Source: Sporichthya polymorpha DSM 43042 (lineage in GTDB: Bacteria; Actinomycetota; Actinomycetes; Sporichthyales; Sporichthyaceae). From it: 64,000 bases of DNA. Of the stretch, positions 1 to 64,000 are shown in pieces (the first letter of the stretch is position 1; the number at the start of each line of letters is the position of its first letter). The translations under genes were made by a program, and so were the position numbers. The stretch is taken from NCBI RefSeq assembly GCF_000384115.1, contig NZ_KB913029.1, positions 3,881,057 to 3,945,056 on the forward strand. The letters are read 5' to 3'. Under the pieces are notes generated by a model. It saw only the letters and a list, made by a program, of their open reading frames with translations, was not told where the DNA came from and did no database searches.

Positions 1-2
1 GG

Positions 3-626
3 CGATCCCGCAGCCGGCGGGAATTCGACCCGGACGCGCCACCGTCGTCCGTCGGGGCCCCCGGCGGTTCGCGTGGTGAGCCGCTTGGCCGCCGCGAGAA
101 GCGAGAGAAGCCGCCCGCGGAACCGGTCGAGCCCTCGGCGCTCGCGCGGGAGATCTGCCTGCGGCAGCTCTCGCGCGGGCCACGGACGGCTGCGCAGCTC
201 GCAGCCGCGATGGCCCGCAAGGGCATCGAGGAGGACGTCGCGAACGAGGTCCTCGAACGATTCACCGACGTCGGCCTGATCGACGATCAGGCCTTCGCCG
301 AGGCGTGGGTGGAGAGTCGGCACACCGGCCGCGGCCTCGCCCGTCGCGCACTCGCCCACGAGCTGCGGACCCGCGGGGTGGACGCGGCTGTGGTGGCCGT
401 CGCCGTCGCGGAGCTCGACCCCGAGCGCGAGCTCGAGACCGCGCGCACTCTCGCGACCAAGCGCCTCGCCGCGACCCGTGGTCTCGACACCCAGGTCCGG
501 TTCCGCCGCGTCGCCGCCCTGCTCGCGCGCAAGGGTTACTCCGAGGCCGTCGCCTACCGCGTCATCCGCGAGGCGCTGGAGGCCGAGGGTGAGGACGAGG
601 AGTTTCTCCCCGAAAGCGCACTCTGA
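3..626 (+). CDS. recX: Regulatory protein RecX, 5' end outside window
   Basis: RecX family modulator of RecA; it binds the RecA filament and inhibits recombinase activity in the cytoplasm. The reading frame is open from the window edge with no in-frame start before residue ~70, so the gene begins upstream and is partial here. The part present has an Arg/Pro/Glu-rich linker and then the helical RecX domain, with the typical core around MARKGIEEDVANEVLERF and GLIDDQAFAEAWVESR, and a further helical repeat near the C-terminus. recA is expected just upstream. The order recX, gluABCD, miaB is a common actinobacterial arrangement. It converges on the gluD-like gene with 84 bp between them. Confidence 0.93.
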   Translation, partial: RSRSRREFDPDAPPSSVGAPGGSRGEPLGRREKREKPPAEPVEPSALAREICLRQLSRGPRTAAQLAAAMARKGIEEDVANEVLERFTDVGLIDDQAFAEAWVESRHTGRGLARRALAHELRTRGVDAAVVAVAVAELDPERELETARTLATKRLAATRGLDTQVRFRRVAALLARKGYSEAVAYRVIREALEAEGEDEEFLPESAL

Positions 627-654
627 CACCCGCGAAGGTAATAAGCGCGTGCCA

Positions 655-701
655 TGCTGCACTTTCGGGAGGGTGGCCGGGTGCTGTGCTGCACTTTCGG
701 G
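655..701. repeat. Direct repeat TGCTGCACTTTCGGG x2 between convergent genes
   Basis: The 15-mer TGCTGCACTTTCGGG occurs at 655-669 and again at 687-701. An inverted partial match, CCCGAAAGCGCA, lies at 609-620 in the end of recX. The inverted copies could pair in RNA and serve as a terminator between convergent recX and the gluD-like gene, but there is no U-tract. The function is inferred only. Confidence 0.45.
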
Positions 702-710
702 TGGGACGGG

Positions 711-1616
711 TCAGGTGGCGTCGGTGACGGCGGCGGCCTGGGTGACGGCGGCGCGGCTGTAGCGCCGGGCCTGGCGGCGCTCGAGCCACCGGGCGAAGGC
801 GTCGACCGCCATGTTCAGCGCGACGTAGATGATCGTGATGACGATGACCGTCGGGATGATGTTGTACCGGGTGTCGTAGATGTTCCGGCCGACCCGGACC
901 AGCTCGGGGTAGGCGATGATGAATCCGAGCGAGGTGTCCTTGAGGGCGACGACGGCCTGGCTGACGATCGAGGGCAGCATGATCCTCGTCGCCTGCGGCA
1001 GCAGGACCTGCCGCATGATCTGACGCTCGGTCAGGCCCACGGCCGCGGCGGCCTCGCGCTGCCCCTTCGGCACGGCGAGGATGCCCGCGCGGAACACCTC
1101 GGCGAGAACAGCGCCGTTGTAGAGCGTCAGCGCGATCACGAGCGGGGCGAGCGTCCCGAGCTGGTCGGTGCCGAGGATGGCGGCGAGGCGTTCGGGGAGG
1201 GCGTCGGAGAGGTCGTCGCCGACCGGCTCGAAGTCGCCGGAGAAGGCGATGAACAGGAACAGGATGAGGATGACGACCGGCGTCGCGCGGAAGAACTCGA
1301 CGAACGCGACGCAGGGCCAGCGCAGCCAGCGCCGGGTCGACAGTCGTCCGGCGGCGAGCAGGATGCCGAGGAGCAGCGCGAGGACGATCGCGAACAGCGC
1401 GGCGCGGATCGTCGCGCCCAGGCCGCGGGCGATGGCCTTCTGGATGCCGCGGTCGGTGAAGGGGTCCCAGAGGGTGGAGTCGAACTGCTCGCGCTGGTCA
1501 AGGCGCCAGATCACCCAGCCGACGAGCGCGGCGAAGACAGCGATGGCGAGGGCACCGAAGATCCGCGCCCGGCGGCGCGCCCGCGGGCCGGGGACGTCGA
1601 ACAGGACCAGGCTCAT
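711..1616 (-). CDS. gluD: Glutamate-type ABC importer, permease GluD
   Basis: Inner-membrane permease of a polar amino acid (HAAT-family) ABC importer, 301 aa. It has an N-terminal membrane segment, an extracytoplasmic stretch, then the BPD_transp_1 domain. The EAA loop that contacts the ATPase is clear: EVFRAGILAVPKGQ followed by REAAAAVGL. Its ATG overlaps the stop of the preceding permease (ATGA), so translation is probably coupled. It is the last gene of the four-gene minus-strand operon ABCD. Symbol by analogy with Corynebacterium gluABCD, which has the same order and is also near recX. The exact substrate (Glu, Gln or Asp) cannot be read from the sequence. Confidence 0.85.
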   Translation of the reverse strand: MSLVLFDVPGPRARRRARIFGALAIAVFAALVGWVIWRLDQREQFDSTLWDPFTDRGIQKAIARGLGATIRAALFAIVLALLLGILLAAGRLSTRRWLRWPCVAFVEFFRATPVVILILFLFIAFSGDFEPVGDDLSDALPERLAAILGTDQLGTLAPLVIALTLYNGAVLAEVFRAGILAVPKGQREAAAAVGLTERQIMRQVLLPQATRIMLPSIVSQAVVALKDTSLGFIIAYPELVRVGRNIYDTRYNIIPTVIVITIIYVALNMAVDAFARWLERRQARRYSRAAVTQAAAVTDAT

Positions 1617-2260
1617 CGGAGCACCGCCACTCGGCGCTCGAACCAGGCGGCGAACGCGGTGATGACGAAGACGATGACCATGTAGCCGCCGGCGATGCCG
1701 AAGAAGATCCAGTACAGCGAGTCGGCGTGGTCGCGGAGCAGGCCCGACATCACGTACGAGGCCTCGGTGACCCCGAACGCCTCCGCGACCGCGGTGTTGC
1801 GGACGAGCGCGATGAGGATGTTCGTGATCGGCGGGATCGCGCTGCGGGTGGCCTGCGGCAGCACGATCAGCGTCAGGTTCTGGCGGAACGTCATGCCCAG
1901 GGCGCGGGCCGCCTCGGCCTGGCCGGCGCTGACGGCGTTGATGCCCGACCGGATCGCCTCGCAGATGAAGGCCGAGGTGTAGGCGGTCAGGGCGAGTACC
2001 GCGAAGGTGAAGAACGAGAACTGGATGCCGACCGTCGGGAACCCGAAGACGAAGATGATGAAGATCAGCACCAGGGGGGTGTTGCGGGCGACGTGGACGT
2101 AGGCGGTCGCCGCGCCCCGCAGCACCGGGACCGGGCTGACCCGCATCGAGGCGAGCACGGTCCCGAGGACCAGCGAGGCAACGCCGGAGAGCACGAAGAG
2201 CTGGATGGTCTGCCAGAAGCCTTCGAGGATCTCTCCGGCGTTGTCCGCCAGAACGTTCAC
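1613..2260 (-). CDS. gluC: Glutamate-type ABC importer, permease GluC
   Basis: Second permease of the polar amino acid importer, 215 aa, shorter than its partner as is usual for GluC. Several transmembrane helices are visible. The EAA motif reads EAIRSGINAVSAGQ then AEAARALGM. It should form a heterodimer with the downstream permease in the membrane and receive substrate from the upstream lipoprotein. It overlaps the next gene by 4 nt (ATGA) and lies 32 nt after the binding-protein gene, consistent with one transcript. Confidence 0.86.
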   Translation of the reverse strand: MNVLADNAGEILEGFWQTIQLFVLSGVASLVLGTVLASMRVSPVPVLRGAATAYVHVARNTPLVLIFIIFVFGFPTVGIQFSFFTFAVLALTAYTSAFICEAIRSGINAVSAGQAEAARALGMTFRQNLTLIVLPQATRSAIPPITNILIALVRNTAVAEAFGVTEASYVMSGLLRDHADSLYWIFFGIAGGYMVIVFVITAFAAWFERRVAVLR

Positions 2261-2292
2261 GTCAGGTCAGTCCGTCCGCAGGTGACGGGCGG

Positions 2293-3186
2293 TCAGCACT
2301 TGTCGTCGAGCTGGGGGACCGGCGGCGCGGAGACCCCGGACTTGCCGAGGGTGTCGGCGAAGGCCTGCGCCCAGCTGCCGTCGTCGAAGGCGGCCTGCAG
2401 GGCGTCGATGAGGAACTCGCACATCTGCGTGTCGCCGAACGCGAACCCGATGCCGTAGCGCTCCTGGCTGAACGGGTCGCCCACGACCTTGAGCTTGTCG
2501 GGCTGCTTGGCGACGTAACCGAGCAGGATCGCGCCGTCGGTCGTGACCGCGTCCACGCTCTTGTTGATCAGCTGCTGCACGCACTCGGTGTAGGTGGCGA
2601 ACGGTGCCGGCGCGGCGCCGTACTTCTCCTCGACGGTCTTGATCGACGTCGATCCGCTCACCGAACAGACCTTCTTGCCCGTCAGGTCGTCGGGGCCGTT
2701 GATCGAGCTGTCGTCGGAGCGGACCAGCAGCTGCTGACCCGTCTCGTAGTACGGCCCGGCCTGGCTGACGACCTTCCGGCGCTCGTCGGTGATCGAGTAC
2801 GAGGCGATGACGAGATCGACCGTGCGCGCCTTGATGAACGGCTCGCGGTTGGCCGAGACCGTCTCCTTGAACTCGATGTCGTCCTCGTCGATCCCAAGGG
2901 CCTCGGCGATGATCTTGGCGATCTCGATGTCGAAACCGGCGATCTCGCCCGTCGCGGGGTCCTTCTCGCCGACGCCCGGCTGGTCGAACTTCACGCCGAC
3001 CACGAGCTTGTCGGCGCCCTGCAGGCGGGCGAGCGTGCCGGTGACCGCGGAGGCCGACGCGCTCGCGTCGCCGCTCGGCGAGTTGCCCTGCGAGGCGCTG
3101 TCGTCGTCGTCATCGCCTCCGCAGGCCGTCAGCGACAGCGCCAGCGCGAGGGCGGCGGCGGAGGTGGTCAAGCGGCGCAATCTCAT
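2293..3186 (-). CDS. gluB: Glutamate-type ABC importer, binding lipoprotein GluB
   Basis: Extracellular solute-binding protein family 3, 297 aa. It opens with a lipoprotein signal: basic n-region, hydrophobic core, and lipobox LTAC with Cys at about residue 22, then an acidic/Ser-rich linker. The SBP_bac_3 fold follows, with typical motifs around GFDIEIAKIIAEALG and LVIASYSITDERR. A GAGAGG-type ribosome site precedes the ATG, 15 nt after the ATPase stop codon. It delivers a polar amino acid, probably glutamate, to the permeases encoded next. Confidence 0.88.
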   Translation of the reverse strand: MRLRRLTTSAAALALALSLTACGGDDDDDSASQGNSPSGDASASASAVTGTLARLQGADKLVVGVKFDQPGVGEKDPATGEIAGFDIEIAKIIAEALGIDEDDIEFKETVSANREPFIKARTVDLVIASYSITDERRKVVSQAGPYYETGQQLLVRSDDSSINGPDDLTGKKVCSVSGSTSIKTVEEKYGAAPAPFATYTECVQQLINKSVDAVTTDGAILLGYVAKQPDKLKVVGDPFSQERYGIGFAFGDTQMCEFLIDALQAAFDDGSWAQAFADTLGKSGVSAPPVPQLDDKC

Positions 3187-3201
3187 GGGCGGTTCGCCTC
3201 T

Positions 3202-3951
3202 CTAATGGGAAAGGATCTTTCCGAGGAAGTCGCGGGCACGGTCGCTGCGCGGGTTCGCGAAGAACTCCGCCGGTGCCGCCTGCTCGACGATCTGGCCGTG
3301 GTCCATGAAGACCACGCGGTTGGCCGAGGCCTTGGCGAAGCCCATCTCGTGCGTGACCACGATCATCGTCATGCCGCTGGCGGCGAGCTCGCGCATGACG
3401 TCGAGGACCTCGGAGATCATCTCCGGGTCCAGTGCGGAGGTCGGCTCGTCGAAGAGCATGACCTTGGGGTCCATCGCCAGCGCGCGGGCGATCGCGACCC
3501 GCTGCTGCTGCCCGCCGGAGAGCTGGGCCGGCATCTTGTTCGCCTGGTCCGCGACGCCCACCCGTTCGAGCAGCGCGCGAGCCTTCGTCTCCGCCGCGGC
3601 CTTGGGCATCCGGCGGACCTGGATCGGGCCGAGCGTCACGTTGTCCAGCACGGACTTGTGCGCGAAGAGGTTGAACGACTGGAACACCATTCCGACGTCG
3701 GCACGGAGCCGGGCCAGCTCCTTGCCCTCCGCGGGGAGCGGGACGCCGTCGACCCGGATCGTGCCCGAGTCGATGGGTTCCAGCCGGTTGATCGCGCGGC
3801 ACAGCGTCGACTTGCCCGAGCCCGACGGCCCGATGACGACAACCACCTCGCCCCGCGCGACGCTGAGATCGATGTCCCGCAGGACGTGCAGGGTCCCGAA
3901 GTGCTTGTTGACCTGCAGCATCTCCACCAGGGGTGGAGCCGTGTCGATCAT
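3202..3951 (-). CDS. gluA: Glutamate-type ABC importer, ATPase GluA
   Basis: Cytoplasmic ATP-binding subunit, 249 aa, first gene of the operon. Walker A is GPSGSGKST, the ABC signature is [14 protein letters not shown], Walker B is [14 protein letters not shown], and the switch histidine lies in VVTHEMGF. This pattern is the GlnQ/GluA class of polar amino acid ATPases. The 5' flank contains the palindromic repeat at 4018-4084, so the promoter must lie in or beyond that element. Assignment to the family is firm; the substrate is inferred. Confidence 0.88.
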
Positions 3952-4017
3952 TCTCGAGAACCTAGCGAACTCAGGCCCCTCGCGCCCGTCGCCGCCCCGG
4001 CCCCGGCGCTACTTCAG

Positions 4018-4110
4018 CTTCACCAGCTGAACCCGCGCTTCACGGGCCGGGCCGCCCGGTGAAGCAGGGGCTCAGCCGGTGAAGTGCGCGGGGGAACTGG
4101 TGAAGGCGAG
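4018..4110. repeat. Palindromic repeat element, copy 1
   Basis: An imperfect 67-bp palindrome spans 4018-4084. Its left arm CTTCACCAGCTGAACCC (4018-4034) pairs with GGGCTCAGCCGGTGAAG (4068-4084) at 15 of 17 positions, with a nested GCTTCAC/GTGAAGC pair inside. A trailing CTGGTGAAG follows to about 4110. A second copy lies at 4747-4840, on the other side of the gene at 4123-4752. Confidence 0.7.
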
Positions 4111-4122
4111 GCGAGGGACGGG

Positions 4123-4752
4123 TCAGCGGCGCCGGGCGGGACGGAGGGCCGGCCAGTCGAGGGTGAAGGTGCCGCCGGTGGGGAGGGCGGCCCAGCGGCG
4201 CTGAAGATCGCGGAGATCGGCGAGGGCGGTCTCGGTGGCGGCCGCGGCGGCGTCGCCGGACGGCGGGGGCAGGGAGCTGATCGCCCAGGTCGAGGTCAGG
4301 TCGCGGACCAGGTTCGGCTGCTCGCCCGCGAGGGCATTCAGGACGGTGCCGAGGACCCGCTCGGCAAGTCCCAGCTCCGCGCTGTGCTCCTTGACCAGTG
4401 CGGCGGAGCGAGCCCGGTGGTCGTGCTTGGTCCGGCCGGCGACGATCTCGACCGTCGCGAACACCGCGCCCTCGAAGACGCAGCCCCAGAACCCGTGACG
4501 GAGCCGGAACGCCCGCTCGATCAGCAGGTGCGACGCGTCGTGGGGGACCAGCCCCGTCCGGTCGTAGGAGTTGACCCGCACCCGGACCCCGTCGGGCCGG
4601 GTGAACTCGGCGACGGTTCCGGAGTCCGCCCGTCGCGTGAACTCCACCTCCACCCGAGCAGTGTTGCCGCTCCGGTCGGGCTCTGTCGCCGCAGTTTCCG
4701 CCCGCGCGCCGGAGAGTCGGGTGTGCGCCCGGTGCGCCGGCTGCGTCTTCAC
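4123..4752 (-). CDS. Hypothetical protein between two palindromic repeats
   Basis: Not recognised. Up to 209 aa, with no signal peptide or membrane helix. The first ~33 residues are polar and low in complexity, and the most upstream GTG (4752) lies inside the repeat. A better start may be the GTG at 4653, giving 176 aa beginning VEVEFTRRADSG. The middle contains GLVPHDASHLLIERAF and RLRHGFWGCVFEG, which read like a folded domain. The tail is Arg-rich. It interrupts the usual gluA-miaB neighbourhood and is bounded on both sides by copies of the same palindrome, suggesting it came as a unit. Codon use matches the surroundings. Confidence 0.6.
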   Translation of the reverse strand: MKTQPAHRAHTRLSGARAETAATEPDRSGNTARVEVEFTRRADSGTVAEFTRPDGVRVRVNSYDRTGLVPHDASHLLIERAFRLRHGFWGCVFEGAVFATVEIVAGRTKHDHRARSAALVKEHSAELGLAERVLGTVLNALAGEQPNLVRDLTSTWAISSLPPPSGDAAAAATETALADLRDLQRRWAALPTGGTFTLDWPALRPARRR

Positions 4753-4840
4753 CGGCTGAGCCCTGCTTCGCCGGCCCGGCCCGGCTGGTGAAGCGGGGGT
4801 TCAGCTGGTGAAGCGCGCGGGGTGGCTGGTGAAGCGGGTG
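4747..4840. repeat. Palindromic repeat element, copy 2
   Basis: Left arm CTTCACCGGCTGAGCCC (4747-4763), right arm GGGTTCAGCTGGTGAAG (4797-4813). Each arm is an exact 17/17 reverse complement of the opposite arm in copy 1, so the two copies read as long inverted repeats around the gene. They also match in direct orientation and share a trailing CTGGTGAAG. Confidence 0.7.
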
Positions 4841-4891
4841 GGCAAGGGAGGCGGCGGGTGGGCAAGGGAGGCGGCGGGTGGGCGAGGGACG
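4838..4891 (+). repeat. Short tandem repeat upstream of miaB
   Basis: About two and a half copies of a 21-bp G-rich unit built on GGTGGGCAAGGGAGGCGGC. The block sits between the palindromic repeat and the miaB promoter. No function can be read from it. Confidence 0.55.
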
Positions 4892-4926
4892 GGGGAGGGG
4901 CGGGAGCGCCGTACCCTGGAGGGGCT

Positions 4927-6375
4927 GTGAGCAGGACTTACGAGGTGCGCACCTACGGGTGCCAGATGAACGTCCACGACTCCGAGCGCCTCGCGGGGCT
5001 GCTGGAAGACGCGGGCTACTCCCGCGTGCCCGCGGGGGAGGCCCCGGACGTCGTGGTGTTCAACACCTGCGCGGTCCGGGAGAACGCGGACAATCGGCTC
5101 TACGGCAACCTCGGGCACGTCGCGTCGGTGAAGGCGGCGAAGCCGGGGATGCAGATCGCGGTCGGCGGCTGCCTGGCGCAGAAGGACCGGGCGGAGATCG
5201 TGCGCAAGGCGCCGTACGTCGACGTCGTCTTCGGGACGCACAACGTGGGATCGCTCCCCGTGCTGCTGGAGCGGGCGCGGGTGGAGCAGGAGGCGCAGGT
5301 CGAGATCCTCGAGGCGCTGGACGTTTTCCCCTCGACGTTGCCGGCGCGGCGGGAGTCGGCCTACGCGGCGTGGGTCGCGATCGCGGTCGGGTGCAACAAC
5401 ACCTGCACGTTCTGCATCGTCCCGGCGCTGCGCGGCAAGGAGAAGGACCGCCGGCCCGGCGACATCCTCCGCGAGATCGAGACCCTCGTCGCCGACGGCG
5501 TCCTCGAGGTCACGCTGCTGGGGCAGAACGTGAACTCCTACGGCGTCGAGTTCGGCGACAAGCTGGCGTTCGGCAAGTTGCTGCGCGCGTGCGGGGACGT
5601 CGAGGGGCTGGAGCGCGTCCGCTTCACCTCGCCGCACCCGGCGAGCTTCACCGACGACGTCATCGCCGCGATGGCCGAGACCTCCAACGTGATGCCACAG
5701 CTGCACATGCCGCTGCAGTCCGGCTCGGACGAGGTGCTGCGCCGGATGCGCCGGTCCTACCGGGCGGAGCGCTACCTCGGCATCATCGAGCGCGTGCGCG
5801 CCGCGATGCCGGACGCCGCGATCACGACCGACATCATCGTCGGGTTCCCGGGGGAGACCGAGGCCGACTTCGCCGCGACCCTCGACGTCGTGCGCGAGGC
5901 GCGCTTCGCGTCGGCGTTCACGTTCCAGTACTCGAAGCGGCCCGGCACCCCGGCCGCGGACTACCCGGACCAGGTCCCGCCGCAGGTGGTCACCGAGCGG
6001 TACGGCCGGCTCGTCTCCCTCCTGGAGGAGATCTCCTGGGACGAGGCGAAGAAGCAGGTCGGCCGCGAGGTCGAGGTCCTCGTCGCGACCGGCGAGGGCA
6101 AGAAGGACGCCGTCACCCGGCGCCTGTCCGGCCGGGCCCGGGACAACCGGCTCGTCCACTTCGTGCCGAGCCCCGACGCCCCCGAGCCCCGGCCCGGCGA
6201 CATCGTCCGGACGACGATCACCTACGCCGCGCCCCACCACCTCGTCGCCGACGGCCCCGCCTCGGTGCCGCGCCGCACCCGCGGCGGCGACGCCTGGGAG
6301 GCCGCCCAGGCCCGCCCCGCCGACACCTCGCGGGCGGTCTCGCTCGGCATGCCCTCGCTCGGCGCCCCCGCCTGA
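4927..6375 (+). CDS. miaB: tRNA-2-methylthio-N6-dimethylallyladenosine synthase MiaB
   Basis: Radical-SAM methylthiotransferase that converts i6A37 to ms2i6A37 in tRNAs reading UNN codons; 482 aa from the chosen start. The N-terminal UPF0004 domain has its three cluster cysteines in [15 protein letters not shown] and GGCLAQ. The radical SAM CxxxCxxC is in [11 protein letters not shown], and a TRAM domain covers roughly residues 375-440. I chose GTG 4927 ([15 protein letters not shown]) because GGAGGGG lies just upstream and the homologous region begins here; the longer frame from 4822 runs through repeats. A TACCCT box at 4912-4917 may be the -10 element. Confidence 0.95.
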
Positions 6376-6399
6376 CCGCCCCCGCCTGACCGCCCCCGG

Positions 6400-6453
6400 T
6401 GGAGATGTCATCTCCAACGAAACGGGCGGTTTGCAGTGGAGATGTCATCTCCA
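6400..6453. repeat. Twin palindromes between convergent genes
   Basis: TGGAGATG-T-CATCTCCA occurs at 6400-6416 and 6437-6453. The second copy extends to 11-bp arms (CAGTGGAGATG/CATCTCCACTG). They lie between convergent miaB and the DUF664 gene and could act as a bidirectional terminator, though no U-tract follows, or as a protein-binding site. Confidence 0.6.
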
Positions 6454-6466
6454 CTGGGTGCGGAGG

Positions 6467-6967
6467 TCAGCCCATCGACTTCTGGCCGTCGAGGGACTCG
6501 CGGATGATGTCGGCGTGACCGGCGTGCTGGGCGGTCTCGGCGAGGACGTGGTGGATCGCGCGGCGGCAGGTCCAGCGGGTGCCCTCGGGCCACCAGGGGG
6601 TGACGGGGAGGGCGTGGTCGGCGTCGAGGTCGACGGTGCGGATGAGGTCGTCGGTGCGGGCGGCCTGGGCGGCGTGGGCGGTGAGGATCTCCTCCAGCGT
6701 CTGGTCCTCGCGCATCACGAAGCTGGCCCGGTGGGCGGCGAGAGCGGCCTCGGGGTCGGTGCCGAAGGCTTCGGTGCCCCGCTCGAGGAACCCGGCCCAG
6801 CGCGACTCCATGCGCGTGACGTGCTGGATCAGCCCGCCGACGGTCAGTTCCGAGACCGTCGAGCGGGTCCGGGCCTGGTCGTCGCGGAGCCCGAACGCGG
6901 TGTGGCGGAGCAGGTGCCGGTGGTGGCGGAGGGTGTCCAGCAGGTCGCTGCGCTCGCGGTCGCTCAT
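6467..6967 (-). CDS. DinB-like / DUF664 family protein
   Basis: A 166-aa four-helix-bundle protein of the DinB/DUF664 group, related to mycothiol- and bacillithiol-dependent metalloenzymes. Candidate metal ligands are the histidines in LIQHVTRMESRWAG and in IHHVLAETAQHAGHADIIRE, spaced as in the family. The substrate is unknown; many actinobacterial members are thought to be thiol-dependent transferases or isomerases. The start is the ATG 6 nt downstream of a -10-like TAGATT, so the mRNA is probably leaderless. It is divergent from dnaG with 64 bp between start codons. Confidence 0.75.
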   Translation of the reverse strand: MSDRERSDLLDTLRHHRHLLRHTAFGLRDDQARTRSTVSELTVGGLIQHVTRMESRWAGFLERGTEAFGTDPEAALAAHRASFVMREDQTLEEILTAHAAQAARTDDLIRTVDLDADHALPVTPWWPEGTRWTCRRAIHHVLAETAQHAGHADIIRESLDGQKSMG

Positions 6968-6973
6968 GGCGAA

Positions 6974-6979
6974 AATCTA
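6974..6979 (-). promoter_or_regulatory. -10 box of leaderless DUF664 gene
   Basis: TAGATT on the minus strand, with 6 nt to the ATG at 6967 and no ribosome-binding sequence between them. The geometry implies a transcript starting at or next to the start codon. Confidence 0.5.
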
Positions 6980-7018
6980 GGCGTCCACACCCGCGGACCC
7001 ACGGTCGGGGAAAGCGCC

Positions 7019-7024
7019 TAGACT
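7019..7024 (+). promoter_or_regulatory. -10 box of leaderless dnaG
   Basis: TAGACT followed by 7 nt and GTG (7032). No Shine-Dalgarno is present. The pattern matches actinobacterial leaderless promoters (TANNNT 6-7 nt before the start codon). Confidence 0.5.
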
Positions 7025-7031
7025 CCGCCGC

Positions 7032-8930
7032 GTGGCCGGGCGCATCAAGGACGAGGACATTGCGCTGGTCCGCGAACGCTCCCGCATCGAGGACGTGATC
7101 GGCGCACAGGTCGGCCTCCGCAACGCCGGGGGCGGGTCGCTCAAGGGCCTGTGCCCGTTCCACGACGAGAAGACGCCGTCGTTCAACGTCAACCCGGCCA
7201 AGGGCTTCTTCCACTGCTTCGGGTGCGGCGAGGGCGGTGACGTCATCGACTTCGTCATGAAGACCGACCACCTCACGTTCGCCGAGTCGGTCGAGCGGCT
7301 GGCGTCCCGGGCGGGCATCACGCTGCGGTACGAGGAGGGCGGGTCGGCCCCGCGCCAGCCGGCCGGACGGCGCACGCGGCTCGTCGAGGCGAACGCCGCG
7401 GCCGCCGAGTTCTACGCCGCGCTGCTCGTCGACAGTCCGGAGGCGGTCGTCGCGCGCCGGTTCCTCGACGAGCGCGGGTTCACGCTCGAGCACGCGCAGA
7501 CGTTCGGCGTCGGCTACGCGCCCCGCGGCTGGGACGAACTGTCCAAGCACCTGCGCGGCCGCCAGTTCACCGGCGAGGAACTCATCGGGGCGGGCCTGGC
7601 GCGCGAGGGTCAGCGCGGCCTGATCGACCGGTTTATGGGGCGGCTGCTCTGGCCGATCCGCGACATCACCGGCGACGTCGTCGGCTTCGGCGCGCGCCGG
7701 CTCTACGACGACGACCGCATCGAGGCCAAGTACGTCAACACCCCCGAGACGTCGCTGTACAAGAAGAGCCACCTCCTCTACGGCCTCGACCTGGCGAAGA
7801 AGGAGATCAAGCGCCGGGGGCAGGCCGTGATCGTCGAGGGCTACACGGATGTGATGGCCTGTCACATCGCCGGCGTCCCCACGGCGATCGCCACCTGCGG
7901 CACCGCGTTCGGCAGCGACCACGTTCAGGTGCTGCGCCGCCTGCTGATGGACGCGTCGGAGTTCCGCGGCGAGGTCATCTTCACCTTCGACGGCGACGCC
8001 GCCGGTCAGAAGGCGGCCCAGAAGGCCTACGACGACCAGGACCAGCGCTTCATGACGCAGACGTTCGTCGCGGTCGAGCCCGATGGCCTCGACCCCTGCG
8101 ACCTCCGCCTGCAAAAGGGCGACGAGGCCGTGCGCGAGCTCGTCGCGTCGCGGGTGCCGCTGGTGGAGTTCGCGATCCGCGCCGAGCTCAAGCGCTACGA
8201 CCTCGACACCGCCGAGGGTCGCGTCTCCGCGATGCAGGCCGCGGCGCCGAAGGTGATCAGCATCCGCGACCGCGCGCGCCGCCACGAGTACGGGCGTCTG
8301 CTCGCCGGGTGGCTCGGGATGGAGGTCGACGCGGTCATGTCGACGCTGTCCGAGATCGCGCGGCGCGGGGCCCGGAGCGGCCCGAACGGTGCGCCCGCCG
8401 CGGCGCCGGAGGCCGTCGAGCCGCCGCCGAAGGAGAAGATGCCGAGGCCCGACCCGCGGGACCCGTCAAGCATGGTCGAGCGCGAGCTGCTCAAGGTCGC
8501 GCTGCAGTACCCCCAACTGGCCGGCCCGACCTACGACGGCCTGGAGCCGGAGACCTTCACCGCCCCCGCGTACCGGGCGATCCACGAGGCGATCGTCGGG
8601 GCGGGCGGGACGTCCTCGGCCGCGGCGGGGGACACCTGGGTGGGCAAGATCCGGGCCGCGGTGACCCACGAGATGCTCCGGGGCCTGATCGCCGAACTCG
8701 CGGTCGAGTCTTTGCGAGCCGCAGGGGAGCCGAACCGCCGCTACGCGTGGGAGCAGCTCACTGCGATCCAGGTCGCGGCCGTCTCCCGCAAGATCGACGT
8801 GCTCAAGGGCAAGCTCCAGCGCATGAACCCGGTCGAGGAGACCGAGGCCTACAACCGGCAGTTCGGCGAGGTCATCGCGCTGGAGCAGTACCGGCACGCG
8901 CTGCGTGAGCGCGTCATTGACGGATTGTGA
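7032..8930 (+). CDS. dnaG: DNA primase DnaG
   Basis: Replicative primase, 632 aa, which makes RNA primers at the fork with DnaB helicase. The N-terminal zinc domain is CPFHDEKTPSFNV with CFGCGEGGD (CHC2 ligands). The catalytic core follows with the TOPRIM motifs IVEGYTDVMA and FTFDGDAAGQKAA. After a Pro/Ala-rich linker at about 455-480 comes the C-terminal helicase-binding domain. GTG start, probably leaderless. The downstream neighbour is a principal-type sigma factor, recalling the rpsU-dnaG-rpoD macromolecular synthesis operon, although 120-170 bp separate the genes here. Confidence 0.96.
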   Translation: MAGRIKDEDIALVRERSRIEDVIGAQVGLRNAGGGSLKGLCPFHDEKTPSFNVNPAKGFFHCFGCGEGGDVIDFVMKTDHLTFAESVERLASRAGITLRYEEGGSAPRQPAGRRTRLVEANAAAAEFYAALLVDSPEAVVARRFLDERGFTLEHAQTFGVGYAPRGWDELSKHLRGRQFTGEELIGAGLAREGQRGLIDRFMGRLLWPIRDITGDVVGFGARRLYDDDRIEAKYVNTPETSLYKKSHLLYGLDLAKKEIKRRGQAVIVEGYTDVMACHIAGVPTAIATCGTAFGSDHVQVLRRLLMDASEFRGEVIFTFDGDAAGQKAAQKAYDDQDQRFMTQTFVAVEPDGLDPCDLRLQKGDEAVRELVASRVPLVEFAIRAELKRYDLDTAEGRVSAMQAAAPKVISIRDRARRHEYGRLLAGWLGMEVDAVMSTLSEIARRGARSGPNGAPAAAPEAVEPPPKEKMPRPDPRDPSSMVERELLKVALQYPQLAGPTYDGLEPETFTAPAYRAIHEAIVGAGGTSSAAAGDTWVGKIRAAVTHEMLRGLIAELAVESLRAAGEPNRRYAWEQLTAIQVAAVSRKIDVLKGKLQRMNPVEETEAYNRQFGEVIALEQYRHALRERVIDGL

Positions 8931-9051
8931 GACTCCTTGGCCCGTCCGGGTAGACATACCGGGCGTAATCGGGTCGCTCCGGTACGCAAGAACTTCCACG
9001 TTTCACCAAGTGCCGGTGCGCCCTGCGGCCACCCCTCCACACTGAGACCCG

Positions 9052-10299
<1,248 letters not shown>

Positions 10300-10303
10300 C
10301 GGC

Positions 10304-10351
10304 GAACGTCCGACGATGCGGCTGCAACAGCAGCCACATCCTCGGACGTCC
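10304..10351. repeat. Imperfect palindrome, family B copy 1 (terminator-like)
   Basis: Arms 10304-10325 and 10330-10351. The right arm GCAGCCACATCCTCGGACGT closely matches the right arm of the palindrome at 51532-51577. Both sit just after the stop of a plus-strand gene and before a convergent minus-strand gene, which suits a bidirectional transcription stop. Confidence 0.6.
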
Positions 10352-10370
10352 GGGTGGTCTCCCGCCGGGC

Positions 10371-10757
10371 TCAGCGCCCGGTCGACCGACCGTTGCTCAT
10401 CATCGAGCCGCCCACCGTGCTGTCCATGGACGTCGTCGCCGGGGTGACCGGCGTCGGCATCCCGGTGTCGCTCTGGGTCGACTCGCTCATCCCCGAGTCA
10501 CGCGACCCGGGCATCCAGCCCGGCGCCTTGTCGGCCACGGCGCCGGCCATGCTGTGCGCCTTCTCCGTGGCGGTGTCGGCAACCTTGTGGGCGATCTCGC
10601 CGCCGCGGGCGGTCGCCATCTCCGTCGCCTGCTGGACCTTCGGGTTCGCCCGGAGTTGATCCGTGGCCCGGCAGATCTGCTCGTACCGCTCGCGCCCGGC
10701 GCGGGCCCCGAGCACGTATCCGACGGCTGCCCCCGTCAGGAACATCGTCTTACCCAT
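10371..10757 (-). CDS. Small YtxH-like protein
   Basis: A 128-aa protein starting MGKTMFLTGAAVGYVLGARA. The Gly/Ala-rich hydrophobic segment is followed by GRERYEQICRATDQL and amphipathic, Ala-rich helices, as in the YtxH-like family of small membrane-associated proteins. The second half is Ser/Met/Thr/Pro-rich and disordered. I chose ATG 10757 because GGAGGAGG lies upstream, rather than a longer frame starting at 10865. The molecular function is unknown; family members are often linked to general stress. Confidence 0.7.
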   Translation of the reverse strand: MGKTMFLTGAAVGYVLGARAGRERYEQICRATDQLRANPKVQQATEMATARGGEIAHKVADTATEKAHSMAGAVADKAPGWMPGSRDSGMSESTQSDTGMPTPVTPATTSMDSTVGGSMMSNGRSTGR

Positions 10758-10956
10758 CGTCCTGTGCCTCCTCCGCGTTGGTCCGTTCGCTGAGGGGGCA
10801 CTACCCCTGCCTGGGGGCGGGATACCTGGTTCGTCCCGGTGTGGGGCACACCACCCGCGCGTCAACGATCAAGACCGGCCACGGACGCCCCGCGGGGTGC
10901 GCTAATCTTTCCGAGGTCCCGGGGGCGACCCTCCCGGCCGAGCAACTGCACCGCGA

Positions 10957-11029
10957 TCCCGCATAGCTCAATTGGCAGAGCAGCCGGCTGTTAACCGGCA
11001 GGTTTTTGGTTCGAGTCCAAATGCGGGAG
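10957..11029 (+). tRNA. tRNA-Asn(GTT)
   Basis: Full cloverleaf: acceptor TCCCGCA (10957-10963) with TGCGGGA (11022-11028), D arm GCTC/GAGC, anticodon stem GCCGG/CCGGC with loop CTGTTAA and anticodon GTT at 10990-10992, T arm TTTGG/CCAAA with TTCGAGT. Discriminator G. The CCA is not encoded. A strong terminator follows. Confidence 0.97.
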
Positions 11030-11039
11030 CTCGTCACGA

Positions 11040-11066
11040 AAGGCGCCCTCCGGGGCGCCTTTTCTT
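11040..11066 (+). terminator. Rho-independent terminator after tRNA-Asn
   Basis: Stem AAGGCGCCC (11040-11048) and GGGCGCCTT (11053-11061) with loop TCCG, then TTCTT. It sits directly after the tRNA and abuts the stop codon of the convergent carotenoid oxygenase gene, so it probably stops transcription from both sides. Confidence 0.85.
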
Positions 11067-12561
11067 ATTCGACGGTGGGGGCCCAGTTGCCGTGGAACCC
11101 GGCGGGGACGCGGGCGGGCAGGTGGACGGCGGCGACCGTCTCCAGGGTCTGGGAGTCGAGCAGGAGCAGGTCGCTGGCGTCCCGGGCGGGGTCGTAGGCG
11201 AAGCCCATCAGCGTGCCGCGGTCCTCGGGGCTGTCGGCGGCGTCCGGGACGAAGAGGAACTCGCTCAGGTTCGTGCCGGGGGAGAAGGTCCGGGTCGTGG
11301 CGTCCCCGGTGACGAGGTCGTGGCGGATCAGCGCGTCGGCGCGGGTGCCCCGGAACCCGACGGCGTAGCCGTAGCGGTGCCGGCGGCCGACGACACGCTC
11401 GTCCACCCGGGGGAACTCCTGGCTCAGGTCGCTGCGGCGCTCGGTGAGGACCTTGCCGGCGGTGAGGTCGACGGTCCAGCGGTCGAGGGTCGAGGGGCCC
11501 TCGTCCGGGCCCAGCGGCGCCTCGTCGAACATCCGCGGGTGCCGGACGACGTCGAGCACGATTCTCCGACCGTCGCTGTCCCCGTCGTCGTAGGCGTTCA
11601 GCGGGTGGAAGACGTAGCAGGGCTCGATCTCGAACCAGCGGACGTCCTTCGCCGTCCCGGTCCGCGGCATCACGCCGACGCGCGCCGGATAGTTCGGGTC
11701 CCACCGGTAGGGGAACTTCGGCGCCTTGGCCCCGAGCACCTTGCGCGTGAAGAACGCCGCGACGGGGTCGGGGGTGCGGCGCTTGCCGACGAACATCGAC
11801 GCGTTCCAGCGGGCGAGGTCGCCGAACGGGCGGGGCCACAGCTCGCGGATCGGGTCCAGGTCGAACACGCACGGCAGGTCGTAGAGGACGACGTGGTTCT
11901 CGGTCAGGGAGAAGTCGTGCATCATCGGGCTGCCCGTGACGGCGATGTTCTCCACGCGCTTCACCCGGGCGTCGGTACCGAGCACCGTGTACTGCACCTG
12001 GTTGCCCCAGCCCCAGTAGTACGAGACGGCGTGCAGCTCGCCGGTTGCCGGGTCGCGCTTGGGGTGGGCGGTGTACCCGCCGGGCAGGGTGCCGTCGAAG
12101 TCGCAGGCGCCGACGGTCTCGAGCTCGTCGGTCAGCTCGTAGGGCCGGCCGCCGGCCTCGACGACCGCGAACGTCCGCCCGCCCTGGACGACGACGTTGG
12201 TGTTGGCGGGGAAGTCCCAGCCGACGTGGGGCTCGGCGCCGGTCCGCGGCTGCTCACCGAGGGCGGCGGCGACGTCGGCGGACCGCACGAAGCGGTTGCG
12301 GTACCACTCGGCCTTGCCGTCGCGGATCCGGACGCCGTGCACCATGCCGGTCCCGAGGAACCAGTGGTGCTGCGTCGGGTCGACGGGGCTGACCGGGTTC
12401 GGCCCGTTACGCAGGTACCGCCCGTCGAGATGGGCGGGGAGGCTGCCGGTGACCGGGAGGTCGACGGCGGTCGTCTCCGTCGCGACCGGGCCGAAGTTGT
12501 CGGTGAGGTACGGGTTCTCGGCTGTTGCGGTCACGGTCGCCTCCGGGGCTCGCCGTCGCAT
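11065..12561 (-). CDS. Carotenoid cleavage oxygenase family protein
   Basis: Non-haem Fe(II) dioxygenase of the RPE65/carotenoid oxygenase family, 498 aa, predicted to cleave a double bond in a carotenoid, apocarotenoid or stilbene-like substrate. The four iron-binding histidines can be placed in GGYTAHPKRDP, MMHDFSLTENH, YVFHPLNAYDDGD and GFHGNWAP at the C-terminus, the last being characteristic. No signal peptide. The ATG lies inside the left arm of a double TetR-type operator and a TetR gene is divergent, so expression is probably inducible by a ligand of that regulator. The substrate cannot be assigned. Confidence 0.9.
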   Translation of the reverse strand: MRRRAPEATVTATAENPYLTDNFGPVATETTAVDLPVTGSLPAHLDGRYLRNGPNPVSPVDPTQHHWFLGTGMVHGVRIRDGKAEWYRNRFVRSADVAAALGEQPRTGAEPHVGWDFPANTNVVVQGGRTFAVVEAGGRPYELTDELETVGACDFDGTLPGGYTAHPKRDPATGELHAVSYYWGWGNQVQYTVLGTDARVKRVENIAVTGSPMMHDFSLTENHVVLYDLPCVFDLDPIRELWPRPFGDLARWNASMFVGKRRTPDPVAAFFTRKVLGAKAPKFPYRWDPNYPARVGVMPRTGTAKDVRWFEIEPCYVFHPLNAYDDGDSDGRRIVLDVVRHPRMFDEAPLGPDEGPSTLDRWTVDLTAGKVLTERRSDLSQEFPRVDERVVGRRHRYGYAVGFRGTRADALIRHDLVTGDATTRTFSPGTNLSEFLFVPDAADSPEDRGTLMGFAYDPARDASDLLLLDSQTLETVAAVHLPARVPAGFHGNWAPTVE

Positions 12562-12598
12562 AACAGTGCTATGTGGAGCACTTCATAGCACTGTTATG
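12559..12598. promoter_or_regulatory. Double operator between carotenoid oxygenase and TetR
   Basis: A perfect 15-bp inverted repeat: CATAACAGTGCTATG (12559-12573) and CATAGCACTGTTATG (12584-12598), spacer 10 bp. Each arm is itself nearly palindromic (CATA..TATG), so two repressor dimers could bind. One arm covers the start codon of the oxygenase gene and the other ends 14 nt before the TetR start. Confidence 0.82.
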
Positions 12599-12612
12599 GA
12601 AAGATGCCAAGC

Positions 12613-13263
12613 ATGAGTCCGAAGGCCGCCGACCCGTCGGTGCGCACCGCGCTGCTGGAGACGGCGGCGCGGCAGATCGCGACCGGGGGTTCGGCCAGCC
12701 TGACGCTGCGGCGGCTCGTCGACGAGGTGGGGACGTCGACGATGGCCGTCTACACCCACTTCGGCGGGATGCAGAACCTGCGCCAGGAGATCCGCCGCGA
12801 GGGCTTCGCCCGGCTCCGGGAGCACCTGGAGTCGGTGACCCCGACCCGCAATCCGCTCGCCGACCTGGTGCGCGCCGGGTGGGAGTACTACGACAACGCG
12901 GTCGAGAACCCGCACCTGTACCGCGTCATGTTTCTCGACCACCACGAGCCGGCCGACGACACGGTCGGCCTGGACACCTTCGACCGGCTTGTCGCGCTCG
13001 TGGGCCGGTGCGTCGAACAGGGCCAGCTCGCCGCGGGCGACCCGTTCGACCTGGCCGTCCAGTTGTGGGCGGCGCTGCACGGGGTGGTCTCGCTCCAGCT
13101 CTCCGGGCTGTTGGCGCCGGAGCTGGCCCTCGAGATGGTCGCCGCGAGCTGGCGCACCCTGTTCCTCGGCTTCGGTGCCGACCACCGGGCGGTGACCCGG
13201 GCGCTGCAGGCCCACCCGCGCCGGACGCCGCGAGCCGCCCGAGCGCTGGGCTCGGGCGGCTGA
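12613..13263 (+). CDS. TetR family regulator (WHG-type C-domain)
   Basis: Transcriptional repressor of 216 aa. The N-terminal TetR helix-turn-helix spans about residues 10-55 (SLTLRRLVDEVGTSTMAVYT, then HF). The C-terminal ligand-binding part carries AGWEYYDNAVENPHLYRVMF, typical of the WHG subfamily. I chose ATG 12613 because GGAAAG lies 9 nt upstream; ATG 12604 is an alternative. Divergent from the carotenoid oxygenase with a strong inverted-repeat operator between them, so it probably regulates both genes. The ligand is unknown. Confidence 0.86.
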   Translation: MSPKAADPSVRTALLETAARQIATGGSASLTLRRLVDEVGTSTMAVYTHFGGMQNLRQEIRREGFARLREHLESVTPTRNPLADLVRAGWEYYDNAVENPHLYRVMFLDHHEPADDTVGLDTFDRLVALVGRCVEQGQLAAGDPFDLAVQLWAALHGVVSLQLSGLLAPELALEMVAASWRTLFLGFGADHRAVTRALQAHPRRTPRAARALGSGG

Positions 13264-13288
13264 CGGGTTCTGCGTCGGGTCCGAACGC

Positions 13289-13319
13289 TGTCGAGAAAGG
13301 GTGTCACCCTTTCTTGACA
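13289..13319. terminator. Hairpin between convergent genes, repeat family A copy 1
   Basis: Stem AGAAAGGGT / ACCCTTTCT (13294-13302, 13306-13314) with a 3-nt loop, extended by TGTC/GACA outside. It lies between the convergent TetR and lipoprotein genes. The sequence GTCAAGAAAGGGTGACACCC (minus strand here) recurs exactly at 61371-61390. Confidence 0.75.
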
Positions 13320-13329
13320 GGGGCGGCGG

Positions 13330-14076
13330 TCAGGCGAGCTTGGCGACCGCGGTCAGGGTCGTCTGCTTGAACGCCGAGACCGGGGCGTCGTCGAGGTTGC
13401 CCATCTGGCCCCAGGACAGGACGGTCACGAGGTTGCCGTCGCGGCCGATGCCGTACAGGTGGGCGCCGTCCTCGGACTCGGGTACCGAGGTGTACACCCC
13501 GTAGACGTGCGTGTTCGCGCTCGGGGCGCCGTAGTCCTTCGAGTCGGACTTGCCGCCGGGGAACCCGGTCAGCCAGTCCTCGGCGCACAGCGCGGCGCCG
13601 TGGGCGAGGACGTCCAGAAACGCGATCGCGTCGTCCTCGGACTCCAGACGCACCACGACCTGCGTCGCGTTGGTGTCGAACTCGGTCCCGAACTGGCGGT
13701 GCCAGACCTTCTGCTGCGTTTTGAGGGCGTCCTCGACGCAGAACGGACCGAACTCGGGCATGCCCGCGGTGACCTTCCCGGCGAACCAGGCCGAGGTCGG
13801 GTGCTTCGGCAGGTCGGTCCCGAGGAGGAAGCCGGGGACGCCCGCGGCCGCGGTCGGCGAGGAGGTCGTGGTCGGGCTCGTCGAGGGAGTGGTGGTCGGG
13901 GTCGCCGAGGGAGTGGTCGACGGGGACGCGGTCGGGGTTGGCTCGACGCTCGCGGAGGCCGAGGCCGCCGGCCGGTCGGTGGCCGTGTCGACGGCGTCGT
14001 CGCCGCACCCGACGAGCAGGGTGAGGGCGGCGGCGCTGATCACGAGCGGCAGGACGCGGCGGCGGAGCTGGTTCAC
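13330..14076 (-). CDS. Secreted lipoprotein of unknown function
   Basis: A 248-aa lipoprotein. Hydrophobic signal with lipobox LVGC (Cys about residue 24), then a ~50-residue Ser/Thr/Pro/Ala-rich linker typical of actinobacterial surface proteins. A globular domain follows from GVPGFLLGTDLPKH, with two cysteines (FGPFCVEDA and AALCAEDW) that could form a disulfide. The domain is not recognised; the layout resembles PknH-sensor-like or LppX-like lipoproteins, but I cannot support either. It ends beside the family A hairpin. Confidence 0.7.
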   Translation of the reverse strand: MNQLRRRVLPLVISAAALTLLVGCGDDAVDTATDRPAASASASVEPTPTASPSTTPSATPTTTPSTSPTTTSSPTAAAGVPGFLLGTDLPKHPTSAWFAGKVTAGMPEFGPFCVEDALKTQQKVWHRQFGTEFDTNATQVVVRLESEDDAIAFLDVLAHGAALCAEDWLTGFPGGKSDSKDYGAPSANTHVYGVYTSVPESEDGAHLYGIGRDGNLVTVLSWGQMGNLDDAPVSAFKQTTLTAVAKLA

Positions 14077-14247
14077 GGGATTCCCCCCAGAGGTGGTGTC
14101 GAATGGTGCGGTGAGATCAGCGTCGGCAGGCCGCGGGCGGCCCGCAACGGATCACGGCCGGGACGGGACACCGGGACGGTTCCGGGCCGCTGAGCTGCAG
14201 GGATGTGCCCGGGGTGGGACGCCGGAGCGGGACGAGGAAGGGCAGTG

Positions 14248-15306
14248 GTGACCGAGGCGGCGCAGGATCTCGCGGGTCGGCTCCGGGAGCTCAAGGACCG
14301 CTCGGGCCTGAGTTTCGGCGCGCTCGCGCAGCGGCTGCACGTCGGAACCTCGACCCTGCACCGGTACTGCTCCGGCGAGGCGGTCCCGGCCGAGTTCGCC
14401 GTGCTCGACCGCTTCGGCCGGGTCTGCGGCGCCACCCGGGAGGAGATGCTCGCCCTCCACCGCGCCTGGCTGATCGCCGACGCCGCCCGGACCCGGGGCG
14501 CCGAGCCGCCGCCCGCGGAGGAGGCCCCGACCCCGGCCCCCGACGCTTCCGCGGAAACGTCCGGCCGGTCCCGGGGTCGGCTGGTCGCGGCGGCGGTCGC
14601 GGTCGCGGTGCTCGTCGCGGGCGGGGGAGTCGCGCTCGCGGCGGCGCTGGCCGGGGACGACGACCCGACGGAGCAGACGGGAAACTCGGCGGGGACGTCC
14701 TCCGCGGAGGGGGTGCTGAGCGCGACTGTCCGCAGCGACATCTGGGAGGCCGGGTGCGACCACAGCTACCTGGTCGACCGGCCGCCGGCTCAGGTGCCGG
14801 AGCCCCCGGTCGAGGCGGACGCCGCGGCCTGGGCGCAGCCGCTGGGAGCGGTCGACGCCGGGCGGACGATCGTCGAGGTGACCCTGGCCGGGCCGGGGGA
14901 CGAGCCGGTCGTGCTCCAGGGGCTCACGGTGCGGGTCGATCAGCGGCGGGACCCGCTGGGCTGGAACGTCTACGCGATGTCGCTCGGCTGCGGCGGGGCC
15001 CTGACGCCGGCGTCGTTCGCCGTCGACCTCGATCAGCCCCGTCCGGTGGCGCGGGCGCGCTCGGGCGCGGACGGGGAGAACCGGCTGCCCGCGGTGACCT
15101 TCCCGCTGCGCGTCTCGCGGACGGACCCGGTGGTGCTGCGGGTCGTCGCGACGACCGCGGGCTGCGACTGCGACTGGTACCTGGAGCTGCCGTGGGCGTC
15201 CGGCGGACGCTCCGGGATCCTGCGCATCGACGACGCCGGCCGGCCGTTCCGGACCAGCGGGACGACCTCCAAGCCTTACGGATTCTCCGAAGCCTGGGCA
15301 CGCTGA
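14248..15306 (+). CDS. XRE-type HTH membrane protein
   Basis: A 352-aa protein. The N-terminal XRE/Cro helix-turn-helix (about residues 5-65, with LSFGALAQRLHVGTSTLHRY) is followed by a Pro/Ala linker, a single membrane helix (about 112-138, Ala/Val-rich) and an extracytoplasmic domain of about 200 aa with paired cysteines including GCDCDWY. The layout, DNA-binding inside and sensing domain outside, resembles actinobacterial membrane-bound HTH proteins. The start is GTG 14248, preceded by GAGGAAGGG. Divergent from the lipoprotein gene. The signal and target are unknown. Confidence 0.7.
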   Translation: MTEAAQDLAGRLRELKDRSGLSFGALAQRLHVGTSTLHRYCSGEAVPAEFAVLDRFGRVCGATREEMLALHRAWLIADAARTRGAEPPPAEEAPTPAPDASAETSGRSRGRLVAAAVAVAVLVAGGGVALAAALAGDDDPTEQTGNSAGTSSAEGVLSATVRSDIWEAGCDHSYLVDRPPAQVPEPPVEADAAAWAQPLGAVDAGRTIVEVTLAGPGDEPVVLQGLTVRVDQRRDPLGWNVYAMSLGCGGALTPASFAVDLDQPRPVARARSGADGENRLPAVTFPLRVSRTDPVVLRVVATTAGCDCDWYLELPWASGGRSGILRIDDAGRPFRTSGTTSKPYGFSEAWAR

Positions 15307-15373
15307 GACCCGTGCGAATGCACGGCTCCACCCCGGACGTCGGCCTCGCCCCGGCGGGAGCGACAATGGAGGC

Positions 15374-15931
15374 ATGTTTGTGAACGGGTTCACAAGAGTC
15401 GGGGCCGCGGTGCGGGCCCGGTTCCTGGTGACGCTCGTTCTGCTGACGGTGGGTCAGTTGGCGCTGGCGACCGGGGCCGTGGCTCACACCGGTCTCGTCG
15501 GCTGCGCCCCTGCGTACGACGCCACCCTCGCGGCCGCACCGAAGGACGTCCGTCTGACCTTCTCCGAACCCGTGCGGTCGGAGTTCGTCGAGATGACGGT
15601 GCGGGTGGACGGGACGGCCGTGCCCGGGACCCGGCCGGTCGTGGCGGGTCCCGTCGTGCGCGTCGACACCTCGGCCGTCCCCGCGGACACGACGCCGCGG
15701 GAATGGACGGTCGCGTACCGCGTCGTCGCGTCCGACGGGCACCCGATCAACGGCACGCTCCGCTTCGCGACCGACCCGGCCGCGCCGGCCGCGACGGGCG
15801 AGGTCTCCGCGGCGTGCGCGGGATCCGGCGGCAACTCGGGCGTCGCGAAGGCGGCCGCGGTGACCGGCGGCATCCTGCTCGTGCTCGGCGTCGCGGTCGC
15901 CGTGATCCGGCGACGGGTGCTCGCGGCATGA
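15374..15931 (+). CDS. CopC domain copper-resistance protein
   Basis: A 185-aa exported protein: signal sequence ending near AVAHTGLVGCAPAYDA, a CopC/YobA beta-sandwich domain (typical VRLTFSEPV and YRVVASDGHPINGTLRF), then a C-terminal membrane helix and a basic RRR tail. CopC proteins bind copper outside the cytoplasm and work with CopD in uptake or delivery. The mature N-terminal His (AHT) is the expected Cu(II) ligand. GGAGG precedes ATG 15374. The stop overlaps the start of the CopD-CtaG fusion (ATGA), so the two are translationally coupled. Confidence 0.85.
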   Translation: MFVNGFTRVGAAVRARFLVTLVLLTVGQLALATGAVAHTGLVGCAPAYDATLAAAPKDVRLTFSEPVRSEFVEMTVRVDGTAVPGTRPVVAGPVVRVDTSAVPADTTPREWTVAYRVVASDGHPINGTLRFATDPAAPAATGEVSAACAGSGGNSGVAKAAAVTGGILLVLGVAVAVIRRRVLAA

Positions 15932-17943
15932 CGTCTTCGGCCACCACGACTCGTCCGGCACCGTCGCGTCGGCGCGCTGCCTACGGGGCAGCCCTCGTGC
16001 TCTGCGCGCCCGCGGTCGCGGTGATCGCGCTCGGCAGCACCGGCGGCATCGAGACGCCGGCCGGCGATCTCTCGGACCCCGGCGCGACCGTGCGGTGGGG
16101 ATTGCCGATTGCACTCGCGTTCCGCGACGTCGCCGCCGCGCTGACGATCGGCGCGCTGGTGCTCGCGGCCGTCGTGCTGCCGCCGCGGCCGGGCGGGGAC
16201 CCCGACCGGCTCGAAGGGGCGCGCGCTCGCGCAGTGTTGCTCGGCGGTCTCGCCGCCGCGGCCTGGGCGGTGGTCGGCCTCGTCGTCCTCGTGCTCACCT
16301 ACGCCGACCTGTCCGGCCTCTCGCCCTGGGACCCTGGGGCGGGTGGCGCGACGATCGAGTTCGTCCAGTCCTTCGACCTCGGCCGCGCCCACGCCGGCGG
16401 CATCGTCATCGCCGCGCTGGTCGCGATCGGCGCCCTGGCGGCGCAGCGAACGTGGGCCGCGGGAGCGCTGGCGGTGCTCGCGATCGCGGCCACCGTCCCG
16501 ACCGCTCTGCTCGGTCACTCGGCCGGCGCCGAACTGCACGGCCCGGCCGTGGATCTGCAGTTCCTCCACCTCCTCGGCGGGGGAGTCTGGGTCGGTGGCC
16601 TCGCCGCGCTCGTCGTGGTGCGGCGCGCGCTCGGGACCAACCTCGCGGCGATCCTCGCGCGCTACTCGGTGCTGGCGACCTGGTGCTACGCGCTGATCGT
16701 GCTCTCCGGCCTCGGGGCGCTGCTCGTGCGCCTCGACGGGGACATCGGCGCCACCTACGCCTCGCTGATCGTCCTGAAGATCGGTCTCGTCGTCATCATC
16801 GGGCTGCTGGGGCGCACGCTGCGCGGCGTCCTGATCTCTCGGGCGGAGTCGGGGCAGCTGCCGGGCGTCTTCGTCCGCCTCGCGCTCACGGAGCTGACGC
16901 TGATGGCGACGACGTTCGGCGTCGCGGTCGCGCTGTCGCGCACCTCGCCGACGCAGCCCTCGGCGACCGAGGGCGTGGCGCCGACGGTCGCGGAGGCGGT
17001 CCTCGGCTTCGCGCTGCCGGGTCCGCCCGAGGGGTCGGCGTGGCTGACGACGTGGCGGCTCGACGTGCTCTGGGCGGTGCTCGCCGTCGTCGCGAGCGGG
17101 TGGTACGTCCGCGCGATCGTCCGCCTCCGGCGGCGCGGTGACGCGTGGCCGATCTGGCGCGCGGTCGTCTGGGTCGCCGGCTGGGGGCTGCTGGTCTACG
17201 CGACGAGCGGGCCGCCCGGCGTCTACGGCCGGTTCCTGTTCAGCCTCCACATGCTGCAGCACATGACGATCGGCATGGTCGTCCCGCTGCTGCTCGTCCA
17301 CGCGGCGCCGGTGACGTTGGCGCTGCGGACACTCACCCCACGGTCGGACGGCAGCCGCGGCCCGCGCGAGTGGGTGCTCGCGCTCACCCACAACCGGGTA
17401 CTCGGGGTGCTCGCGTCACCGCTGGTCGCGGCCGTGAACTTCGCCGGCAGCCTCGTCGTCTTCTACTACTCGCCGCTGTTCGAGCTGGCGATGCGCACGC
17501 ACCTCGGCCACATGCTGATGACGGTCCACTTCCTGATCGTCGGCTACGTGTTCTGCTGGCTGATCTGCGGGACGGACCCGGGCCCGGCGCGGCCGCCGCA
17601 CATCTTCCGGCTGCTCCTGCTGCTCGTGACCTTCGCGTTCCACGCCTTCTTCGGGCTCGCGATGATGAGCGGGTCGGAGGTGCTCGCTGCCTCGTGGTTC
17701 AGCCAGTTCCCGCGGGAGTGGGGCGCCGGGTTGCTCGACGACCAGCAGAACGGCGGCGGTATCGCCTGGGCGCTCGGCGACATCCCGATCGCGTTCCTGA
17801 TGTTGTCGATGGCGCGGTCCTGGCTGCGCGACGACCAGAACGCCGCCCGCCGCTACGACCGGCAGGCCGCGCGCGACGGCGGGGCCGAGCTCGAGGCTTA
17901 CAACGAGATGCTCGAACGCCTCAACCGGGGCGGCCGGGGCTGA
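15928..17943 (+). CDS. CopD - CtaG (caa3 assembly) fusion membrane protein
   Basis: A 671-aa polytopic membrane protein with two modules. Residues ~40-330 match CopD (copper-resistance D), with about eight helices and HSAGAELHGPAVDLQFLHLL. Residues ~370-650 match the caa3_CtaG cytochrome oxidase assembly family, with GRFLFSLHMLQHMTIGM, TVHFLIVGYVFCW and a His-rich FAFHAFFG. It probably moves copper from CopC towards the Cu centre of cytochrome oxidase. ATG 15928 overlaps the copC stop. The fusion is common in Actinobacteria. A Nur-controlled SOD gene follows after 54 bp. Confidence 0.87.
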   Translation: MTSSATTTRPAPSRRRAAYGAALVLCAPAVAVIALGSTGGIETPAGDLSDPGATVRWGLPIALAFRDVAAALTIGALVLAAVVLPPRPGGDPDRLEGARARAVLLGGLAAAAWAVVGLVVLVLTYADLSGLSPWDPGAGGATIEFVQSFDLGRAHAGGIVIAALVAIGALAAQRTWAAGALAVLAIAATVPTALLGHSAGAELHGPAVDLQFLHLLGGGVWVGGLAALVVVRRALGTNLAAILARYSVLATWCYALIVLSGLGALLVRLDGDIGATYASLIVLKIGLVVIIGLLGRTLRGVLISRAESGQLPGVFVRLALTELTLMATTFGVAVALSRTSPTQPSATEGVAPTVAEAVLGFALPGPPEGSAWLTTWRLDVLWAVLAVVASGWYVRAIVRLRRRGDAWPIWRAVVWVAGWGLLVYATSGPPGVYGRFLFSLHMLQHMTIGMVVPLLLVHAAPVTLALRTLTPRSDGSRGPREWVLALTHNRVLGVLASPLVAAVNFAGSLVVFYYSPLFELAMRTHLGHMLMTVHFLIVGYVFCWLICGTDPGPARPPHIFRLLLLLVTFAFHAFFGLAMMSGSEVLAASWFSQFPREWGAGLLDDQQNGGGIAWALGDIPIAFLMLSMARSWLRDDQNAARRYDRQAARDGGAELEAYNEMLERLNRGGRG

Positions 17944-17968
17944 TCGAGGTCCTGCACTAGGTTCCTTG

Positions 17969-17985
17969 TTGCAAGATATTCGCAA
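17969..17985 (+). promoter_or_regulatory. Nur-like operator before superoxide dismutase gene
   Basis: TTGCAA-GATAT-TCGCAA, an almost perfect match to the Streptomyces Nur box (TTGCAA-N5-TTGCAA). Nur is a nickel-dependent Fur-family repressor that shuts off the Fe-SOD gene when nickel is available. The site lies 12 nt before the ATG and overlaps the likely promoter. The match is seen directly; regulation is inferred. Confidence 0.65.
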
Positions 17986-17997
17986 TAAGGAGGGCTC

Positions 17998-18606
17998 ATG
18001 GCTGCGTACACCCTTCCCGACCTCGCTTACGACTACGGCGCACTGGAGCCGGCGATCACGGGCGAGATCCTGGAGCTGCACCACTCCAAGCACCACGCGA
18101 CCTACGTCAAGGGCGCGAACGACACGATCGACGCGATTGCCGAGCTGCGCGAGAAGGAGACCATTCCGCCGGCCGCCCTGGTCGGACTGGAGAAGACACT
18201 CGCCTTCAATCTGTCCGGCCACATCCTGCACGAGATCTTCTGGACCAACCTGACGCCCGGTGGTGGGGGCGAGCCCGACGGTGAGCTGGCGGCGGCGATC
18301 GACGACGAGTTCGGTTCGTTCGCCGCGTTTGCGAAGCAGCTGCAGACCGCCACCGTCAGCGTCCAGGGATCCGGGTGGGGCGTACTCGGTTGGGAGCCCG
18401 TGGGCCAGCGCCTCGTCGTGCAGCAGGTTTACGACCACCACGGCAACGTCGGCATCGGTTCCACGCCGCTGCTCGTGTTCGACGCGTGGGAGCACGCGTA
18501 CTACCTGCAGTACAAGAACGTTCGCCCCGACTACGGCACCAAGCTCTGGGACATCGTCAACTGGGCCACCGTCGCCGAGCGATTCTCCGCTGCGCGGAAG
18601 GGCTGA
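17998..18606 (+). CDS. sodF: Superoxide dismutase, Fe/Mn type
   Basis: Cytoplasmic Fe/Mn superoxide dismutase, 202 aa, full family length. Metal ligands can be placed in [11 protein letters not shown] (first His), [12 protein letters not shown] (second His) and [19 protein letters not shown] (Asp and last His). The VYDHHGNVG stretch puts a His where Mycobacterium and Streptomyces Fe-type enzymes have one, so iron is more likely than manganese, though this cannot be proved here. SD AAGGAGGG precedes the ATG. The Nur-like box upstream suggests it is the nickel-repressed SOD, with a NiSOD elsewhere in the genome. An 85-codon gene follows one base after the stop. Confidence 0.9.
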
Positions 18607-18607
18607 C

Positions 18608-18865
18608 GTGCCGTCACCGACCCTCGCCGAGGACGTTCAACTCGCCGCCGGGGTGATCGCCGCGCGTTCGCGCGGCGATCTCGGCGGCGCCGAGCAGCTG
18701 CTCGGGGCGTTCGACTCCGACGCAGCGCGGGCGCGGGCCTTCTGGATGCTGGCGGAGCTGGCGCTCGGGCTGGTCCGCACGCAGACCGGTCAGACCACGG
18801 ACGAACTGGTGCGCGAACTCGCCCTCATCGTGGAGGTGTCCGAGGCTCCCGGGGGGAGCCGGTAG
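18608..18865 (+). CDS. Small hypothetical protein downstream of sodF
   Basis: An 85-aa, mostly helical, acidic protein beginning MPSPTLAEDVQLAAGVIAAR. GTG 18608 starts one base after the sodF stop codon, so it is almost certainly co-transcribed. No cysteine, no membrane segment and no recognised domain. Its 3' end overlaps the convergent ABC ATPase gene by 41 bp. Conserved spacing to sodF in related genomes would support a linked role. Confidence 0.6.
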   Translation: MPSPTLAEDVQLAAGVIAARSRGDLGGAEQLLGAFDSDAARARAFWMLAELALGLVRTQTGQTTDELVRELALIVEVSEAPGGSR

Positions 18866-20366
18866 CGCCGGAGAGCCTGGGATCGACCGGCCCCGGCGCC
18901 CCGCAGAGCTTCCCCTCCCGCATCCGCAGTACCCGGTCGGCGTAGGAGCGCAGCCGCGGTTCGTCATGGCTGACGACGAGCACGCCCACGCCACGGTCGG
19001 CCGCAGAACGCAGGAACGCGGCGACCGTCGCGGCGGCCTCGACGTCCAGGCTCGCGGTCGGTTCGTCGGCGACCACGAGGGCGGGGTCGGCGATCAGCGC
19101 GCGGACGACGGCGACCCGCTGGCACTGGCCGACCGACAGCGAACCCGGGAGGCGGTCGACGTCCAGCCCGTCGAGCCCCACGGCGACGAGCTCCGCCCGG
19201 GCTCGGTCCCGTCGCTGGGCGCGGGTGAGCCGGGCGCCGCGCAGCACGAGGGGTTCCGTGACGCTGCGCCAGATCGACCAGCGCGCATCGAGACTGCTAA
19301 CCGGGTTCTGGAAGACCGGCATGGCGTAGCCGGGCCGGGGCGTCTGCGGTGCGCGCGATCGGCCCCAGACGGGGGTGTCGCCGAGGAGCACCGTTCCCGC
19401 GTCGGGTCGCTCCATCCCGGCAACGATGCGCAGCAGGGTCGACTTGCCGGACCCGGAAGCTCCGACGATGCCCACCACCTCGCCCGCCCGGACCCGCAGG
19501 CAGACGCCGTCGACGGCGGTCGTCGTCGCGGGCCCGACGCGGTAGCTCCGACGCGCCTGGTGGACGCGCGCCACCGCCGGGGCGTCGGGCCGTTCGGACA
19601 GCGGTGACAGCGGCCGTGGGGCCGCGGCGCGGACGAGCGCCCGCGTGACGTCGTGGGCCGGCGACCGCAGCACCGTGTGGGAGAGGTTCTCCTCCACGAT
19701 CTGACCGTCACTCAGGACGACGATGTGGTCGGTGTGCCGCGCCACCAGGGCGAGGTCGTGGCTCACGACGAGCAGGGCCGAAGAGGTTCGCTCCAGCAAC
19801 TCGAGCGCGTCGTCGGCGAGGTCGGCGTCGAGCGCGCTGGTCGGTTCGTCGGCGAGGGTGAGCAGCGGCCGGTGCGCCGTGGCGGCGACCGTGGTGGCCC
19901 GCTGGAGCATCCCGCCCGACCACTGGTGCGGGCGCTGACCGGCGCGGACCTCGGGCGCGGGGATGCCGACCCGTGCCAGCGCGTCCACGATCGCCCCGGG
20001 CGGTGGCCGCCGCCCGTGAGCGGTCCACGCCTCGCCGACGTGGTGGCGCACCGAGCGCAGCGGGTCGCACGCGGCGAACGGGTCCTGGGCGACGTAGCCG
20101 ATCACGGGTCCGAGCAGGGCGCGTCGTTCCCGTGCGGAGAGGGCGAGGACGTCCCGGCCGCCGACCAGGATGCGGCCGGTGACCTCCGCGGACGGGGGCA
20201 GCAGACCGAGGACGGCCCGAAGCAACGTCGTCTTGCCGCAGCCGGAGGCGCCCACGACGCCGATCCGGGCCCCGGCCGGGACGGTGAGTTCGACGCCGTC
20301 CAGTGCGAGATGGCCGTTGGCATAACGGACCGTCAGTTTCTCGACCTGCAGAGCCGGGGGCGTCAT
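18825..20366 (-). CDS. Opp/Nik-type ABC importer, fused double ATPase
   Basis: A 513-aa protein with two complete ATP-binding domains in tandem, equivalent to DppD-DppF or NikD-NikE fused. Domain 1: Walker A GASGCGKTT, signature WSGGMLQRATT, Walker [13 protein letters not shown]. Domain 2 (from about residue 265): GASGSGKST, signature SLSVGQCQRVAV, LVVADEPTASLD. The first signature matches peptide/nickel importers; in the second, Val replaces the first Gly of LSGGQ. Last gene of the riboswitch-controlled operon, overlapping the preceding permease by 4 nt. Predicted to power cobalt/nickel or peptide uptake. Confidence 0.87.
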   Translation of the reverse strand: MTPPALQVEKLTVRYANGHLALDGVELTVPAGARIGVVGASGCGKTTLLRAVLGLLPPSAEVTGRILVGGRDVLALSARERRALLGPVIGYVAQDPFAACDPLRSVRHHVGEAWTAHGRRPPPGAIVDALARVGIPAPEVRAGQRPHQWSGGMLQRATTVAATAHRPLLTLADEPTSALDADLADDALELLERTSSALLVVSHDLALVARHTDHIVVLSDGQIVEENLSHTVLRSPAHDVTRALVRAAAPRPLSPLSERPDAPAVARVHQARRSYRVGPATTTAVDGVCLRVRAGEVVGIVGASGSGKSTLLRIVAGMERPDAGTVLLGDTPVWGRSRAPQTPRPGYAMPVFQNPVSSLDARWSIWRSVTEPLVLRGARLTRAQRRDRARAELVAVGLDGLDVDRLPGSLSVGQCQRVAVVRALIADPALVVADEPTASLDVEAAATVAAFLRSAADRGVGVLVVSHDEPRLRSYADRVLRMREGKLCGAPGPVDPRLSGATGSPREPRTPPR

Positions 20367-21178
20367 GTCCGGTTCCCGGGGTCGACGACGTCCCGGAGGG
20401 CGTCCGCAATGAGCGTCGCCGCGAGGACGGTGAGGACGAGCCCGATGCCCGGGCCGAGGATCTGCCAGTGCGCGGCCGTGAGAGTCTCCCGGCTCTCGGC
20501 GAGCATGTTGCCCCATTCCGCGGTCGGGGGCTGGGCGCCGAGGCCGAGGAAGGACAGCGCCGCGAGTTCCATGACGGTGTGGCCGATCCGCAGGGTGGCC
20601 GCGACGGCGACCAGCGCCGCGGTGCCGGGCAGGACGTGACCGAGCGCGATCCGCGTCCGGGTCGCCCCCGCCATCCGGGCGGCGAGGACGTCCGGGCGTG
20701 CGCGGGCGCCCCCGGCGTAGGCACGGGCGAGCTTCGCCAGGCCGGCCCAACCGGTGACCGACATGGCCAGCACCAGGTTGAGGAAGCCCGGCCCGAGAAC
20801 GCCGACGATCGCGAGGGTGAGGACGGTACCGGGGAGGCCGAGCAGCACGTCGGTGACGCGGGTGAGCACCGCGTCCACGGCGCGGCCCCCGGTGGCGGCC
20901 AGGATCCCGACGACCAGACCGATCGCGGTGGCGATGACCGTGACCAGCAGCGCGGCCCCGAGGGAGGTCTGCGCCCCGGCGACGGTGCGGGCGAGCAGGT
21001 CCCGTCCCGCCCGGTCGGTGCCGAGCCAGTGCTCCCAGCTCGGGCCGGCGAGTTGGTTGCGGTAGTCCGGGGCATCGGGGTCGCGCGTGAGGAAGGGCCC
21101 GAGCAGCGCGAGCAACGTCAGCAACCCGGCGAGCACGAGCCCCACCCGGGCGCCGCGGTGCCCGAACAGCGCGCTCAC
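20363..21178 (-). CDS. Opp/Nik-type ABC importer, permease C
   Basis: A 271-aa permease of the DppC/NikC type. An N-terminal helix precedes the conserved LAGPSWEHWLGTDRAGRDLL segment found in this subfamily. The BPD_transp_1 domain has an EAA-like loop around ARPDVLAARMAGATRTRIA and the conserved ELAALSFLGLGAQPPTAEWG. GTG 21178 overlaps the preceding permease stop (GTGA). Pairs with the upstream permease in the membrane. Confidence 0.88.
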   Translation of the reverse strand: MSALFGHRGARVGLVLAGLLTLLALLGPFLTRDPDAPDYRNQLAGPSWEHWLGTDRAGRDLLARTVAGAQTSLGAALLVTVIATAIGLVVGILAATGGRAVDAVLTRVTDVLLGLPGTVLTLAIVGVLGPGFLNLVLAMSVTGWAGLAKLARAYAGGARARPDVLAARMAGATRTRIALGHVLPGTAALVAVAATLRIGHTVMELAALSFLGLGAQPPTAEWGNMLAESRETLTAAHWQILGPGIGLVLTVLAATLIADALRDVVDPGNRT

Positions 21179-22113
21179 GTCGCCTCCTGCCGGAGCCGGG
21201 GATCGAGCCAGAGGTTGAACAGGTCGACGAGCAGGCTCGTGAGGACGAACAACCCGATCGCCAGCAGGGCGAACCCGGTGACCACCGGCATGTCCCGCGC
21301 CTCGACCGCCTGCACGGTGTAGCGCCCGATGCCGGGCCAGGTGAAGACGCTCTCCACCACCGGGGCGCCGGCCAGGAGGAAGGCGCTCTCCATCCCGATC
21401 AACGTGAGGTAGGCCGGCAGGGCGTTGGGGAGCTGGTGCACGAACAGCCGGCGCGCCGGGCCGGCGCCGCGCGCCTGCGCCACCCGCAGGTACGGCGCCG
21501 ACCCGGCTTCGAGCAGACCCGCCCGCAGGATGCGTGACCACGCCGCGATCGACCCGAGGGCGAGCGTCAGCGCCGGCAGTCCCACCGTGCCCCAGGTCCC
21601 GTCTGCGATCACGCGACCGAAGCCGAGCTCGACGACCAGCACGTCGAGCAGCAGGATGCCGAACACGAAGCTCGGGACCACCAGGCACACCAGGGTCACC
21701 GAACGGGACGCGAGATCCGGGAGTCGGCCTGGCCAGGCCGCGGCCAGCAGGCCGAGGGCGAGACTCCCGAGGACGGCGAGAGCGAGCGCACTGACGGTGA
21801 GGATCGCCGTCGCCTCCACAAGGCCGGCGAACTCGTCGGTCACCGGCCGACCCGTCTGCCAGGACGTGCCGAGGTCGCCGGTCAGCAGGCCGTGCAGGAA
21901 GTCCCGGAGCCGGACGAAGAACGGGTCGTCGAGCCCGAGTTCCGCGCGCATCGCTGCGACTGCCTCGGGCGCCACGTCCTGCTGTCCCCGGGCGGTCAGG
22001 ATCCGCAGCGCCGGATCGCCTGGGGCCGCCTGGAGCAGGGCGAAGACGATCAGCGCGCCGCCCAGGAGGGTGAGGGCGGCCTGCCCGAGCCGGTGGAGCA
22101 CGGTGCGGACCAC
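21175..22113 (-). CDS. Opp/Nik-type ABC importer, permease B
   Basis: A 312-aa permease of the DppB/NikB type, starting MVRTVLHRLGQAALTLLGGA as usual for this family. It contains the large periplasmic loop with PGDPALRIL and the conserved EAA-type segment (GLLEAGSAPYLRVAQARG). The C-terminal PGIGRYTVQAVEARDMPVV is a family hallmark. It is the second gene after the lipoprotein gene (12 nt gap) and overlaps the next permease by 4 nt. Confidence 0.88.
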   Translation of the reverse strand: MVRTVLHRLGQAALTLLGGALIVFALLQAAPGDPALRILTARGQQDVAPEAVAAMRAELGLDDPFFVRLRDFLHGLLTGDLGTSWQTGRPVTDEFAGLVEATAILTVSALALAVLGSLALGLLAAAWPGRLPDLASRSVTLVCLVVPSFVFGILLLDVLVVELGFGRVIADGTWGTVGLPALTLALGSIAAWSRILRAGLLEAGSAPYLRVAQARGAGPARRLFVHQLPNALPAYLTLIGMESAFLLAGAPVVESVFTWPGIGRYTVQAVEARDMPVVTGFALLAIGLFVLTSLLVDLFNLWLDPRLRQEAT

Positions 22114-22125
22114 GACGGTCCCGGG

Positions 22126-23736
22126 TCAGGGGGCGGTCCGGGCCGTCACCCAGAGGTTCGCGACGGGCAGCGGGTAGTTCCGCCACTTCGCGTTCGTGAC
22201 CACCATGCCCTTGCGGCGGACAGACGCGGCCCACAGGCCCTCGTCGGCGATGATCTGCTGCGCCCGGCGGAGCAGCTCGGTCCGTTTCGTGGCGTCGAAC
22301 TCGCGGCCGAGTTCGGAGATCACCGCGTCGAGCGCGGGACTGTCGACCTTCGAGTAATTCTCGGGGGAGTCGCTGTGCAGCGACTGGCGGAGTCCGTCCA
22401 CCGGGCTGAGGGTGAACGAGAGAATCGAGTCGCCGACGATGGCGACGTCCCAGTCCGAGCCCTTCCGGGCTTCGGTGATGTCCGGGACCTGCGAGACCTT
22501 GACCTCGAACCCGAGGTCCTTGAGCTGCGCCTGCAGGGCGACGCCGATCGTGTTGCTGTCCGGTTGCTGAGGGTACGTCAGGACGTCGAGTGTCAGCTTC
22601 TGGCCGTTTTTGGTGCGGGGGCCGGTGCCCTCGGCGGTCCAGCCGGCCTCGTCGAGCAGACGTTTCGCCTTGTCCAGGTCGGTGGCCTGCAGGTCGAGGA
22701 CGTAGTCGGCGTCCGCGGTCATGCTGCTCGTCGCGACCTCGGCGAGACCGTTCAGGACGTCCTCGGCGAGCGCGCGGTAGTCGATCGCCGACAGGAGGGC
22801 CTGCCGTACTCTCGGGTCGTCGTACGGGGCGCGTGCATTGTTGATCTGCAGCGCGAAGGTCGTGCCGTTCGGCGGCCCGGTGACGAAGTAGGCATCGCTG
22901 CGGCCCTGCAGATTCCGCTGCATCGTCGTCGGCATGTACAGCGCGATGTCGGCCTCCCCGGCCTGCACCGCCTGCACCCGCGCCGTCGCCTCGGGGACGA
23001 ACTTGATCGTGAGGTGCGACAGGCCCGGTGTCCCGTCCCAGTACCCGGGCATCGGCTCGAGCTCGGCGCGTTCCGAGGTCAGCGTCTTCATGACGTACGG
23101 ACCGGTGTAGAGGCCGGCGCTCAGCAGGTCCTCCACGGGCTCGTCGGCCTCGCGGTGCTGCTCGTAGGCGTCGACGTCGAACACGGGCACGTTCGCCTCG
23201 TCGGCCAGGATGTTCGCCATCCCGGGCACCGGTTGGGTCGTCGTCACCGTCACCTCGAGCGGCCCGGTGACCTCGGCGTCGTCGAGGTTCACCGCGGCGG
23301 CGAAGCCTTCGTTCTCCTCGGCGCAGAACTCGATCAGGTCGACGACCGACTCGGCGTCGAGGGCACGGCCGTTCTCGAAGGTGATCCCCTCACGGAGCGC
23401 CAGCTTCCACGTGGTCTCGTCGACGGCGCTCAGGCTCTGTAGCACCCAGGGCGACGGGACACCGTTCGGCTCCGGGCGCATCAGCAGCTCGACGTAGCCG
23501 AACTCCGGCCCCCAGAACGCGTTCTCCAGCGGGTCGAGGTTGTCGATGCGGAAGCTGGTCGCGATCGTCAGCGGCCCGGGGCCGGCAGCCGTACTCGGGC
23601 TGGGACCACTGCGGGCGACGAGGCCGTCGTCGTCCTCGGCCGCGCAGGCGGTGAGGCTGAGCGCCACAGCAGCGACGGCCACGAGGGCGCGAGCGCGGGG
23701 AAAAGAACGATGCCGAAATCGGCGGACGGCAACCAT
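22126..23736 (-). CDS. Opp/Nik-type ABC importer, binding lipoprotein
   Basis: Solute-binding protein family 5 (SBP_bac_5), 536 aa. Lipoprotein signal with lipobox LTAC (Cys about residue 31), acidic/Ser linker, then the two-lobed fold with family landmarks (TWKLALREGITFENGRALDA, DPRVRQALLSAIDYRALAED). First gene of the operon; its ATG lies 45 nt after the P1 helix of a cobalamin riboswitch, with GGAG 8 nt upstream. Cobalamin control suggests a cobalt, or nickel/cobalt, chelate importer of the NikABCDE type rather than a peptide importer. The ligand is inferred from regulation only. Confidence 0.87.
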   Translation of the reverse strand: MVAVRRFRHRSFPRARALVAVAAVALSLTACAAEDDDGLVARSGPSPSTAAGPGPLTIATSFRIDNLDPLENAFWGPEFGYVELLMRPEPNGVPSPWVLQSLSAVDETTWKLALREGITFENGRALDAESVVDLIEFCAEENEGFAAAVNLDDAEVTGPLEVTVTTTQPVPGMANILADEANVPVFDVDAYEQHREADEPVEDLLSAGLYTGPYVMKTLTSERAELEPMPGYWDGTPGLSHLTIKFVPEATARVQAVQAGEADIALYMPTTMQRNLQGRSDAYFVTGPPNGTTFALQINNARAPYDDPRVRQALLSAIDYRALAEDVLNGLAEVATSSMTADADYVLDLQATDLDKAKRLLDEAGWTAEGTGPRTKNGQKLTLDVLTYPQQPDSNTIGVALQAQLKDLGFEVKVSQVPDITEARKGSDWDVAIVGDSILSFTLSPVDGLRQSLHSDSPENYSKVDSPALDAVISELGREFDATKRTELLRRAQQIIADEGLWAASVRRKGMVVTNAKWRNYPLPVANLWVTARTAP

Positions 23737-23781
23737 GCCGGGATCTCCATCCTGGGGTTTCCTCGCCCCTCGGATACGGAT

Positions 23782-23931
23782 CCGCGACAGGTCAGTCTCC
23801 TGACTCCCGGATCGACGCTCACCCCGGCCTTCCCGTCCCGGGTGGGACCGTGGCCGTGCGTGGGGTTCGCTCCCCGGTCACAGTGGCGGGACCGTGCCGG
23901 ATTCGCACCGGCTTCCTGGTTCCCGTCGCGG
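23782..23931 (-). promoter_or_regulatory. Cobalamin riboswitch
   Basis: All main parts of the AdoCbl riboswitch are present on the minus strand. P1 is CCGCGAC (complement of 23925-23931) with GTCGCGG (complement of 23782-23788). The core GGTGCGAATCCGGCAC and the B12 box CCGCCACTG (complement of 23881-23889) follow, then AGTCAGGAGACTGACC (complement of 23790-23805). About 45 nt separate P1 from the ATG. There is no U-tract, so control is probably at translation: GGAG sits in a small GGAT/ATCC hairpin just before the start codon. Confidence 0.93.
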
Positions 23932-23978
23932 AAGTGACAGCGCTCAGCCAACCAGACGCGCTGCGGTTCCCGGAATGA

Positions 23979-24875
23979 TCACGGGCCGGACGTGACGGAG
24001 CCCACGCCGGTGGGGCGGTGGCCGCGTTCCCCGGCGATCGGCTTCTTCTTCGGCGCGCGGTCCTTGCCCGCGGCGTTGCCGGACTTCTTCTCCGCCGCCT
24101 GACCAGGGCCGCGGTCGGCGGGCTGACCGCCCGCCTTCTCCGCGGGAGCCTTCCCGTTGTCGGCCCTGCGCTCGCGGGCCTCGGTGCCCTTTTCTGACGG
24201 ACCCTGACGATCCTTCGCGGCGTCGGACTTCGCCCGGCCGGGCGGGGTCTTCCCGTTCGGGCTCGTGGTCTCCGCGTCGAGCGCGGTGCAGAAAGCGGTG
24301 ACGTCCCCGGCCGGGGCGGTCTCGACGAGGCGGGAGAACGCGGGGTTGCCGGCGGCGCGCTCGTTGGTCCACGCGCCGGCGGTGAACGCCTGGCACAGAC
24401 CGGAGTAGGACGCCTCGGCGGTGCGGCCGGCGTCGGCGTCGGCGCGGTCCGCCGCGGCAGCGGTCTTCGCGGCGTCGCGGACGGCCTCGGCGTCCGCGCG
24501 GGGCGGGTCCGGCTGCTCGACGGTCGTCTTCTTGTCGGTCAGCGGGGTCGGGAGCACGCCGGTGGACGCGGCGATCGCGGCGCCGCCCACCGAGGTGACG
24601 GCCAGGGCGACGGCGGCGGTCTTGAGCGTGAAGAGGCCGGTGAGCGCCGCGAGGACCTTGGCGCGTCGAGCGGTCGCGCCGGCGGCGGCCGGGGCCGGCT
24701 GCGCCTCGAGGAAGGCCGCGACGGCGGCGTCCTCGCCGGGAAGCTTGCCGGTGGCGGCCGGGCCGGCGGCGGAGGCGAACAGGGCCAGCAGCGCGTCCGC
24801 CTCGGCGGCGGTCGCGTCCGGCGCGAGGGCGAGGATCTCCTCGCGCTCGCCGCGGGTGCGGTCCTGGCTCGTCAT
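23979..24875 (-). CDS. Membrane partner of ECF sigma factor (anti-sigma-like)
   Basis: A ~298-aa protein with an acidic cytoplasmic N-terminus (about 1-80), one membrane helix (about 83-107, with TLKTAAVALAVTSVGGAAIA) and a long extracytoplasmic, very polar Ala/Lys/Asp/Gly-rich tail with two cysteines (LCQAF, FCTAL). It is not a recognised anti-sigma fold (no ZAS motif), but coupling to an ECF sigma gene (overlapping stop/start) and topology argue for a sigma-regulatory role. The start is ATG 24875; GTG 24878 is possible. The tail is of low complexity. Confidence 0.68.
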   Translation of the reverse strand: MTSQDRTRGEREEILALAPDATAAEADALLALFASAAGPAATGKLPGEDAAVAAFLEAQPAPAAAGATARRAKVLAALTGLFTLKTAAVALAVTSVGGAAIAASTGVLPTPLTDKKTTVEQPDPPRADAEAVRDAAKTAAAADRADADAGRTAEASYSGLCQAFTAGAWTNERAAGNPAFSRLVETAPAGDVTAFCTALDAETTSPNGKTPPGRAKSDAAKDRQGPSEKGTEARERRADNGKAPAEKAGGQPADRGPGQAAEKKSGNAAGKDRAPKKKPIAGERGHRPTGVGSVTSGP

Positions 24876-25510
24876 CACATGTCCTTCAGCGCAGAGGGCT
24901 GCGCGGATGTCACACCGTCAGGGTCACTTTCCGGCTTCGTGAGCCGTTTGGCCAGGTTCTTCAGCCCGCGGTGCGCCGCGGTGCGGACCGCGCCGGACTT
25001 CTTGCCGAGCACCTCGGCGGCGGCCTCCGCGTCCAGGCCGACGATGACGCGGAGCATCACGGCCTCGGCCTGGTCCGGCGGGAGCGTGGCGATCAGGGCG
25101 AGCGCGGCGTCGCCGTCGACGAGCGCGATGGCGGCGTCGGCGGTGTCGTCGGGGGAGGACATCTGCTCGAGGATCTCGACCGGTTCGTCCGCCGCGACCG
25201 GGCGCGCCTTCTTCCGGCGGACCAGGTCCATCGCCCGGTTTCGGGCGATGGTGGCGCACCAGCCGCGAAAGCCGTCGGCGGTGCCGCTGAACGTCGCGAG
25301 GTCGCGGGCGATCTGGAGCCAGGCCTCGGACGCGACGTCCTCCGCCTCGTCGCCGACGAGCGCGCGCAGGTATCGCAGCAGGCCCGGGTGGACCGTGCGG
25401 TAGACCTCGCGGAAGCCCTCCTCGTCACCGCGCTGGGCGCGGGCGAGAACGACGGCGAGATCGTCGTTCGTCACGTCCCGAAGGTCCCAACGCTCGGCGG
25501 CCAGGTCCAC
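24875..25510 (-). CDS. ECF-type RNA polymerase sigma factor
   Basis: An ECF sigma-70 factor of 211 aa. Sigma2 is in the first half (DEEGFREVYRTVHPGLLRYL; VASEAWLQIARDLATF; FRGWCATIARNRAMDLVRRK). After a linker comes sigma4 (LPPDQAEAVMLRVIVGLDAE; AAEVLGKKSGAVRTAAHRGL). The start GTG 25510 fits a candidate ECF promoter that would give a leaderless mRNA; GTG at residue 13 is another option. The stop overlaps the membrane-partner start codon, so the pair is translationally coupled. The target regulon is unknown apart from possible autoregulation. Confidence 0.85.
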   Translation of the reverse strand: MDLAAERWDLRDVTNDDLAVVLARAQRGDEEGFREVYRTVHPGLLRYLRALVGDEAEDVASEAWLQIARDLATFSGTADGFRGWCATIARNRAMDLVRRKKARPVAADEPVEILEQMSSPDDTADAAIALVDGDAALALIATLPPDQAEAVMLRVIVGLDAEAAAEVLGKKSGAVRTAAHRGLKNLAKRLTKPESDPDGVTSAQPSALKDM

Positions 25511-25515
25511 GCTCC

Positions 25516-25541
25516 GACGTCCGACGGACGCCGACGGTTCC
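25516..25541 (-). promoter_or_regulatory. Candidate autoregulatory ECF promoter
   Basis: On the minus strand, GGAAC (complement of 25537-25541), a 17-bp spacer, then CGTC (complement of 25516-25519), 5 nt before GTG 25510. GGAAC/CGTC spacing is typical of ECF-dependent promoters. A second overlapping GGAAC lies at 25542-25546. Confidence 0.4.
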
Positions 25542-25716
25542 GTTCCGGTCGCTCACATTACGGACCCGGCGGGGCATTGCCGACCCCATCGGTGACTGTC
25601 GCGAACTGATCCCGCGCAGGGTGTGACAGAGCCGGGGACCGGTGCGCTGTACCGGGTGACGTCGCAATCCCCAACCGCCCGGGGAGCGCGCCCACCCTTC
25701 CCGTCAGGAGCTCCCG

Positions 25717-26214
25717 ATGTACCGCACCCGTCTGGCTGCCGCCGCTGTTCTCACCCTGGGCCTGCTGGCCCCCGTCGCCGGCGCCTCCTCGGTCGCCGCC
25801 GCCCCGAAGGTCAAGGCCTGCGGCGAGGCCGCGCAGGTCAAGGACCACAAGGTCAACCGCGCCAACGCCAAGGCGAAGGACGCGAAGGCCAAGGGCAAGA
25901 AGAAGGGCCACAGCAAGCCGACCTTCGTCCACAACGGCAAGGTCACCGCCGTCGACGCCGAGGCGGCGACGCTCACGTTCGTCGTCCGCGGCGGCCAGGT
26001 GAAGGCGCTGCGCGGCTGCACGCTGACCGTCATCGTCACCCCGACCACGAAGATCAACCTGAACAAGGGCGCGGCGACCCTCGTCGAGCTTGAGGCCGGC
26101 GACCAGGTCAACGTCAAGGGCACCACGAGCCGCGACGCGACCACCGGTGACGTCACCTACACCGCGACCCGCGTCTCCGCGGCCGCGAAGCCGGCGAAGC
26201 CCGCCAAGAGCTGA
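25717..26214 (+). CDS. Secreted Lys-rich protein, DUF5666-like
   Basis: A 165-aa secreted protein. The signal peptide is about residues 1-29, followed by a Lys/Ala-rich basic stretch (about 35-70, including AKAKDAKAKGKKKGHSKPTF). Then comes a small beta domain reading FVHNGKVTAVDAEAATLTFV and GDQVNVKGTTSRDATTGDVT, resembling the OB-like DUF5666 fold. C-terminal Lys/Ala/Pro tail. SD AGGAG precedes the ATG. The role is unknown; the basic linker could bind cell-wall polymers. A bidirectional terminator follows. Confidence 0.72.
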   Translation: MYRTRLAAAAVLTLGLLAPVAGASSVAAAPKVKACGEAAQVKDHKVNRANAKAKDAKAKGKKKGHSKPTFVHNGKVTAVDAEAATLTFVVRGGQVKALRGCTLTVIVTPTTKINLNKGAATLVELEAGDQVNVKGTTSRDATTGDVTYTATRVSAAAKPAKPAKS

Positions 26215-26220
26215 CGCACC

Positions 26221-26276
26221 CTCAGGCAACGGAGCGGTCGCGCATTCCTCCAGGTGCGTGGCCGCTCCGTTCTGAG
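26221..26276. terminator. Bidirectional terminator hairpin
   Basis: Stem AACGGAGCGG (26228-26237) and CCGCTCCGTT (26262-26271), lengthened by CTCAG/CTGAG outside. It lies between a plus-strand gene and a convergent minus-strand gene and suits termination in both directions. Confidence 0.78.
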
Positions 26277-26287
26277 TTCAGCGGACG

Positions 26288-27853
26288 TCAGCGCGCGTGC
26301 TTGGACGCGGGCGCGGCGTCGCCGACCGGAGCGGTCACGGTCATGATTCGTTCCAGCTCGTCGCGGTCGGCCGCGCTCAGCCGGCCCCAGTGGGGTTCGT
26401 AGCAGGCCATCTCGCGCAGCGTGCCGGCCGACTGGCCACGGTCGAGCAGCTCGATCATGTCCGCGTCGATCAGGGCGGGGTGGTGGACCCCGCAGGCCTC
26501 GGCAAGCTTGAGCACGTCCCGGCGCAGCGTCTTCACGTAGTTGGCGAGGCGGACCGACTTGAGCGTCGGGTCGAGCCCGCGCGTCAGCCACCGGTTCTGG
26601 GTGGCGACCCCGGTCGGGCAGCGGTCGGTGTGGCACTTCTGCGCCTGGATGCACCCGACCGCGAGCATCGCCTCGCGTCCGACGTTGACGAGATCGGCGC
26701 CGAGCGCGAAGGCCGTCACCGCGGCGTCGGGCAGGCCGAGCTTGCCGGCGCCGACGAAGACGATCCGCTCGGTCAGGTCGCGACGGGCGAAGGCCGAGTA
26801 CGCGCGGGTGAACCCGAGGCGGAACGGCAGTGAGACGTGGTCGGAGAACGCGAGTGGTGCGGCGCCGGTGCCGCCCTCGCCGCCGTCGATCGTGATGAAG
26901 TCCACCCCGCGGGTGCCGGGGACCATGAGCTCGGCGAGTTCGTTCCAGAAGTGGTCCTGGCCGACCGCGGACTTGATGCCGACGGGCAGCCCGGTCTCGG
27001 TGGCGACCATCTCGACCCAGTCGAGGAGGGAGTCCGCGTCGGAGAACTCCGCGTGCCGCGACGGGCTCACGCAGTCCTGACCGACCGGGATCCCGCGGAC
27101 GCGGGCGATCTCCTCGCTCACCTTGGCGGCGGGGAGCAGGCCGCCGAGACCCGGCTTCGCGCCCTGGCTGAGCTTGATCTCGATCGCGCGCACCGGGGCC
27201 GAGGCGACGAGGTCCTTGAGCCGGGCCAGGTCGAACCGGCCGTGCTCGTCGCGGCACCCGAAGTAGCCGGTGCCGATCTGGAAGATCAGTTCGCCCCCGT
27301 GGCGGTGGTGGTCGGAAAGGCCGCCCTCGCCGGTGTTCTGCAGGCAGTCGGCCAACGCGGCTCCCCGGTTGAGCGCCTCGACCGCAGGGCCGGACAGGGA
27401 CCCGAAGCTCATCGCGGAGATGTTGAAGACCGAGTCGGGCCGGAAGGCGCCAGCCCGGTCCCGGGCAGCGCCGAGGACCTTGCCGCAGGGGACCCACGCC
27501 TCGTGGGCCGCGGTCGGCTCGGACGGCGGGGTGAGGCGGCCGAGCGTCGCGTGCTTGAGTACCGGGTAGCCCTCGGTGTACTCGATGTCGTTGTCGGTCC
27601 CGAAGCCGAAGTAGTTGTTCTCCAGCTTGGCCGAGGCGTAGACCCAGCGGCGCTGGTCCCGCGTGAACGGGCGCTCCTCGGAGTTGCCCGCGACGATGTA
27701 CTGCCGCAGCTCGGGTCCGAGCGCCTCCAGCAGGTAGCGGGCGTGGCCGAGCACCGGGTAGTTCCGCAGGAGGGCGTGCCGACGCTGCGTCAGGTCGCGC
27801 GCGGCCAGGGCGGCGACGGGCAGGGCGGCTCCGAGCAACTTCTTTGCAGGCAC
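26288..27853 (-). CDS. FMN-binding glutamate synthase family protein
   Basis: A 521-aa protein equal to the FMN/synthase domain of glutamate synthase large subunit without the glutaminase domain (YerD/GltB2-like). One membrane-type helix or targeting segment sits at the N-terminus (LLGAALPVAALAARD). Core motifs: FNISAMSFGSLSGPAVEALN, KPGLGGLLPAAKVSEEIA, ITIDGGEGGTGAAPLAFSDH (flavin site) and the iron-sulfur cysteines in QAQKCHTDRCPTGVATQ. The substrate of stand-alone members is not settled. GTG start. No gltD partner is nearby. Confidence 0.87.
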   Translation of the reverse strand: MPAKKLLGAALPVAALAARDLTQRRHALLRNYPVLGHARYLLEALGPELRQYIVAGNSEERPFTRDQRRWVYASAKLENNYFGFGTDNDIEYTEGYPVLKHATLGRLTPPSEPTAAHEAWVPCGKVLGAARDRAGAFRPDSVFNISAMSFGSLSGPAVEALNRGAALADCLQNTGEGGLSDHHRHGGELIFQIGTGYFGCRDEHGRFDLARLKDLVASAPVRAIEIKLSQGAKPGLGGLLPAAKVSEEIARVRGIPVGQDCVSPSRHAEFSDADSLLDWVEMVATETGLPVGIKSAVGQDHFWNELAELMVPGTRGVDFITIDGGEGGTGAAPLAFSDHVSLPFRLGFTRAYSAFARRDLTERIVFVGAGKLGLPDAAVTAFALGADLVNVGREAMLAVGCIQAQKCHTDRCPTGVATQNRWLTRGLDPTLKSVRLANYVKTLRRDVLKLAEACGVHHPALIDADMIELLDRGQSAGTLREMACYEPHWGRLSAADRDELERIMTVTAPVGDAAPASKHAR

Positions 27854-27881
27854 GTCGAAGACGTACCCACTCCGCGGCCGT

Positions 27882-28085
27882 CTACCGCTCGGCGGCGTCC
27901 TCCCGTCGCGGTGTGTGCGTGTCGAGCTCCCGACGCGCCATGGCCGCGAGCACGGGCAGGGACACGGCTCCGTTCGCGCTCAGCCGCAGGACGACCTCGT
28001 TCACGGTCTCGGCGGGCAGGCGATCGGCGTATTCGCGTTGCAGTTGGTCCCGGATCTCCAGGACGGACGTGGGCGACCGCGTCAT
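27882..28085 (-). CDS. Small three-helix protein (DUF3562-like)
   Basis: A 67-aa protein, MTRSPTSVLEIRDQLQREYA onward, predicted as three short helices and resembling the small three-helix bundle (DUF3562) proteins common in Actinobacteria. Its ATG overlaps the stop of the upstream STAS-domain gene (ATGA), so the two are coupled. No catalytic residue can be named; a dimerisation or partner-binding role is plausible but unproven. Confidence 0.6.
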   Translation of the reverse strand: MTRSPTSVLEIRDQLQREYADRLPAETVNEVVLRLSANGAVSLPVLAAMARRELDTHTPRREDAAER

Positions 28086-28462
28086 GCGGGCGCCGTCCCG
28101 CGGCTCGATCGCCGTCGGGCGGAGGGGTAGGTCAGACGTGGGGACACGGCGTCGACGTCGAACACGCGCCAGAGGCCGGTGCGGTGCAGCTGGTCGAGCG
28201 CGCGACGGCTGGGGAAGCGGATCGCGACGGCGCCGCCCCGCGCGCGGCAGGCGCGGTGCGCGGTCAGCAGGGCGCCGATGACGGGGGAGGGGAGCTCGTC
28301 CAGGCAGGAGGCGTCGACCACGATGGTGCGGACGCCGGCGAGGACCAGCTCGTGCAGCTCGAACCGCAGGTCGGGCATGCCGTCGGGCTCGACGTCGGGG
28401 TGCAGCAGAACGACGGCGACGTCGTCGTCACCGGTCCAGTCGGTCGCGGCGTCTGCGTGCAT
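28082..28462 (-). CDS. STAS domain protein (anti-anti-sigma-like)
   Basis: A 126-aa protein with a single STAS fold: VAVVLLHPDVEPDGMPDLRF, AGVRTIVVDASCLDELPSPV (the site where anti-anti-sigma factors carry the phosphorylatable Ser/Thr) and the helix AHRACRARGGAVAIRF. It may bind an RsbW-type anti-sigma kinase. The start ATG 28462 follows GAGGGG and is preferred over longer frames. Divergent from the two-component system and coupled to a small helical protein. The partner kinase is not in the window. Confidence 0.75.
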   Translation of the reverse strand: MHADAATDWTGDDDVAVVLLHPDVEPDGMPDLRFELHELVLAGVRTIVVDASCLDELPSPVIGALLTAHRACRARGGAVAIRFPSRRALDQLHRTGLWRVFDVDAVSPRLTYPSARRRSSRGTAPA

Positions 28463-28606
28463 CACGTCCCCTCGGCGGCTCACCTCTTCAGCGTGCCGGG
28501 GTCCTGTTGCGACCTTCCGACTGCGAACTTTGTGATCGTGTGACGATCGGGTTGTCGGGGCGTGCTGAAGGAGGCCGCTCTGGGTGCCTCTGCCACGATG
28601 GGCCCC

Positions 28607-29310
<704 letters not shown>

Positions 29311-29314
<4 letters not shown>

Positions 29315-30690
29315 GGAAGCTCCTGGTGCGGCGGCCCCGCGGACTCCGTGGCCGGATCGCCCTGACGTTCGGCGCCGGCGCGCTCCTCATCGCCGGGACG
29401 CTGGCGGGCTCCACGTTCTTCTTCTCGCGCGCCTACCTGTACGACCAGCGGGAGCGCACGGTCGTCCGGCAGGCCGCGCTCGACGCGGTGTTCGTCGCGG
29501 ACCAGCTCGACAGCGCGGACGCGAACATCCCCGCGATCCTGTCCGCCGCGGGCGCTCCGGAGTCGGGCACGGTCGTGGTGGAGCGCGACGGGGAGTGGTA
29601 CTCCTCCTCGCTCGGCGTGGGGCGCGAGGTCATTCCGCCCGCCCTGGCGGAGCGGGTGAACTCCGGCCGCGCGGCGCGGACCACCGTCACCCGGGACGGG
29701 GTCCCGACCGTCGTGGTCGGCATCCCGCTGACCCGGCCGGGGGCCACCTTCTACCGCGTCGTCCCGCTGCGGGAACTGCACGAGACGATCCGCACGCTGC
29801 AGGCCGTGCTGGCGACCGGTGCCGCCGTCGCCGGCGTCAGTGGGATCGCGCTCGGGATCTGGGCCAGCCGGCGCGTGGTGCAGCCGCTGAACCTGGTGGC
29901 GGCGACCGCGGCGGAGGTGGCGGGCGGCCTGCTGGACACTCGGTTGCCGCCGACCGACGACCCGGATCTCGCGACCATCGTCGGCTCGTTCAACGCGATG
30001 GTGGACACCCTGCGGCGCCGCATCGAGCGGGACAGCCGGTTCGCGGCGGACGTCGCGCACGAGCTGCGGTCGCCGCTCACGACGTTGGTCGCCGCCGTCG
30101 ATGTGATGCAGCGTCGGCGCGAAGAACTGCCCGACCGTTCGCGGGAGGCGCTGGACCTCGTGCACGCCGAGCTCGACCGCTTCCTGCAGCTGGTCGACAG
30201 TCTGCTCACGCTCGCGCGCGCCGAGGCCGGGCTCGAGCGCGACCGGTTGGAAGCGGTCTCGATGACGGAGCTGGCGGCGCAGGTGGCCGACCGCGCCGGG
30301 GCAGGCGCCCACATCGTGTCGGCCGTCGATCCTGGTCTGGTCCTCGGCGACAAGGCGTTGCTCGAGCGTGCGTTGTTCAACCTCGTCAACAACGCCGAGC
30401 GCCACGGCGGCGGGGTGAGCGCGGTGCGGGTCGAGCGGCGGGACGACCAGGTGGCCGTGCTGGTCGACGACGAGGGGCCGGGCGTCCCGGTCAGTGAGCG
30501 CGAGCGCATCTTCGAGCGGTTCGCGACCAACCGTGCGGCGCGCGGATCGTCGTCCGGTACCGGTCTCGGGCTGGCGCTGGTCGCGCAGACCGTCACCGCG
30601 CACGAGGGGATGGTCTGGTGCACCGCCAACCCGTCCGGCGGCGCGCGCTTCGTCGTGCGGATGCCTGCGCTTCCAGAGGACGAGCTGTGA
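29311..30690 (+). CDS. Sensor histidine kinase
   Basis: A 459-aa membrane histidine kinase. Two membrane helices (about 12-35 and 165-190) flank an extracytoplasmic sensor of about 130 aa. Then HAMP, HisKA with the H-box FAADVAHELRSPLTTLVAAV, N-box LFNLVNNAERHGGG, G1 VDDEGPGVP and G2 GTGLGLALVAQ. It should phosphorylate the response regulator encoded just upstream (ATGA overlap). The downstream lipoprotein overlaps by GTGA and may act as an external modulator of the sensor. The stimulus is unknown. Confidence 0.9.
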
Positions 30691-31259
30691 GGGGGTGGGC
30701 GGCCGCGGTTGCGTCGGTCCTGATGCTGACGGGGTGTGGTCTGGGGCCGTCGGGCGGCGTCAAGGACATCGACCCGCTCAGCCTGCCGCCGCGTCTGCTG
30801 GCGGACGCCCCGCCAACCGCCGTGCCCTCGAGGGACCCGGACAGCTCGGGTGCCGCCGTGTACTTCCTGCGGGACACCACGCTGCGGCCGGCGGTGCGGA
30901 CCCTGACGGCGCGGACAGGGGTGCCGGCGCTCCAGGAGCTGCTCAACAGTCTCGCGGCCGGTCCCGATGGGACCGACCGACAGCGCGGGGTGAGCACCGC
31001 GCTGCCTCCGACCACCCGGCTGACGGTGACCGGGCTGGAGGGGGACCTCGCGACGGTGGACCTGAGCTTCGGTCAGGTGCCGCCCGACCAGACCACGGCG
31101 ATCGCCCAGATCGTGCTGACGGCGACCTCGCTGCCCGAGGTGAACCGCCTCCTGCTGACGATCGAGGGCGCGCCGCTGCAGGCACCGCTGGCCAACGGGG
31201 CGCAGACCGACCGTCCGCTGACCCGCTCCGACTACGTGCGGATTGTGCGTCCGAGCTGA
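30687..31259 (+). CDS. GerMN-domain lipoprotein
   Basis: A 190-aa lipoprotein: lipobox LTGC near residue 16, Pro-rich linker, then a GerMN (sporulation/spore-germination) domain reading AAVYFLRDTTLRPAVRTL and a C-terminal NRLLLTIEGAPL. Coupled to the kinase by a GTGA overlap. Lipoproteins of this type (LpqB, CseA) modulate a neighbouring two-component kinase, so an accessory sensor role is the best inference. No evidence for a direct role in sporulation. Confidence 0.82.
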   Translation: MRGWAAAVASVLMLTGCGLGPSGGVKDIDPLSLPPRLLADAPPTAVPSRDPDSSGAAVYFLRDTTLRPAVRTLTARTGVPALQELLNSLAAGPDGTDRQRGVSTALPPTTRLTVTGLEGDLATVDLSFGQVPPDQTTAIAQIVLTATSLPEVNRLLLTIEGAPLQAPLANGAQTDRPLTRSDYVRIVRPS

Positions 31260-31357
31260 CGAACATTGCGGTTGTGTGCGCGTCGGACTGCGGCTTGGTT
31301 GCGCTCCCGCGCCGGGTCTTCTGAGGAGTCGCCGACCAGGCTTACGTTGGGTCCGCG

Positions 31358-32254
31358 ATGTTCCACCGGTTGCGCTTGACGTGTGCGACGGCCACCTGCG
31401 CCGTGCTGGTCGCGGCGGTCCCGGCCGGCGCCGCTCCGGCGCGGGAAACCGCGCGCATTCCGATGATCAGCGTGACGATCGCGGAGGACCGCACCGAGAT
31501 CTCCGGCGGTCTCACCCAAGTCGCCGGGCCGCTCCGGTTGCGCGTGCTGGCCGAGGACGAGGACCACCTGCTCTCGCTGTTCCGGCTCAAGCCCGGTTAC
31601 ACCGTCAAGCAGTTGCGCCGCGACACCCGCGCGCTGACGCGGCTGTACTACGACGGCGGCCAGGACAACGCGGCGGCCGTCAAGCGAATGCAGCGCAACG
31701 TCATCACCTACGGCGGCGCGAACCCGAGTCTCGGGGCCATCGCGACGGCGACGGTGAATTTGACGCCGGGGCAGTACTACCTCTCGGACAACGTCGGTCC
31801 GCCCGGGGGTCGGCTCTACAAGCTCAAGATCGTGCCGGGCCGGAACACCGCGGCGATGCCGACGGGTACGCCGGTGATCACGATGAACGACAAGAACCGG
31901 TACCAGGGTGCGAGCAAGCTCAAGGCGACCGGCACCGTGCTGATCCGCAACCGGGTCTCGAAGGGCCACCGGTGGCTGCAGGTGGCCTTTCTGCAGGTGA
32001 AGCAGGGCACCACTCCGGAGCAGGTCTCCTCCCTCTTCCGCGGCACCGGTGACGGCGCGTTCGTGCTCTCCGGCTACGTCGGCGGCGACACCCTGTCGCC
32101 GGGCCGGGAGCAGTTCCTGACCTACTCCGTCGAGCCGGGCACCTACGCGCTGATCTGCTTCTTCCCGAACCCCGACAACCCCGGGTCGACCTACGTCGCG
32201 GACGGCATGGTCCGCATCGTCACCCTCGACAACAACAGCACCGCGCTGGACTGA
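31358..32254 (+). CDS. Secreted protein of unknown function
   Basis: A 298-aa exported protein. Signal peptide of about 26 residues (AVLVAAVPAGAAPA), then two similar beta-rich halves with repeated features: a segment on disturbed flow of charge (VKQLRRDTRALTRLYY; PEQVSSLFRGTGDGAFV) followed by NLTPGQYYLSDN or SVEPGTYALICFFPN. The pattern resembles duplicated cupredoxin-like domains without obvious copper ligands. A TACGTT box lies 9 nt before the ATG. Stand-alone gene next to tRNA-Ile2. The function cannot be assigned. Confidence 0.72.
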   Translation: MFHRLRLTCATATCAVLVAAVPAGAAPARETARIPMISVTIAEDRTEISGGLTQVAGPLRLRVLAEDEDHLLSLFRLKPGYTVKQLRRDTRALTRLYYDGGQDNAAAVKRMQRNVITYGGANPSLGAIATATVNLTPGQYYLSDNVGPPGGRLYKLKIVPGRNTAAMPTGTPVITMNDKNRYQGASKLKATGTVLIRNRVSKGHRWLQVAFLQVKQGTTPEQVSSLFRGTGDGAFVLSGYVGGDTLSPGREQFLTYSVEPGTYALICFFPNPDNPGSTYVADGMVRIVTLDNNSTALD

Positions 32255-32328
32255 TCGCCGCCTGAGCACCCGCCTTCGCACAGCAACCGGCCGGCCGAGC
32301 ACTACCCTCGGACCGGCGCAAAGCACAC

Positions 32329-32402
32329 GGGGCGGTAGCTCAGCTGGTTAGAGCAGGGGACTCATAATCCCTGGGCCGTCGGTTCGAGTCCGACCCGCCC
32401 TA
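32329..32402 (+). tRNA. tRNA-Ile2(CAT), left edge of accessory region
   Basis: Cloverleaf: acceptor GGGGCGG (32329-32335) with CCGCCCT (32395-32401), D arm GCTC/GAGC, anticodon stem GGGGA/TCCCT with loop CTCATAA and anticodon CAT at 32363-32365, T arm GTCGG/CCGAC. Discriminator A, CCA not encoded. The anticodon stem and AGCAGGGGACTCATAATCCC pattern resembles tRNA-Ile2, in which tilS modifies C34, more than elongator Met; the isotype is not certain. Its 3' end is repeated in inverted form near 38.4 kb. Confidence 0.9.
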
Positions 32403-32456
32403 CCGATTCGGCAGGAAAACCTTTACACCTGGCCCGGTGGTGTGGAGACTTTCCCC

Positions 32457-33041
32457 ATGGCTCCGGTCCTGCCTCGGGCGCTCGGTGAGACCTTCCGCTT
32501 CACCGAGGCGCTCGCGGCTGGGTTGAGCGAGCCGGCGCTGCGCGAGCTCGTCGAGCTCGGGCGGCTGGAGCAGGTCGCCCGCGGCCTGTTCCGGCGAGCG
32601 AACGCACAGCTGGCCGATCTCGACCAGATCGAGATCGCGAGCAAAGCGCCGATGGCCACCTTGTGTTTGACGAGCGCCCTGGTTCATCACGAGTTGAGCG
32701 ATGACATCCCGGCGGTGATCGACATTGCTTTGCCGCGCGGGGCTTGGCATCCCAAGGTCAGTGCCCCGGTGCGCTGGCACTCCTTCGCGGTCGCGACGTT
32801 CGAGCTCGAACGCGGGCAGATCGAGCTCGACTCGTCGACCTCGATCGGGGTGTACGGGCCGCGCCGAAGCATCGTGGATGCGTTCCGTTTGGACTACCAG
32901 ATCGGGCCCGAGGCAGCTGTCGAGGCGCTTCGACGTTGGCTCCGCGGGGGAGGGAACAGTCCGGCGTCATTGATGGAGATGGCGCGCAACTTCCCGCGGA
33001 CCGAGGCGAAGATCCGCGGGGTCCTGCAGGTCTTGTTGTGA
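32457..33041 (+). CDS. AbiEi-type antitoxin
   Basis: A 194-aa protein of the AbiEi family, the antitoxin and autorepressor of type IV AbiE toxin-antitoxin/abortive infection systems. The N-terminal winged helix has ALRELVELGRLEQVARGLFR, and the middle AbiEi_C-like domain has DIALPRGAWHPKVSAPVRW and YGPRRSIVDAFRLDYQIGPE. I chose ATG 32457 (GGAG 10 nt upstream); GTG 32442 is an alternative. It starts 55 bp after tRNA-Ile2 and overlaps the toxin start (GTGA). Confidence 0.83.
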   Translation: MAPVLPRALGETFRFTEALAAGLSEPALRELVELGRLEQVARGLFRRANAQLADLDQIEIASKAPMATLCLTSALVHHELSDDIPAVIDIALPRGAWHPKVSAPVRWHSFAVATFELERGQIELDSSTSIGVYGPRRSIVDAFRLDYQIGPEAAVEALRRWLRGGGNSPASLMEMARNFPRTEAKIRGVLQVLL

Positions 33042-33931
33042 CGAAGGTGAGCCGCGACTCGGTCGCGGGCCGCGCGTACCTCGACCTTCAGAACCTGGGT
33101 CGACGTACCGGACGCCCGGGCGCGGAACTCATGCAGTTCTACGCCCTCGAGGGTTTCCTCGCCCGCCTCGTGTCTAGCCCCCATGCGAAACGTTTGGTCC
33201 TCAAGGGTGGTGTTCTGCTGGCTGCGTTCGGAGCGCGCCGGCCGACCCGCGACGTCGACCTAGCTGCGCAGGACATGGACGGTGACGCCGAACATCTGCT
33301 GCGTGCAGCGCGGCAGATTGCGCGCGTCGAACTGGACGATGGACTCTTACTGGACCCAGACAGGGCACGAGCCGAGTTGATCCGTGAGAGCGATGCATAT
33401 CCCGGCGTCCGGATCACGATGCCGTGCAAGCTCGCGACGGCCTCCGTGTCCTTCCACGTGGATTTCAATGTTGGCGACCCGATCCTGCCGCCTCCGGCGA
33501 TCATCGCGCTGCCGCGCGTCCTCGGAGGCAGTATCGACCTGTTGGGATACTCGCAGTCGATGGTCCTTGCGGAGAAGATCGTGACGGCGCTGGAGCGCGG
33601 CCTCGCGACGACCCGATGGCGAGATTTCGCAGACATCTTGTTTCTGTCCGACGCCGCCTCGCTAGATGCCGCTGAGATGTACGAGAGTTTGGCTGAGGTA
33701 GCGTCACATCGCGGAGCGCGTCTGACAACGTTGGCGGATGCCGTCGCAGGTCTCGAAGAGGTCGGGCAGGGCCGGTGGGAATCCTGGCGAAGCAAAGTGG
33801 GCTTCGAAGATCGCTTGCCGCGGGATCTCGGGCAGGTCTTGCAGGCTGTCGCAGCCTTCGCCGATCCGGTGATCCTGCGGCGTGCGGGCAGCGGCACGTG
33901 GGATCCGCACAGGCGGTCATGGAATGGCTAG
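33038..33931 (+). CDS. AbiEii-type nucleotidyltransferase toxin
   Basis: A 297-aa nucleotidyltransferase of the AbiEii/AbiGII family. Known family members act as toxins that transfer nucleotides (to tRNA in the related MenT enzymes). The catalytic pattern is visible: LVLKGGVLLAAF followed by TRDVDLAAQ (GG...DxD), then IDLLGYSQSMVLAEKIVTAL and TTRWRDFADILFL with the conserved Lys and Asp. GTG overlaps the antitoxin stop codon. Many members protect against phage by abortive infection. Base composition is slightly less GC-rich than its neighbours. Confidence 0.83.
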   Translation: MTKVSRDSVAGRAYLDLQNLGRRTGRPGAELMQFYALEGFLARLVSSPHAKRLVLKGGVLLAAFGARRPTRDVDLAAQDMDGDAEHLLRAARQIARVELDDGLLLDPDRARAELIRESDAYPGVRITMPCKLATASVSFHVDFNVGDPILPPPAIIALPRVLGGSIDLLGYSQSMVLAEKIVTALERGLATTRWRDFADILFLSDAASLDAAEMYESLAEVASHRGARLTTLADAVAGLEEVGQGRWESWRSKVGFEDRLPRDLGQVLQAVAAFADPVILRRAGSGTWDPHRRSWNG

Positions 33932-34065
33932 TCCGCAGGAGCGGGAGCTGTCATGACAAGTCCTGCAAAAGACTCTCCCGAGCTCCAAATGATTCGAGGG
34001 GTGTTGCCCTGGGGTACTCCTAATCGATCTCGTCTGTCGGCCGTACAAACGAGGATCGGCAGCCC

Positions 34066-34932
34066 GTGATCACCTGTCCTGTGTGCGAGTACGACGGGCT
34101 GACGGCGAAGCCGTACGAGCTGTGGCCGCCGCCGGCTCATCTCGCGCTGTCGCCTCCGTACGAGCGTGTGCTCGGCCGGCCGTCGTACGAAGCCTGCCCG
34201 CGGTGCGGGTTCGAGTTCGGCAGGAACAACAACCCCGGCACCGGGGTTGCCTGCTCGTTCGAAAATTACCGCGAGGAGTGGGATGCCTCCGGCCGGCCCT
34301 GGTTCGACGCGACGTTGGCACCGCCGAGCCCAGCCCGGCCGCGTCCCGGTCACGGGACAGTGTTCGTCCTCCGGCTCAGCGAGGGCGAATGGCAGGGCAG
34401 TTGGCAGGATCCCGAGGCGAGCGACTGCGACGACGTTGAGGGGACGAAGGTCGAGGTCTTGGCCTGGGCTCGGAGCTGCCCGGCCGCGCGTTGGGTCGTG
34501 TACTCGCATCTGAGGGAGGAGTACCTGGATCTGCCGGCGGACGACGACTTCGACGTCGGGTTGCCGCCCCGTCGGGGGCGCTCTTTCGTCTCGCGCCCGG
34601 TGGAGACTTCAACTGGGGGCGAAGGGTGGTTCGGTCGAACCGCCACCGAAGGGTTGGAGGCCGCTGGGTTCGCTTGGGTGCATGTCGCACGGGTGGGTTC
34701 GGAAGCAGAAGCGCGCGCCGAGGTCGACGCGTGGCGGGGGACCTCTCGAGGTGCCGGTCTGACTGGTGCCGACGTGCGCATCGACGGCGGGTATCGGACG
34801 ACGTCCCGTACTTCGATTTGTGGCTTAACCTACCGTCCTGACCCCGCGTCAGGAACGGCGAGCAGGCGGTGCACTGACGCCCTAAGTTCAGCCAAGAGCG
34901 GTGCTCCAGTGAAAACGAGGAACCATGCGTGA
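34066..34932 (+). CDS. Zinc-ribbon (CPCC-type) protein of unknown function
   Basis: A 288-aa protein. Residues 1-90 form a cysteine-rich zinc-ribbon-like unit, CPVCEYDGL ... YEACPRCGFEFG ... YREEWDASGRPWFDA, seen in many small uncharacterised proteins. A second unrecognised globular domain spans about 100-250 (GTVFVLRLSEGEWQGSW; WARSCPAARWVVYSHL). The last ~35 residues look like read-through, so the natural end may have been lost. GTG start. It lies in the accessory region after the AbiE pair. An immunity or toxin-related role is possible but not shown. Confidence 0.62.
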   Translation: MITCPVCEYDGLTAKPYELWPPPAHLALSPPYERVLGRPSYEACPRCGFEFGRNNNPGTGVACSFENYREEWDASGRPWFDATLAPPSPARPRPGHGTVFVLRLSEGEWQGSWQDPEASDCDDVEGTKVEVLAWARSCPAARWVVYSHLREEYLDLPADDDFDVGLPPRRGRSFVSRPVETSTGGEGWFGRTATEGLEAAGFAWVHVARVGSEAEARAEVDAWRGTSRGAGLTGADVRIDGGYRTTSRTSICGLTYRPDPASGTASRRCTDALSSAKSGAPVKTRNHA

Positions 34933-35001
34933 CAGGTACGAGGCCGCGGGTGGCGGCGTGGAGGCCGTGACGCGTGCGCGTTCAGGCCCCGCCGGGGACC
35001 G

Positions 35002-35007
35002 TAGGGT
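35002..35007 (+). promoter_or_regulatory. -10 box of leaderless gene at 35014
   Basis: TAGGGT followed by 6 nt and GTG 35014; no ribosome-binding sequence between. Confidence 0.45.
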
Positions 35008-35013
35008 TTGACC

Positions 35014-35928
35014 GTGGCTGGTGAGGTGCCGAGCTGGGAGCAGCTGAGGGCTCGTCTGAACGCGCCCGGCTACGAGACCGCTGCCGGGGTGATGCGTTGG
35101 GTCGCCGATGAGGATGACGAGTTCTACGGCCACCAGCCCCGTCGAGGGACGTGCCGGTTCTCGCATGCCCGGGGTGAGCGCTGGCGGGTGGAGGACGATC
35201 AGCGCCTGCTGCACATCCAGAACGGCTCGATCGCTTACGTCCGGGACAGCGATGGGGTCCTCGTCCGGTCGGTGGACCCCTCCCCAGACGTCCCGGACGG
35301 TCATCCCTGGTCGCTGTTCGGGAACCCGTTGATGCGCGGTGACCTGTTCACCACGGAGACCGACTTCTTCTATCCGACCGGCCCGGCGAAGCCGGTCGAG
35401 GTCGCTGGTCGACGGGCTTGGGAGATCGAACTGGCACCTCCGGCGCACAAGGCACACCCGCTGGTGATCGTGATCGACGATCTGACGGGGACGTGCTTGC
35501 GGCAGTCGGGCGGGGGCGGCGTGTGGCTCGCCGAGCTGACCGAATTCACCCCGCACGTGGAGTTGGACCCGCTCTCTTTCGAGTGGGCCGGGCCGTACAG
35601 AGAACGCCGGGAGGCGTGGGAATCGGTCGTCGATCCCGAGGGCGAGATCGCGTCCGACTACCTGGAGCGCGTACACCAGCGCCTGGCCGTGATCGAGGTT
35701 CTGTTGCATGCCTCGGAGCGCTGCCGAGAGTTGGTTGCGGAGCTCGCTACGGCTCGCGATACCGAGGCGGCGCTGGAGGCCATCGCGACCCTGCTGGAGG
35801 TCTCAACGGAATTCGCACTGCCCGTGCTCGACATGCAGTGGCGCCGCCTGCCCCGCTCCGAGTACGACAAGCTCCGTGAGGAGCACGCTGAGCTCCGGGC
35901 CTTGTTGGCCCGCCACGGCTGGGTCTGA
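35014..35928 (+). CDS. Unknown two-part protein with GyrA-like C-terminal segment
   Basis: A 304-aa protein. Residues ~1-195 form a beta-rich domain with Trp- and Gly-containing strands (FSHARGERWRVEDDQRLLHI; GRRAWEIELAPPAHKAHPLV), loosely like LolA/LppX-type folds but without a signal peptide. Residues ~210-300 are helical and resemble the GyrA coiled-coil and tower-end segment: YLERVHQRLAVIEVLLHASE, then VLDMQWRRLPRSEYDKL (compare GyrA ILDM.LRRLT..E..KL). There is no catalytic Tyr or DNA-gate domain, so it is not a topoisomerase. GTG start, probably leaderless. Possible DNA- or gyrase-associated accessory protein. Confidence 0.62.
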   Translation: MAGEVPSWEQLRARLNAPGYETAAGVMRWVADEDDEFYGHQPRRGTCRFSHARGERWRVEDDQRLLHIQNGSIAYVRDSDGVLVRSVDPSPDVPDGHPWSLFGNPLMRGDLFTTETDFFYPTGPAKPVEVAGRRAWEIELAPPAHKAHPLVIVIDDLTGTCLRQSGGGGVWLAELTEFTPHVELDPLSFEWAGPYRERREAWESVVDPEGEIASDYLERVHQRLAVIEVLLHASERCRELVAELATARDTEAALEAIATLLEVSTEFALPVLDMQWRRLPRSEYDKLREEHAELRALLARHGWV

Positions 35929-36429
35929 GGGGGAACACCGCCGCGGTGGGCTCGGGGCCCGTCGTCCCCGCGCATCGAATGCAGGACATTGCAGGGAGGC
36001 CCGACACCGTCGGCGGTGCGTGGGTGGCTGGCGGCGGGTCTCAGCGGTCCACTGCGGCTTCGGGCGAGCCGACGATGAACACGCCGTCGAAGGGGCAGGC
36101 GGCAGGTACGAGGTCGGCAAGCAGGTCGGCAAGTGCCCGGCCGTCGTCGTTGCCGCCGCCGAGCTGCACGGTGTCGCCGCTTCGGGCGATGTCCTTGCCG
36201 ATCCGGACGGCGGGTACTGCGCTCGATTCCGTTGGTTGCGTGCCTTTCGGCCACACCACCAGGCGATAGGAGCCGCCCCCGGCGGGGGAGCGCGCCGGCG
36301 GCGCGCCTCGGGTCGGGTCCGAGGCGCTGACGAATCAATCGCCCTACGACCGCCCAGGTATCACCGTCAACAGGTTGAGTTGGATGCGCGCACACGGGCT
36401 GAATTCGTGCCCGTCAGTAGTCTCGGCGC
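35929..36429. other. 501-bp stretch with only a gene remnant
   Basis: No complete gene is evident. On the minus strand (36041-36259) a readable fragment of about 72 codons survives; it is listed separately. The rest has short frames in every direction with no matching start signals. It lies between the GyrA-like protein and a truncated lipoprotein, near an IS remnant, and looks like decayed accessory DNA. Confidence 0.5.
36041..36259 (-). pseudogene. C-terminal gene fragment, secreted-protein-like
   Basis: An open frame of about 72 codons, extendable upstream to a stop near 36340 without a good start codon. It reads LVVWPKGTQPTESSAVPAVR, then SGDTVQLGGGNDDGRALADL and ACPFDGVFIVGS. The composition is protein-like and it could be the C-terminal part of a secreted or lipoprotein gene whose 5' part is lost. 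Not recognised. Confidence 0.35.
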
Positions 36430-36624
36430 ATGACAGGGGCGAAACGCGGCGGGCGATGCACTACTGCGTGGAAGCGCCGCCGCCCGGGCGTGAGAACGAG
36501 CCTGTCGCTCGCGGTCCTCGCTGTGGTCACTGGTTGTGGATCCACGTCTTCGAACGAAGTGGGGGGCGCCGATTCGGCCGCTTCTGCCCGCACTAACCTC
36601 GACATTTCGCGTGTGAGCGGTTGA
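36430..36624 (+). pseudogene. Truncated lipoprotein gene next to IS remnant
   Basis: A 64-codon frame beginning MTGAKRGGRCTTAWKRRRPG, with a basic n-region, a hydrophobic core (TSLSLAVLAVVTGC) and a lipobox-like VTGC, then a short Ser/Ala linker, then a stop. A mature domain is missing. It ends ~20 bp before the start of IS1380-like sequence, so it is probably the 5' end of a lipoprotein gene cut by transposon insertion or deletion. Confidence 0.45.
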
Positions 36625-36716
36625 GTTCGGCGCGTTAAACACGGAAGTGCCTGTCTGGCACGGGATTCTGGGCTTGTCGAAGGTCCAAGATCGCCGAGCC
36701 GGAAGGCACTCCGTAG

Positions 36717-37409
36717 GTGAAGGGTAGCCGGGTTCGTTCTGTGCCCCGTGTTGAGGCTGGCGGCGAGTCGCTGATCTCTTCAGCGGGTGGGGCGTTGCTT
36801 TTGAAGACCGCGGTGGCCAGCGGCTTGGCCGGTGCCCTGTCCCGGGGGTTGGCGCCGTGGCGGGCGCACCGGGCGGTGCACGACCCAGGTAAGACGGTGC
36901 TCGATCTGGTGGTCGCGATCGCGTTGGGTGGGGACTGTCTGGCCGATCTGGCGTTGGTGCGCGCGCAGCCGGAGCTGTTCGGCCCGGTGGCTTCGGACCC
37001 GACGGTCAGCCGACTTATCGAAACCCTGGCCGCAGATCCGGACACGGCCAAAGCCACACTCGGCGCGATCCGTGCCGCCCGCGCGCAGGCCCGGGCGTGG
37101 GTGTGGTCACGGGTCGATCCGTGGGCTGGTCAGGACCGCCCGGTGCTGGATCTGGACGCCACGCTGGTCGGGGCGCATTCGGAGAAGGAAGGAGCGGCGC
37201 CGACCTTCAAGCGCGGGTTCGGGTTCCACCCGCTCCTGGCCTTCGCCGATCACGGCCCGACCGGAACCGGCGAGCCGTTGGCCGCGCTGCTGCGCCCCGG
37301 CAGTGCGAATGCCAACAACGCCGCCGATCAGATCGCAGTCCTCGATGCCGCACTCGCCCAACTGCCCGAAGCGGTGCGGGGCCGGGTGCTGGTGCGCGCC
37401 CTGGATTAG
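36717..37409 (+). pseudogene. IS1380-family transposase, 3' truncated
   Basis: 230 codons matching the N-terminal half of IS1380-type DDE transposases: starts GSRVRSVPRVEAGGESLISS, then DPTVSRLIETLAADPDTA, and the catalytic-domain start RPVLDLDATLVGAHSEKEGA and FKRGFGFHPLLAFADHG. The frame ends RVLVRALD and stop, where full members continue RVLVRxDSGG for another ~200 residues. The downstream DNA has no transposase-like frame, so the 3' half is deleted. Left-end IS sequence probably reaches to about 36640; no right inverted repeat can be found. Not mobile on its own. Confidence 0.85.
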
Positions 37410-37515
37410 CGCCCCGGCGGGCTCTGGACCGAGGACTTGCCGTCCGACCCATGATCCAGTCGACCAAACAGCCGATCGCTTAGACGCCTCACGGGTCGCG
37501 TTTCGATTGGACGAG

Positions 37516-37878
37516 TTATGCGCTCTTGATCGTCCTCCTGGGAGAAGCGCTCCGGGCACGACGCTTCTTCGCCGGAGTTAGGCCCGTCAGCGCGATCGTC
37601 TCGTCGCCCTTGACCACCGTCAGCTCAAGTCGCCCGCCCACGGCGGTGATGTATTGCTCGAGCACATCGAGTGTGACGTTCCGGGCCCGTTCAATGGCCG
37701 CGATGCGGGGCTGACTCACACCAATCCGCTTCGCGAGCTCCCGCTGTGACAACCCAGCCTGCTCCCGCAACGCGGTCAGCCCCGCAGCGAGTCGCAGTTC
37801 GTCCTCGATCTCCTTGAGCCGGTCAGCGGCACCGGGAGCCTCGAGGACCTTTTTCTCGAAGCGCTCCATGTCACTCAT
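37516..37878 (-). CDS. HigA-like XRE antitoxin
   Basis: A 120-aa HTH antitoxin of the HigA type. The XRE helix-turn-helix is in EQAGLSQRELAKRIGVSQPR and IAAIERARNVTLDVLEQYI, with the family GGRLELTVV strand after it and a basic tail. It overlaps the toxin stop codon (ATGA) and is downstream of the toxin, the HigBA gene order. It would bind the palindrome at 38267-38286 for autorepression. The gene is intact, while its toxin partner looks damaged. Confidence 0.85.
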   Translation of the reverse strand: MSDMERFEKKVLEAPGAADRLKEIEDELRLAAGLTALREQAGLSQRELAKRIGVSQPRIAAIERARNVTLDVLEQYITAVGGRLELTVVKGDETIALTGLTPAKKRRARSASPRRTIKSA

Positions 37879-38174
37879 CGCTTCCTCCCCTTCTCCTCTC
37901 GTCCGCTGGCCCTTTTGTTGGCCAGGGCCGCCTGGTGTGCCTCGAAGCGCTCATCTGCGACCGGAATGTTGCGGACGTACCACCCTTTCCAGTCCTCGCT
38001 CTTGTCTCCGCCGGCCAGGAGGATCGCCCTCCGCACCCGATCGAAGGCGAAGAGGACCCGCACCTCCGTGCGACCTGTCGAACCCGGACGCAGTTCCTTC
38101 ATGTTCTTGTGCCGGCTTGCCACCACGCTTTCCACCAGCGGTCGCCCGAGTGCAGGACCGACGTCGCGGAGCAC
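37875..38174 (-). pseudogene. HigB/Gp49-like toxin, probable N-terminal frameshift
   Basis: The 99-codon frame (GTG 38174) has the C-terminal two thirds of a RelE-fold HigB/Gp49 mRNA interferase: GPALGRPLVESVVASRHKNM, ELRPGSTGRTEVRVLFAFDR, and AILLAGGDKSEDWKGWYVRN. Homologues have ~25 more residues. Reading back in frame gives QLDQADAEALLAAIR after an in-frame TGA, and the adjacent frame gives WTVECHPACGEWAD with no start codon. Restoring one C (GCTGACAG to GCTGACCAG) would join EWAD to QLDQ. It is most likely a one-base deletion, inactivating the toxin or reflecting a sequencing error. Confidence 0.7.
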
Positions 38175-38266
38175 CCTGATCGCCGCCAGCAGTGCCTCCG
38201 CGTCTGCCTGGTCGAGCTGTCAGCCCACTCCCCGCAAGCCGGATGGCACTCGACGGTCCAACCAGA

Positions 38267-38286
38267 TGATAACGATACCGATATCA
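38267..38286. promoter_or_regulatory. Operator of the HigBA-type module
   Basis: A 20-bp pseudo-palindrome, TGATAACGATACCGATATCA, with perfect TGATA/TATCA ends. It is also readable as three GATANC repeats. It lies just upstream of the toxin 5' region and fits a HigA binding site over the promoter. Confidence 0.6.
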
Positions 38287-38846
38287 GCCCCGCCTCCGCC
38301 CCCGCGTGTCAACCATCAGCCGGCGGTGCCAACGATCCGCCGAGGCACCGACAGAACGTCGGCGAGCCAAATGCGCACAGGTGCTGGGGCGGGTCGGACT
38401 CGAACCGACTGCCTAGGACACCTCGACGAGCAGCGTCGGCCAGTCTTCTGACGCGAACCGCCGGCTGACTAGTAGCCCGCAGGCGTCGAAGGCGGCCCAC
38501 ACACGCTCCTACTCAACAGGGGCCGATCGCCCTGAGTATCCGGGAAACAGTTGCCCGCGAGCCCGGAAAGGGGCTCGCTGAGCGGGGGGTTCCGTTCGAC
38601 CCCCGAAGAAGGAATCGGCATCGCGCCCGGAGCCGGTCTCAGGCTCCGACCGGTGAAATTCCGGCGCCAGGTGCCGGCCACCTTCGCAACGTCCGTGGTG
38701 ATGGGCAGGACAACCAGACCGTCGATAGGCGCCTCGGCGGGGGAGGGTCCCCTGGCCGCAAGCCACGCACCCCACAGCGGACGTCCACGGAGAGTCGATC
38801 AGCACGGTGCTGCCGAGCACACGAGCACGGACGCAACCGGCCCTAC
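38287..38846. other. 560-bp stretch with tRNA remnant, no clear gene
   Basis: It contains an inverted copy of the tRNA-Ile2 3' end (38387-38409) and several short, GC-rich frames of up to ~113 codons that look non-coding (no start signals, shifting composition). Around 38550-38640 there are short inverted repeats (GCCCGGAAAGGGGCTCGC region). I see no integrase gene, so the element that may have used the tRNA site is no longer complete. Confidence 0.5.
38386..38409 (-). repeat. Inverted copy of tRNA-Ile2 3' end
   Basis: The minus strand reads GTCGGTTCGAGTCCGACCCG then CCCC; the first 23 nt match exactly the T arm and acceptor 3' side of tRNA-Ile2 (32378-32400). Upstream, CCTAGGCA resembles the variable region, but no 5' half of a tRNA is present. 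It is likely a remnant of an attachment site or of a second tRNA gene. Confidence 0.8.
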
Positions 38847-39068
38847 TCAACCGACCTGGCGCTGACGCTCCACCCAGCCGGCGGGGTCCTTGTCCCAGTC
38901 GTGACCGGCGTCGACTGTGCCGGCGGCCCGCCGTAACGACTGGGCCCGCAACTGGCGATCGACGGCGGCGCGCAGCGCGTCGCGGACGAACTCGCTCCGC
39001 CCGCGGGGCCCGGCGAGCCGGCCGACCGCGGCCACGAGGTCGTCGTCCACTTCAATGTGCACTCGCAT
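38847..39068 (-). CDS. Ribbon-helix-helix antitoxin-like protein
   Basis: A 73-aa RHH (CopG/VapB-like) protein: strand MRVHIEVDDDLVAAVGRLAG, then helix GRSEFVRDALRAAVDRQLRA, and a C-terminal toxin-neutralising-type tail ending WDKDPAGWVERQRQVG. The start ATG 39068 sits 6 nt after TACCTT, so it is probably leaderless; a longer frame from 39125 is less likely. No toxin gene follows it on the same strand. A MazF/PemK-like gene is divergent, 103 bp away. Confidence 0.75.
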   Translation of the reverse strand: MRVHIEVDDDLVAAVGRLAGPRGRSEFVRDALRAAVDRQLRAQSLRRAAGTVDAGHDWDKDPAGWVERQRQVG

Positions 39069-39074
39069 GTGTAG

Positions 39075-39080
39075 AAGGTA
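39075..39080 (-). promoter_or_regulatory. -10 box of leaderless RHH gene
   Basis: TACCTT on the minus strand, 6 nt before ATG 39068, with no ribosome-binding sequence. Confidence 0.45.
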
Positions 39081-39171
39081 GGTCCAAGCGGACGGAGCTT
39101 CCTGCGCTTCATGGTGCGGCGGCACGGGGTGCCGGCTCGCCCCCGGGCACCGGACCAGGCAGGCTTGCTCC

Positions 39172-39621
39172 GTGAACGTGGCCCGGATCTCCTCGCGACT
39201 GCTCGCCCGGCTGTTGGAGCCGCGACCGCGCCGAACGCGCCCGAAGCCGCCCGGTGGACGGATCCTGACCTATTCGCCGGACCTCGACGGCGCCGCGGAC
39301 CCGGGGGAGGTCGTGTGGGCGTGGGTGCCGTTCGAGGACGACCCGAGCCGGGGCAAGGACCGACCACTCCTGGTGGTGGGGCGGGACGGGCACCGACTCT
39401 TCGGCCTCATGCTCTCCAGCAACGCGGACCGGGAGGGACAGCGGCACTGGATGCACCTCGGCGCCGGGGCGTGGGACGGTCAGCAGCGGCCGTCGTGGAT
39501 CCGGCTCGACCGGGTGCTCGACGTCCAGGAGAACGGCGTCCGGCGCGAGGGCGCGATCCTCGACCGCGCGCGGTTCGACAAGGTCGCGGCCGAGCTGCGC
39601 CGGTCCTACGGCTGGACGTAG
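39172..39621 (+). CDS. MazF/PemK-like protein
   Basis: A 149-aa protein of the PemK/MazF-like toxin superfamily as found in Actinobacteria: after a basic N-terminus (RPRRTRPKPPGGRILTYSPD) come GEVVWAWVPFEDDPSRGKDR, PLLVVGRDGHRLFGLMLSS and RPSWIRLDRVLDVQENGVRR. Classical MazF proteins are mRNA interferases; this longer actinobacterial branch is less well studied and may not be toxic. GTG 39172 or 39178 as start. Divergent from an RHH protein, which could be its antitoxin in an unusual layout. Confidence 0.72.
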   Translation: MNVARISSRLLARLLEPRPRRTRPKPPGGRILTYSPDLDGAADPGEVVWAWVPFEDDPSRGKDRPLLVVGRDGHRLFGLMLSSNADREGQRHWMHLGAGAWDGQQRPSWIRLDRVLDVQENGVRREGAILDRARFDKVAAELRRSYGWT

Positions 39622-39667
39622 CCGGCGCGGCGCGGAATGGACACGAGCGCGGCTCGGTTCTCCCGTC

Positions 39668-40012
39668 ATGTACGCGATGGGGCGGGACGAGTTCGAGTTC
39701 GAGGTCGGCCGGGTTCTGGAGAACCTGCCGCAGCGATTGAGCAGCCGGATCGCCAATGTGTCGTTCGGTGTCGACGACGGGTTCGAGAACCTCAATCTGC
39801 TTGGCCTCTACGAAGGCGTCCCACTGACCAAGCGCACCAGTCAGTACGCCTTCGCCCTGCCGGACCGCATCACGATCTACCGCCTGCCAATCCTCATCCG
39901 CTGCTGGATGCGGGACGAGGTGGTCGCGCTGATCGAGAAGGTCGTCAAGCACGAAGTCGGTCACTACTTCGGCATCGACGACGCACGCTTGCACGAGCTC
40001 GGCTACGCCTGA
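39668..40012 (+). CDS. Zincin-like metallopeptidase family protein
   Basis: A 114-aa protein of the short metallopeptidase family PF06262 (zincin-like, formerly DUF1025). The HExxH motif is in KHEVGHYFGIDDARLHELG, with the third ligand a few residues on (DD..LHELG). The N-terminal part FEFEVGRVLENLPQRLSSRI is typical. ATG 39668 or ATG 39677 could be the start. Substrates are unknown for the family. Confidence 0.85.
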   Translation: MYAMGRDEFEFEVGRVLENLPQRLSSRIANVSFGVDDGFENLNLLGLYEGVPLTKRTSQYAFALPDRITIYRLPILIRCWMRDEVVALIEKVVKHEVGHYFGIDDARLHELGYA

Positions 40013-40019
40013 CGGGTCG

Positions 40020-40841
40020 TCACCAGGGTTGCGCGGCGACGAGCGGGGCGGCGAGGGGTTCGAGCGCGGTGACGAGCTCGTCGATCTCCGCCGGCTCCAG
40101 GGCGTCGTAGGGCGGGGCGGCCAGATCGTCCGTCAGATCCTCGATCCGTTGCTTGACCGCACGGCCTCGTTCGGTGAGCAGGCAGTCCTCGCCGACGATG
40201 CCGCGCCGGCGCAGACCCTCGACGCCGGCGGCGAGGTGCGCGGCCGGGAGGTGGTGGGTCCGTCCGAACTTCTCGGCCGGCATGCCCATGTCGAGCGCGA
40301 CCAGGATGTGCGCCTCCAGACCGTTGATGCGCTCGGTCATCAGTGCAGCGATGTGGCCGTCACCCCGGTGCTCGCGCAGCAACGTCGCGGCGTGGAAGAG
40401 GCGAGCCGCCGCACCCTCGGGCAGCGGCAGCGCCCGTAGGGCGGCGTACATCGGGCGGCCCTCGTACGGCGCGCTGACGGCGGCTTTGGTCAGCAGGTGT
40501 CCGGCGCGGACGAACGCGGGGGAGTCGACGTGCTCGCCGAGGATCCGTCGCATCGTCGCGACGCAGCCGTGTTGTCGAGCGGCGAAGGCCGCCTCCGGGG
40601 TCGTGGTGTCCCAGACCTTCGGGATGTGCCGCGCCACCTCGCCCGCGGCGAAGTTGTAGAACAGGGCGTCGACGACCTCCGCCGGGACCCGGCCGAGCGG
40701 CGCGGCGCGGCCGGCGAAGTAGGTGTCCCAGAAGTCCGTGAACCCGAGGGCGAACAGTGCCTCGTTCGGTTCGTCGAAGGCGTAGGGGATCACCCCGATC
40801 GGCTCGACCAGCTCGAACATCCGCCGTGCCGTCGCGTTCAT
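40020..40841 (-). CDS. SCO6745 family protein
   Basis: A 273-aa protein of the actinobacterial SCO6745/SalK-like family, with a helical N-terminus (MNATARRMFELVEPIGVIPY) and a winged-helix region late in the chain (GLRRRGIVGEDCLLTERGRA; VKQRIEDLTDDLAAPPYDAL). AGGAGGAGG precedes the ATG. The biochemical role is not known; the C-terminal part suggests DNA or ligand binding. Divergent from the S9 peptidase gene with ~100 bp between. Confidence 0.75.
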   Translation of the reverse strand: MNATARRMFELVEPIGVIPYAFDEPNEALFALGFTDFWDTYFAGRAAPLGRVPAEVVDALFYNFAAGEVARHIPKVWDTTTPEAAFAARQHGCVATMRRILGEHVDSPAFVRAGHLLTKAAVSAPYEGRPMYAALRALPLPEGAAARLFHAATLLREHRGDGHIAALMTERINGLEAHILVALDMGMPAEKFGRTHHLPAAHLAAGVEGLRRRGIVGEDCLLTERGRAVKQRIEDLTDDLAAPPYDALEPAEIDELVTALEPLAAPLVAAQPW

Positions 40842-40930
40842 GGGGTGATCCTCCTCCTGCTCGGTCGTTCACCGGTGCAGACCGGAGCGCGGCGGCGAAG
40901 TCATCGGCGTCGTGCGGCGTCGTCGGCTCG

Positions 40931-40936
40931 TAGGGT
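40931..40936 (+). promoter_or_regulatory. -10 box of leaderless S9 peptidase gene
   Basis: TAGGGT, 6 nt, ATG 40943; no ribosome-binding site. Confidence 0.45.
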
Positions 40937-40942
40937 GGCGCC

Positions 40943-42913
40943 ATGATCGTTCGCGCACCGTACGGATCCTGGTCCACGCCGATCACGTCGGAGCTGCTGC
41001 TCAGTGCGGCGGTTCAGCTCCGGGAGGTGCGGGTCGACGACGACACCGGCGTGGTGTGGGCGGAAGGGCGGCCCGCCGAGGGCGGCCGGACGCAGCTCGT
41101 CCGGCTCGACGCCGCGGGCAACCGGACCGACCTGCTGCCCGACGGATTCAACGCCCGCACCGGCGTGCACGAGTACGGCGGCGGGTCGTGGTGGGTGCGC
41201 GACGGCGTCGTCTGGTTCGTGAACTGGGTCGACCAGCGGCTGTACCGGCTCGAGCCCGGCGGGGAGCCGCAACCGCTGACCGAGGAGCCGGCGGTGCCGC
41301 GTGGTGACCGGTGGGCGGACGGGGAGATCTCGCCCGACGGGGAGTGGATCGTCTGCGTGCGCGAGCAGCACGCGGCCGAGGGCGGCGCGGCGGCGGTGCG
41401 CAACGAGATCGTCCGCCTGGCGGCCCATGCCCCGTCGACGCCGGAGATCCTCGCGACCGGAACCGACTTCGTGTCCTCACCGCGGTTGTCGCCGGACGGA
41501 CGCACCCTGGCCTACGTCCGGTGGAATCACCCGTCGATGCCGTGGGACGACACGGAGCTCGTGCGACTGGACCTCGACTCCGGGGCCGAGACGGTGGTCG
41601 CCGGCGGACCGGGGGAGTCGGTCGGCGAGCCGCGGTGGACCGAGGACGGGCGGCTTCTCTTCCTCTCCGACCGCACCGACTGGTGGAATCTCTACTGCGC
41701 CGAGCCCGACGGCACCGTCGCGTCCGTGGTCGAGATCGACGCCGAGATCGGCTGGCCCGCCTGGATGTTCGGCGCGGCCCGCTACGCGGTGCTGGCCGAC
41801 GGCACGGTGGTGTTCGCGCGCGTCCGCGGTGGGTACGACGGGCTGGCGCTGCGTCTGACCGATGGTCAGATCGTCGATCTCGACCTGCCGTTCTCGATCT
41901 ACTCGGACCTGCGGCTCGCGGGCCCGTCCTCGGTCGTGGTGGTTGCCGGGAGTCCGACGAGCGAGCAGATCGTCGCGCGGATCGATCTGACCGACGGAAA
42001 GCCCGTCGTGACGGAGCTGCGGGCGCCGCGGGCCCTCGGCCTCGATCCGGCGCTCATTTCGCTGCCCGAGCACGTCTCGTTCCCGAGCCGCGGGGTGGAC
42101 GGCTCCGCGCGCACTGCCCACGCGCTGTACTACCCGCCGACCAACCCGGCGTTCGAAGCGGCCGCGGGGGAGCGCCCGCCGCTGCTCGTGGTGATCCACG
42201 GCGGCCCGACCGCGGCAGCGATCCCCGTGCTCCAGCTCGGTCTGCAGTTCTGGACCAGCCGCGGCTTCGCCGTCGTCGACGTCAACTACGGCGGCTCGAC
42301 CGGTTACGGCCGTCCGTACCGGGATCTGCTGAAGGACGCGTGGGGCGTGATCGACGTCGAGGACTGCCTCGCGGCGGCGCGTTGGCTCGCGGAGAGCGAT
42401 CGCGCGGACCCGGACCGGCTGTGCATCCGCGGCGGGTCGGCCGGTGGGTTCACCACGCTCGCCGCCCTGGTGCGCGAGGACACCCCGTTCGCCGCGGGCG
42501 CCGACCACTTCGGGGTCTCGGACCTCGCGGCACTCGCCGCCGAGACCCACAAGTTCGAGAGCCGCTACCTCGACGGCCTCGTCGGCCCGTACCCCGAGGC
42601 GGCGGAGATCTACCGCGAGCGCTCGCCGATCAGCCAGGTCGAGAAGTTCCGCAAGCCGCTCATCGTGCTGCAGGGGAGCGAGGACGCCGTCGTCCCGCCC
42701 GCCCAGTCCGAGGTGATCGTCGACGCCCTCCGAACCCGCGGGGTCCCGGTCGCCTACCTCCTGTTCGAAGGCGAGCAGCACGGTTTCCGTCGGGCCGAGA
42801 ACATCCGCCGCGCGGTCGAGTCCGAGCTCTCCTTCTACGCCCAGGTATTCGGCTTCGACCTCCCCGAGGAGGAGGGCATCGACCCGGTGCTGATCGAGAA
42901 CCTGGCGGGGTAA
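40943..42913 (+). CDS. Prolyl oligopeptidase family (S9) serine peptidase
   Basis: A 656-aa S9 peptidase, probably cytoplasmic (no signal peptide). The N-terminal ~370 residues form a beta-propeller-type filter with WD-like blades (SPRLSPDGRTLAYVRW). The C-terminal alpha/beta hydrolase domain has the oxyanion region LVVIHGGPTAA, nucleophile Ser in CIRGGSAGGFTTL, Asp in GSEDAVVPPAQSE and His in EGEQHGFRRAENI. It resembles dipeptidyl/acylaminoacyl peptidases. Probably leaderless. The exact specificity is unknown. Confidence 0.92.
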   Translation: MIVRAPYGSWSTPITSELLLSAAVQLREVRVDDDTGVVWAEGRPAEGGRTQLVRLDAAGNRTDLLPDGFNARTGVHEYGGGSWWVRDGVVWFVNWVDQRLYRLEPGGEPQPLTEEPAVPRGDRWADGEISPDGEWIVCVREQHAAEGGAAAVRNEIVRLAAHAPSTPEILATGTDFVSSPRLSPDGRTLAYVRWNHPSMPWDDTELVRLDLDSGAETVVAGGPGESVGEPRWTEDGRLLFLSDRTDWWNLYCAEPDGTVASVVEIDAEIGWPAWMFGAARYAVLADGTVVFARVRGGYDGLALRLTDGQIVDLDLPFSIYSDLRLAGPSSVVVVAGSPTSEQIVARIDLTDGKPVVTELRAPRALGLDPALISLPEHVSFPSRGVDGSARTAHALYYPPTNPAFEAAAGERPPLLVVIHGGPTAAAIPVLQLGLQFWTSRGFAVVDVNYGGSTGYGRPYRDLLKDAWGVIDVEDCLAAARWLAESDRADPDRLCIRGGSAGGFTTLAALVREDTPFAAGADHFGVSDLAALAAETHKFESRYLDGLVGPYPEAAEIYRERSPISQVEKFRKPLIVLQGSEDAVVPPAQSEVIVDALRTRGVPVAYLLFEGEQHGFRRAENIRRAVESELSFYAQVFGFDLPEEEGIDPVLIENLAG

Positions 42914-42931
42914 CAACCGGCACCGTCTTCC

Positions 42932-42971
42932 CATAGCACTATCGTTCCGATAGCGGTATGGTTGTGCTATG
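42932..42971 (+). promoter_or_regulatory. Nested-palindrome operator/promoter of HTH-NTase pair
   Basis: Outer inverted repeat CATAGCAC (42932-42939) and GTGCTATG (42964-42971). Inner inverted repeat CTATCG-TTC-CGATAG (42939-42953). A -10 box TATGGT (42957-42962) is 6 nt before ATG 42969, so the mRNA is probably leaderless and the operator covers the promoter from -35 to the start codon, ideal for autorepression by the encoded HTH protein. Confidence 0.72.
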
Positions 42972-43619
42972 GAGGTGTCGGTCGGCGAGGCGGCGGTCCG
43001 GCTCGGGGTGAGCGGGCGACGGGTGCGGGAGCGGATCGCGTCCGGAGACCTGCGAGCGCGCCGGATCGGGCGGGCCTGGGTGGTGGACGAGGCGCAACTC
43101 GGCCGCTCGCCGCGGGTTGGTCGGCCGATGTCGCGCCGGGTCGCCTGGGCATTCCTGGATCTCCTCGCCGGTGGCGTTGGCGAAGGCGTCAGTCAGCCCG
43201 AGCAGTCGCGGCTTCGCAAGAAGCGCTCGCTTCTGCTCGAAGCGTCGGATCCGGCATCGCTGCTGCGGTCCTGGCTCCCCGCCCGGGCTGAGGTCCGTCG
43301 CTACTCGGCCGCCGACGCCGACCTGCCCGCGCTCCGCGAGGACGCGCGAATCGCGTTGTCGGGGGTGAGCGATATGCGTAGTGGCATGGCAGCAGCAGGG
43401 GTGGTCGAGGGGTACGTCGGGGACGATGAGGTCGACAACCTGGTCGCGGACTTCCTGCTCTCGGAGCGGGGGGAGCCCAACGTGATCCTGCACGTCCTCC
43501 AGGAAGACCGGCCCGTCGCGGCGCCCGTTCCGCTTCCCCTCCTGCTGGCGGACCTGGCCGACCATGACGGCCCGCGTGAGAGAGCGGCGGTGGCGCGGCT
43601 GCTGCGGGATCTCCCGTGA
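42969..43619 (+). CDS. HTH protein paired with nucleotidyltransferase
   Basis: A 216-aa protein. Residues 1-50 form a MerR/excisionase-type helix-turn-helix (VSVGEAAVRLGVSGRRVRER; ARRIGRAWVVDEAQL). The rest (about 55-216) is an unrecognised domain with RRYSAADADLPALREDARIA and VVEGYVGDDEVDNLVADFLL, ending in a leucine-rich helix. It overlaps the downstream nucleotidyltransferase by 4 nt (GTGA). Gene order, HTH first and NTase second, parallels AbiEi/AbiEii, but the sequence is different. A new or divergent toxin-antitoxin antitoxin is the best guess. Confidence 0.72.
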   Translation: MEVSVGEAAVRLGVSGRRVRERIASGDLRARRIGRAWVVDEAQLGRSPRVGRPMSRRVAWAFLDLLAGGVGEGVSQPEQSRLRKKRSLLLEASDPASLLRSWLPARAEVRRYSAADADLPALREDARIALSGVSDMRSGMAAAGVVEGYVGDDEVDNLVADFLLSERGEPNVILHVLQEDRPVAAPVPLPLLLADLADHDGPRERAAVARLLRDLP

Positions 43620-44338
43620 CCGTGGTGATGCCTCCGATGACGGAGGCGCAGGAGCAGGCCTGGCTGACGCTGTTTCGGCTCTCCGAACGGCTGGACCGCA
43701 CGTGGTGCCTGGTCGGCGGTCAGATGGTGCATCTCTACTGCGCCGAGCGCGGGTTCACGCCGAACCGTCCCACCGAGGACGCCGACACTGTGCTCGACGT
43801 CCGTGGGCAGCCGGACATCGTCGGGCGGTTCACCAGCGCCCTGCTTGATCTCGGCTGGGCCTCCGCGGGTGAATCGCCGGACGGGCACCAGCACCGGTGG
43901 ACGAGAGGAGCGGCCCAGCTCGACGTGCTCATCCCCACCCACGTCGGTCCCCGAGCAGCCGGTCGGCGCGGCGCCACCGGTGGGACCACGGTCCAGGCCC
44001 CGGGCGGGCAGCAGGCCATCGACCGGGCCGAGCTCGTCCGCGTCGAGGTCCGGGGAGTGGTCGGCGAGGTTCCGCGGCCGAGCATGGCGGGCGCGCTGGT
44101 CATCAAGGCGGCCGCGCAGCAGAACAAGTCCGACCGGTACCGCGACCGGCACCTCAACGACTTCGCGGTCCTCGCCGCGATGGTGCAGCGGACGGACGAC
44201 CTCGCGGCGATTCTGCGTCCGCGGGACATCGACTACCTGCGCCGGACGCTCGCCGATCTCGACGCTCGCCCCGACGTGGTCGCTTCGATCGCCGGAGCCG
44301 ACCGCGGCGTGGAGGTCCTTGCCCGCATCGTGGGTTGA
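43616..44338 (+). CDS. Nucleotidyltransferase-fold protein (toxin candidate)
   Basis: A 240-aa protein with the minimal nucleotidyltransferase pattern: CLVGGQMVHLYCAERG, then PTEDADTVLDVR (GG..DxD), then a later strand with AAQLDVLIPTHVG supplying the third acidic residue. The helical part PSMAGALVIKAAAQQNKSDR and HLNDFAVLAAMV matches the AbiEii-like core (conserved Lys and Asp). GTG 43616 overlaps the HTH stop. As with AbiEii/MenT, it could modify tRNA or protein by nucleotide transfer. The gene ends only 6 bp from the convergent LivF gene. Confidence 0.75.
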   Translation: MTVVMPPMTEAQEQAWLTLFRLSERLDRTWCLVGGQMVHLYCAERGFTPNRPTEDADTVLDVRGQPDIVGRFTSALLDLGWASAGESPDGHQHRWTRGAAQLDVLIPTHVGPRAAGRRGATGGTTVQAPGGQQAIDRAELVRVEVRGVVGEVPRPSMAGALVIKAAAQQNKSDRYRDRHLNDFAVLAAMVQRTDDLAAILRPRDIDYLRRTLADLDARPDVVASIAGADRGVEVLARIVG

Positions 44339-44344
44339 GCGCGG

Positions 44345-45025
44345 TCAGGACAGATAGCGCTGCTGGACGGCGACGAGCTGGGAGCCGATCTCGTCGGCGG
44401 TGCCGGACATCTCGATCCGGCCGCGCTGCATGACGAGGACGCGGTCGGCGACGGCGAGGACCTTCCGGACGTGCTGCTCGACGAGGAGGACGGCGACCCC
44501 GTCGTCGGCGGCGGCGCGGACCGCGCCGAGGAGGCGGTCGACCACCATCGGGGCGAGGCCGAGGGAGAGTTCGTCGGCGAGGAGGACGCGCGGCCCGCCG
44601 GCCAGGGCCCGAGCCAGCGCCAGCATCTGTTGCTGGCCGCCGGAGAGGTCGCCGACGCGGCGGTTGAGGTGCTCCCGGAGCTCGGGGAACAGCTCCAGCG
44701 CCCGGTCCTTCGACACCTTCGCCACGGCGAGGTTCTGAGCGACCGTCAGGGTCATCAGAACCGACCGGGTCTCGGTGACCAGACCCAGGCCCGACCGGGC
44801 CCGACGGTGCAGGGGCGCGGTCGTGGCGGCGCCGTCCACGCGTACCTCGCCCCGGAGTGGGGCCTGCGCGCCGGCGAGCGTCATCAGCGTCGTCGTCTTG
44901 CCTGCGCCGTTGGGTCCGAGCAGGGCGACCACCTCGCCGGGGGAGACGGCCAGGTTCAGGTCGCGGACGACGACCGTCGACCCGTAGCCGGCGGCGAGGT
45001 CGTGCGCTTCGAGCACCGCGGTCAT
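44345..45025 (-). CDS. livF: Branched-chain amino acid ABC importer, ATPase LivF
   Basis: A 226-aa ATP-binding protein: Walker A LLGPNGAGKTT, signature GDLSGGQQQMLALARAL, Walker B RVLLADELSLGLAP, and switch VLLVEQHVRKVLAVADR, the LivF class. It overlaps the upstream LivHMG fusion gene by 4 nt (ATGA) and is the last gene of the operon. It supplies the second ATPase of the heterodimer, the first being the LivG domain of the fusion protein. Confidence 0.9.
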   Translation of the reverse strand: MTAVLEAHDLAAGYGSTVVVRDLNLAVSPGEVVALLGPNGAGKTTTLMTLAGAQAPLRGEVRVDGAATTAPLHRRARSGLGLVTETRSVLMTLTVAQNLAVAKVSKDRALELFPELREHLNRRVGDLSGGQQQMLALARALAGGPRVLLADELSLGLAPMVVDRLLGAVRAAADDGVAVLLVEQHVRKVLAVADRVLVMQRGRIEMSGTADEIGSQLVAVQQRYLS

Positions 45026-47715
45026 GCGTGGGCCTCCTCGCCGAGGTAGGACGCGACCACGTCGGGGTGCGCGCGGACCTCGTCCGGCGTCCCGGTGGCG
45101 ATCACCCGGCCGAAGTCGAGGGCGACGATGCGGTCGCACGTCGCCATCACCAGCGGAACGTCGTGCTCCACCAGCACGACGCCGATGCCGTTCGCGGCGG
45201 CGAGCGACCGGATCGCCTGCCCGAGTTCCTCGCGTTCGTGGGAGTCGAGCCCGGCCGCCGGTTCGTCGAGGAACAACAGTGTCGGTTCCGCGCACATCGC
45301 GCGGGCGATGCCGACCAGCCGCGCCTGACCCTGCGACAGTTCCGCCGGCCGGTGCGCCAGGACGGCACCGAGTTCGAACAGCGAGACGATGCCCGGCATC
45401 GCGTCGCTCGGCACCTGGCGGCCCGGGCGGACCAGGTCGGTGAGGTACCGCCACGACGCCTGTCGGTCCGCGGCGACGAGCAGGTTCTCCTCGACCGTCA
45501 GCTCCTCGAAGAGCTCGACGGCCTGGAACGAGCGGCCGATGCCCTCGCGAGCGCGTCGTTCGGGGGACCAGCGGTCGATGGGCTGACCGCCGAGGCTGAT
45601 CGACCCTGCGGCGGGTTTCGTGAACCCGGTGACGACGTCCAGCAACGTCGTCTTGCCCGCGCCGTTGGGCCCGATGAGTCCGACCACCTCGCCCGGCAGG
45701 ACGCTGAAGCTGACGCCGTCCAGGGCGACGACACCGCCGAAACGGACCGTCAGGTTCTGCACGTCGAGGGCGCGGAACTCGCGTTCGCGGCGCGCCACGT
45801 CGGCGGCCGAGGTGGTCGCGCGGCCCCAGGGGAGGCCCGGCAGCCGGCGGCCGAGGTCCGCGATCTGCGCGCCCAGACCGTCGGGGGCGTGGCGGATCAG
45901 CACGATCACCTGCAGGCTCGCGAGGATCGTGATCCAGGTGACCGTGTCCGGGTCGGTGACGAGGTCGGTCAGCAGTCGTGAGCCGACGGCACCGACCGCG
46001 AGCGTCGCGCCGATCGCCGCGCCGCCGATCGAGCCGAGCCCGCCGATGACGGCGTACTGCACGACGTTGATCGAGCCGAAGATGTTGAACTGGTCGAACC
46101 GGACGGCCTGGTCCTTGAACCCGAGCACCACGCCGCCGAGGCCGGCGATCGCGGCCGAGAGGCCGAATGCATAGAGCTTCGCCCCGTACACGCCGACCCC
46201 GAGCGACGCGGCCGCGCGCTCGTTGCTGCGGACCGCGAGCAGCCGGCGTCCGCTGCGGCCCCGGCGCAGGTTCGCCACCACGAGACCGGTGACGAGCAGC
46301 AGCACGAAGGCCACCGAGGCGTAGCGGTTCGGGTGCGCGACGCCGTCGATGCTCCAGCCGAAGACGTCCGCGCCCGCGACGGTCGTGCCCGAGTACCCGC
46401 CGGTGAGTTCGGTGTTGCCGAGCACGATGGCCTGGACCGCGATGGCAAGTCCGAGCGTCGCGACGGCCAGGTCGACGCCGCGGGCGCGCAGCGCGGGCAG
46501 GGCGACGATCAGTCCGAGGGGCACGGCGAGGGCGACGCCGGCGAGCAGCGCGAACGGGAACAGCAGGCCCTGGGTGTCGTAGAGCCGCGCCGCCACCCAC
46601 AGCCCGAATCCGGCGATGGCGAACTGCGCCAGCGACAGCTGCCCCGCGTACCCGGTGACCACGACGACGGAGAGGATGACGATCGCGATCGCCACCGTGA
46701 TCGTGAGCGCGCCGGCCCAGGCCGCGTTCGCGGTCGAGGTCGCGAGCAGTCCGACCACCAGGGCGGCGGCGACGAGCTCGGGCCGGATGCGGCCGGTCCC
46801 GGGCAGGGGGAGTCGCGCGATCAGTTCGCCGCGTTGCAGGCGCCCGCGGCCGCGGATCGCGGTGACGAGCACGATCAGCAGGACCGGCACCGCGGTCGGG
46901 AGTCCGGCGAGCTCTTCGGGGTGGTCCTTCACGAAGCCGAGCTGCGGGATCTCGGCCTGCACGACGCCGATGGCGAGTGCGGCGAGCACGGTGACGCCGA
47001 ACGAGGCGAACCGTCCGATCAACGCGGCCGCGAGCGCCGGGATCACCACCGCGGTGAGGGCGTTGATGTCGAGCCCGAGGACGGGCGCGAGCAGGATCGC
47101 CGCCGCCGCCGAGATGGCGCCGGCGATGGCGAAGTTCGCGAGCTCGATGCGGGTCGCGGACAGTCCCGAGATCGCTGCGACGCGGCGGTTCTCCGCGACC
47201 GCCGCCGTCGCGAGGCCGAACGGGGTGGCGGAGTAGAGCAGCCGCAGGATGACGGCCGCGACCAGCGCGATGCCGATCAGCACCAGCCGGTCCTGCGGGA
47301 CGAAGACGTCCGGCAGGACCTCGCGGCGGGTGGTGACGAGCAGGGAGCGCGGTTGGCCCCGGCTCTCCTCGCCCCAGATCAGCTCGATGGCGCCGACGAG
47401 GATCGTCAGGATCCCGAGCGTCGCGATGAGTTTGGCGACCGGCGCGGCCCGGCTCAGCAGCGTCATCACGATGATCTGGGTGAGGACGCCGATGACCGCA
47501 CCGGCCGCGATGCCGATCGCCATCGCGAGTTCGCGCTGGACGTCGTGCGTGTCGCGCAGGTCGTAGGCGACGAAGGCCCCGAGTGCCCCGGTGGCGCCGG
47601 CGGCGAAGTTGAGCACGCCGGACGCCCGGTACACGAGGACGATGCCCAGCGCGGTCAGCGCGTAGAGCGATCCCGTCGCCATCCCGAGGATGGCGAAGCG
47701 CGCGTAGGTCTCCAC
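45022..47715 (-). CDS. Branched-chain amino acid ABC importer, LivH-LivM-LivG fusion
   Basis: An 897-aa protein joining three subunits that are usually separate. Residues ~1-290: LivH-type permease (YALTALGIVLVYRASGVLNF). Residues ~305-610: LivM-type permease (GYAGQLSLAQFAIAGFGLWV; FKDQAVRFDQFNIFGSINVV). Residues ~650-897: LivG ATPase with Walker A GPNGAGKTTL, signature LSQGQARLVGIARAM and Walker B LFLDEPAAGLD; LSQGQ replaces LSGGQ. Such permease-ATPase fusions occur in Actinobacteria. The operon is binding protein, fusion, LivF. The substrate may be branched-chain amino acids, amides or urea. Confidence 0.9.
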   Translation of the reverse strand: METYARFAILGMATGSLYALTALGIVLVYRASGVLNFAAGATGALGAFVAYDLRDTHDVQRELAMAIGIAAGAVIGVLTQIIVMTLLSRAAPVAKLIATLGILTILVGAIELIWGEESRGQPRSLLVTTRREVLPDVFVPQDRLVLIGIALVAAVILRLLYSATPFGLATAAVAENRRVAAISGLSATRIELANFAIAGAISAAAAILLAPVLGLDINALTAVVIPALAAALIGRFASFGVTVLAALAIGVVQAEIPQLGFVKDHPEELAGLPTAVPVLLIVLVTAIRGRGRLQRGELIARLPLPGTGRIRPELVAAALVVGLLATSTANAAWAGALTITVAIAIVILSVVVVTGYAGQLSLAQFAIAGFGLWVAARLYDTQGLLFPFALLAGVALAVPLGLIVALPALRARGVDLAVATLGLAIAVQAIVLGNTELTGGYSGTTVAGADVFGWSIDGVAHPNRYASVAFVLLLVTGLVVANLRRGRSGRRLLAVRSNERAAASLGVGVYGAKLYAFGLSAAIAGLGGVVLGFKDQAVRFDQFNIFGSINVVQYAVIGGLGSIGGAAIGATLAVGAVGSRLLTDLVTDPDTVTWITILASLQVIVLIRHAPDGLGAQIADLGRRLPGLPWGRATTSAADVARREREFRALDVQNLTVRFGGVVALDGVSFSVLPGEVVGLIGPNGAGKTTLLDVVTGFTKPAAGSISLGGQPIDRWSPERRAREGIGRSFQAVELFEELTVEENLLVAADRQASWRYLTDLVRPGRQVPSDAMPGIVSLFELGAVLAHRPAELSQGQARLVGIARAMCAEPTLLFLDEPAAGLDSHEREELGQAIRSLAAANGIGVVLVEHDVPLVMATCDRIVALDFGRVIATGTPDEVRAHPDVVASYLGEEAHA

Positions 47716-47737
47716 CGTTGGCCGCCCTGACGCCGGG

Positions 47738-49030
47738 TCAGTTGTCCTTGAGCGTGACCGGACCGGTGAACCGGGCCGGCTGTTCGACCGCCGCGACCGC
47801 CTTGCCGTTGACCACGCGCGAGGCCCAGAAGTGCGGGTTGAAGTAGCGGGGGAACTTCTCCGACAGCGGGGCGTCGAGCGCGGGCTTGCTCCAGTCGAAG
47901 GGCGTCCACGCGTCGTGCTCGATCGGTCCGGCGGTCTCGAGCGCCTTGGTCAGCGTCACCGGGGCGGTGACGTCGCCCTCGGCCTTGGAGAGCAGGTCGG
48001 CGATCGTGTGCACGCTCACCCACACCGACAGGGCCGCGTCGGTGTACTCGACCTCGGTCCCGGCCGCCTCGATCTCGTCGTGGAACCGCTTGACGCCCGG
48101 CAGCGAGTCGTCCGTCGGGGTCTTGCCGGAGTTGATGACGTACATCCCCTCGATGCCCTTCGCGACGCGCGAGTCGTCGAGGACGTCGGGGGAGAAGGTG
48201 CTGCCGAACGTCGTCGTGGGCGTCTCGTCCAGGCTGTAGCCGCCACCCTCGATCGCGTTGACGAAGGCCGGGATGCCCGCGCTGGTCACGAAGGTGACGT
48301 TCACCGAGTCCGCACCGGACTCGTACGCCGAGGTGACGTACTGCGTGTAGTCGGTGGCGTCGACCGGGTACAGCGTCGAGCCCTTGAACTCGATGCCGAC
48401 CTGGGGCAGCAACTGCTTCACGAGGTCGAGCAGGCCGACGTACGCGGGGACGTTCGGGCCGAGGTACTGCACGGACGTCGCGCCGGTGGCCTTGAGCAGC
48501 GCGCCGCCGGCGACGAACTGCAGGGCCGTCGCGGAGATCGGGAAGCTGTTCTTCCCGCTGCCCTCCTGCGGGCTGTTCGGGTTGTTGCCGACGAGCGGGA
48601 TCCCCGCCGCGTCGAGGATCGGCTGGTAGATCGAGCCGTCCGGCGAGGCCGCGCCGATGACGGCGGTGACCTTCTCCGAGACCGCCCGGCGGGCGCAGTC
48701 GCCGGTGCCGTTCGGGTCGAAGCGGGTGTCACAGTTGAGGATCTCGATCGGGTGACCGTTGACGCCGCCGGCGTCGTTGATCGCCTTCGCGGCGGCCCGC
48801 GCCGAGGGCGGGATCTCCTTGAACGTGACCGCGCCGGTCTCCGACGTCAGCGTCATGAGCTTGATCGAGGACCCGGGCGCCGCGGTCGCGTTCGGGTCGG
48901 ACGCCGGGGACGTCGCTCGCGGGTTGTCGGACACCGGGCTCGCGGTCTCCTCGTCGTCATCGGCGCACGCGCCGAGGCCGAGGACCGAGAGAGCGGCGCA
49001 CAGGACGAGGACAGGGCCACGCAACGACAT
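47738..49030 (-). CDS. Branched-chain amino acid-type binding lipoprotein
   Basis: A periplasmic-binding-protein-type lipoprotein, 430 aa (Peripla_BP_6/LivK family). Lipobox LGAC near residue 20 and an acidic linker, then the bilobed fold with SSIKLMTLTSETGAVTFKEI and GGVNGHPIEILNCDTRFDPN. First gene of the liv-type operon; GGAG precedes ATG 49030. The ligand cannot be read from the sequence. Its mRNA leader is about 195 nt and contains a foldback element. Confidence 0.88.
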   Translation of the reverse strand: MSLRGPVLVLCAALSVLGLGACADDDEETASPVSDNPRATSPASDPNATAAPGSSIKLMTLTSETGAVTFKEIPPSARAAAKAINDAGGVNGHPIEILNCDTRFDPNGTGDCARRAVSEKVTAVIGAASPDGSIYQPILDAAGIPLVGNNPNSPQEGSGKNSFPISATALQFVAGGALLKATGATSVQYLGPNVPAYVGLLDLVKQLLPQVGIEFKGSTLYPVDATDYTQYVTSAYESGADSVNVTFVTSAGIPAFVNAIEGGGYSLDETPTTTFGSTFSPDVLDDSRVAKGIEGMYVINSGKTPTDDSLPGVKRFHDEIEAAGTEVEYTDAALSVWVSVHTIADLLSKAEGDVTAPVTLTKALETAGPIEHDAWTPFDWSKPALDAPLSEKFPRYFNPHFWASRVVNGKAVAAVEQPARFTGPVTLKDN

Positions 49031-49061
49031 CGAGACTCCAAGGGCACGGCGGCGGGGACTT

Positions 49062-49224
49062 AGGGCATGTCTCCCAACTCCTCTGCGGCGCGCTCGGGGC
49101 CTCGGACGCCCTCTGGCCGCGTTGTCGTCGTCGCCCGCTACTCCGTAGCGGGCTCCTCCTCCGCCTTGCCAGAGACCGTCCGAGCCGCCGATCGCATCCG
49201 CCGGGAGTTGAGAGACACGCCCTA
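49062..49224. mobile_element. 163-bp foldback (MITE-like) element in leader of liv operon
   Basis: Terminal inverted repeats: TAGGGCATGTCTCCCAACTC at the left and, read inward from the right end, TAGGGCGTGTCTCTCAACTC (18 of 20 match). The whole unit folds back on itself: CTCGGACGcCCTCTGG pairs with CCAGAGaCCGTCCGAG, and a perfect 9-bp hairpin GCCCGCTAC-TCC-GTAGCGGGC closes the centre (49133-49153). TA dinucleotides bound both ends. No gene inside. It looks like a miniature inverted-repeat element, or else a structured mRNA leader. Confidence 0.72.
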
Positions 49225-49231
49225 GCCGCGG

Positions 49232-49260
49232 AGTCTACGTAGGTGTTGACTGCAATTCAA
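49232..49260 (-). promoter_or_regulatory. Promoter and operator of the liv-type operon
   Basis: On the minus strand, -35 TTGAAT (complement of 49255-49260), 17-bp spacer, -10 TAGACT (complement of 49232-49237). Transcription would start near the right end of the foldback element. The inverted repeat GTTGACTGCAATTCAAC (49245-49261) covers the -35 box and may bind a repressor. Confidence 0.62.
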
Positions 49261-49315
49261 CGGTCATGTTGACAACGAGTGGCTGAACGTGCGCAGTCGT
49301 CCCGAAATGTCGGGG

Positions 49316-50041
49316 CTACCAGCGGTCCCAGTGGATGAGCTCGGCGGCGGGGCGGCGGGAGACCGGGCCGAACCGGCCGGCGGGGTATCCGACCGGGATG
49401 AGGGCGTAGACCCGGACGGACCGGGGGATCCCGAGGATCGCGCGTAGCTCGGGCTCGAACAGTGGGTGCCAGGTCGTCAGGCACGCGCCGAGCCCGCGGG
49501 CGCGGGCCATCAACAGCAGGTTCTGGACGGCGGGGTAGATCGAGGCCGCCTCGCCGGTGCGGAGCATCTTCAGGACGTTCCGGGCCGCGATCAGCGCTCG
49601 CCGTCGGCCCAGGGCCCGCATGCCGGCGCGCTGCTTGTCGAGCGTCCGCATCATCCGCTTGACCGGGCCGCTCATGTCGTAGCAGGCGACGATCAGCGCC
49701 GGAACCTCGTCGAAGTGATCGGCCTGGTACTTCAGTGCGGCGAGGTGTCCCGTCCACTTGCGGTCGTTCATGTGCTCCGGCGGGGTCTGGGTGCTGATGT
49801 ACCAGTCGACGACCTCCCGCCAGGCCGGCGCGAGCCGCGCGATCTGCGCCCGGTCCGTCACGACCACGAACGAGAACGTCTGCTCGTTGCCCCCGCTCGG
49901 GGCGTAGGTCGCGGCGGTGATGAGTTCCTCGAGCAGCTCCTGTGGGACGGGATCGGGCTTCAGTCTCCGCATCGCCCGCATCGTCGACATGACGTGGAGG
50001 AGCGGCGCCTCCGCCCCGAAGGAAAGCTCAGTCTCAGTCAC
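49316..50041 (-). CDS. Nitroreductase family protein
   Basis: FMN-dependent nitroreductase-fold protein, 241 aa. Typical motifs: STMRAMRRLKPDPVPQELLE at the flavin-phosphate end, APSGGNEQTFSFVVVTD, a second flavin region EAASIYPAVQNLLLMARARG and the C-terminal LIPVGYPAGRFGPVSRR. It could reduce nitro compounds, quinones or an F420/flavin-linked substrate. I chose GTG 50041 because TAGGGT sits 7 nt upstream, giving a leaderless mRNA; a GTG 9 bases earlier is also possible. Confidence 0.87.
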   Translation of the reverse strand: MTETELSFGAEAPLLHVMSTMRAMRRLKPDPVPQELLEELITAATYAPSGGNEQTFSFVVVTDRAQIARLAPAWREVVDWYISTQTPPEHMNDRKWTGHLAALKYQADHFDEVPALIVACYDMSGPVKRMMRTLDKQRAGMRALGRRRALIAARNVLKMLRTGEAASIYPAVQNLLLMARARGLGACLTTWHPLFEPELRAILGIPRSVRVYALIPVGYPAGRFGPVSRRPAAELIHWDRW

Positions 50042-50048
50042 AACGAGC

Positions 50049-50054
50049 ACCCTA
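50049..50054 (-). promoter_or_regulatory. -10 box of leaderless nitroreductase gene
   Basis: TAGGGT on the minus strand, 7 nt before GTG 50041; the upstream CCTCC is on the wrong strand to serve as a ribosome site. Confidence 0.45.
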
Positions 50055-50164
50055 AGGAGGTCGGCCGCGTGTCGTCTGCCCTCGCGGACCGCTTGGGGCG
50101 CGGCAACCGCTGACGGGTCGTCAGAAAGTAGTGACAGTAGGGACTAATGAGGTCTTGACAGCAC

Positions 50165-50193
50165 TAGAACAGACGTTCGAATGCGGGTAGAAT
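50165..50193 (+). promoter_or_regulatory. LexA (SOS) box with leaderless promoter
   Basis: TAGAACAGACGTTCGA (50165-50180) matches the actinobacterial SOS box TCGAAC-N4-GTTCGA at 14 of 16 bases including GAAC-N4-GTTC. A -10 box TAGAAT (50188-50193) is 6 nt before ATG 50200. LexA bound here would block the promoter. Confidence 0.75.
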
Positions 50194-50199
50194 CGTGGC

Positions 50200-51525
50200 A
50201 TGTCCGCAGGGGTGGGGATCCATCCGGCACTGGCGACGATCGCCAGTGCGGTTGAGGACGTCCGCAAGGTCGCGGCGATGCTCACCGCGGACGAGGTGTG
50301 GACCTTCACCGACGCGGATCTCGAGTTCATGGTGCGGGCGCAGTCCGAGCTCGACTCCGCCGTCGCGGCGGTCGGGGTGCGGGCGGTGCGGGAGGCCGAT
50401 GTCCGCGGGCTTTCGCTGCAGGACGGGAAGATCTCGACCGCGGTCTGGCTGGGCCAGAAGCTGAACCTGCACCCGGTCGAGGCGCGGCAGCGCGTCAAGG
50501 ACGCCGACATCCTGTCCCGCAAGGGCATCGCCACCGTCGAGGCGTTGGCCGAGGGGAAGCTCAATCGCGACCAAGCCCGTGCGGTCGGGCGGAGTCTGCG
50601 CAAGATCGAACCCGTCGGCTCGGCATCGGAACTCGCGAAGGTGGAGACGTTCCTGCTGGCCAAGTCCCACGGTGCCGACCCCGGGGCGATCCTGCGCCTG
50701 GGTCGGCACATCGAAGAGGTCATCGACGAAGACGGCAAACCCCCGGCACCCGACCCGGACGACCCCACCGGCGACGCCCCGGCGGAGTCCAAGCGGGCGG
50801 CCCGCGCGCAGCGCAAGCGATCGTTGACGATCACGGATCTGGGCAACGGGCTGCACCGCATCCGCGGGGAGCTGACCGACGAGGTCGCCGCCCTGGTCAA
50901 AGCCGCCCTCGACCCCCTCGCCGCCCCGCGACCCGCCGTGAACGGGGTCCGGGACGAGCGGTCGGCGCCGCAGCGGCGCCACGACGCGCTCGGGGACGTG
51001 TTCCGCCAGTTCCTGCGCTTCGGGGACCTCCCGCCCTCCCACGGGGTCCGGCCACACCTGCACGTGACCGCGAGCGTGGAGACCATGAAGGGCGACACCG
51101 GGCACCCGTTCGCCCGCACCGCCACACCCGCCCAGTGGGCCGCCCTCGTGGCGAGGGACATCGGGTGCATCGGCGAGGGTTGTACCCGACCGGCGGCGTG
51201 GTGCGAAGCGCACCATATTGAGTGGTGGGACCGGGACGAGGGCCCGACCGACGTGGACAAGATGGCCCTGGTCTGCTCCCACGAGCACTATCTGATCCGA
51301 TCATCACCGCGCAGAGACCCACCGCAACCACTGACCGCGTTGCAAGGGAAGGGCTGGGGAGTGCGGATGGCCGCCGACGGCCACCCCGAAATGATCCCCC
51401 CGAAGTGGGTTGATTCCGAACAGACGCCAAGACGCAACGCGCACTGGCAACTCATCCGCAACGGACTCAAAGTTCCGCCCGAGGAACCCGAACCACCCCC
51501 GCCGGCGGCCCCCCGCCGCGAGTAG
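50200..51525 (+). CDS. DUF222 / HNH endonuclease (13E12-like)
   Basis: A 441-aa protein with an N-terminal DUF222 helical domain (LARKVAAMLTADEVWTFTD-type start; GLSLQDGKISTAVWLGQKLN, then LHPVEARQRVKDAD) and a C-terminal HNH nuclease: IGCIGEGCTRPAAWCEAHHI, then EWWDRDEGPTDVDKMALVCS and HEHYLI, with the zinc cysteines and HH..H catalytic set. It belongs to the 13E12 repeat family of Mycobacterium. The Pro-rich tail is disordered. An SOS box controls it, as known for several 13E12 genes in M. tuberculosis. The biological target is unknown. Confidence 0.88.
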   Translation: MSAGVGIHPALATIASAVEDVRKVAAMLTADEVWTFTDADLEFMVRAQSELDSAVAAVGVRAVREADVRGLSLQDGKISTAVWLGQKLNLHPVEARQRVKDADILSRKGIATVEALAEGKLNRDQARAVGRSLRKIEPVGSASELAKVETFLLAKSHGADPGAILRLGRHIEEVIDEDGKPPAPDPDDPTGDAPAESKRAARAQRKRSLTITDLGNGLHRIRGELTDEVAALVKAALDPLAAPRPAVNGVRDERSAPQRRHDALGDVFRQFLRFGDLPPSHGVRPHLHVTASVETMKGDTGHPFARTATPAQWAALVARDIGCIGEGCTRPAAWCEAHHIEWWDRDEGPTDVDKMALVCSHEHYLIRSSPRRDPPQPLTALQGKGWGVRMAADGHPEMIPPKWVDSEQTPRRNAHWQLIRNGLKVPPEEPEPPPPAAPRRE

Positions 51526-51531
51526 AGACCG

Positions 51532-51577
51532 TGCGTCCGAAGAAGTGGTCGCTATTGCAGCCACATGTTCGGACGCA
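51532..51577. repeat. Imperfect palindrome, family B copy 2 (terminator-like)
   Basis: Left arm from 51532 (TGCGTCCGAAGAAGTGG), right arm GCAGCCACATGTTCGGACGCA-type to 51577. The right arm matches that of the palindrome at 10304-10351 over GCAGCCACATxxTCGGACG. It lies between the convergent HNH and SDR genes. Confidence 0.6.
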
Positions 51578-51585
51578 ACGGGGAG

Positions 51586-52326
51586 TTACCAGACGCCGGC
51601 GGTGGAGCCCCCGTCGACGGTCATGATCGAGCCGGTGACGTAGTTCGACCCCGTCAGGTACAGGACCGCGTCGACGACGTCCTGGGGAACGCCGGTCTTC
51701 CCGGTGGGGGAGAAGGTGCGCAGGAAGGCCCACGTCTGCTCGTCTCGCGGGAACATCGGGGTGTCGATGACGCCGGGGGCGACGGCGTTGACCTGAACGC
51801 CGGTCGGCGCGAGCTCCAGGGCCAGGCTGCGCACCGCGTGGTTCAGGCCACCCTTGAGCATCGCCGGCAGCAGAGCGGGCAGCTTCGCCTGCGGCTGCAT
51901 CGCGATGCAGGCCGTGATCGCGACGATGTGTCCCGACCCGTTCGCGCTCATGTGCCGCGCCACCGCCTGCGCCGGGTACAGGAACCCGCGCAGGTTGACG
52001 TCGATCATCGACTCGATCTCGTCCTCGGTGAGGTCGACGGTCGGCTTGCCGAGGAACTGGCCCGCGTTCGCGACGAGGACGTCGACCCGCCCGTACGCCT
52101 CGAGCGCGCGCTCGAAGATGCGCTGCGTCGTCTCTGGCCTGCCGATGTCGCCCTCGACGAGCAGGAAGTTCTCCGGATCGCCGATCGAGGTCGCGGCCTC
52201 CTGCAGCCGCGCCAACGTGCGCGCGTTGCCGACGACGTTGTCGCCGCGCTTGAGGTACGCCTCGGCGACGGCGAGACCGATGCCGCTCGAAGCGCCGGTC
52301 ACAATCACAGTCTTGGGTGACGTCAC
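51586..52326 (-). CDS. SDR family oxidoreductase lacking the usual Tyr
   Basis: A 246-aa short-chain dehydrogenase/reductase. The NAD(P) site TGASSGIGLAVAEAY, NAG motif VLVANAGQF and C-terminal VTGSIMTVDGG are intact. The active-site region reads AITACIAMQPQAKLPALLPA then MLKGGL: the catalytic YxxxK is PxxxK, and the usual Ser is Thr/Ala-like. Conventional SDR chemistry is therefore doubtful; some SDR subfamilies keep the Lys but lack this Tyr. GTG 52326. It follows the acyl-CoA dehydrogenase by 10 bp, so the two are one operon. Confidence 0.85.
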   Translation of the reverse strand: MTSPKTVIVTGASSGIGLAVAEAYLKRGDNVVGNARTLARLQEAATSIGDPENFLLVEGDIGRPETTQRIFERALEAYGRVDVLVANAGQFLGKPTVDLTEDEIESMIDVNLRGFLYPAQAVARHMSANGSGHIVAITACIAMQPQAKLPALLPAMLKGGLNHAVRSLALELAPTGVQVNAVAPGVIDTPMFPRDEQTWAFLRTFSPTGKTGVPQDVVDAVLYLTGSNYVTGSIMTVDGGSTAGVW

Positions 52327-52336
52327 GTCAGGTTCC

Positions 52337-53575
52337 TCACGTCTCGCTCGTGGCCAGGGGGTCGTAGTCGGGGGACATCAGCAGGGCGTGCAGCGCGCGA
52401 CGGCGCACGCCGACGTTGCCGCCGGCGAAGATCGGCAGGGCCAGGGCGTCCTGCAGCAGGCCGCCGAGCGGGTCGACGTCGTCGTAGCTGTCGACGCCGA
52501 CGACACGCATCAGGTCGGTGATCACACGCACCGCGGTCTCGGAGGCGAACACCTTCGCCGAGTGCGCGAGCTCGGCCGCGGCAGGCTCACGGTGGTCGAC
52601 CGACCAGCACGCCCGCAGGCTCAGCGCTCGCACCGCCTCGATCGCGATCTTCGCGTCGGCGAGCGCGTACCCGACCGCCTGGTGGGTCAGGATCGGCGCG
52701 GCGCCGCCGCGGTGCTCGGTCCGTGCGAACTCCCACGCGTGCACGAACGCCGACCGCATCAGCGCGACGCCCATCAGCCCGACGAGCGCCGACGCCCCCG
52801 CGAAGCTCGCGCCGCTCAGCCGCAGGCCCGCGCCCCCCGCGCCCAGCAGGTTCTCCTCCGGGGCGGTCACGTCCCGCAGGGTGATCTCCGGCAGCAGATG
52901 GGCACGGTAGCCGGGCGAGGCAATGACGCGGTCCAGCTCGACGCCGGACGGGTTCTGAACGGCGATCATCGAGATCGCGCTCTCGGGCGGGGCGTCCTCG
53001 TCGGTGCGGCAGACGACGCAGAGCAGGTCCGCCCCGTCGCGCTCCCACCCGGTCGCGGAGGAGACCCACTTCTTCCGTCCGTTGATCACCCACCGGCCGT
53101 CGGCGCGGACGGCCCGCGTGCGCACGCCTTCACCGGGCGGCGGTGACGCGGCGTTCGCGCTCCCGCCGGGCTCGCTGGAGCAGAACGCGGCGAGCGGTGC
53201 ACCGGTCGTCTCGAGGAACGGCGCCAGGAACTGCTTGTGCTGCTCGGGCGTCCCGCCGACGACGACCGGCGTCACGCCCAGCACCGTCCCGAGCAGCGTC
53301 AGCGCGACGCTGCCGTTCTCGGCGAACAGCTCCTCCACCACGACGGCGGTGTCGACCAGGCTCTCGTTGTCCCCGCCCACCGCCGTGGGGAGGCAGGCGC
53401 GCAGGAACCCCTCGGAGATGAGGCGTTCGTAGGCGGGCCGGGTCGCAAGGAAACGTTCTTCGGGGGTGGCCAGGCGCTCCGCGGACCGCGCGTCCCGCAG
53501 TACGTTCCGGGCCACCGAGCGCGTGCGGGCGCGGAGGTCGCGCTGCCGGGGCGTCAGGGCGAAATCCAACGTCAC
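52337..53575 (-). CDS. Acyl-CoA dehydrogenase family protein
   Basis: A 412-aa flavoprotein of the acyl-CoA dehydrogenase superfamily: N-terminal helical domain, middle beta domain with FCSSEPGGSANAASPP, and VINGRKKWVSSATG, and a C-terminal helical domain ending FAGGNVGVRRRALHALLMSP. The ending differs from the usual fatty-acyl enzymes (no YEGTNEIQR), placing it with divergent ACAD-like oxidases. Substrate unknown. GTG start. First gene of a two-gene operon with the SDR, divergent from an AraC regulator that may control it. Confidence 0.88.
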   Translation of the reverse strand: MTLDFALTPRQRDLRARTRSVARNVLRDARSAERLATPEERFLATRPAYERLISEGFLRACLPTAVGGDNESLVDTAVVVEELFAENGSVALTLLGTVLGVTPVVVGGTPEQHKQFLAPFLETTGAPLAAFCSSEPGGSANAASPPPGEGVRTRAVRADGRWVINGRKKWVSSATGWERDGADLLCVVCRTDEDAPPESAISMIAVQNPSGVELDRVIASPGYRAHLLPEITLRDVTAPEENLLGAGGAGLRLSGASFAGASALVGLMGVALMRSAFVHAWEFARTEHRGGAAPILTHQAVGYALADAKIAIEAVRALSLRACWSVDHREPAAAELAHSAKVFASETAVRVITDLMRVVGVDSYDDVDPLGGLLQDALALPIFAGGNVGVRRRALHALLMSPDYDPLATSET

Positions 53576-53694
53576 GCCCGCAGTCTCGGCGGCACCGCCC
53601 GGTCGGCGCTCGAACGTGACTGCGCGTCGATTGGGACGAGCGTGCAGGGCCGTCCGCGGTTACCCTGACCGCACCAGCCCCGCGGAGGTGGCCT

Positions 53695-54693
53695 GTGCGG
53701 TACCTGACGGTGGCGGATCATCCGCCGGCCGAGCAGTTCAGCTACTGGCGCGACGTCATCTGCCAGGTGTGCACCCCGCTGGCCGCCGAGCGCGAGCCCG
53801 AGCACCGTGGCGGCGAGCCCGCCCTGGAGCGGATGACCGGTTGGGCGCGGTCCTCGACCGTCGGCACCTCGCACTGCGCGGAGGTCAGCTCGAGGACGCA
53901 GGTCCTCGTCCACGGCCCCGGCGAGATCCGGCGCATGAGTTCTGACGACGTGTTCGTCTCGCTGCAGCTGCGCGGGCACTGCATCGCCGGGCAGGGCGAC
54001 CGTGTCTGCCACATCGGCCCCGGCTCGTTCGCGATGTTCGACACCACCGACACCTACCGGCTCGCGTACTCCGGTGACGACGCCGGCGAGTGGCAGGTTC
54101 TGTCCTTCCGCGTCCCGCGGTCGCGGCTGGTGCCGCTGGTCGCCGACCCCGGTGGTTTCACCGCGGTCGTGCACGACGCGACGCAGGGTGGCATCGCGGC
54201 GCTGGTCGCGTCGACGATGACGTCGATCTGGCGCAACGTCGAGACGCTGGACGACGTCGCGGCGCAGTCCTCGGAGACCGCACTGCTGACGCTGCTCGCC
54301 GCCGCGGCCGGCGACACCGTCGGCCGGGAGGTCCGGGGCGAGACGACGGGCGCCGCATTGCGCGCGTCCATCAACCGTTACCTCGCCGGCAGTCTGCACA
54401 CCGAGCTGACGGCGGCGTCGGTCGCGGCGCGCTTCGGGATCTCCGTCCGCAAGCTGCACAGCCTCTACGCCACGAGCGAGCAGACGTTCGCACAGACCGT
54501 CATGACCCTGCGCGTCGAGGCGGCGGCACGTGACCTGCCCGCCGGCGGCGCCGGGACGCTGACCGACACCGCGATGAGGTGGGGCTTCGCCGACCTCTCG
54601 CACATGAACCGCGTCTTTCGCGCGCGGTTCGGCTGCCTGCCCTCGGAGTTCCGGCAGCGACCGGCGGCCGAACTCCCCGATCTCGGCCGATAG
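53695..54693 (+). CDS. AraC family transcriptional regulator
   Basis: A 332-aa regulator. The N-terminal cupin-like sensor domain (AraC_binding_2/FeaR-like: EQFSYWRDVICQVCTPLAAE, FVSLQLRGHCIAGQGDRVCH) is followed by the two HTHs of the AraC DNA-binding domain (TAASVAARFGISVRKLHSLY; TDTAMRWGFADLSHMNRVFR, ending ARFGCLPSEFRQR). GGAGGTGG precedes GTG 53695. Divergent from the acyl-CoA dehydrogenase/SDR operon and likely its activator. Confidence 0.9.
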   Translation: MRYLTVADHPPAEQFSYWRDVICQVCTPLAAEREPEHRGGEPALERMTGWARSSTVGTSHCAEVSSRTQVLVHGPGEIRRMSSDDVFVSLQLRGHCIAGQGDRVCHIGPGSFAMFDTTDTYRLAYSGDDAGEWQVLSFRVPRSRLVPLVADPGGFTAVVHDATQGGIAALVASTMTSIWRNVETLDDVAAQSSETALLTLLAAAAGDTVGREVRGETTGAALRASINRYLAGSLHTELTAASVAARFGISVRKLHSLYATSEQTFAQTVMTLRVEAAARDLPAGGAGTLTDTAMRWGFADLSHMNRVFRARFGCLPSEFRQRPAAELPDLGR

Positions 54694-54723
54694 CCGGGCA
54701 CGTCACCAGCCGGACAAACAGCA

Positions 54724-54751
54724 GGGCCGGCTCGAAACGTCGAGCCGGCCC
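54724..54751. terminator. Terminator hairpin between convergent genes
   Basis: Perfect 12-bp stem GGGCCGGCTCGA (54724-54735) and TCGAGCCGGCCC (54740-54751) with loop AACG, between the AraC gene and the small minus-strand gene. No long U-tract. Confidence 0.75.
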
Positions 54752-54766
54752 GGGTGTCGATCGGAA

Positions 54767-54961
54767 TCAGGCCTGCGTGACCCACTCGTCGACGTGCGCG
54801 CACACCGCGGCGGTGCCGGCAGCGGCGCACGGGGCGCAGGTGCTGAAGCCCGTGCCGTGCTTGTGGGGCTTGATGGTGCTCTTGTCGAACGGAGGCGTCC
54901 GAACGAGCTTCGACGGGTCCGAGTTCCGGGCGGCTTTGACCGCCCGCATCTTGACTGACAA
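54767..54961 (-). CDS. Small Cys-containing peptide (unknown, RiPP- or zinc-type)
   Basis: A 64-aa product, MSVKMRAVKAARNSDPSKLV ... The first half is basic with SDPSKLVRTPPFDKSTIKPH. The second half is TGFSTCAPCAAAGTAAVCAH then VDEWVTQA, with three cysteines and one His in a C-x2-C-x8-C-x-H arrangement. It could be a tiny zinc-binding protein or a ribosomally made peptide with a leader and core, but no modifying enzyme is nearby. TTG start at 54961 with GAGGAG 6 nt upstream; ATG 54949 is another option but badly spaced. Confidence 0.55.
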   Translation of the reverse strand: MSVKMRAVKAARNSDPSKLVRTPPFDKSTIKPHKHGTGFSTCAPCAAAGTAAVCAHVDEWVTQA

Positions 54962-55145
54962 AAACTTCTCCTCAATGAGTGCGGGCGCCCTGAACGCAGG
55001 ACGCCCACCTCCATGATCGCAGTCTTTTCGCGATCGTGCTCGGCGTCGCGGTCGGCGGACGGTCTGCAACGGCTCGTGCGCAGGTCAGCGAGGTGCCGGG
55101 CCACCGCCCGGCGGCGCCGGTGTCGACGCAGGGAAGAATCCGGGC

Positions 55146-55823
55146 ATGACTTCTGCACCGATGCTGGACGCCGTCGAGTTCGAGACCGGGCCGAACCCCG
55201 AGTGGACCGTGATCCTGCTGCACGGACTCGGCGACAGCGGGGACGGCTGGGCGCCGGTCGCGCCGCACATCGTCCGGCCCGGCTGGCCGTCGGTGCGGTT
55301 CCTGTTTCCGCACGCGCCGGTCCAGCCGGTGACGATCAACGGCGGGATGAAGATGCGGTCCTGGTACGACATCGTCGACCTCGGCGACATCGACCGCCGC
55401 GCCGACGAGGCCGGGCTCGCGGAGTCGGCGAAGGCCGTCGAGGCGCTGATCGCCCGTGAGGCCGAGCGCGGCATCCCCGCCTCGCGGCTGATCCTGGCCG
55501 GGTTCTCCCAGGGCGGTGCCGTGACGCTGACGCTCGGCCTGCGCCGCGCCGAGCCCCTCGCCGGACTCGTCGCGATGTCGACCTACCTGCCGATGGCGAA
55601 GAAGGTCCTCGACGAGGCCAACCGCGACGGCACCCTCCCGGTGTTCATGGCCCACGGCCTCCACGACCCGATGGTCCCGCACCCGGCCGGCCTGCAGGCC
55701 GCCGAACACGTCCGCAGCCTCGGCCACGACGTCGAGTGGCACTCCTACCCCATGCAGCACGAAGCCTGCGCCGAGGAGCTCGACGCCCTCGGCGCCTGGC
55801 TCTCAGCCCGCTTCGGGGTCTGA
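55146..55823 (+). CDS. Carboxylesterase/phospholipase family hydrolase
   Basis: A 225-aa alpha/beta hydrolase of the acyl-protein thioesterase/carboxylesterase family. The catalytic triad is readable: Ser in ILAGFSQGGAVTL, Asp in HGLHDPMVPH and His in YPMQHEACAEEL. The oxyanion strand is VILLHGLGDSGDG. No signal peptide. It could act on short-chain esters or lysophospholipids. Ends 3 bp from the convergent secreted-protein gene. Confidence 0.9.
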   Translation: MTSAPMLDAVEFETGPNPEWTVILLHGLGDSGDGWAPVAPHIVRPGWPSVRFLFPHAPVQPVTINGGMKMRSWYDIVDLGDIDRRADEAGLAESAKAVEALIAREAERGIPASRLILAGFSQGGAVTLTLGLRRAEPLAGLVAMSTYLPMAKKVLDEANRDGTLPVFMAHGLHDPMVPHPAGLQAAEHVRSLGHDVEWHSYPMQHEACAEELDALGAWLSARFGV

Positions 55824-55826
55824 CCG

Positions 55827-57425
55827 TCAGCCGCGGACGCGGCGCCGCCAACCGAACACGGCGAGCAGCCCGACGCCGATCCCGCCGGCGGCCGCGAGGG
55901 TGAGCGCCGTCCCGGAAATGCCGCTCGCGTCGTCGGCTTGCGTGTGGACGATCGGCTGCGGCGTCGGTGTCGTGGTGGGCGGCGACTGGTCGGTAGCCGT
56001 GAATGCGGCGTCGGGGAACGCGGCAACGACGTGGGTCGCGGCGGCCGTGCGGAGGGAGTCCGCGACGACCGGGCCGCCCGACTTCGGATACGCCGTCAGA
56101 CGCGTTCCGGAGCCGTACACCAGCGCCATCTCGCCGAGGGCGTCGAACTGACCGCTCCATTCGCCCGGCACGGCCGGCCGTTCACCCTGCGGATTCGCGG
56201 AGCGGTCGTAGACCGCGACGCGGTTGTGATGTGTGCGGTAACCGGCTTCCTCCCGCACGAGCAGTTCGCTCGACGACGTCCAGGCGAGGCCCGTGGCCCA
56301 GTCGCCCTCGGGTGTCTCACCCAGCCGACGTCCGGTCTCGACGTCGACGACGATCACCCGGTAGCGGCCGTCGCCACCGACGTACGCGGACGCCGCAATG
56401 GTGCGGCCGTCCGACGACGGCTTCCACAGTTCGACGCTCTCGTCCAGGCTCGCGACGGCCGTCAGCCGCCCGGCGGCGTCCAGCCGGGAGAACGTCGCCC
56501 CGCGGCGCATGTCTCCGTCCCGCACGAGGAAGCCGTCGCTCACCGCGTAGCCCTCGGAGACGTCGCCGATCGGCCGGGACGACACCCCGGTCCCGCGCAC
56601 CTGCACGAGGCGCCCCTCGTAACGCCCCTGATCGGTGTTCCGGGTCGCCACGAGATCGATGTCCCGGCCGGCCCGATCGAGGCACCGCAGTGCGCGAACG
56701 GTCTCCTCGGGTGAAACTCCGAGCGCCACCTGGCGGCGCAGAGCGAGACCGTCCGCGTCGTGGACGGTGAGCTCGGTGCGACCCTCACGGAAGGTTCTCG
56801 GGTCGGCGCCGGCCGGGGTGTGCCGCGGGGCGCGTCCCGCCGCGACGACCGTCTCCCCGCCCGGGCAGACGGCCGCCAGCGTGGCGGAGCCGGGCGTCCG
56901 GTCCCAGGCGACGACGGTGCCGGCGGAGTCCACGGCCGCGAGCCTTCCGGAGGCGAAGTTGCCCGCCACGAAGGCGACGGGTCGGCCGCCTTCCGCGGGC
57001 TCGGGGTCGCCGTCCATCAGCTGCAGCGCCTCGCCGAGCGGGTAGCCGTTCCCGCAGCCGCTGACCGTCCATTCGCCGTCCGGGCCCCGGCCGGCGGACA
57101 GGGCTGCCGCCGCGCCCGGGGCGACGTAGGGAAGGCAGCTGGCGCCGGTGTCGAGCGCTCCGCGGAGGACCTTCGGAGGCTCGGGTCCCGCGAAGTCCTC
57201 GACCCGGAAAGTGCCGATCGGCGGCTCGGAACCAGGGCGGTTGGCGTCGTTGGGGGTCTCGTCGGTCCGGGTGACGATCACGACCGTCCCGCCGGCTTCG
57301 AGCGCGCCCTTTGCCGACCCCTGGGCGCAGGAGCAGGCGTGCGCGGGCACGGCGAACAGCATCGAGACGGCGGCGCATGCCGTCGCGGCGCCGCCGCCCG
57401 CGGCGTAGCGCAATACCCGGTTCAC
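55827..57425 (-). CDS. Large secreted, membrane-anchored protein
   Basis: A 532-aa exported protein. The signal peptide ends at VPAHACSCAQ; the mature N-terminus with CSC and further cysteines (ASCLPYV, SGCGNGYPL) resembles an NTR/TIMP-like domain. Residues ~150-450 have repeated blades (RLAAVDSAGTVVAWDR, RLTAVASLDESVELWKPSSD, YRVIVVDVETGRRLGE) suggesting a beta-propeller. A Thr/Pro linker, a membrane helix and RRRVRG complete the C-terminus, anchoring it to the membrane. Not recognised as an enzyme. Confidence 0.72.
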   Translation of the reverse strand: MNRVLRYAAGGGAATACAAVSMLFAVPAHACSCAQGSAKGALEAGGTVVIVTRTDETPNDANRPGSEPPIGTFRVEDFAGPEPPKVLRGALDTGASCLPYVAPGAAAALSAGRGPDGEWTVSGCGNGYPLGEALQLMDGDPEPAEGGRPVAFVAGNFASGRLAAVDSAGTVVAWDRTPGSATLAAVCPGGETVVAAGRAPRHTPAGADPRTFREGRTELTVHDADGLALRRQVALGVSPEETVRALRCLDRAGRDIDLVATRNTDQGRYEGRLVQVRGTGVSSRPIGDVSEGYAVSDGFLVRDGDMRRGATFSRLDAAGRLTAVASLDESVELWKPSSDGRTIAASAYVGGDGRYRVIVVDVETGRRLGETPEGDWATGLAWTSSSELLVREEAGYRTHHNRVAVYDRSANPQGERPAVPGEWSGQFDALGEMALVYGSGTRLTAYPKSGGPVVADSLRTAAATHVVAAFPDAAFTATDQSPPTTTPTPQPIVHTQADDASGISGTALTLAAAGGIGVGLLAVFGWRRRVRG

Positions 57426-57468
57426 ACGGGTTGGACGGCGGAAGCGGACGAAACGTTCGCCGGCGCGG

Positions 57469-58056
57469 TCAGCTGGCCGGCGACCTGAGTCCGCGCTGGC
57501 GGAGGAGGTCCTTCATCAGGGTGATCTCGTGCTGCTGGACCTGGAGGATCGTGGTCGCGAGGTCGCGGAGGGTGGGGTCGTCGGTGCGGGCGAGGATGTC
57601 CCGCGCCATCGCGACGCCGGCCTCGTGGTGGGGGATCATCAGCTGGAGGAACCGGACGCCGACGTCCTTCGGCGGGATGGTGCCGAGGACCTCGATGTCC
57701 GCCTGCGGCATGACCGCCCCGGCGTGGTGGCCCTCGGCGCCCGGGGTCGCGGCGGGCCCGGTGGGCGGGAGGCCCCACACCGCGAGCAGGGCCCGCATCT
57801 GGCCGATCTCCTGCTGCTGACTGAGGGCGAGGTCGAACGCGATCTCCTGGATCTGCGTGTCGGGCGAACGGTCCCGGGCGAAGGTGGCCATCTCGATCGC
57901 CTGGGCGTGGTGGGTCTGCATCTCGCGGGTGAACCCAGCCTCGGCGCTGGTCGTCGCCGGGTAGGTCGGCGCGGCCTCCCCGCGGTCGAGCTGCGCGAAC
58001 GTCAGCGCACCCGAGGCGAAGGCGGCGACGCCGATGAGAGCCGTCCGCGTCCACAC
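57469..58056 (-). CDS. DUF305 family secreted/membrane protein
   Basis: A 195-aa protein with an N-terminal signal/anchor (TALIGVAAFASGALTFA) and a DUF305 domain: FTREMQTHHAQAIEMATFAR and later FLQLMIPHHEAGVAMARDIL, the two HH(A/E) motifs typical of the family, plus IGQMRALLAVWGLPP. DUF305 proteins are ferritin-like four-helix bundles often linked to copper handling; here no copper gene is adjacent. GTG start with GAGGGG upstream. Confidence 0.85.
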   Translation of the reverse strand: MWTRTALIGVAAFASGALTFAQLDRGEAAPTYPATTSAEAGFTREMQTHHAQAIEMATFARDRSPDTQIQEIAFDLALSQQQEIGQMRALLAVWGLPPTGPAATPGAEGHHAGAVMPQADIEVLGTIPPKDVGVRFLQLMIPHHEAGVAMARDILARTDDPTLRDLATTILQVQQHEITLMKDLLRQRGLRSPAS

Positions 58057-58212
58057 CCCTCGACGGTCGCCCGGGCGTGTTTCCGGTCGTGGACGTCCGC
58101 GTTACGAGGACCTACCGAAATTTCTCCTCCGGGATGTCGAGAACGGTCCGGCGGCTCCGTCCCCGGGGTGAAGGCGACCAAGATGGGTCGGCAGACACCG
58201 AGGAGAACCACC

Positions 58213-58620
58213 ATGGCGAAGTACCTCCTGCTCAAGCACTACCGCGGCGCGCCGGCGGCGGTGAACGACGTGCCGATGGAGAAGTGGACGCCCGAGGAGA
58301 TCGACGCGCACATCCAGTACATGCGCGACTTCGCGGACCGACTCACCGAGACCGGCGAGTTCGTCGCCGAGGCGGCGCTGGCATCCGAGGGCACGTGGGT
58401 GCGCTTCGACGGCGAGGGGCGCCCGCCGGTCACCGACGGCCCGTTCGCGGAGACCAAGGACCTGATCGCCGGCTGGATGATCATCGACGTCGAGAGCTGG
58501 GAGCGGGCCGTCGAGCTCGCCGGGGAGCTGTCCGCCGCGCCGGGAGCGAACGGGCAGCCGATCCACGAGTGGCTCGAGCTCCGCCCGTTCTACGGAGTCG
58601 CGCCGACGATCACGGACTGA
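58213..58620 (+). CDS. DGPF/YCII-domain protein, partner of ECF42 sigma
   Basis: A 135-aa protein of the YCII/DGPF superfamily: MAKYLLLKHYRGAPAAVNDV, RPPVTDGPFAETKDLIAGW (the D-G-P-F motif) and a C-terminal EWLELRPFYG. DGPF genes are constant neighbours of ECF42 sigma factors and are their main targets, though their activity is not settled. ATG 58213 with AGGAG. The sigma gene starts 2 bp after its stop codon. Confidence 0.88.
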   Translation: MAKYLLLKHYRGAPAAVNDVPMEKWTPEEIDAHIQYMRDFADRLTETGEFVAEAALASEGTWVRFDGEGRPPVTDGPFAETKDLIAGWMIIDVESWERAVELAGELSAAPGANGQPIHEWLELRPFYGVAPTITD

Positions 58621-58622
58621 GT

Positions 58623-59759
58623 GTGGACGACGTCGCCCTTCGGGCCCTCGTCCCGAGCGTCCTGGCCGTTCTCGTCCGCCGCGGGGCCGACTTCGCGGCG
58701 GCCGAGGACGCGGTCCAGGACGCCTTGATCGAGGCCGTCCGCACCTGGCCGGCCGACCCGCCGCGGGACGCCAAGGGTTGGCTGGTGACCGTCGCCTGGC
58801 GACGGTTCCTCGACGCCACCCGCGCCGACGCGGCCCGGCGACGGCGTGAGGACGTCGTTGACGCCGAACCTGAGCCCGGCCCGATCCCGGCGACGGACGA
58901 CACGCTCTGGCTCTACTTTCTCTGCGCGCACCCGTCGTTGACCCCGGCCTCGGCGGTGGCGCTGACGCTGAGGGCGGTCGGCGGTCTGACCACACGTCAG
59001 ATCGCCGACGCCTACCTCGTCCCCGAGGCGACGATGGCGCAGCGGATCAGCCGCGCCAAGCGCACGGTGTCCGACGTCCGGTTCGATCAGCCCGGGGACG
59101 TCGGCACGGTGCTGCGGGTGCTCTACCTCGTGTTCAACGAGGGCTACTCCGGCGACGTCGACCTCGCCGACGAGGCGATCCGCTTGACCCGCCAGCTCGC
59201 GGCGGCCTTCGACCACCCCGAGGTCGCCGGGTTGCTCGCGCTGATGCTGCTGCACCGCGCCCGCCGCGACGCGCGGACCCGGCCCGACGGCAGCCTCGTG
59301 CCGCTCGCCGAGCAGGACCGCTCGCGCTGGGACACGGCGCTGATCGCCGAGGGCGTCGAGATCCTGCAGACCGCCCTGGCCCGGGATCGGCTGGGGGAGT
59401 ACCAGGCTCAGGCCGCGATCGCGGCGCTGCACGCCGACGCTCCGGAGGCGGAGGAGACCGACTGGGTGCAGATCGTCGAGTGGTACGACGAGCTGCTGCG
59501 GTTCACCGACAGCCCGGTGGTCCGGCTCAACCGCGCCGTCGCGCTGGGGGAGGCCGACGGCCCGCACGCGGGTCTCGCCGCGCTCGCCGGGCTCGACGAA
59601 TCCCTTCCGCGGCACGCCGCCGCGGCGGCGTACCTGCACGAGAAGGCGGGCGAGCGTGCGCTCGCGGCCCGCCTGTACGCCGAGGCGGCGGCCCGGGCGA
59701 CCAACGCCGCCGAGCGCGACCACCTGACCCGTCAGGCGGCGCGGCTCAATCGCGGGTGA
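58623..59759 (+). CDS. ECF42-type sigma factor with C-terminal DUF6596 domain
   Basis: A 378-aa sigma-like protein. Short sigma2 (GADFAAAEDAVQDALIEAVR; GWLVTVAWRRFLDATRADAA) and sigma4 (TLRAVGGLTTRQIADAYLVP; EATMAQRISRAKRTV) occupy the first ~160 residues. They are followed by the long C-terminal domain of ECF42 factors (VLRVLYLVFNEGYSGDVDLA; YQAQAAIAALHADAPEAEET). ECF42 lacks an anti-sigma and uses the C-terminal extension for control. It pairs with the upstream DGPF gene. Its 3' end overlaps the convergent cinA gene by 14 bp. Confidence 0.88.
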   Translation: MDDVALRALVPSVLAVLVRRGADFAAAEDAVQDALIEAVRTWPADPPRDAKGWLVTVAWRRFLDATRADAARRRREDVVDAEPEPGPIPATDDTLWLYFLCAHPSLTPASAVALTLRAVGGLTTRQIADAYLVPEATMAQRISRAKRTVSDVRFDQPGDVGTVLRVLYLVFNEGYSGDVDLADEAIRLTRQLAAAFDHPEVAGLLALMLLHRARRDARTRPDGSLVPLAEQDRSRWDTALIAEGVEILQTALARDRLGEYQAQAAIAALHADAPEAEETDWVQIVEWYDELLRFTDSPVVRLNRAVALGEADGPHAGLAALAGLDESLPRHAAAAAYLHEKAGERALAARLYAEAAARATNAAERDHLTRQAARLNRG

Positions 59760-60237
59760 GTGCCTCGACCAGCAAGGTGAGGGCCGCGGCGGCGAAGGCC
59801 TCCATGTTCGCGGCCCGGTCGTCGGAGCCGGTGCGCAGGTTGCGGGCCGTCACGCCGTTCGGTCCGGAGACCGCGGCCCACGAGTGGCCGGGCGGGTCGC
59901 CGTAGGGATTGCCGGTCGGACCGGACGCGCCGGTCTCGCCGATGCCCCAGGTCGTCCCCAACGACGCCGCGACAGTGGTGGCGAGCCAGGCGGCGAAGGG
60001 CTCGGTCGCCCCGCGCAGGTCAGCGGGCCGCGGCGCCCCCGCGAACTGCGCCCGCGCGCCGTCGAGGGTGTAGACCACGAGCCCGCCCCGGTAGAACGCC
60101 GAGCAGCCGGGGACCGCCACCAGGGCGGCGGAGATGAGCCCACCCGCGGCGGACTCGGCGACGGCAATCGACTCACCCCGCGCGACCAGTCGCTCGGCGG
60201 CGGCGTGCGCGGGTTCGGTCAGGGTGGTGGGAAGCAC
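59746..60237 (-). CDS. CinA C-terminal domain protein (NMN amidase-like)
   Basis: A 163-aa stand-alone CinA C-terminal domain, the nicotinamide-mononucleotide amidohydrolase unit. Family signature: SIAVAESAAGGLISAALVAV, then FYRGGLVVYT and WGIGETGASGPTGNPYGDPP. It would deamidate NMN to nicotinic acid mononucleotide in NAD recycling; the canonical ESxTGG has become ESAAGG, so activity should not be taken for granted. Overlaps the sigma gene 3' end. Confidence 0.85.
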   Translation of the reverse strand: MLPTTLTEPAHAAAERLVARGESIAVAESAAGGLISAALVAVPGCSAFYRGGLVVYTLDGARAQFAGAPRPADLRGATEPFAAWLATTVAASLGTTWGIGETGASGPTGNPYGDPPGHSWAAVSGPNGVTARNLRTGSDDRAANMEAFAAAALTLLVEALTRD

Positions 60238-60263
60238 GGGGTGATGCTAAGGCTGACCCGTCG

Positions 60264-60452
60264 TCAGCGCCCCTTCTTGCGGGTCGACTGCGCGAAGCGT
60301 CCGGCGTGCCCGAGGGCCTTGGACGTCTTCGTCGGGCCGGCGTGCTTCTTCTCGATCCGCTCGCTCAGGCGCCGCGCCACGGCACCGAGGATGGGCACGG
60401 CGATCGCCATGATCAGCCAACGGCGGAACCGACGCGTCAGGAACACCCACAT
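60264..60452 (-). CDS. Small membrane protein
   Basis: A 62-aa product starting MWVFLTRRFRRWLIMAIAVP, with one membrane helix (about 12-27) and a basic C-terminal tail (SERIEKKHAGPTKTSKALGH; RFAQSTRKKGR). The start is ATG 60452. Small, basic, single-helix proteins are common in Actinobacteria; the role is unknown. Confidence 0.6.
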   Translation of the reverse strand: MWVFLTRRFRRWLIMAIAVPILGAVARRLSERIEKKHAGPTKTSKALGHAGRFAQSTRKKGR

Positions 60453-60513
60453 GGCCCCAAGCCTGCCCCGTCGGTGCCGGCGTAAGCCGGGCGGGGTCGG
60501 GGATGATGGCCAC

Positions 60514-60822
60514 ATGGCCCAACGTCCCGCAGTGAGTTTCGACGACGCCCGTCGCCTGGTCCGCGACCATCTGCTCGACCGCTGGACCTCCACCGACGGC
60601 CGGTTGGTCATCGCGAAGCAGGGCTTCACGGACACCACCCGGTGGCGGGTGGTCGCGCACGCGGAGCCGATCGAGGACGACCCGGCCGACGCCCCGCCGC
60701 CGCCGGATCTGAGCGGCACGGCGTTCCTGGTGGACAAGACGACGGGTCAGATCACCGAGATCCCGGTCGCCGGCAACGAGCTCGAGCTGGACCTCATGCT
60801 GCCCTGGGGCGTCCCGGACTGA
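60514..60822 (+). CDS. Hypothetical protein (Imm35/YrhB-like fold possible)
   Basis: A 102-aa protein: VSFDDARRLVRDHLLDRWTS, then RLVIAKQGFTDTTRWRVVAH, then AFLVDKTTGQITEIPVAGNE. The order helix, strand, strand and the VDKTTGQI hairpin resemble the small Imm35/YrhB-like fold, but I cannot confirm homology. No signal or membrane segment. ATG 60514. Convergent with the CHRD gene, 3 bp apart. Confidence 0.65.
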   Translation: MAQRPAVSFDDARRLVRDHLLDRWTSTDGRLVIAKQGFTDTTRWRVVAHAEPIEDDPADAPPPPDLSGTAFLVDKTTGQITEIPVAGNELELDLMLPWGVPD

Positions 60823-60825
60823 CCG

Positions 60826-61275
60826 TCAGCCGAGCTGCGCCCGCCGCGCCCCGTCGGGATACGCGGTGGTGTGGAGGTTCAGGTAGAACCGCTCCGGCTT
60901 CGCCAGGACGCGGGAGACCGCCCGCGGGTTCGGCTTCATTCTGTGGCCGTGCGCGTCGTCGGCGTCGACGCAGTCGGCGAGCGACCCACGCTTGCCGGGC
61001 ACCTTCACGTCGTTGACAAGGTCGACGTGGTGCGGCCCGGTCTTGCCGGCCGCGCCCCGGTGCAGGTGCGCCGCGACGACCTTGCCCTTCAGCCCGCTCC
61101 ACGTGATCAGGTAGCAGACGGAGTTCCGCGGGTCGTCGAGCGAGAGGAACGCCCGGACCTCGCCCCGCGGGTCGCCGCCGCCGGGAACCGCCTCGGCGGT
61201 CGGCGTCAGCTCGAAGAACCCGCTCTTCGGGGCCGCGGTGCCCGCTGCGAGCGTCGGGCCGGCGAGCGTCGCCAC
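60826..61275 (-). CDS. CHRD-domain protein with interrupted signal sequence
   Basis: A CHRD (chordin-like) domain protein of at least 149 aa: GEVRAFLSLDDPRNSVCYLI, AAHLHRGAAGKTGPHHV and YLNLHTTAYPDGARRAQLG. CHRD proteins are usually secreted. Reading upstream in frame gives a convincing signal peptide (LAFPILGLPLAVALVATLAG), but it is preceded by a TAA and has no ATG/GTG/TTG start; only GTG 61275, inside it, is available. Either CTG initiates or the 5' end is mutated. Confidence 0.75.
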   Translation of the reverse strand: MATLAGPTLAAGTAAPKSGFFELTPTAEAVPGGGDPRGEVRAFLSLDDPRNSVCYLITWSGLKGKVVAAHLHRGAAGKTGPHHVDLVNDVKVPGKRGSLADCVDADDAHGHRMKPNPRAVSRVLAKPERFYLNLHTTAYPDGARRAQLG

Positions 61276-61376
61276 CAGCGCGACGGCCAGGGGGAGACCG
61301 AGGATCGGGAACGCCAGTCGTTACGCCGAGGTGTCGAGTTCCCTTCGCCGCCAAGGAATGTCGCCGTGATGTCAAG

Positions 61377-61420
61377 AAAGGGTGACACCCCTTACTGCGC
61401 AGTAAGGGGTGTCACCCTTT
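61377..61420. terminator. 44-bp perfect palindrome, repeat family A copy 2
   Basis: Arms AAAGGGTGACACCCCTTACT-GC and its exact reverse complement (61377-61398, 61399-61420) meet with no loop; TTTTTG follows. It lies 3' of the phzF-like gene (minus strand). The 20-mer GTCAAGAAAGGGTGACACCC at 61371-61390 is identical to one at the 13.3-kb hairpin. Confidence 0.75.
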
Positions 61421-61438
61421 TTGAACATAGGTGGGGCG

Positions 61439-62278
61439 TCAGGCTGGGATCGGGGCGGCGGTGCCGGTGACGCGGACGCCGTCGGAGGCGGGGTCGAGGG
61501 CGACGACGAGGCGGCTCGGGCGGCCCATGTCCTCGCCCTGGTGGAGGACGACGCGGTCGCCGACGGCCAGGCGGCCGAGGGCGCGGAGGTAACCGCCGAA
61601 CGCGGCGGCGGCGGCGCCGGTGGCCGGGTCCTCGCGCACCCCGCCGGGCGGGAACGCGTTGCGGACGTCGAACTCGGCCGGGCCGCGTGGCCAGAAGACG
61701 TGCACCGTCCCCCACCCGGCGTCCGCCATGACGGCGGCGAGGGCGTCGAAGTCGTAGTCGAAGTCGGCCAGGGTCTCGCGCGCCGCGACGGCGAGGACGG
61801 GATGCGTGTTGCCCGCGAACGCGACGTGCACCGGCCAGCCCCCGTCGAGCTGGTCCCGTTTCCACCCGAACGAGGCAAGCAGGGCGTCGATCTCCGCTGC
61901 CGTGGCGGGCCGGCTGGAGGCCGGGGGAGAGGTCAGCGTCGCCGTCACCCCCGTCGGGCTCGCCTCGGTCAGGACCGCGACCGGACCGGCCGGGGTGTCG
62001 AAGCGCAGCGGCCCGCACCCGTCCCGGTCGGCGAGGGCGACGGCGGTGGCGATCGTCGCGTGCCCGCAGAACGCGACCTCGGCCTGCGGGCTGAAGTAGC
62101 GGATCGGGCGCGATTCGCCGTCGCCCGGGAGGACGAACGCCGTCTCCGAGTAACCGACCTCCGCCGCGACGGCAAGCATCTGAGCCTCGGTCAGCCCGGT
62201 TGCGTCGAGCACCACCCCGGCGGGGTTGCCCCCGACTCCGTCGGTGGTGAAGGCGGCGTAGTGCAGTACCTCGGTCAT
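61439..62278 (-). CDS. PhzF family protein
   Basis: A 279-aa PhzF-type isomerase-fold protein: HYAAFTTDGVGGNPAGVVLD at the start, the catalytic Glu in VGYSETAFVLP, QAEVAFCGHATIATAVALAD, and the second-half GGVREDPATGAAAAAFGGYL. Known PhzF acts in phenazine synthesis; most homologues, including this stand-alone gene, have unknown substrates. GGAGG precedes ATG 62278. No phenazine genes nearby. Confidence 0.88.
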   Translation of the reverse strand: MTEVLHYAAFTTDGVGGNPAGVVLDATGLTEAQMLAVAAEVGYSETAFVLPGDGESRPIRYFSPQAEVAFCGHATIATAVALADRDGCGPLRFDTPAGPVAVLTEASPTGVTATLTSPPASSRPATAAEIDALLASFGWKRDQLDGGWPVHVAFAGNTHPVLAVAARETLADFDYDFDALAAVMADAGWGTVHVFWPRGPAEFDVRNAFPPGGVREDPATGAAAAAFGGYLRALGRLAVGDRVVLHQGEDMGRPSRLVVALDPASDGVRVTGTAAPIPA

Positions 62279-62306
62279 GCGTCCATCCTCCCGGTCGTCC
62301 GGGCGA

Positions 62307-62645
62307 TCAGGCGACCAGTGCCGACTCGGTCGGCAGGCCGGCCTCGACCCAGTCCTGGATCCCGGCCTCGTAGGTGCGGACGTCGGTGTACCCGAGCGCC
62401 TCGAGGCCGCGCGCCACGGCCCGGCTGTTCGGGCAGGCGGTGTTGGCGCAGTACGTCACGACGGTCTCGTCGCGCTGGGGGAGGAGCTGCGCGGCGAGCG
62501 CCGCGACGTCGTCCTCCACCAGGTTGACCGCCCCGGGGAGGTGCTCCTGGTCGAAGTAGCCGGACGGCAGGGCGTCGACCAGGTGGACCGGCCGGTTCGA
62601 GGCCAGGAGGAGCAGCAGCTCGGTGCGGGAGATGTTCGTAGCCAT
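62307..62645 (-). CDS. Rhodanese-like protein
   Basis: A 112-aa single-domain rhodanese. Catalytic loop ETVVTYCANTACPNSRAVAR with active Cys in YCANTAC, and the CDC25-type region LVDALPSGYFDQEHLPGAVN. It may transfer sulfur or act as a redox switch. AAGGA precedes ATG 62645. Divergent from a MarR gene, with a shared regulatory region containing two palindromes. Confidence 0.9.
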   Translation of the reverse strand: MATNISRTELLLLLASNRPVHLVDALPSGYFDQEHLPGAVNLVEDDVAALAAQLLPQRDETVVTYCANTACPNSRAVARGLEALGYTDVRTYEAGIQDWVEAGLPTESALVA

Positions 62646-62668
62646 GTCACGTTCCTTCGGTGGGTATG

Positions 62669-62730
62669 TGCGTGTACACGCAAATTAGTAGCGGCCGAGG
62701 GTTCGTCCTGTCAATGTGCGTGCACACGCA
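62669..62730. promoter_or_regulatory. Two palindromic operators and rhodanese promoter
   Basis: TGCGTGTACACGCA (62669-62682, perfect palindrome) and TGCGTGCACACGCA (62717-62730, one mismatch). On the minus strand TTGACA (complement of 62709-62714), 18-bp spacer, TACTAA (complement of 62685-62690) forms the rhodanese promoter. These look like MarR sites. Confidence 0.75.
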
Positions 62731-62739
62731 CGGATCAGT

Positions 62740-62745
62740 TAGGGT
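62740..62745 (+). promoter_or_regulatory. -10 box of leaderless marR gene
   Basis: TAGGGT, 6 nt, ATG 62752. The second operator (62717-62730) covers the expected -35 region, so autoregulation is likely. Confidence 0.5.
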
Positions 62746-62751
62746 GGTCAC

Positions 62752-63192
62752 ATGGTTCGGAAGGACAGCGTCGGAGTCACCGCCTGGGCGGCCCTGCTGC
62801 GGGCCCACGCGGCCGTGGTGCCGAAGCTCGCGAAGGAGGTCGCGGCCGCGGGGCTGCCGATCTCCTGGTACGACGTCCTGCTCGTGCTCAACGCGGCGCC
62901 GGAACGGAAGCTGCGGATGTCGGACCTCGGCGCCGCCGCGGTGCTGAGCCGCGAGCAGATCAGTCGCGTCGTGAGCGAACTCGAGCGCGCGGGACTCGTG
63001 CAGCGCGTCCCGAACCCCGACGACAAGCGCTCGTCGTTCGCGACACTCACCGACGCCGGCCGCGAGCGGCTGCGCGCCGCGGCGCCGACGTACGTGGCCG
63101 CGATCGAGGCGCACTTCACCCAGCACCTGACCGCCGCGGAGATCGCCGCGGTCGGGTCCGCGCTCGCGAAGGTCGTTGCGGCGGAGGAGTGA
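62752..63192 (+). CDS. MarR family regulator
   Basis: A 146-aa MarR-type winged-helix repressor: dimerisation helices at both ends, recognition region RKLRMSDLGAAAVLSREQIS, wing LERAGLVQRVPNPDDKRSSF and ATLTDAGRERL. It probably represses itself and the divergent rhodanese gene through the two TGCGTGNACACGCA palindromes. The inducer is unknown; sulfur species or phenolics are possible given the rhodanese neighbour. Confidence 0.9.
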   Translation: MVRKDSVGVTAWAALLRAHAAVVPKLAKEVAAAGLPISWYDVLLVLNAAPERKLRMSDLGAAAVLSREQISRVVSELERAGLVQRVPNPDDKRSSFATLTDAGRERLRAAAPTYVAAIEAHFTQHLTAAEIAAVGSALAKVVAAEE

Positions 63193-63255
63193 ACGTGCAG
63201 GTCCACGCGGCGTGTCGCCGTCGATTCCGGAGGCGGATGCCCGATCCTTTCGAAT

Positions 63256-63474
63256 ATGACAACGACTCAGATTGACTGGACCCAGCTCGAGGCCCAGTTG
63301 AGCGAGGCTGCCGAGGTCCTGCGTGAGCACGTCGACGCCGAGATGGCCGAGGTGGACTCCGCGCTCCGTGCGCTCGCCGAGGACATCACGACCCAGTCCC
63401 GCGCGGCGCTCGCCGCCGTCGAGGCGCGCGGCGCCGGCTTCGTCGTCGCCCCGCGGCAGCCGCTCGAAGTCTGA
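63256..63474 (+). CDS. Small hypothetical helical protein
   Basis: A 72-aa, acidic, mostly helical product, MTTTQIDWTQLEAQLSEAAE onward, with heptad-like spacing (LREHVDAEMAEVDSALRALA) suggesting a short coiled coil. No recognised domain. It starts 64 bp after the marR stop. The role is unknown. Confidence 0.5.
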   Translation: MTTTQIDWTQLEAQLSEAAEVLREHVDAEMAEVDSALRALAEDITTQSRAALAAVEARGAGFVVAPRQPLEV

Positions 63475-63552
63475 CGCCGACCGCGTCACCTCCACCCGGA
63501 TCCCACACCCGGGGCACAGCCTGTTCACAAACGCCGATGTTCTGATGGTGCC

Positions 63553-64000
63553 GTGGACGTCTGGCGTTCTGACGCACGGTGGGGATCGGGGGCCGCGCTG
63601 GCCCTCGTCGCCGCCGTGTCCGGGCTGCTGACGCACCTCTCGCTGCGCGCCGACAGTGTGGGGCCCGCTCCCGCACTGTCGACGCTGGTGATCGGCGGCG
63701 CGGTGCTCACCGCCGTGCTGTGGCCGCTGGCGGCGCGGTCGACGGGCGTCGTCACGTTGGCGGCGGTGCTGCTCGTCGCCCAGTTCGGCACGCACGCGCT
63801 GACGCTGCTCGCGGCGGGCGCGCCCGTCGGCAACCCCCGCGGGCTGATCTGCTGTCCGCCGACCGAGGCGACCAGTGACGGCCTGGTCGGCCGGCTCACC
63901 GCGCAGGCGGGCTGGACGCTCGTCGCCGTCCAGGCGCTGGCGTGCCTGCTGCTTGCCGCCGTGATCCGCGGCAGCCGCGCCGGTGCCGACCTCCTCGCGA
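63553..64000 (+). CDS. Membrane protein, 3' end outside window
   Basis: A frame open to the window end (149 codons seen), beginning at GTG 63553 (VDVWRSDARWGSGAALALVA). At least four hydrophobic segments are visible: AALALVAAVSGLLTHLSLRA, TLVIGGAVLTAVLWPLAA, GVVTLAAVLLVAQFGTHALT and WTLVAVQALACLLLAAVI. A CC pair (LICCPP) lies in a loop. This resembles the MFS-free, copper-linked YcnJ/CtaG-neighbour membrane proteins, but it is too short to assign. Confidence 0.6.
   Translation, partial: MDVWRSDARWGSGAALALVAAVSGLLTHLSLRADSVGPAPALSTLVIGGAVLTAVLWPLAARSTGVVTLAAVLLVAQFGTHALTLLAAGAPVGNPRGLICCPPTEATSDGLVGRLTAQAGWTLVAVQALACLLLAAVIRGSRAGADLLA

Follow-up and report, generated by a model that had tools for sequence, protein, structure and literature searches.

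A candidate Nur operator in front of sodF in Sporichthya polymorpha, with a metal ABC importer as a probable second target

The nickel-controlled superoxide dismutase (SOD) switch of Streptomyces coelicolor, composed of Nur, sodF and sodN, was reportedly described by Ahn (2006), An (2009) and Kim (2013/14). Does the same switch exist in Sporichthya, a member of a distant actinobacterial family? The question is raised by a palindrome that lies immediately in front of sodF in a 64-kb stretch of the S. polymorpha genome (the window), which is itself part of a single contig of 5.5 Mb.

The sodF gene (17998-18606, + strand) encodes an Fe/Mn superoxide dismutase of 202 aa, with domains PF00081 and PF02777 and with 8bhx and 1ids as solved relatives. 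Reading of the window, a genome scan and a matrix search together place a Nur-type operator core, TTGCAA-N5-TCGCAA with the spacer GATAT (TTGCAAGATATTCGCAA), at 17969-17985 (+ strand). The core ends twelve bases (17986-17997) short of the ATG at 17998, confirming the distance given in the initial annotation, and the single-base departure from the Streptomyces Nur consensus that was claimed there matches the consensus tTGCaa-N5-ttGCAA quoted in the available text of PMC3919588, the changed base falling at a lower-case (weak) position. The extended operator, TTGTTGCAA-N5-TCGCAATAA (17966-17988, no strand assigned), is palindromic at seven of nine arm pairs, and the sister species (G003) keeps the core with one spacer base changed. 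A matrix scan of promoters had also been proposed. Our operator matrix was trained on sodF promoters of other species, using 37 distinct sites (about 22 effective), and scores the sodF site at 35.4, against 10.9 for the runner-up anywhere in the window. With at most one mismatch, TTGCAA-N5-TTGCAA occurs at only two sites in the 5.5-Mb genome, where a zero-order estimate predicts 0.86 by chance (3e-5 per given 200 bp): one is the sodF site, and the other, 35 nt upstream of an ORF for an AfsR-like regulator (L014), scores 6.0 on the matrix and was taken as chance. The palindrome before sodF is very probably a landing site for Nur.

This operator overlaps the putative sodF promoter, the elements of which are read from sequence and comparison. 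A candidate -10 element, TAGGTT (17958-17963, + strand; TAGGGT in G003), would set the transcript start at about 17970, within the operator, and the leader would then bear the Shine-Dalgarno-like AAGGAGG (17987-17993, + strand) found 4 nt before the ATG. Comparison with promoters of relatives suggests an alternative -10, TAAGGA (17986-17991, + strand), which abuts the operator and would give a leaderless message, as Actinomadura promoters suggest; in many relatives the 3' arm of the box directly joins a -10-like TAGTGT or TAGTGG in the same place as TAAGGA here. On either reading, a repressor bound at the operator would cover the sodF promoter. A scan for sigma-70 consensus promoters and terminators found neither.

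The initial annotation had proposed a search of the genome for nur and for the sodN gene that it predicted. Both genes are present, which favours its reading of the site. There are three Fur-family genes, one Zur-like (L001), one nur (L002) and one FurA/PerR-like (L003). The nur gene (L002, 1471-1911) encodes a protein of 146 aa for which 3eyy ranks first among 24 solved Fur-family sequences (E 6e-59, 201.5 bits), the next solved relative reaching only 78.7 bits; 3EYY is S. coelicolor Nur according to the available text of a review (PMC7055735). A close orthologue (94% identity) is found in the sister species. At the seven positions that we take to hold the metal-ligand histidines of Nur (33, 86, 88 and 90; 70, 72 and 126), six histidines are kept in the alignment to 3eyy; position 86 is Ser, and is likewise variable among the Nurs of other genomes with the box. 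The sodN gene is recognised by PF09055 (E 5e-43) and TIGR02753 (153 bits, cut-off 90), and is adjoined by a divergent ORF resembling a NiSOD maturation protease (sod_Ni_protease, 47.9 bits, under the cut-off of 63.25). At the same locus (L004), sodN (1489-1899, - strand) overlaps the start of a gene for an RsbW-like anti-sigma factor (1055-1492, - strand), after which comes a SigB/F-type sigma gene (224-1054, - strand), and NiSOD apparently shares an operon with this stress sigma module.

If the palindrome is a Nur operator, its presence before sodF may be expected to follow Nur and sodN in other genomes. Our comparison set comprised 80 sodF relatives from a scan of genome contigs, in 76 genomes, four second copies from the same record series being excluded. 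A box with at most two mismatches from the published consensus lies within 200 bp before sodF at 39 of 80 loci, compared with 2 of 2000 stretches drawn at random from these loci outside the sodF upstream region and 0 of 203 stretches before their other ORFs. The distance from box to start codon varies among relatives from 10 to 119 nt. All 38 genomes with at most two mismatches carry sodN, as do 10 of 11 with three mismatches (the exception is a Janibacter MAG in which the match is poorly palindromic) and 6 of 27 with four or more (Fisher p 5e-12, though the counts are not independent of phylogeny, and relatedness among the genomes weakens such p-values). Nur was searched for in 50 of the 76 genomes, where a clear gap separates orthologues (at least 51% identity) from paralogues (at most 41%). 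An orthologue is present in 23/23 genomes with the box versus 8/27 others, and in 29/29 genomes with sodN versus 2/21 without it, although several genomes are MAGs, so that some absences may be gaps. Six of 27 genomes without the box carry both sodN and Nur, so that having the two genes need not entail a box before each sodF. The distribution of the box takes 15 changes to explain on a tree built from 82 SodF sequences. Four independent, well-supported pairs differ in sodN, and on average the box differs the same way in 3.2 of them, the opposite way in 0 and not at all in 0.8; with only four such contrasts a sign test cannot reach significance. By eye, Allonocardiopsis has box and sodN where Nocardiopsis has neither, and within Saccharopolyspora, species with both contrast with S. 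rectivirgula and NFXS83, which lack both; an exception to the pattern is S. indica, which has sodN and no box.

Further copies of the operator point in the same direction. In its own genome the extended 23-mer pattern TTGTTGCRANNNNNTYGCAAYAA occurs without mismatch at two places, before sodF and before a metal ABC operon, and allowing up to three mismatches adds only one place, at three mismatches. The reversed control pattern has 0 occurrences there, and 1, 2, 1 and 4 (forward) in G003 and three other family members, G004, G001 and G002. In G003, TTGTTGCRANNNNNTYGCAAYAA is found exactly at the same two places, the operator of the ABC operon having identical arms with changed spacer and flanks, and a weaker version (matrix 14.6) precedes the ABC operon in G004. 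In G004, G001 and G002 sodF was not detected. G001 and G002 carry sodN, and in both the operator precedes NicO-family permeases that score over the NCBIfam NicT cut-off (L157, L151), which ties the operator to nickel in genomes lacking a detectable sodF. In Actinophytocola oryzae (L031) a matrix match lies before a NicT gene adjoining sodF. Taken together, these sites show an operator that tracks nickel genes. One site counts against the Nur reading: in G001 a Nur-like box (22.6; L160, 1501-1523) lies just before the gene for a histidine-rich cation diffusion facilitator, and a cation-efflux gene is an odd target for a repressor of nickel uptake.

From this combination of site, genes and distribution we infer, with high confidence, that the palindrome is an operator at which Nur would bind, respond to nickel and repress sodF. 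Three other explanations must be weighed against this. With three Fur-family genes in the genome, and with the second full operator preceding a substrate-binding protein (SBP) of Zn/Mn type, the site might instead be used by the Zur-like or the FurA/PerR-like protein, so that sodF would answer to zinc, iron or peroxide. We consider this unlikely: a Znu-type SBP gene in G001 bears a different operator, TTGAAAATGGTTTTCAA (TTGTTGAAAATGGTTTTCAACAA), presumably of Zur type; the TTGC operator precedes nickel permeases in G001, G002 and A. oryzae; and the box co-occurs with a close Nur orthologue and is absent where only Fur paralogues of at most 41% identity occur. The Zur-like TTGTTGAAAATGGTTTTCAACAA scores 24.0 on our matrix, so the matrix alone separates the two classes uncleanly, while the GC core does separate them.

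A nickel response could also be conferred by a regulator of another family, since sodF of S. griseus is described as governed by the nickel-responsive ArsR-type SrnR/SrnQ (available text of the review PMC7055735); that such a regulator, not Nur, governs sodF here is very unlikely, given the match of the box to the Nur consensus and a distribution that tracks Nur. As regards chance, the core TTGC-N9-GCAA is only mildly unusual if judged by the window alone, occurring once against 0.14 expected from shuffles and at least once in 14 of 100 shuffled windows, and it is found at 16 places genome-wide (5.5 Mb). A chance palindrome with no function is nevertheless scarcely credible for a site that is kept in G003, whose counterparts are enriched before sodF in other genera, and whose matrix score is 35.4 against 10.9.

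What, then, of the second exact operator? It lies at 4303281-4303303, some 28 nt upstream of an operon encoding an SBP, an ATPase and a permease (L162, 6332-9006), in which PF01297 (215 bits for the SBP) and PF00950 are both over cut-off. As in AztABC and MntABC importers, the SBP belongs to PF01297, with AztC (178 bits) and MntC (153 bits) as the best-fitting models, though in neither case over the cut-off; neither the SBP nor the permease reaches an NCBIfam equivalog cut-off. The closest solved chains are 5kzj and 5w56, with MntC also among the solved relatives, and at what we take to be the third metal-ligand position the SBP has His, as in 5kzj, where MntC has Glu. ZnuA-fold ABC importers are a class known for Zn, Mn and Fe. 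Unlike AztABC and MntABC importers, the operon has a Nur-type and not a Zur-type operator ahead of it, and from the operator sequence we predict that, in Sporichthya, this AztABC/MntABC-like metal ABC importer is probably a new target of Nur as well. We lean, with some reserve, towards a scheme in which Nur commands both sodF and a ZnuA-fold (cluster A-I) importer placed where relatives have NicT, such that either the importer carries nickel or nickel starvation is linked through Nur to uptake of the metal that the replacement SOD requires. Searches of open-access papers, among them the available part of PMC4531530, turned up no ZnuA-fold ABC importer described as Nur-controlled.

This arrangement does not extend to a general rule that Nur boxes precede ZnuA-fold SBPs, since a strong box was found at only 1 of 29 SBP loci of other genomes (L122-L150), and the best matrix matches at several others look like Zur sites. 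The single strong case (L146, Allonocardiopsis, 28.1) has its box before an unnamed ORF upstream of genes for an MntA-like SBP and an MntR-like protein. This ORF (2538-3182, - strand) encodes a protein of 214 aa without a Pfam or NCBIfam match, upstream of the mntABC/mntR-like cluster. It offers no more than a suggestive parallel for a Nur-type box close to an operon of this kind.

The known elements allow a mechanism to be proposed. With enough nickel, Ni-Nur would occupy the palindrome, over the start region or between the -35 and -10 of sodF, and RNA polymerase would be blocked at the sodF promoter, while NiSOD, the sodN product, would serve. When nickel is short, Nur would leave the operator and nickel-free SodF would be made. 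The second full operator copy would bring the AztABC/MntABC-like importer under Nur control in this genus. This scheme resembles the S. coelicolor switch in its operator consensus, its Nur orthologue and its Fe/Mn-SOD gene under the operator, and in having sodN elsewhere in the genome with a maturation-protease-like neighbour. Nur controls the nickel import operon nikABCDE in S. coelicolor, and the operator before NicT permeases in G001 and G002 is in keeping with this; in Sporichthya, unlike in the nikABCDE case, the import gene under the operator belongs to a ZnuA-fold ABC system (SBP, ATPase and ABC-3 permease).

A second difference concerns sodN. The induction of sodN by Nur in S. coelicolor is indirect and runs via s-SodF, an RNA cut from the sodF 3'UTR that pairs with 18 nt of the sodN leader, and in 10 Streptomyces the sodF 3'UTR is complementary over 16-19 nt to the 5' end and the ribosome site of sodN (available text of PMC3919588). 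A comparison of the sodF 3' end with the sodN leader found no s-SodF counterpart. The longest perfect complement is 12 nt (median 8 and maximum 10 in 60 shuffles), with a duplex energy no better than that of shuffles. It lies upstream of a putative sodN -10, TAGTGT (TAGTCT in G004), that is conserved in all five family genomes, and would thus be outside the sodN mRNA; it also falls in the ORF beside sodN, and both copies merely encode R-K-G, so that we rejected it as an s-SodF-type RNA. The sodN-inducing sRNA arm of Streptomyces therefore appears to be absent here, and the expectation of the same switch as in Streptomyces is supported for its repression half, with operator, nur and sodN in place, but not for the half that induces sodN. 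It follows that any nickel response of sodN here would take a different route, and the simplest guess is that sodN is expressed constitutively.

The 3' flank of sodF likewise differs from S. coelicolor, in that no sodF 3'UTR is present: an ORF of 85 aa with no known family (18608-18865, + strand) starts one base after the sodF stop. G003 has it at 96% identity, and relatives (60-64% over 61-73 aa) also lie 3' of sodF in three Micromonosporaceae, namely Micromonospora (L025, L035) and Actinoplanes (L039). Convergent with sodF is a nik-like ABC operon (18825-23736, - strand), for which NikA/B/C/D/E-type models are all under cut-off. Ahead of this operon lies a cobalamin riboswitch (RF00174, 96.3 bits; 23773-23971, - strand), which is also found in G003. 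This too is unlike S. coelicolor. Nur control of this operon was considered and rejected, as there is no matrix match and a cobalamin riboswitch is there instead; the operon probably encodes an importer of cobalt or nickel that is controlled by B12. In Actinoplanes sp. TFC3 (L039), sodF is again next to a transporter gene with a B12 riboswitch: a cobalamin riboswitch (4174-4356) precedes the gene for an F420-0/BtuF-like ABC binding protein, and a strong Nur-type box (3938-3960, 31.1) is located between this riboswitch and sodF.

That Nur represses sodF and nickel import is already known, and the probable novelty lies in the ABC importer as a target. The operator matrix recovered nickel permeases outside its training set. 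Our results would extend the nickel-controlled SOD switch from Streptomyces to a distant actinobacterial family, apparently as the repressor arm alone, and the naming of a metal ABC importer as a probable Nur target provides a directly testable prediction.
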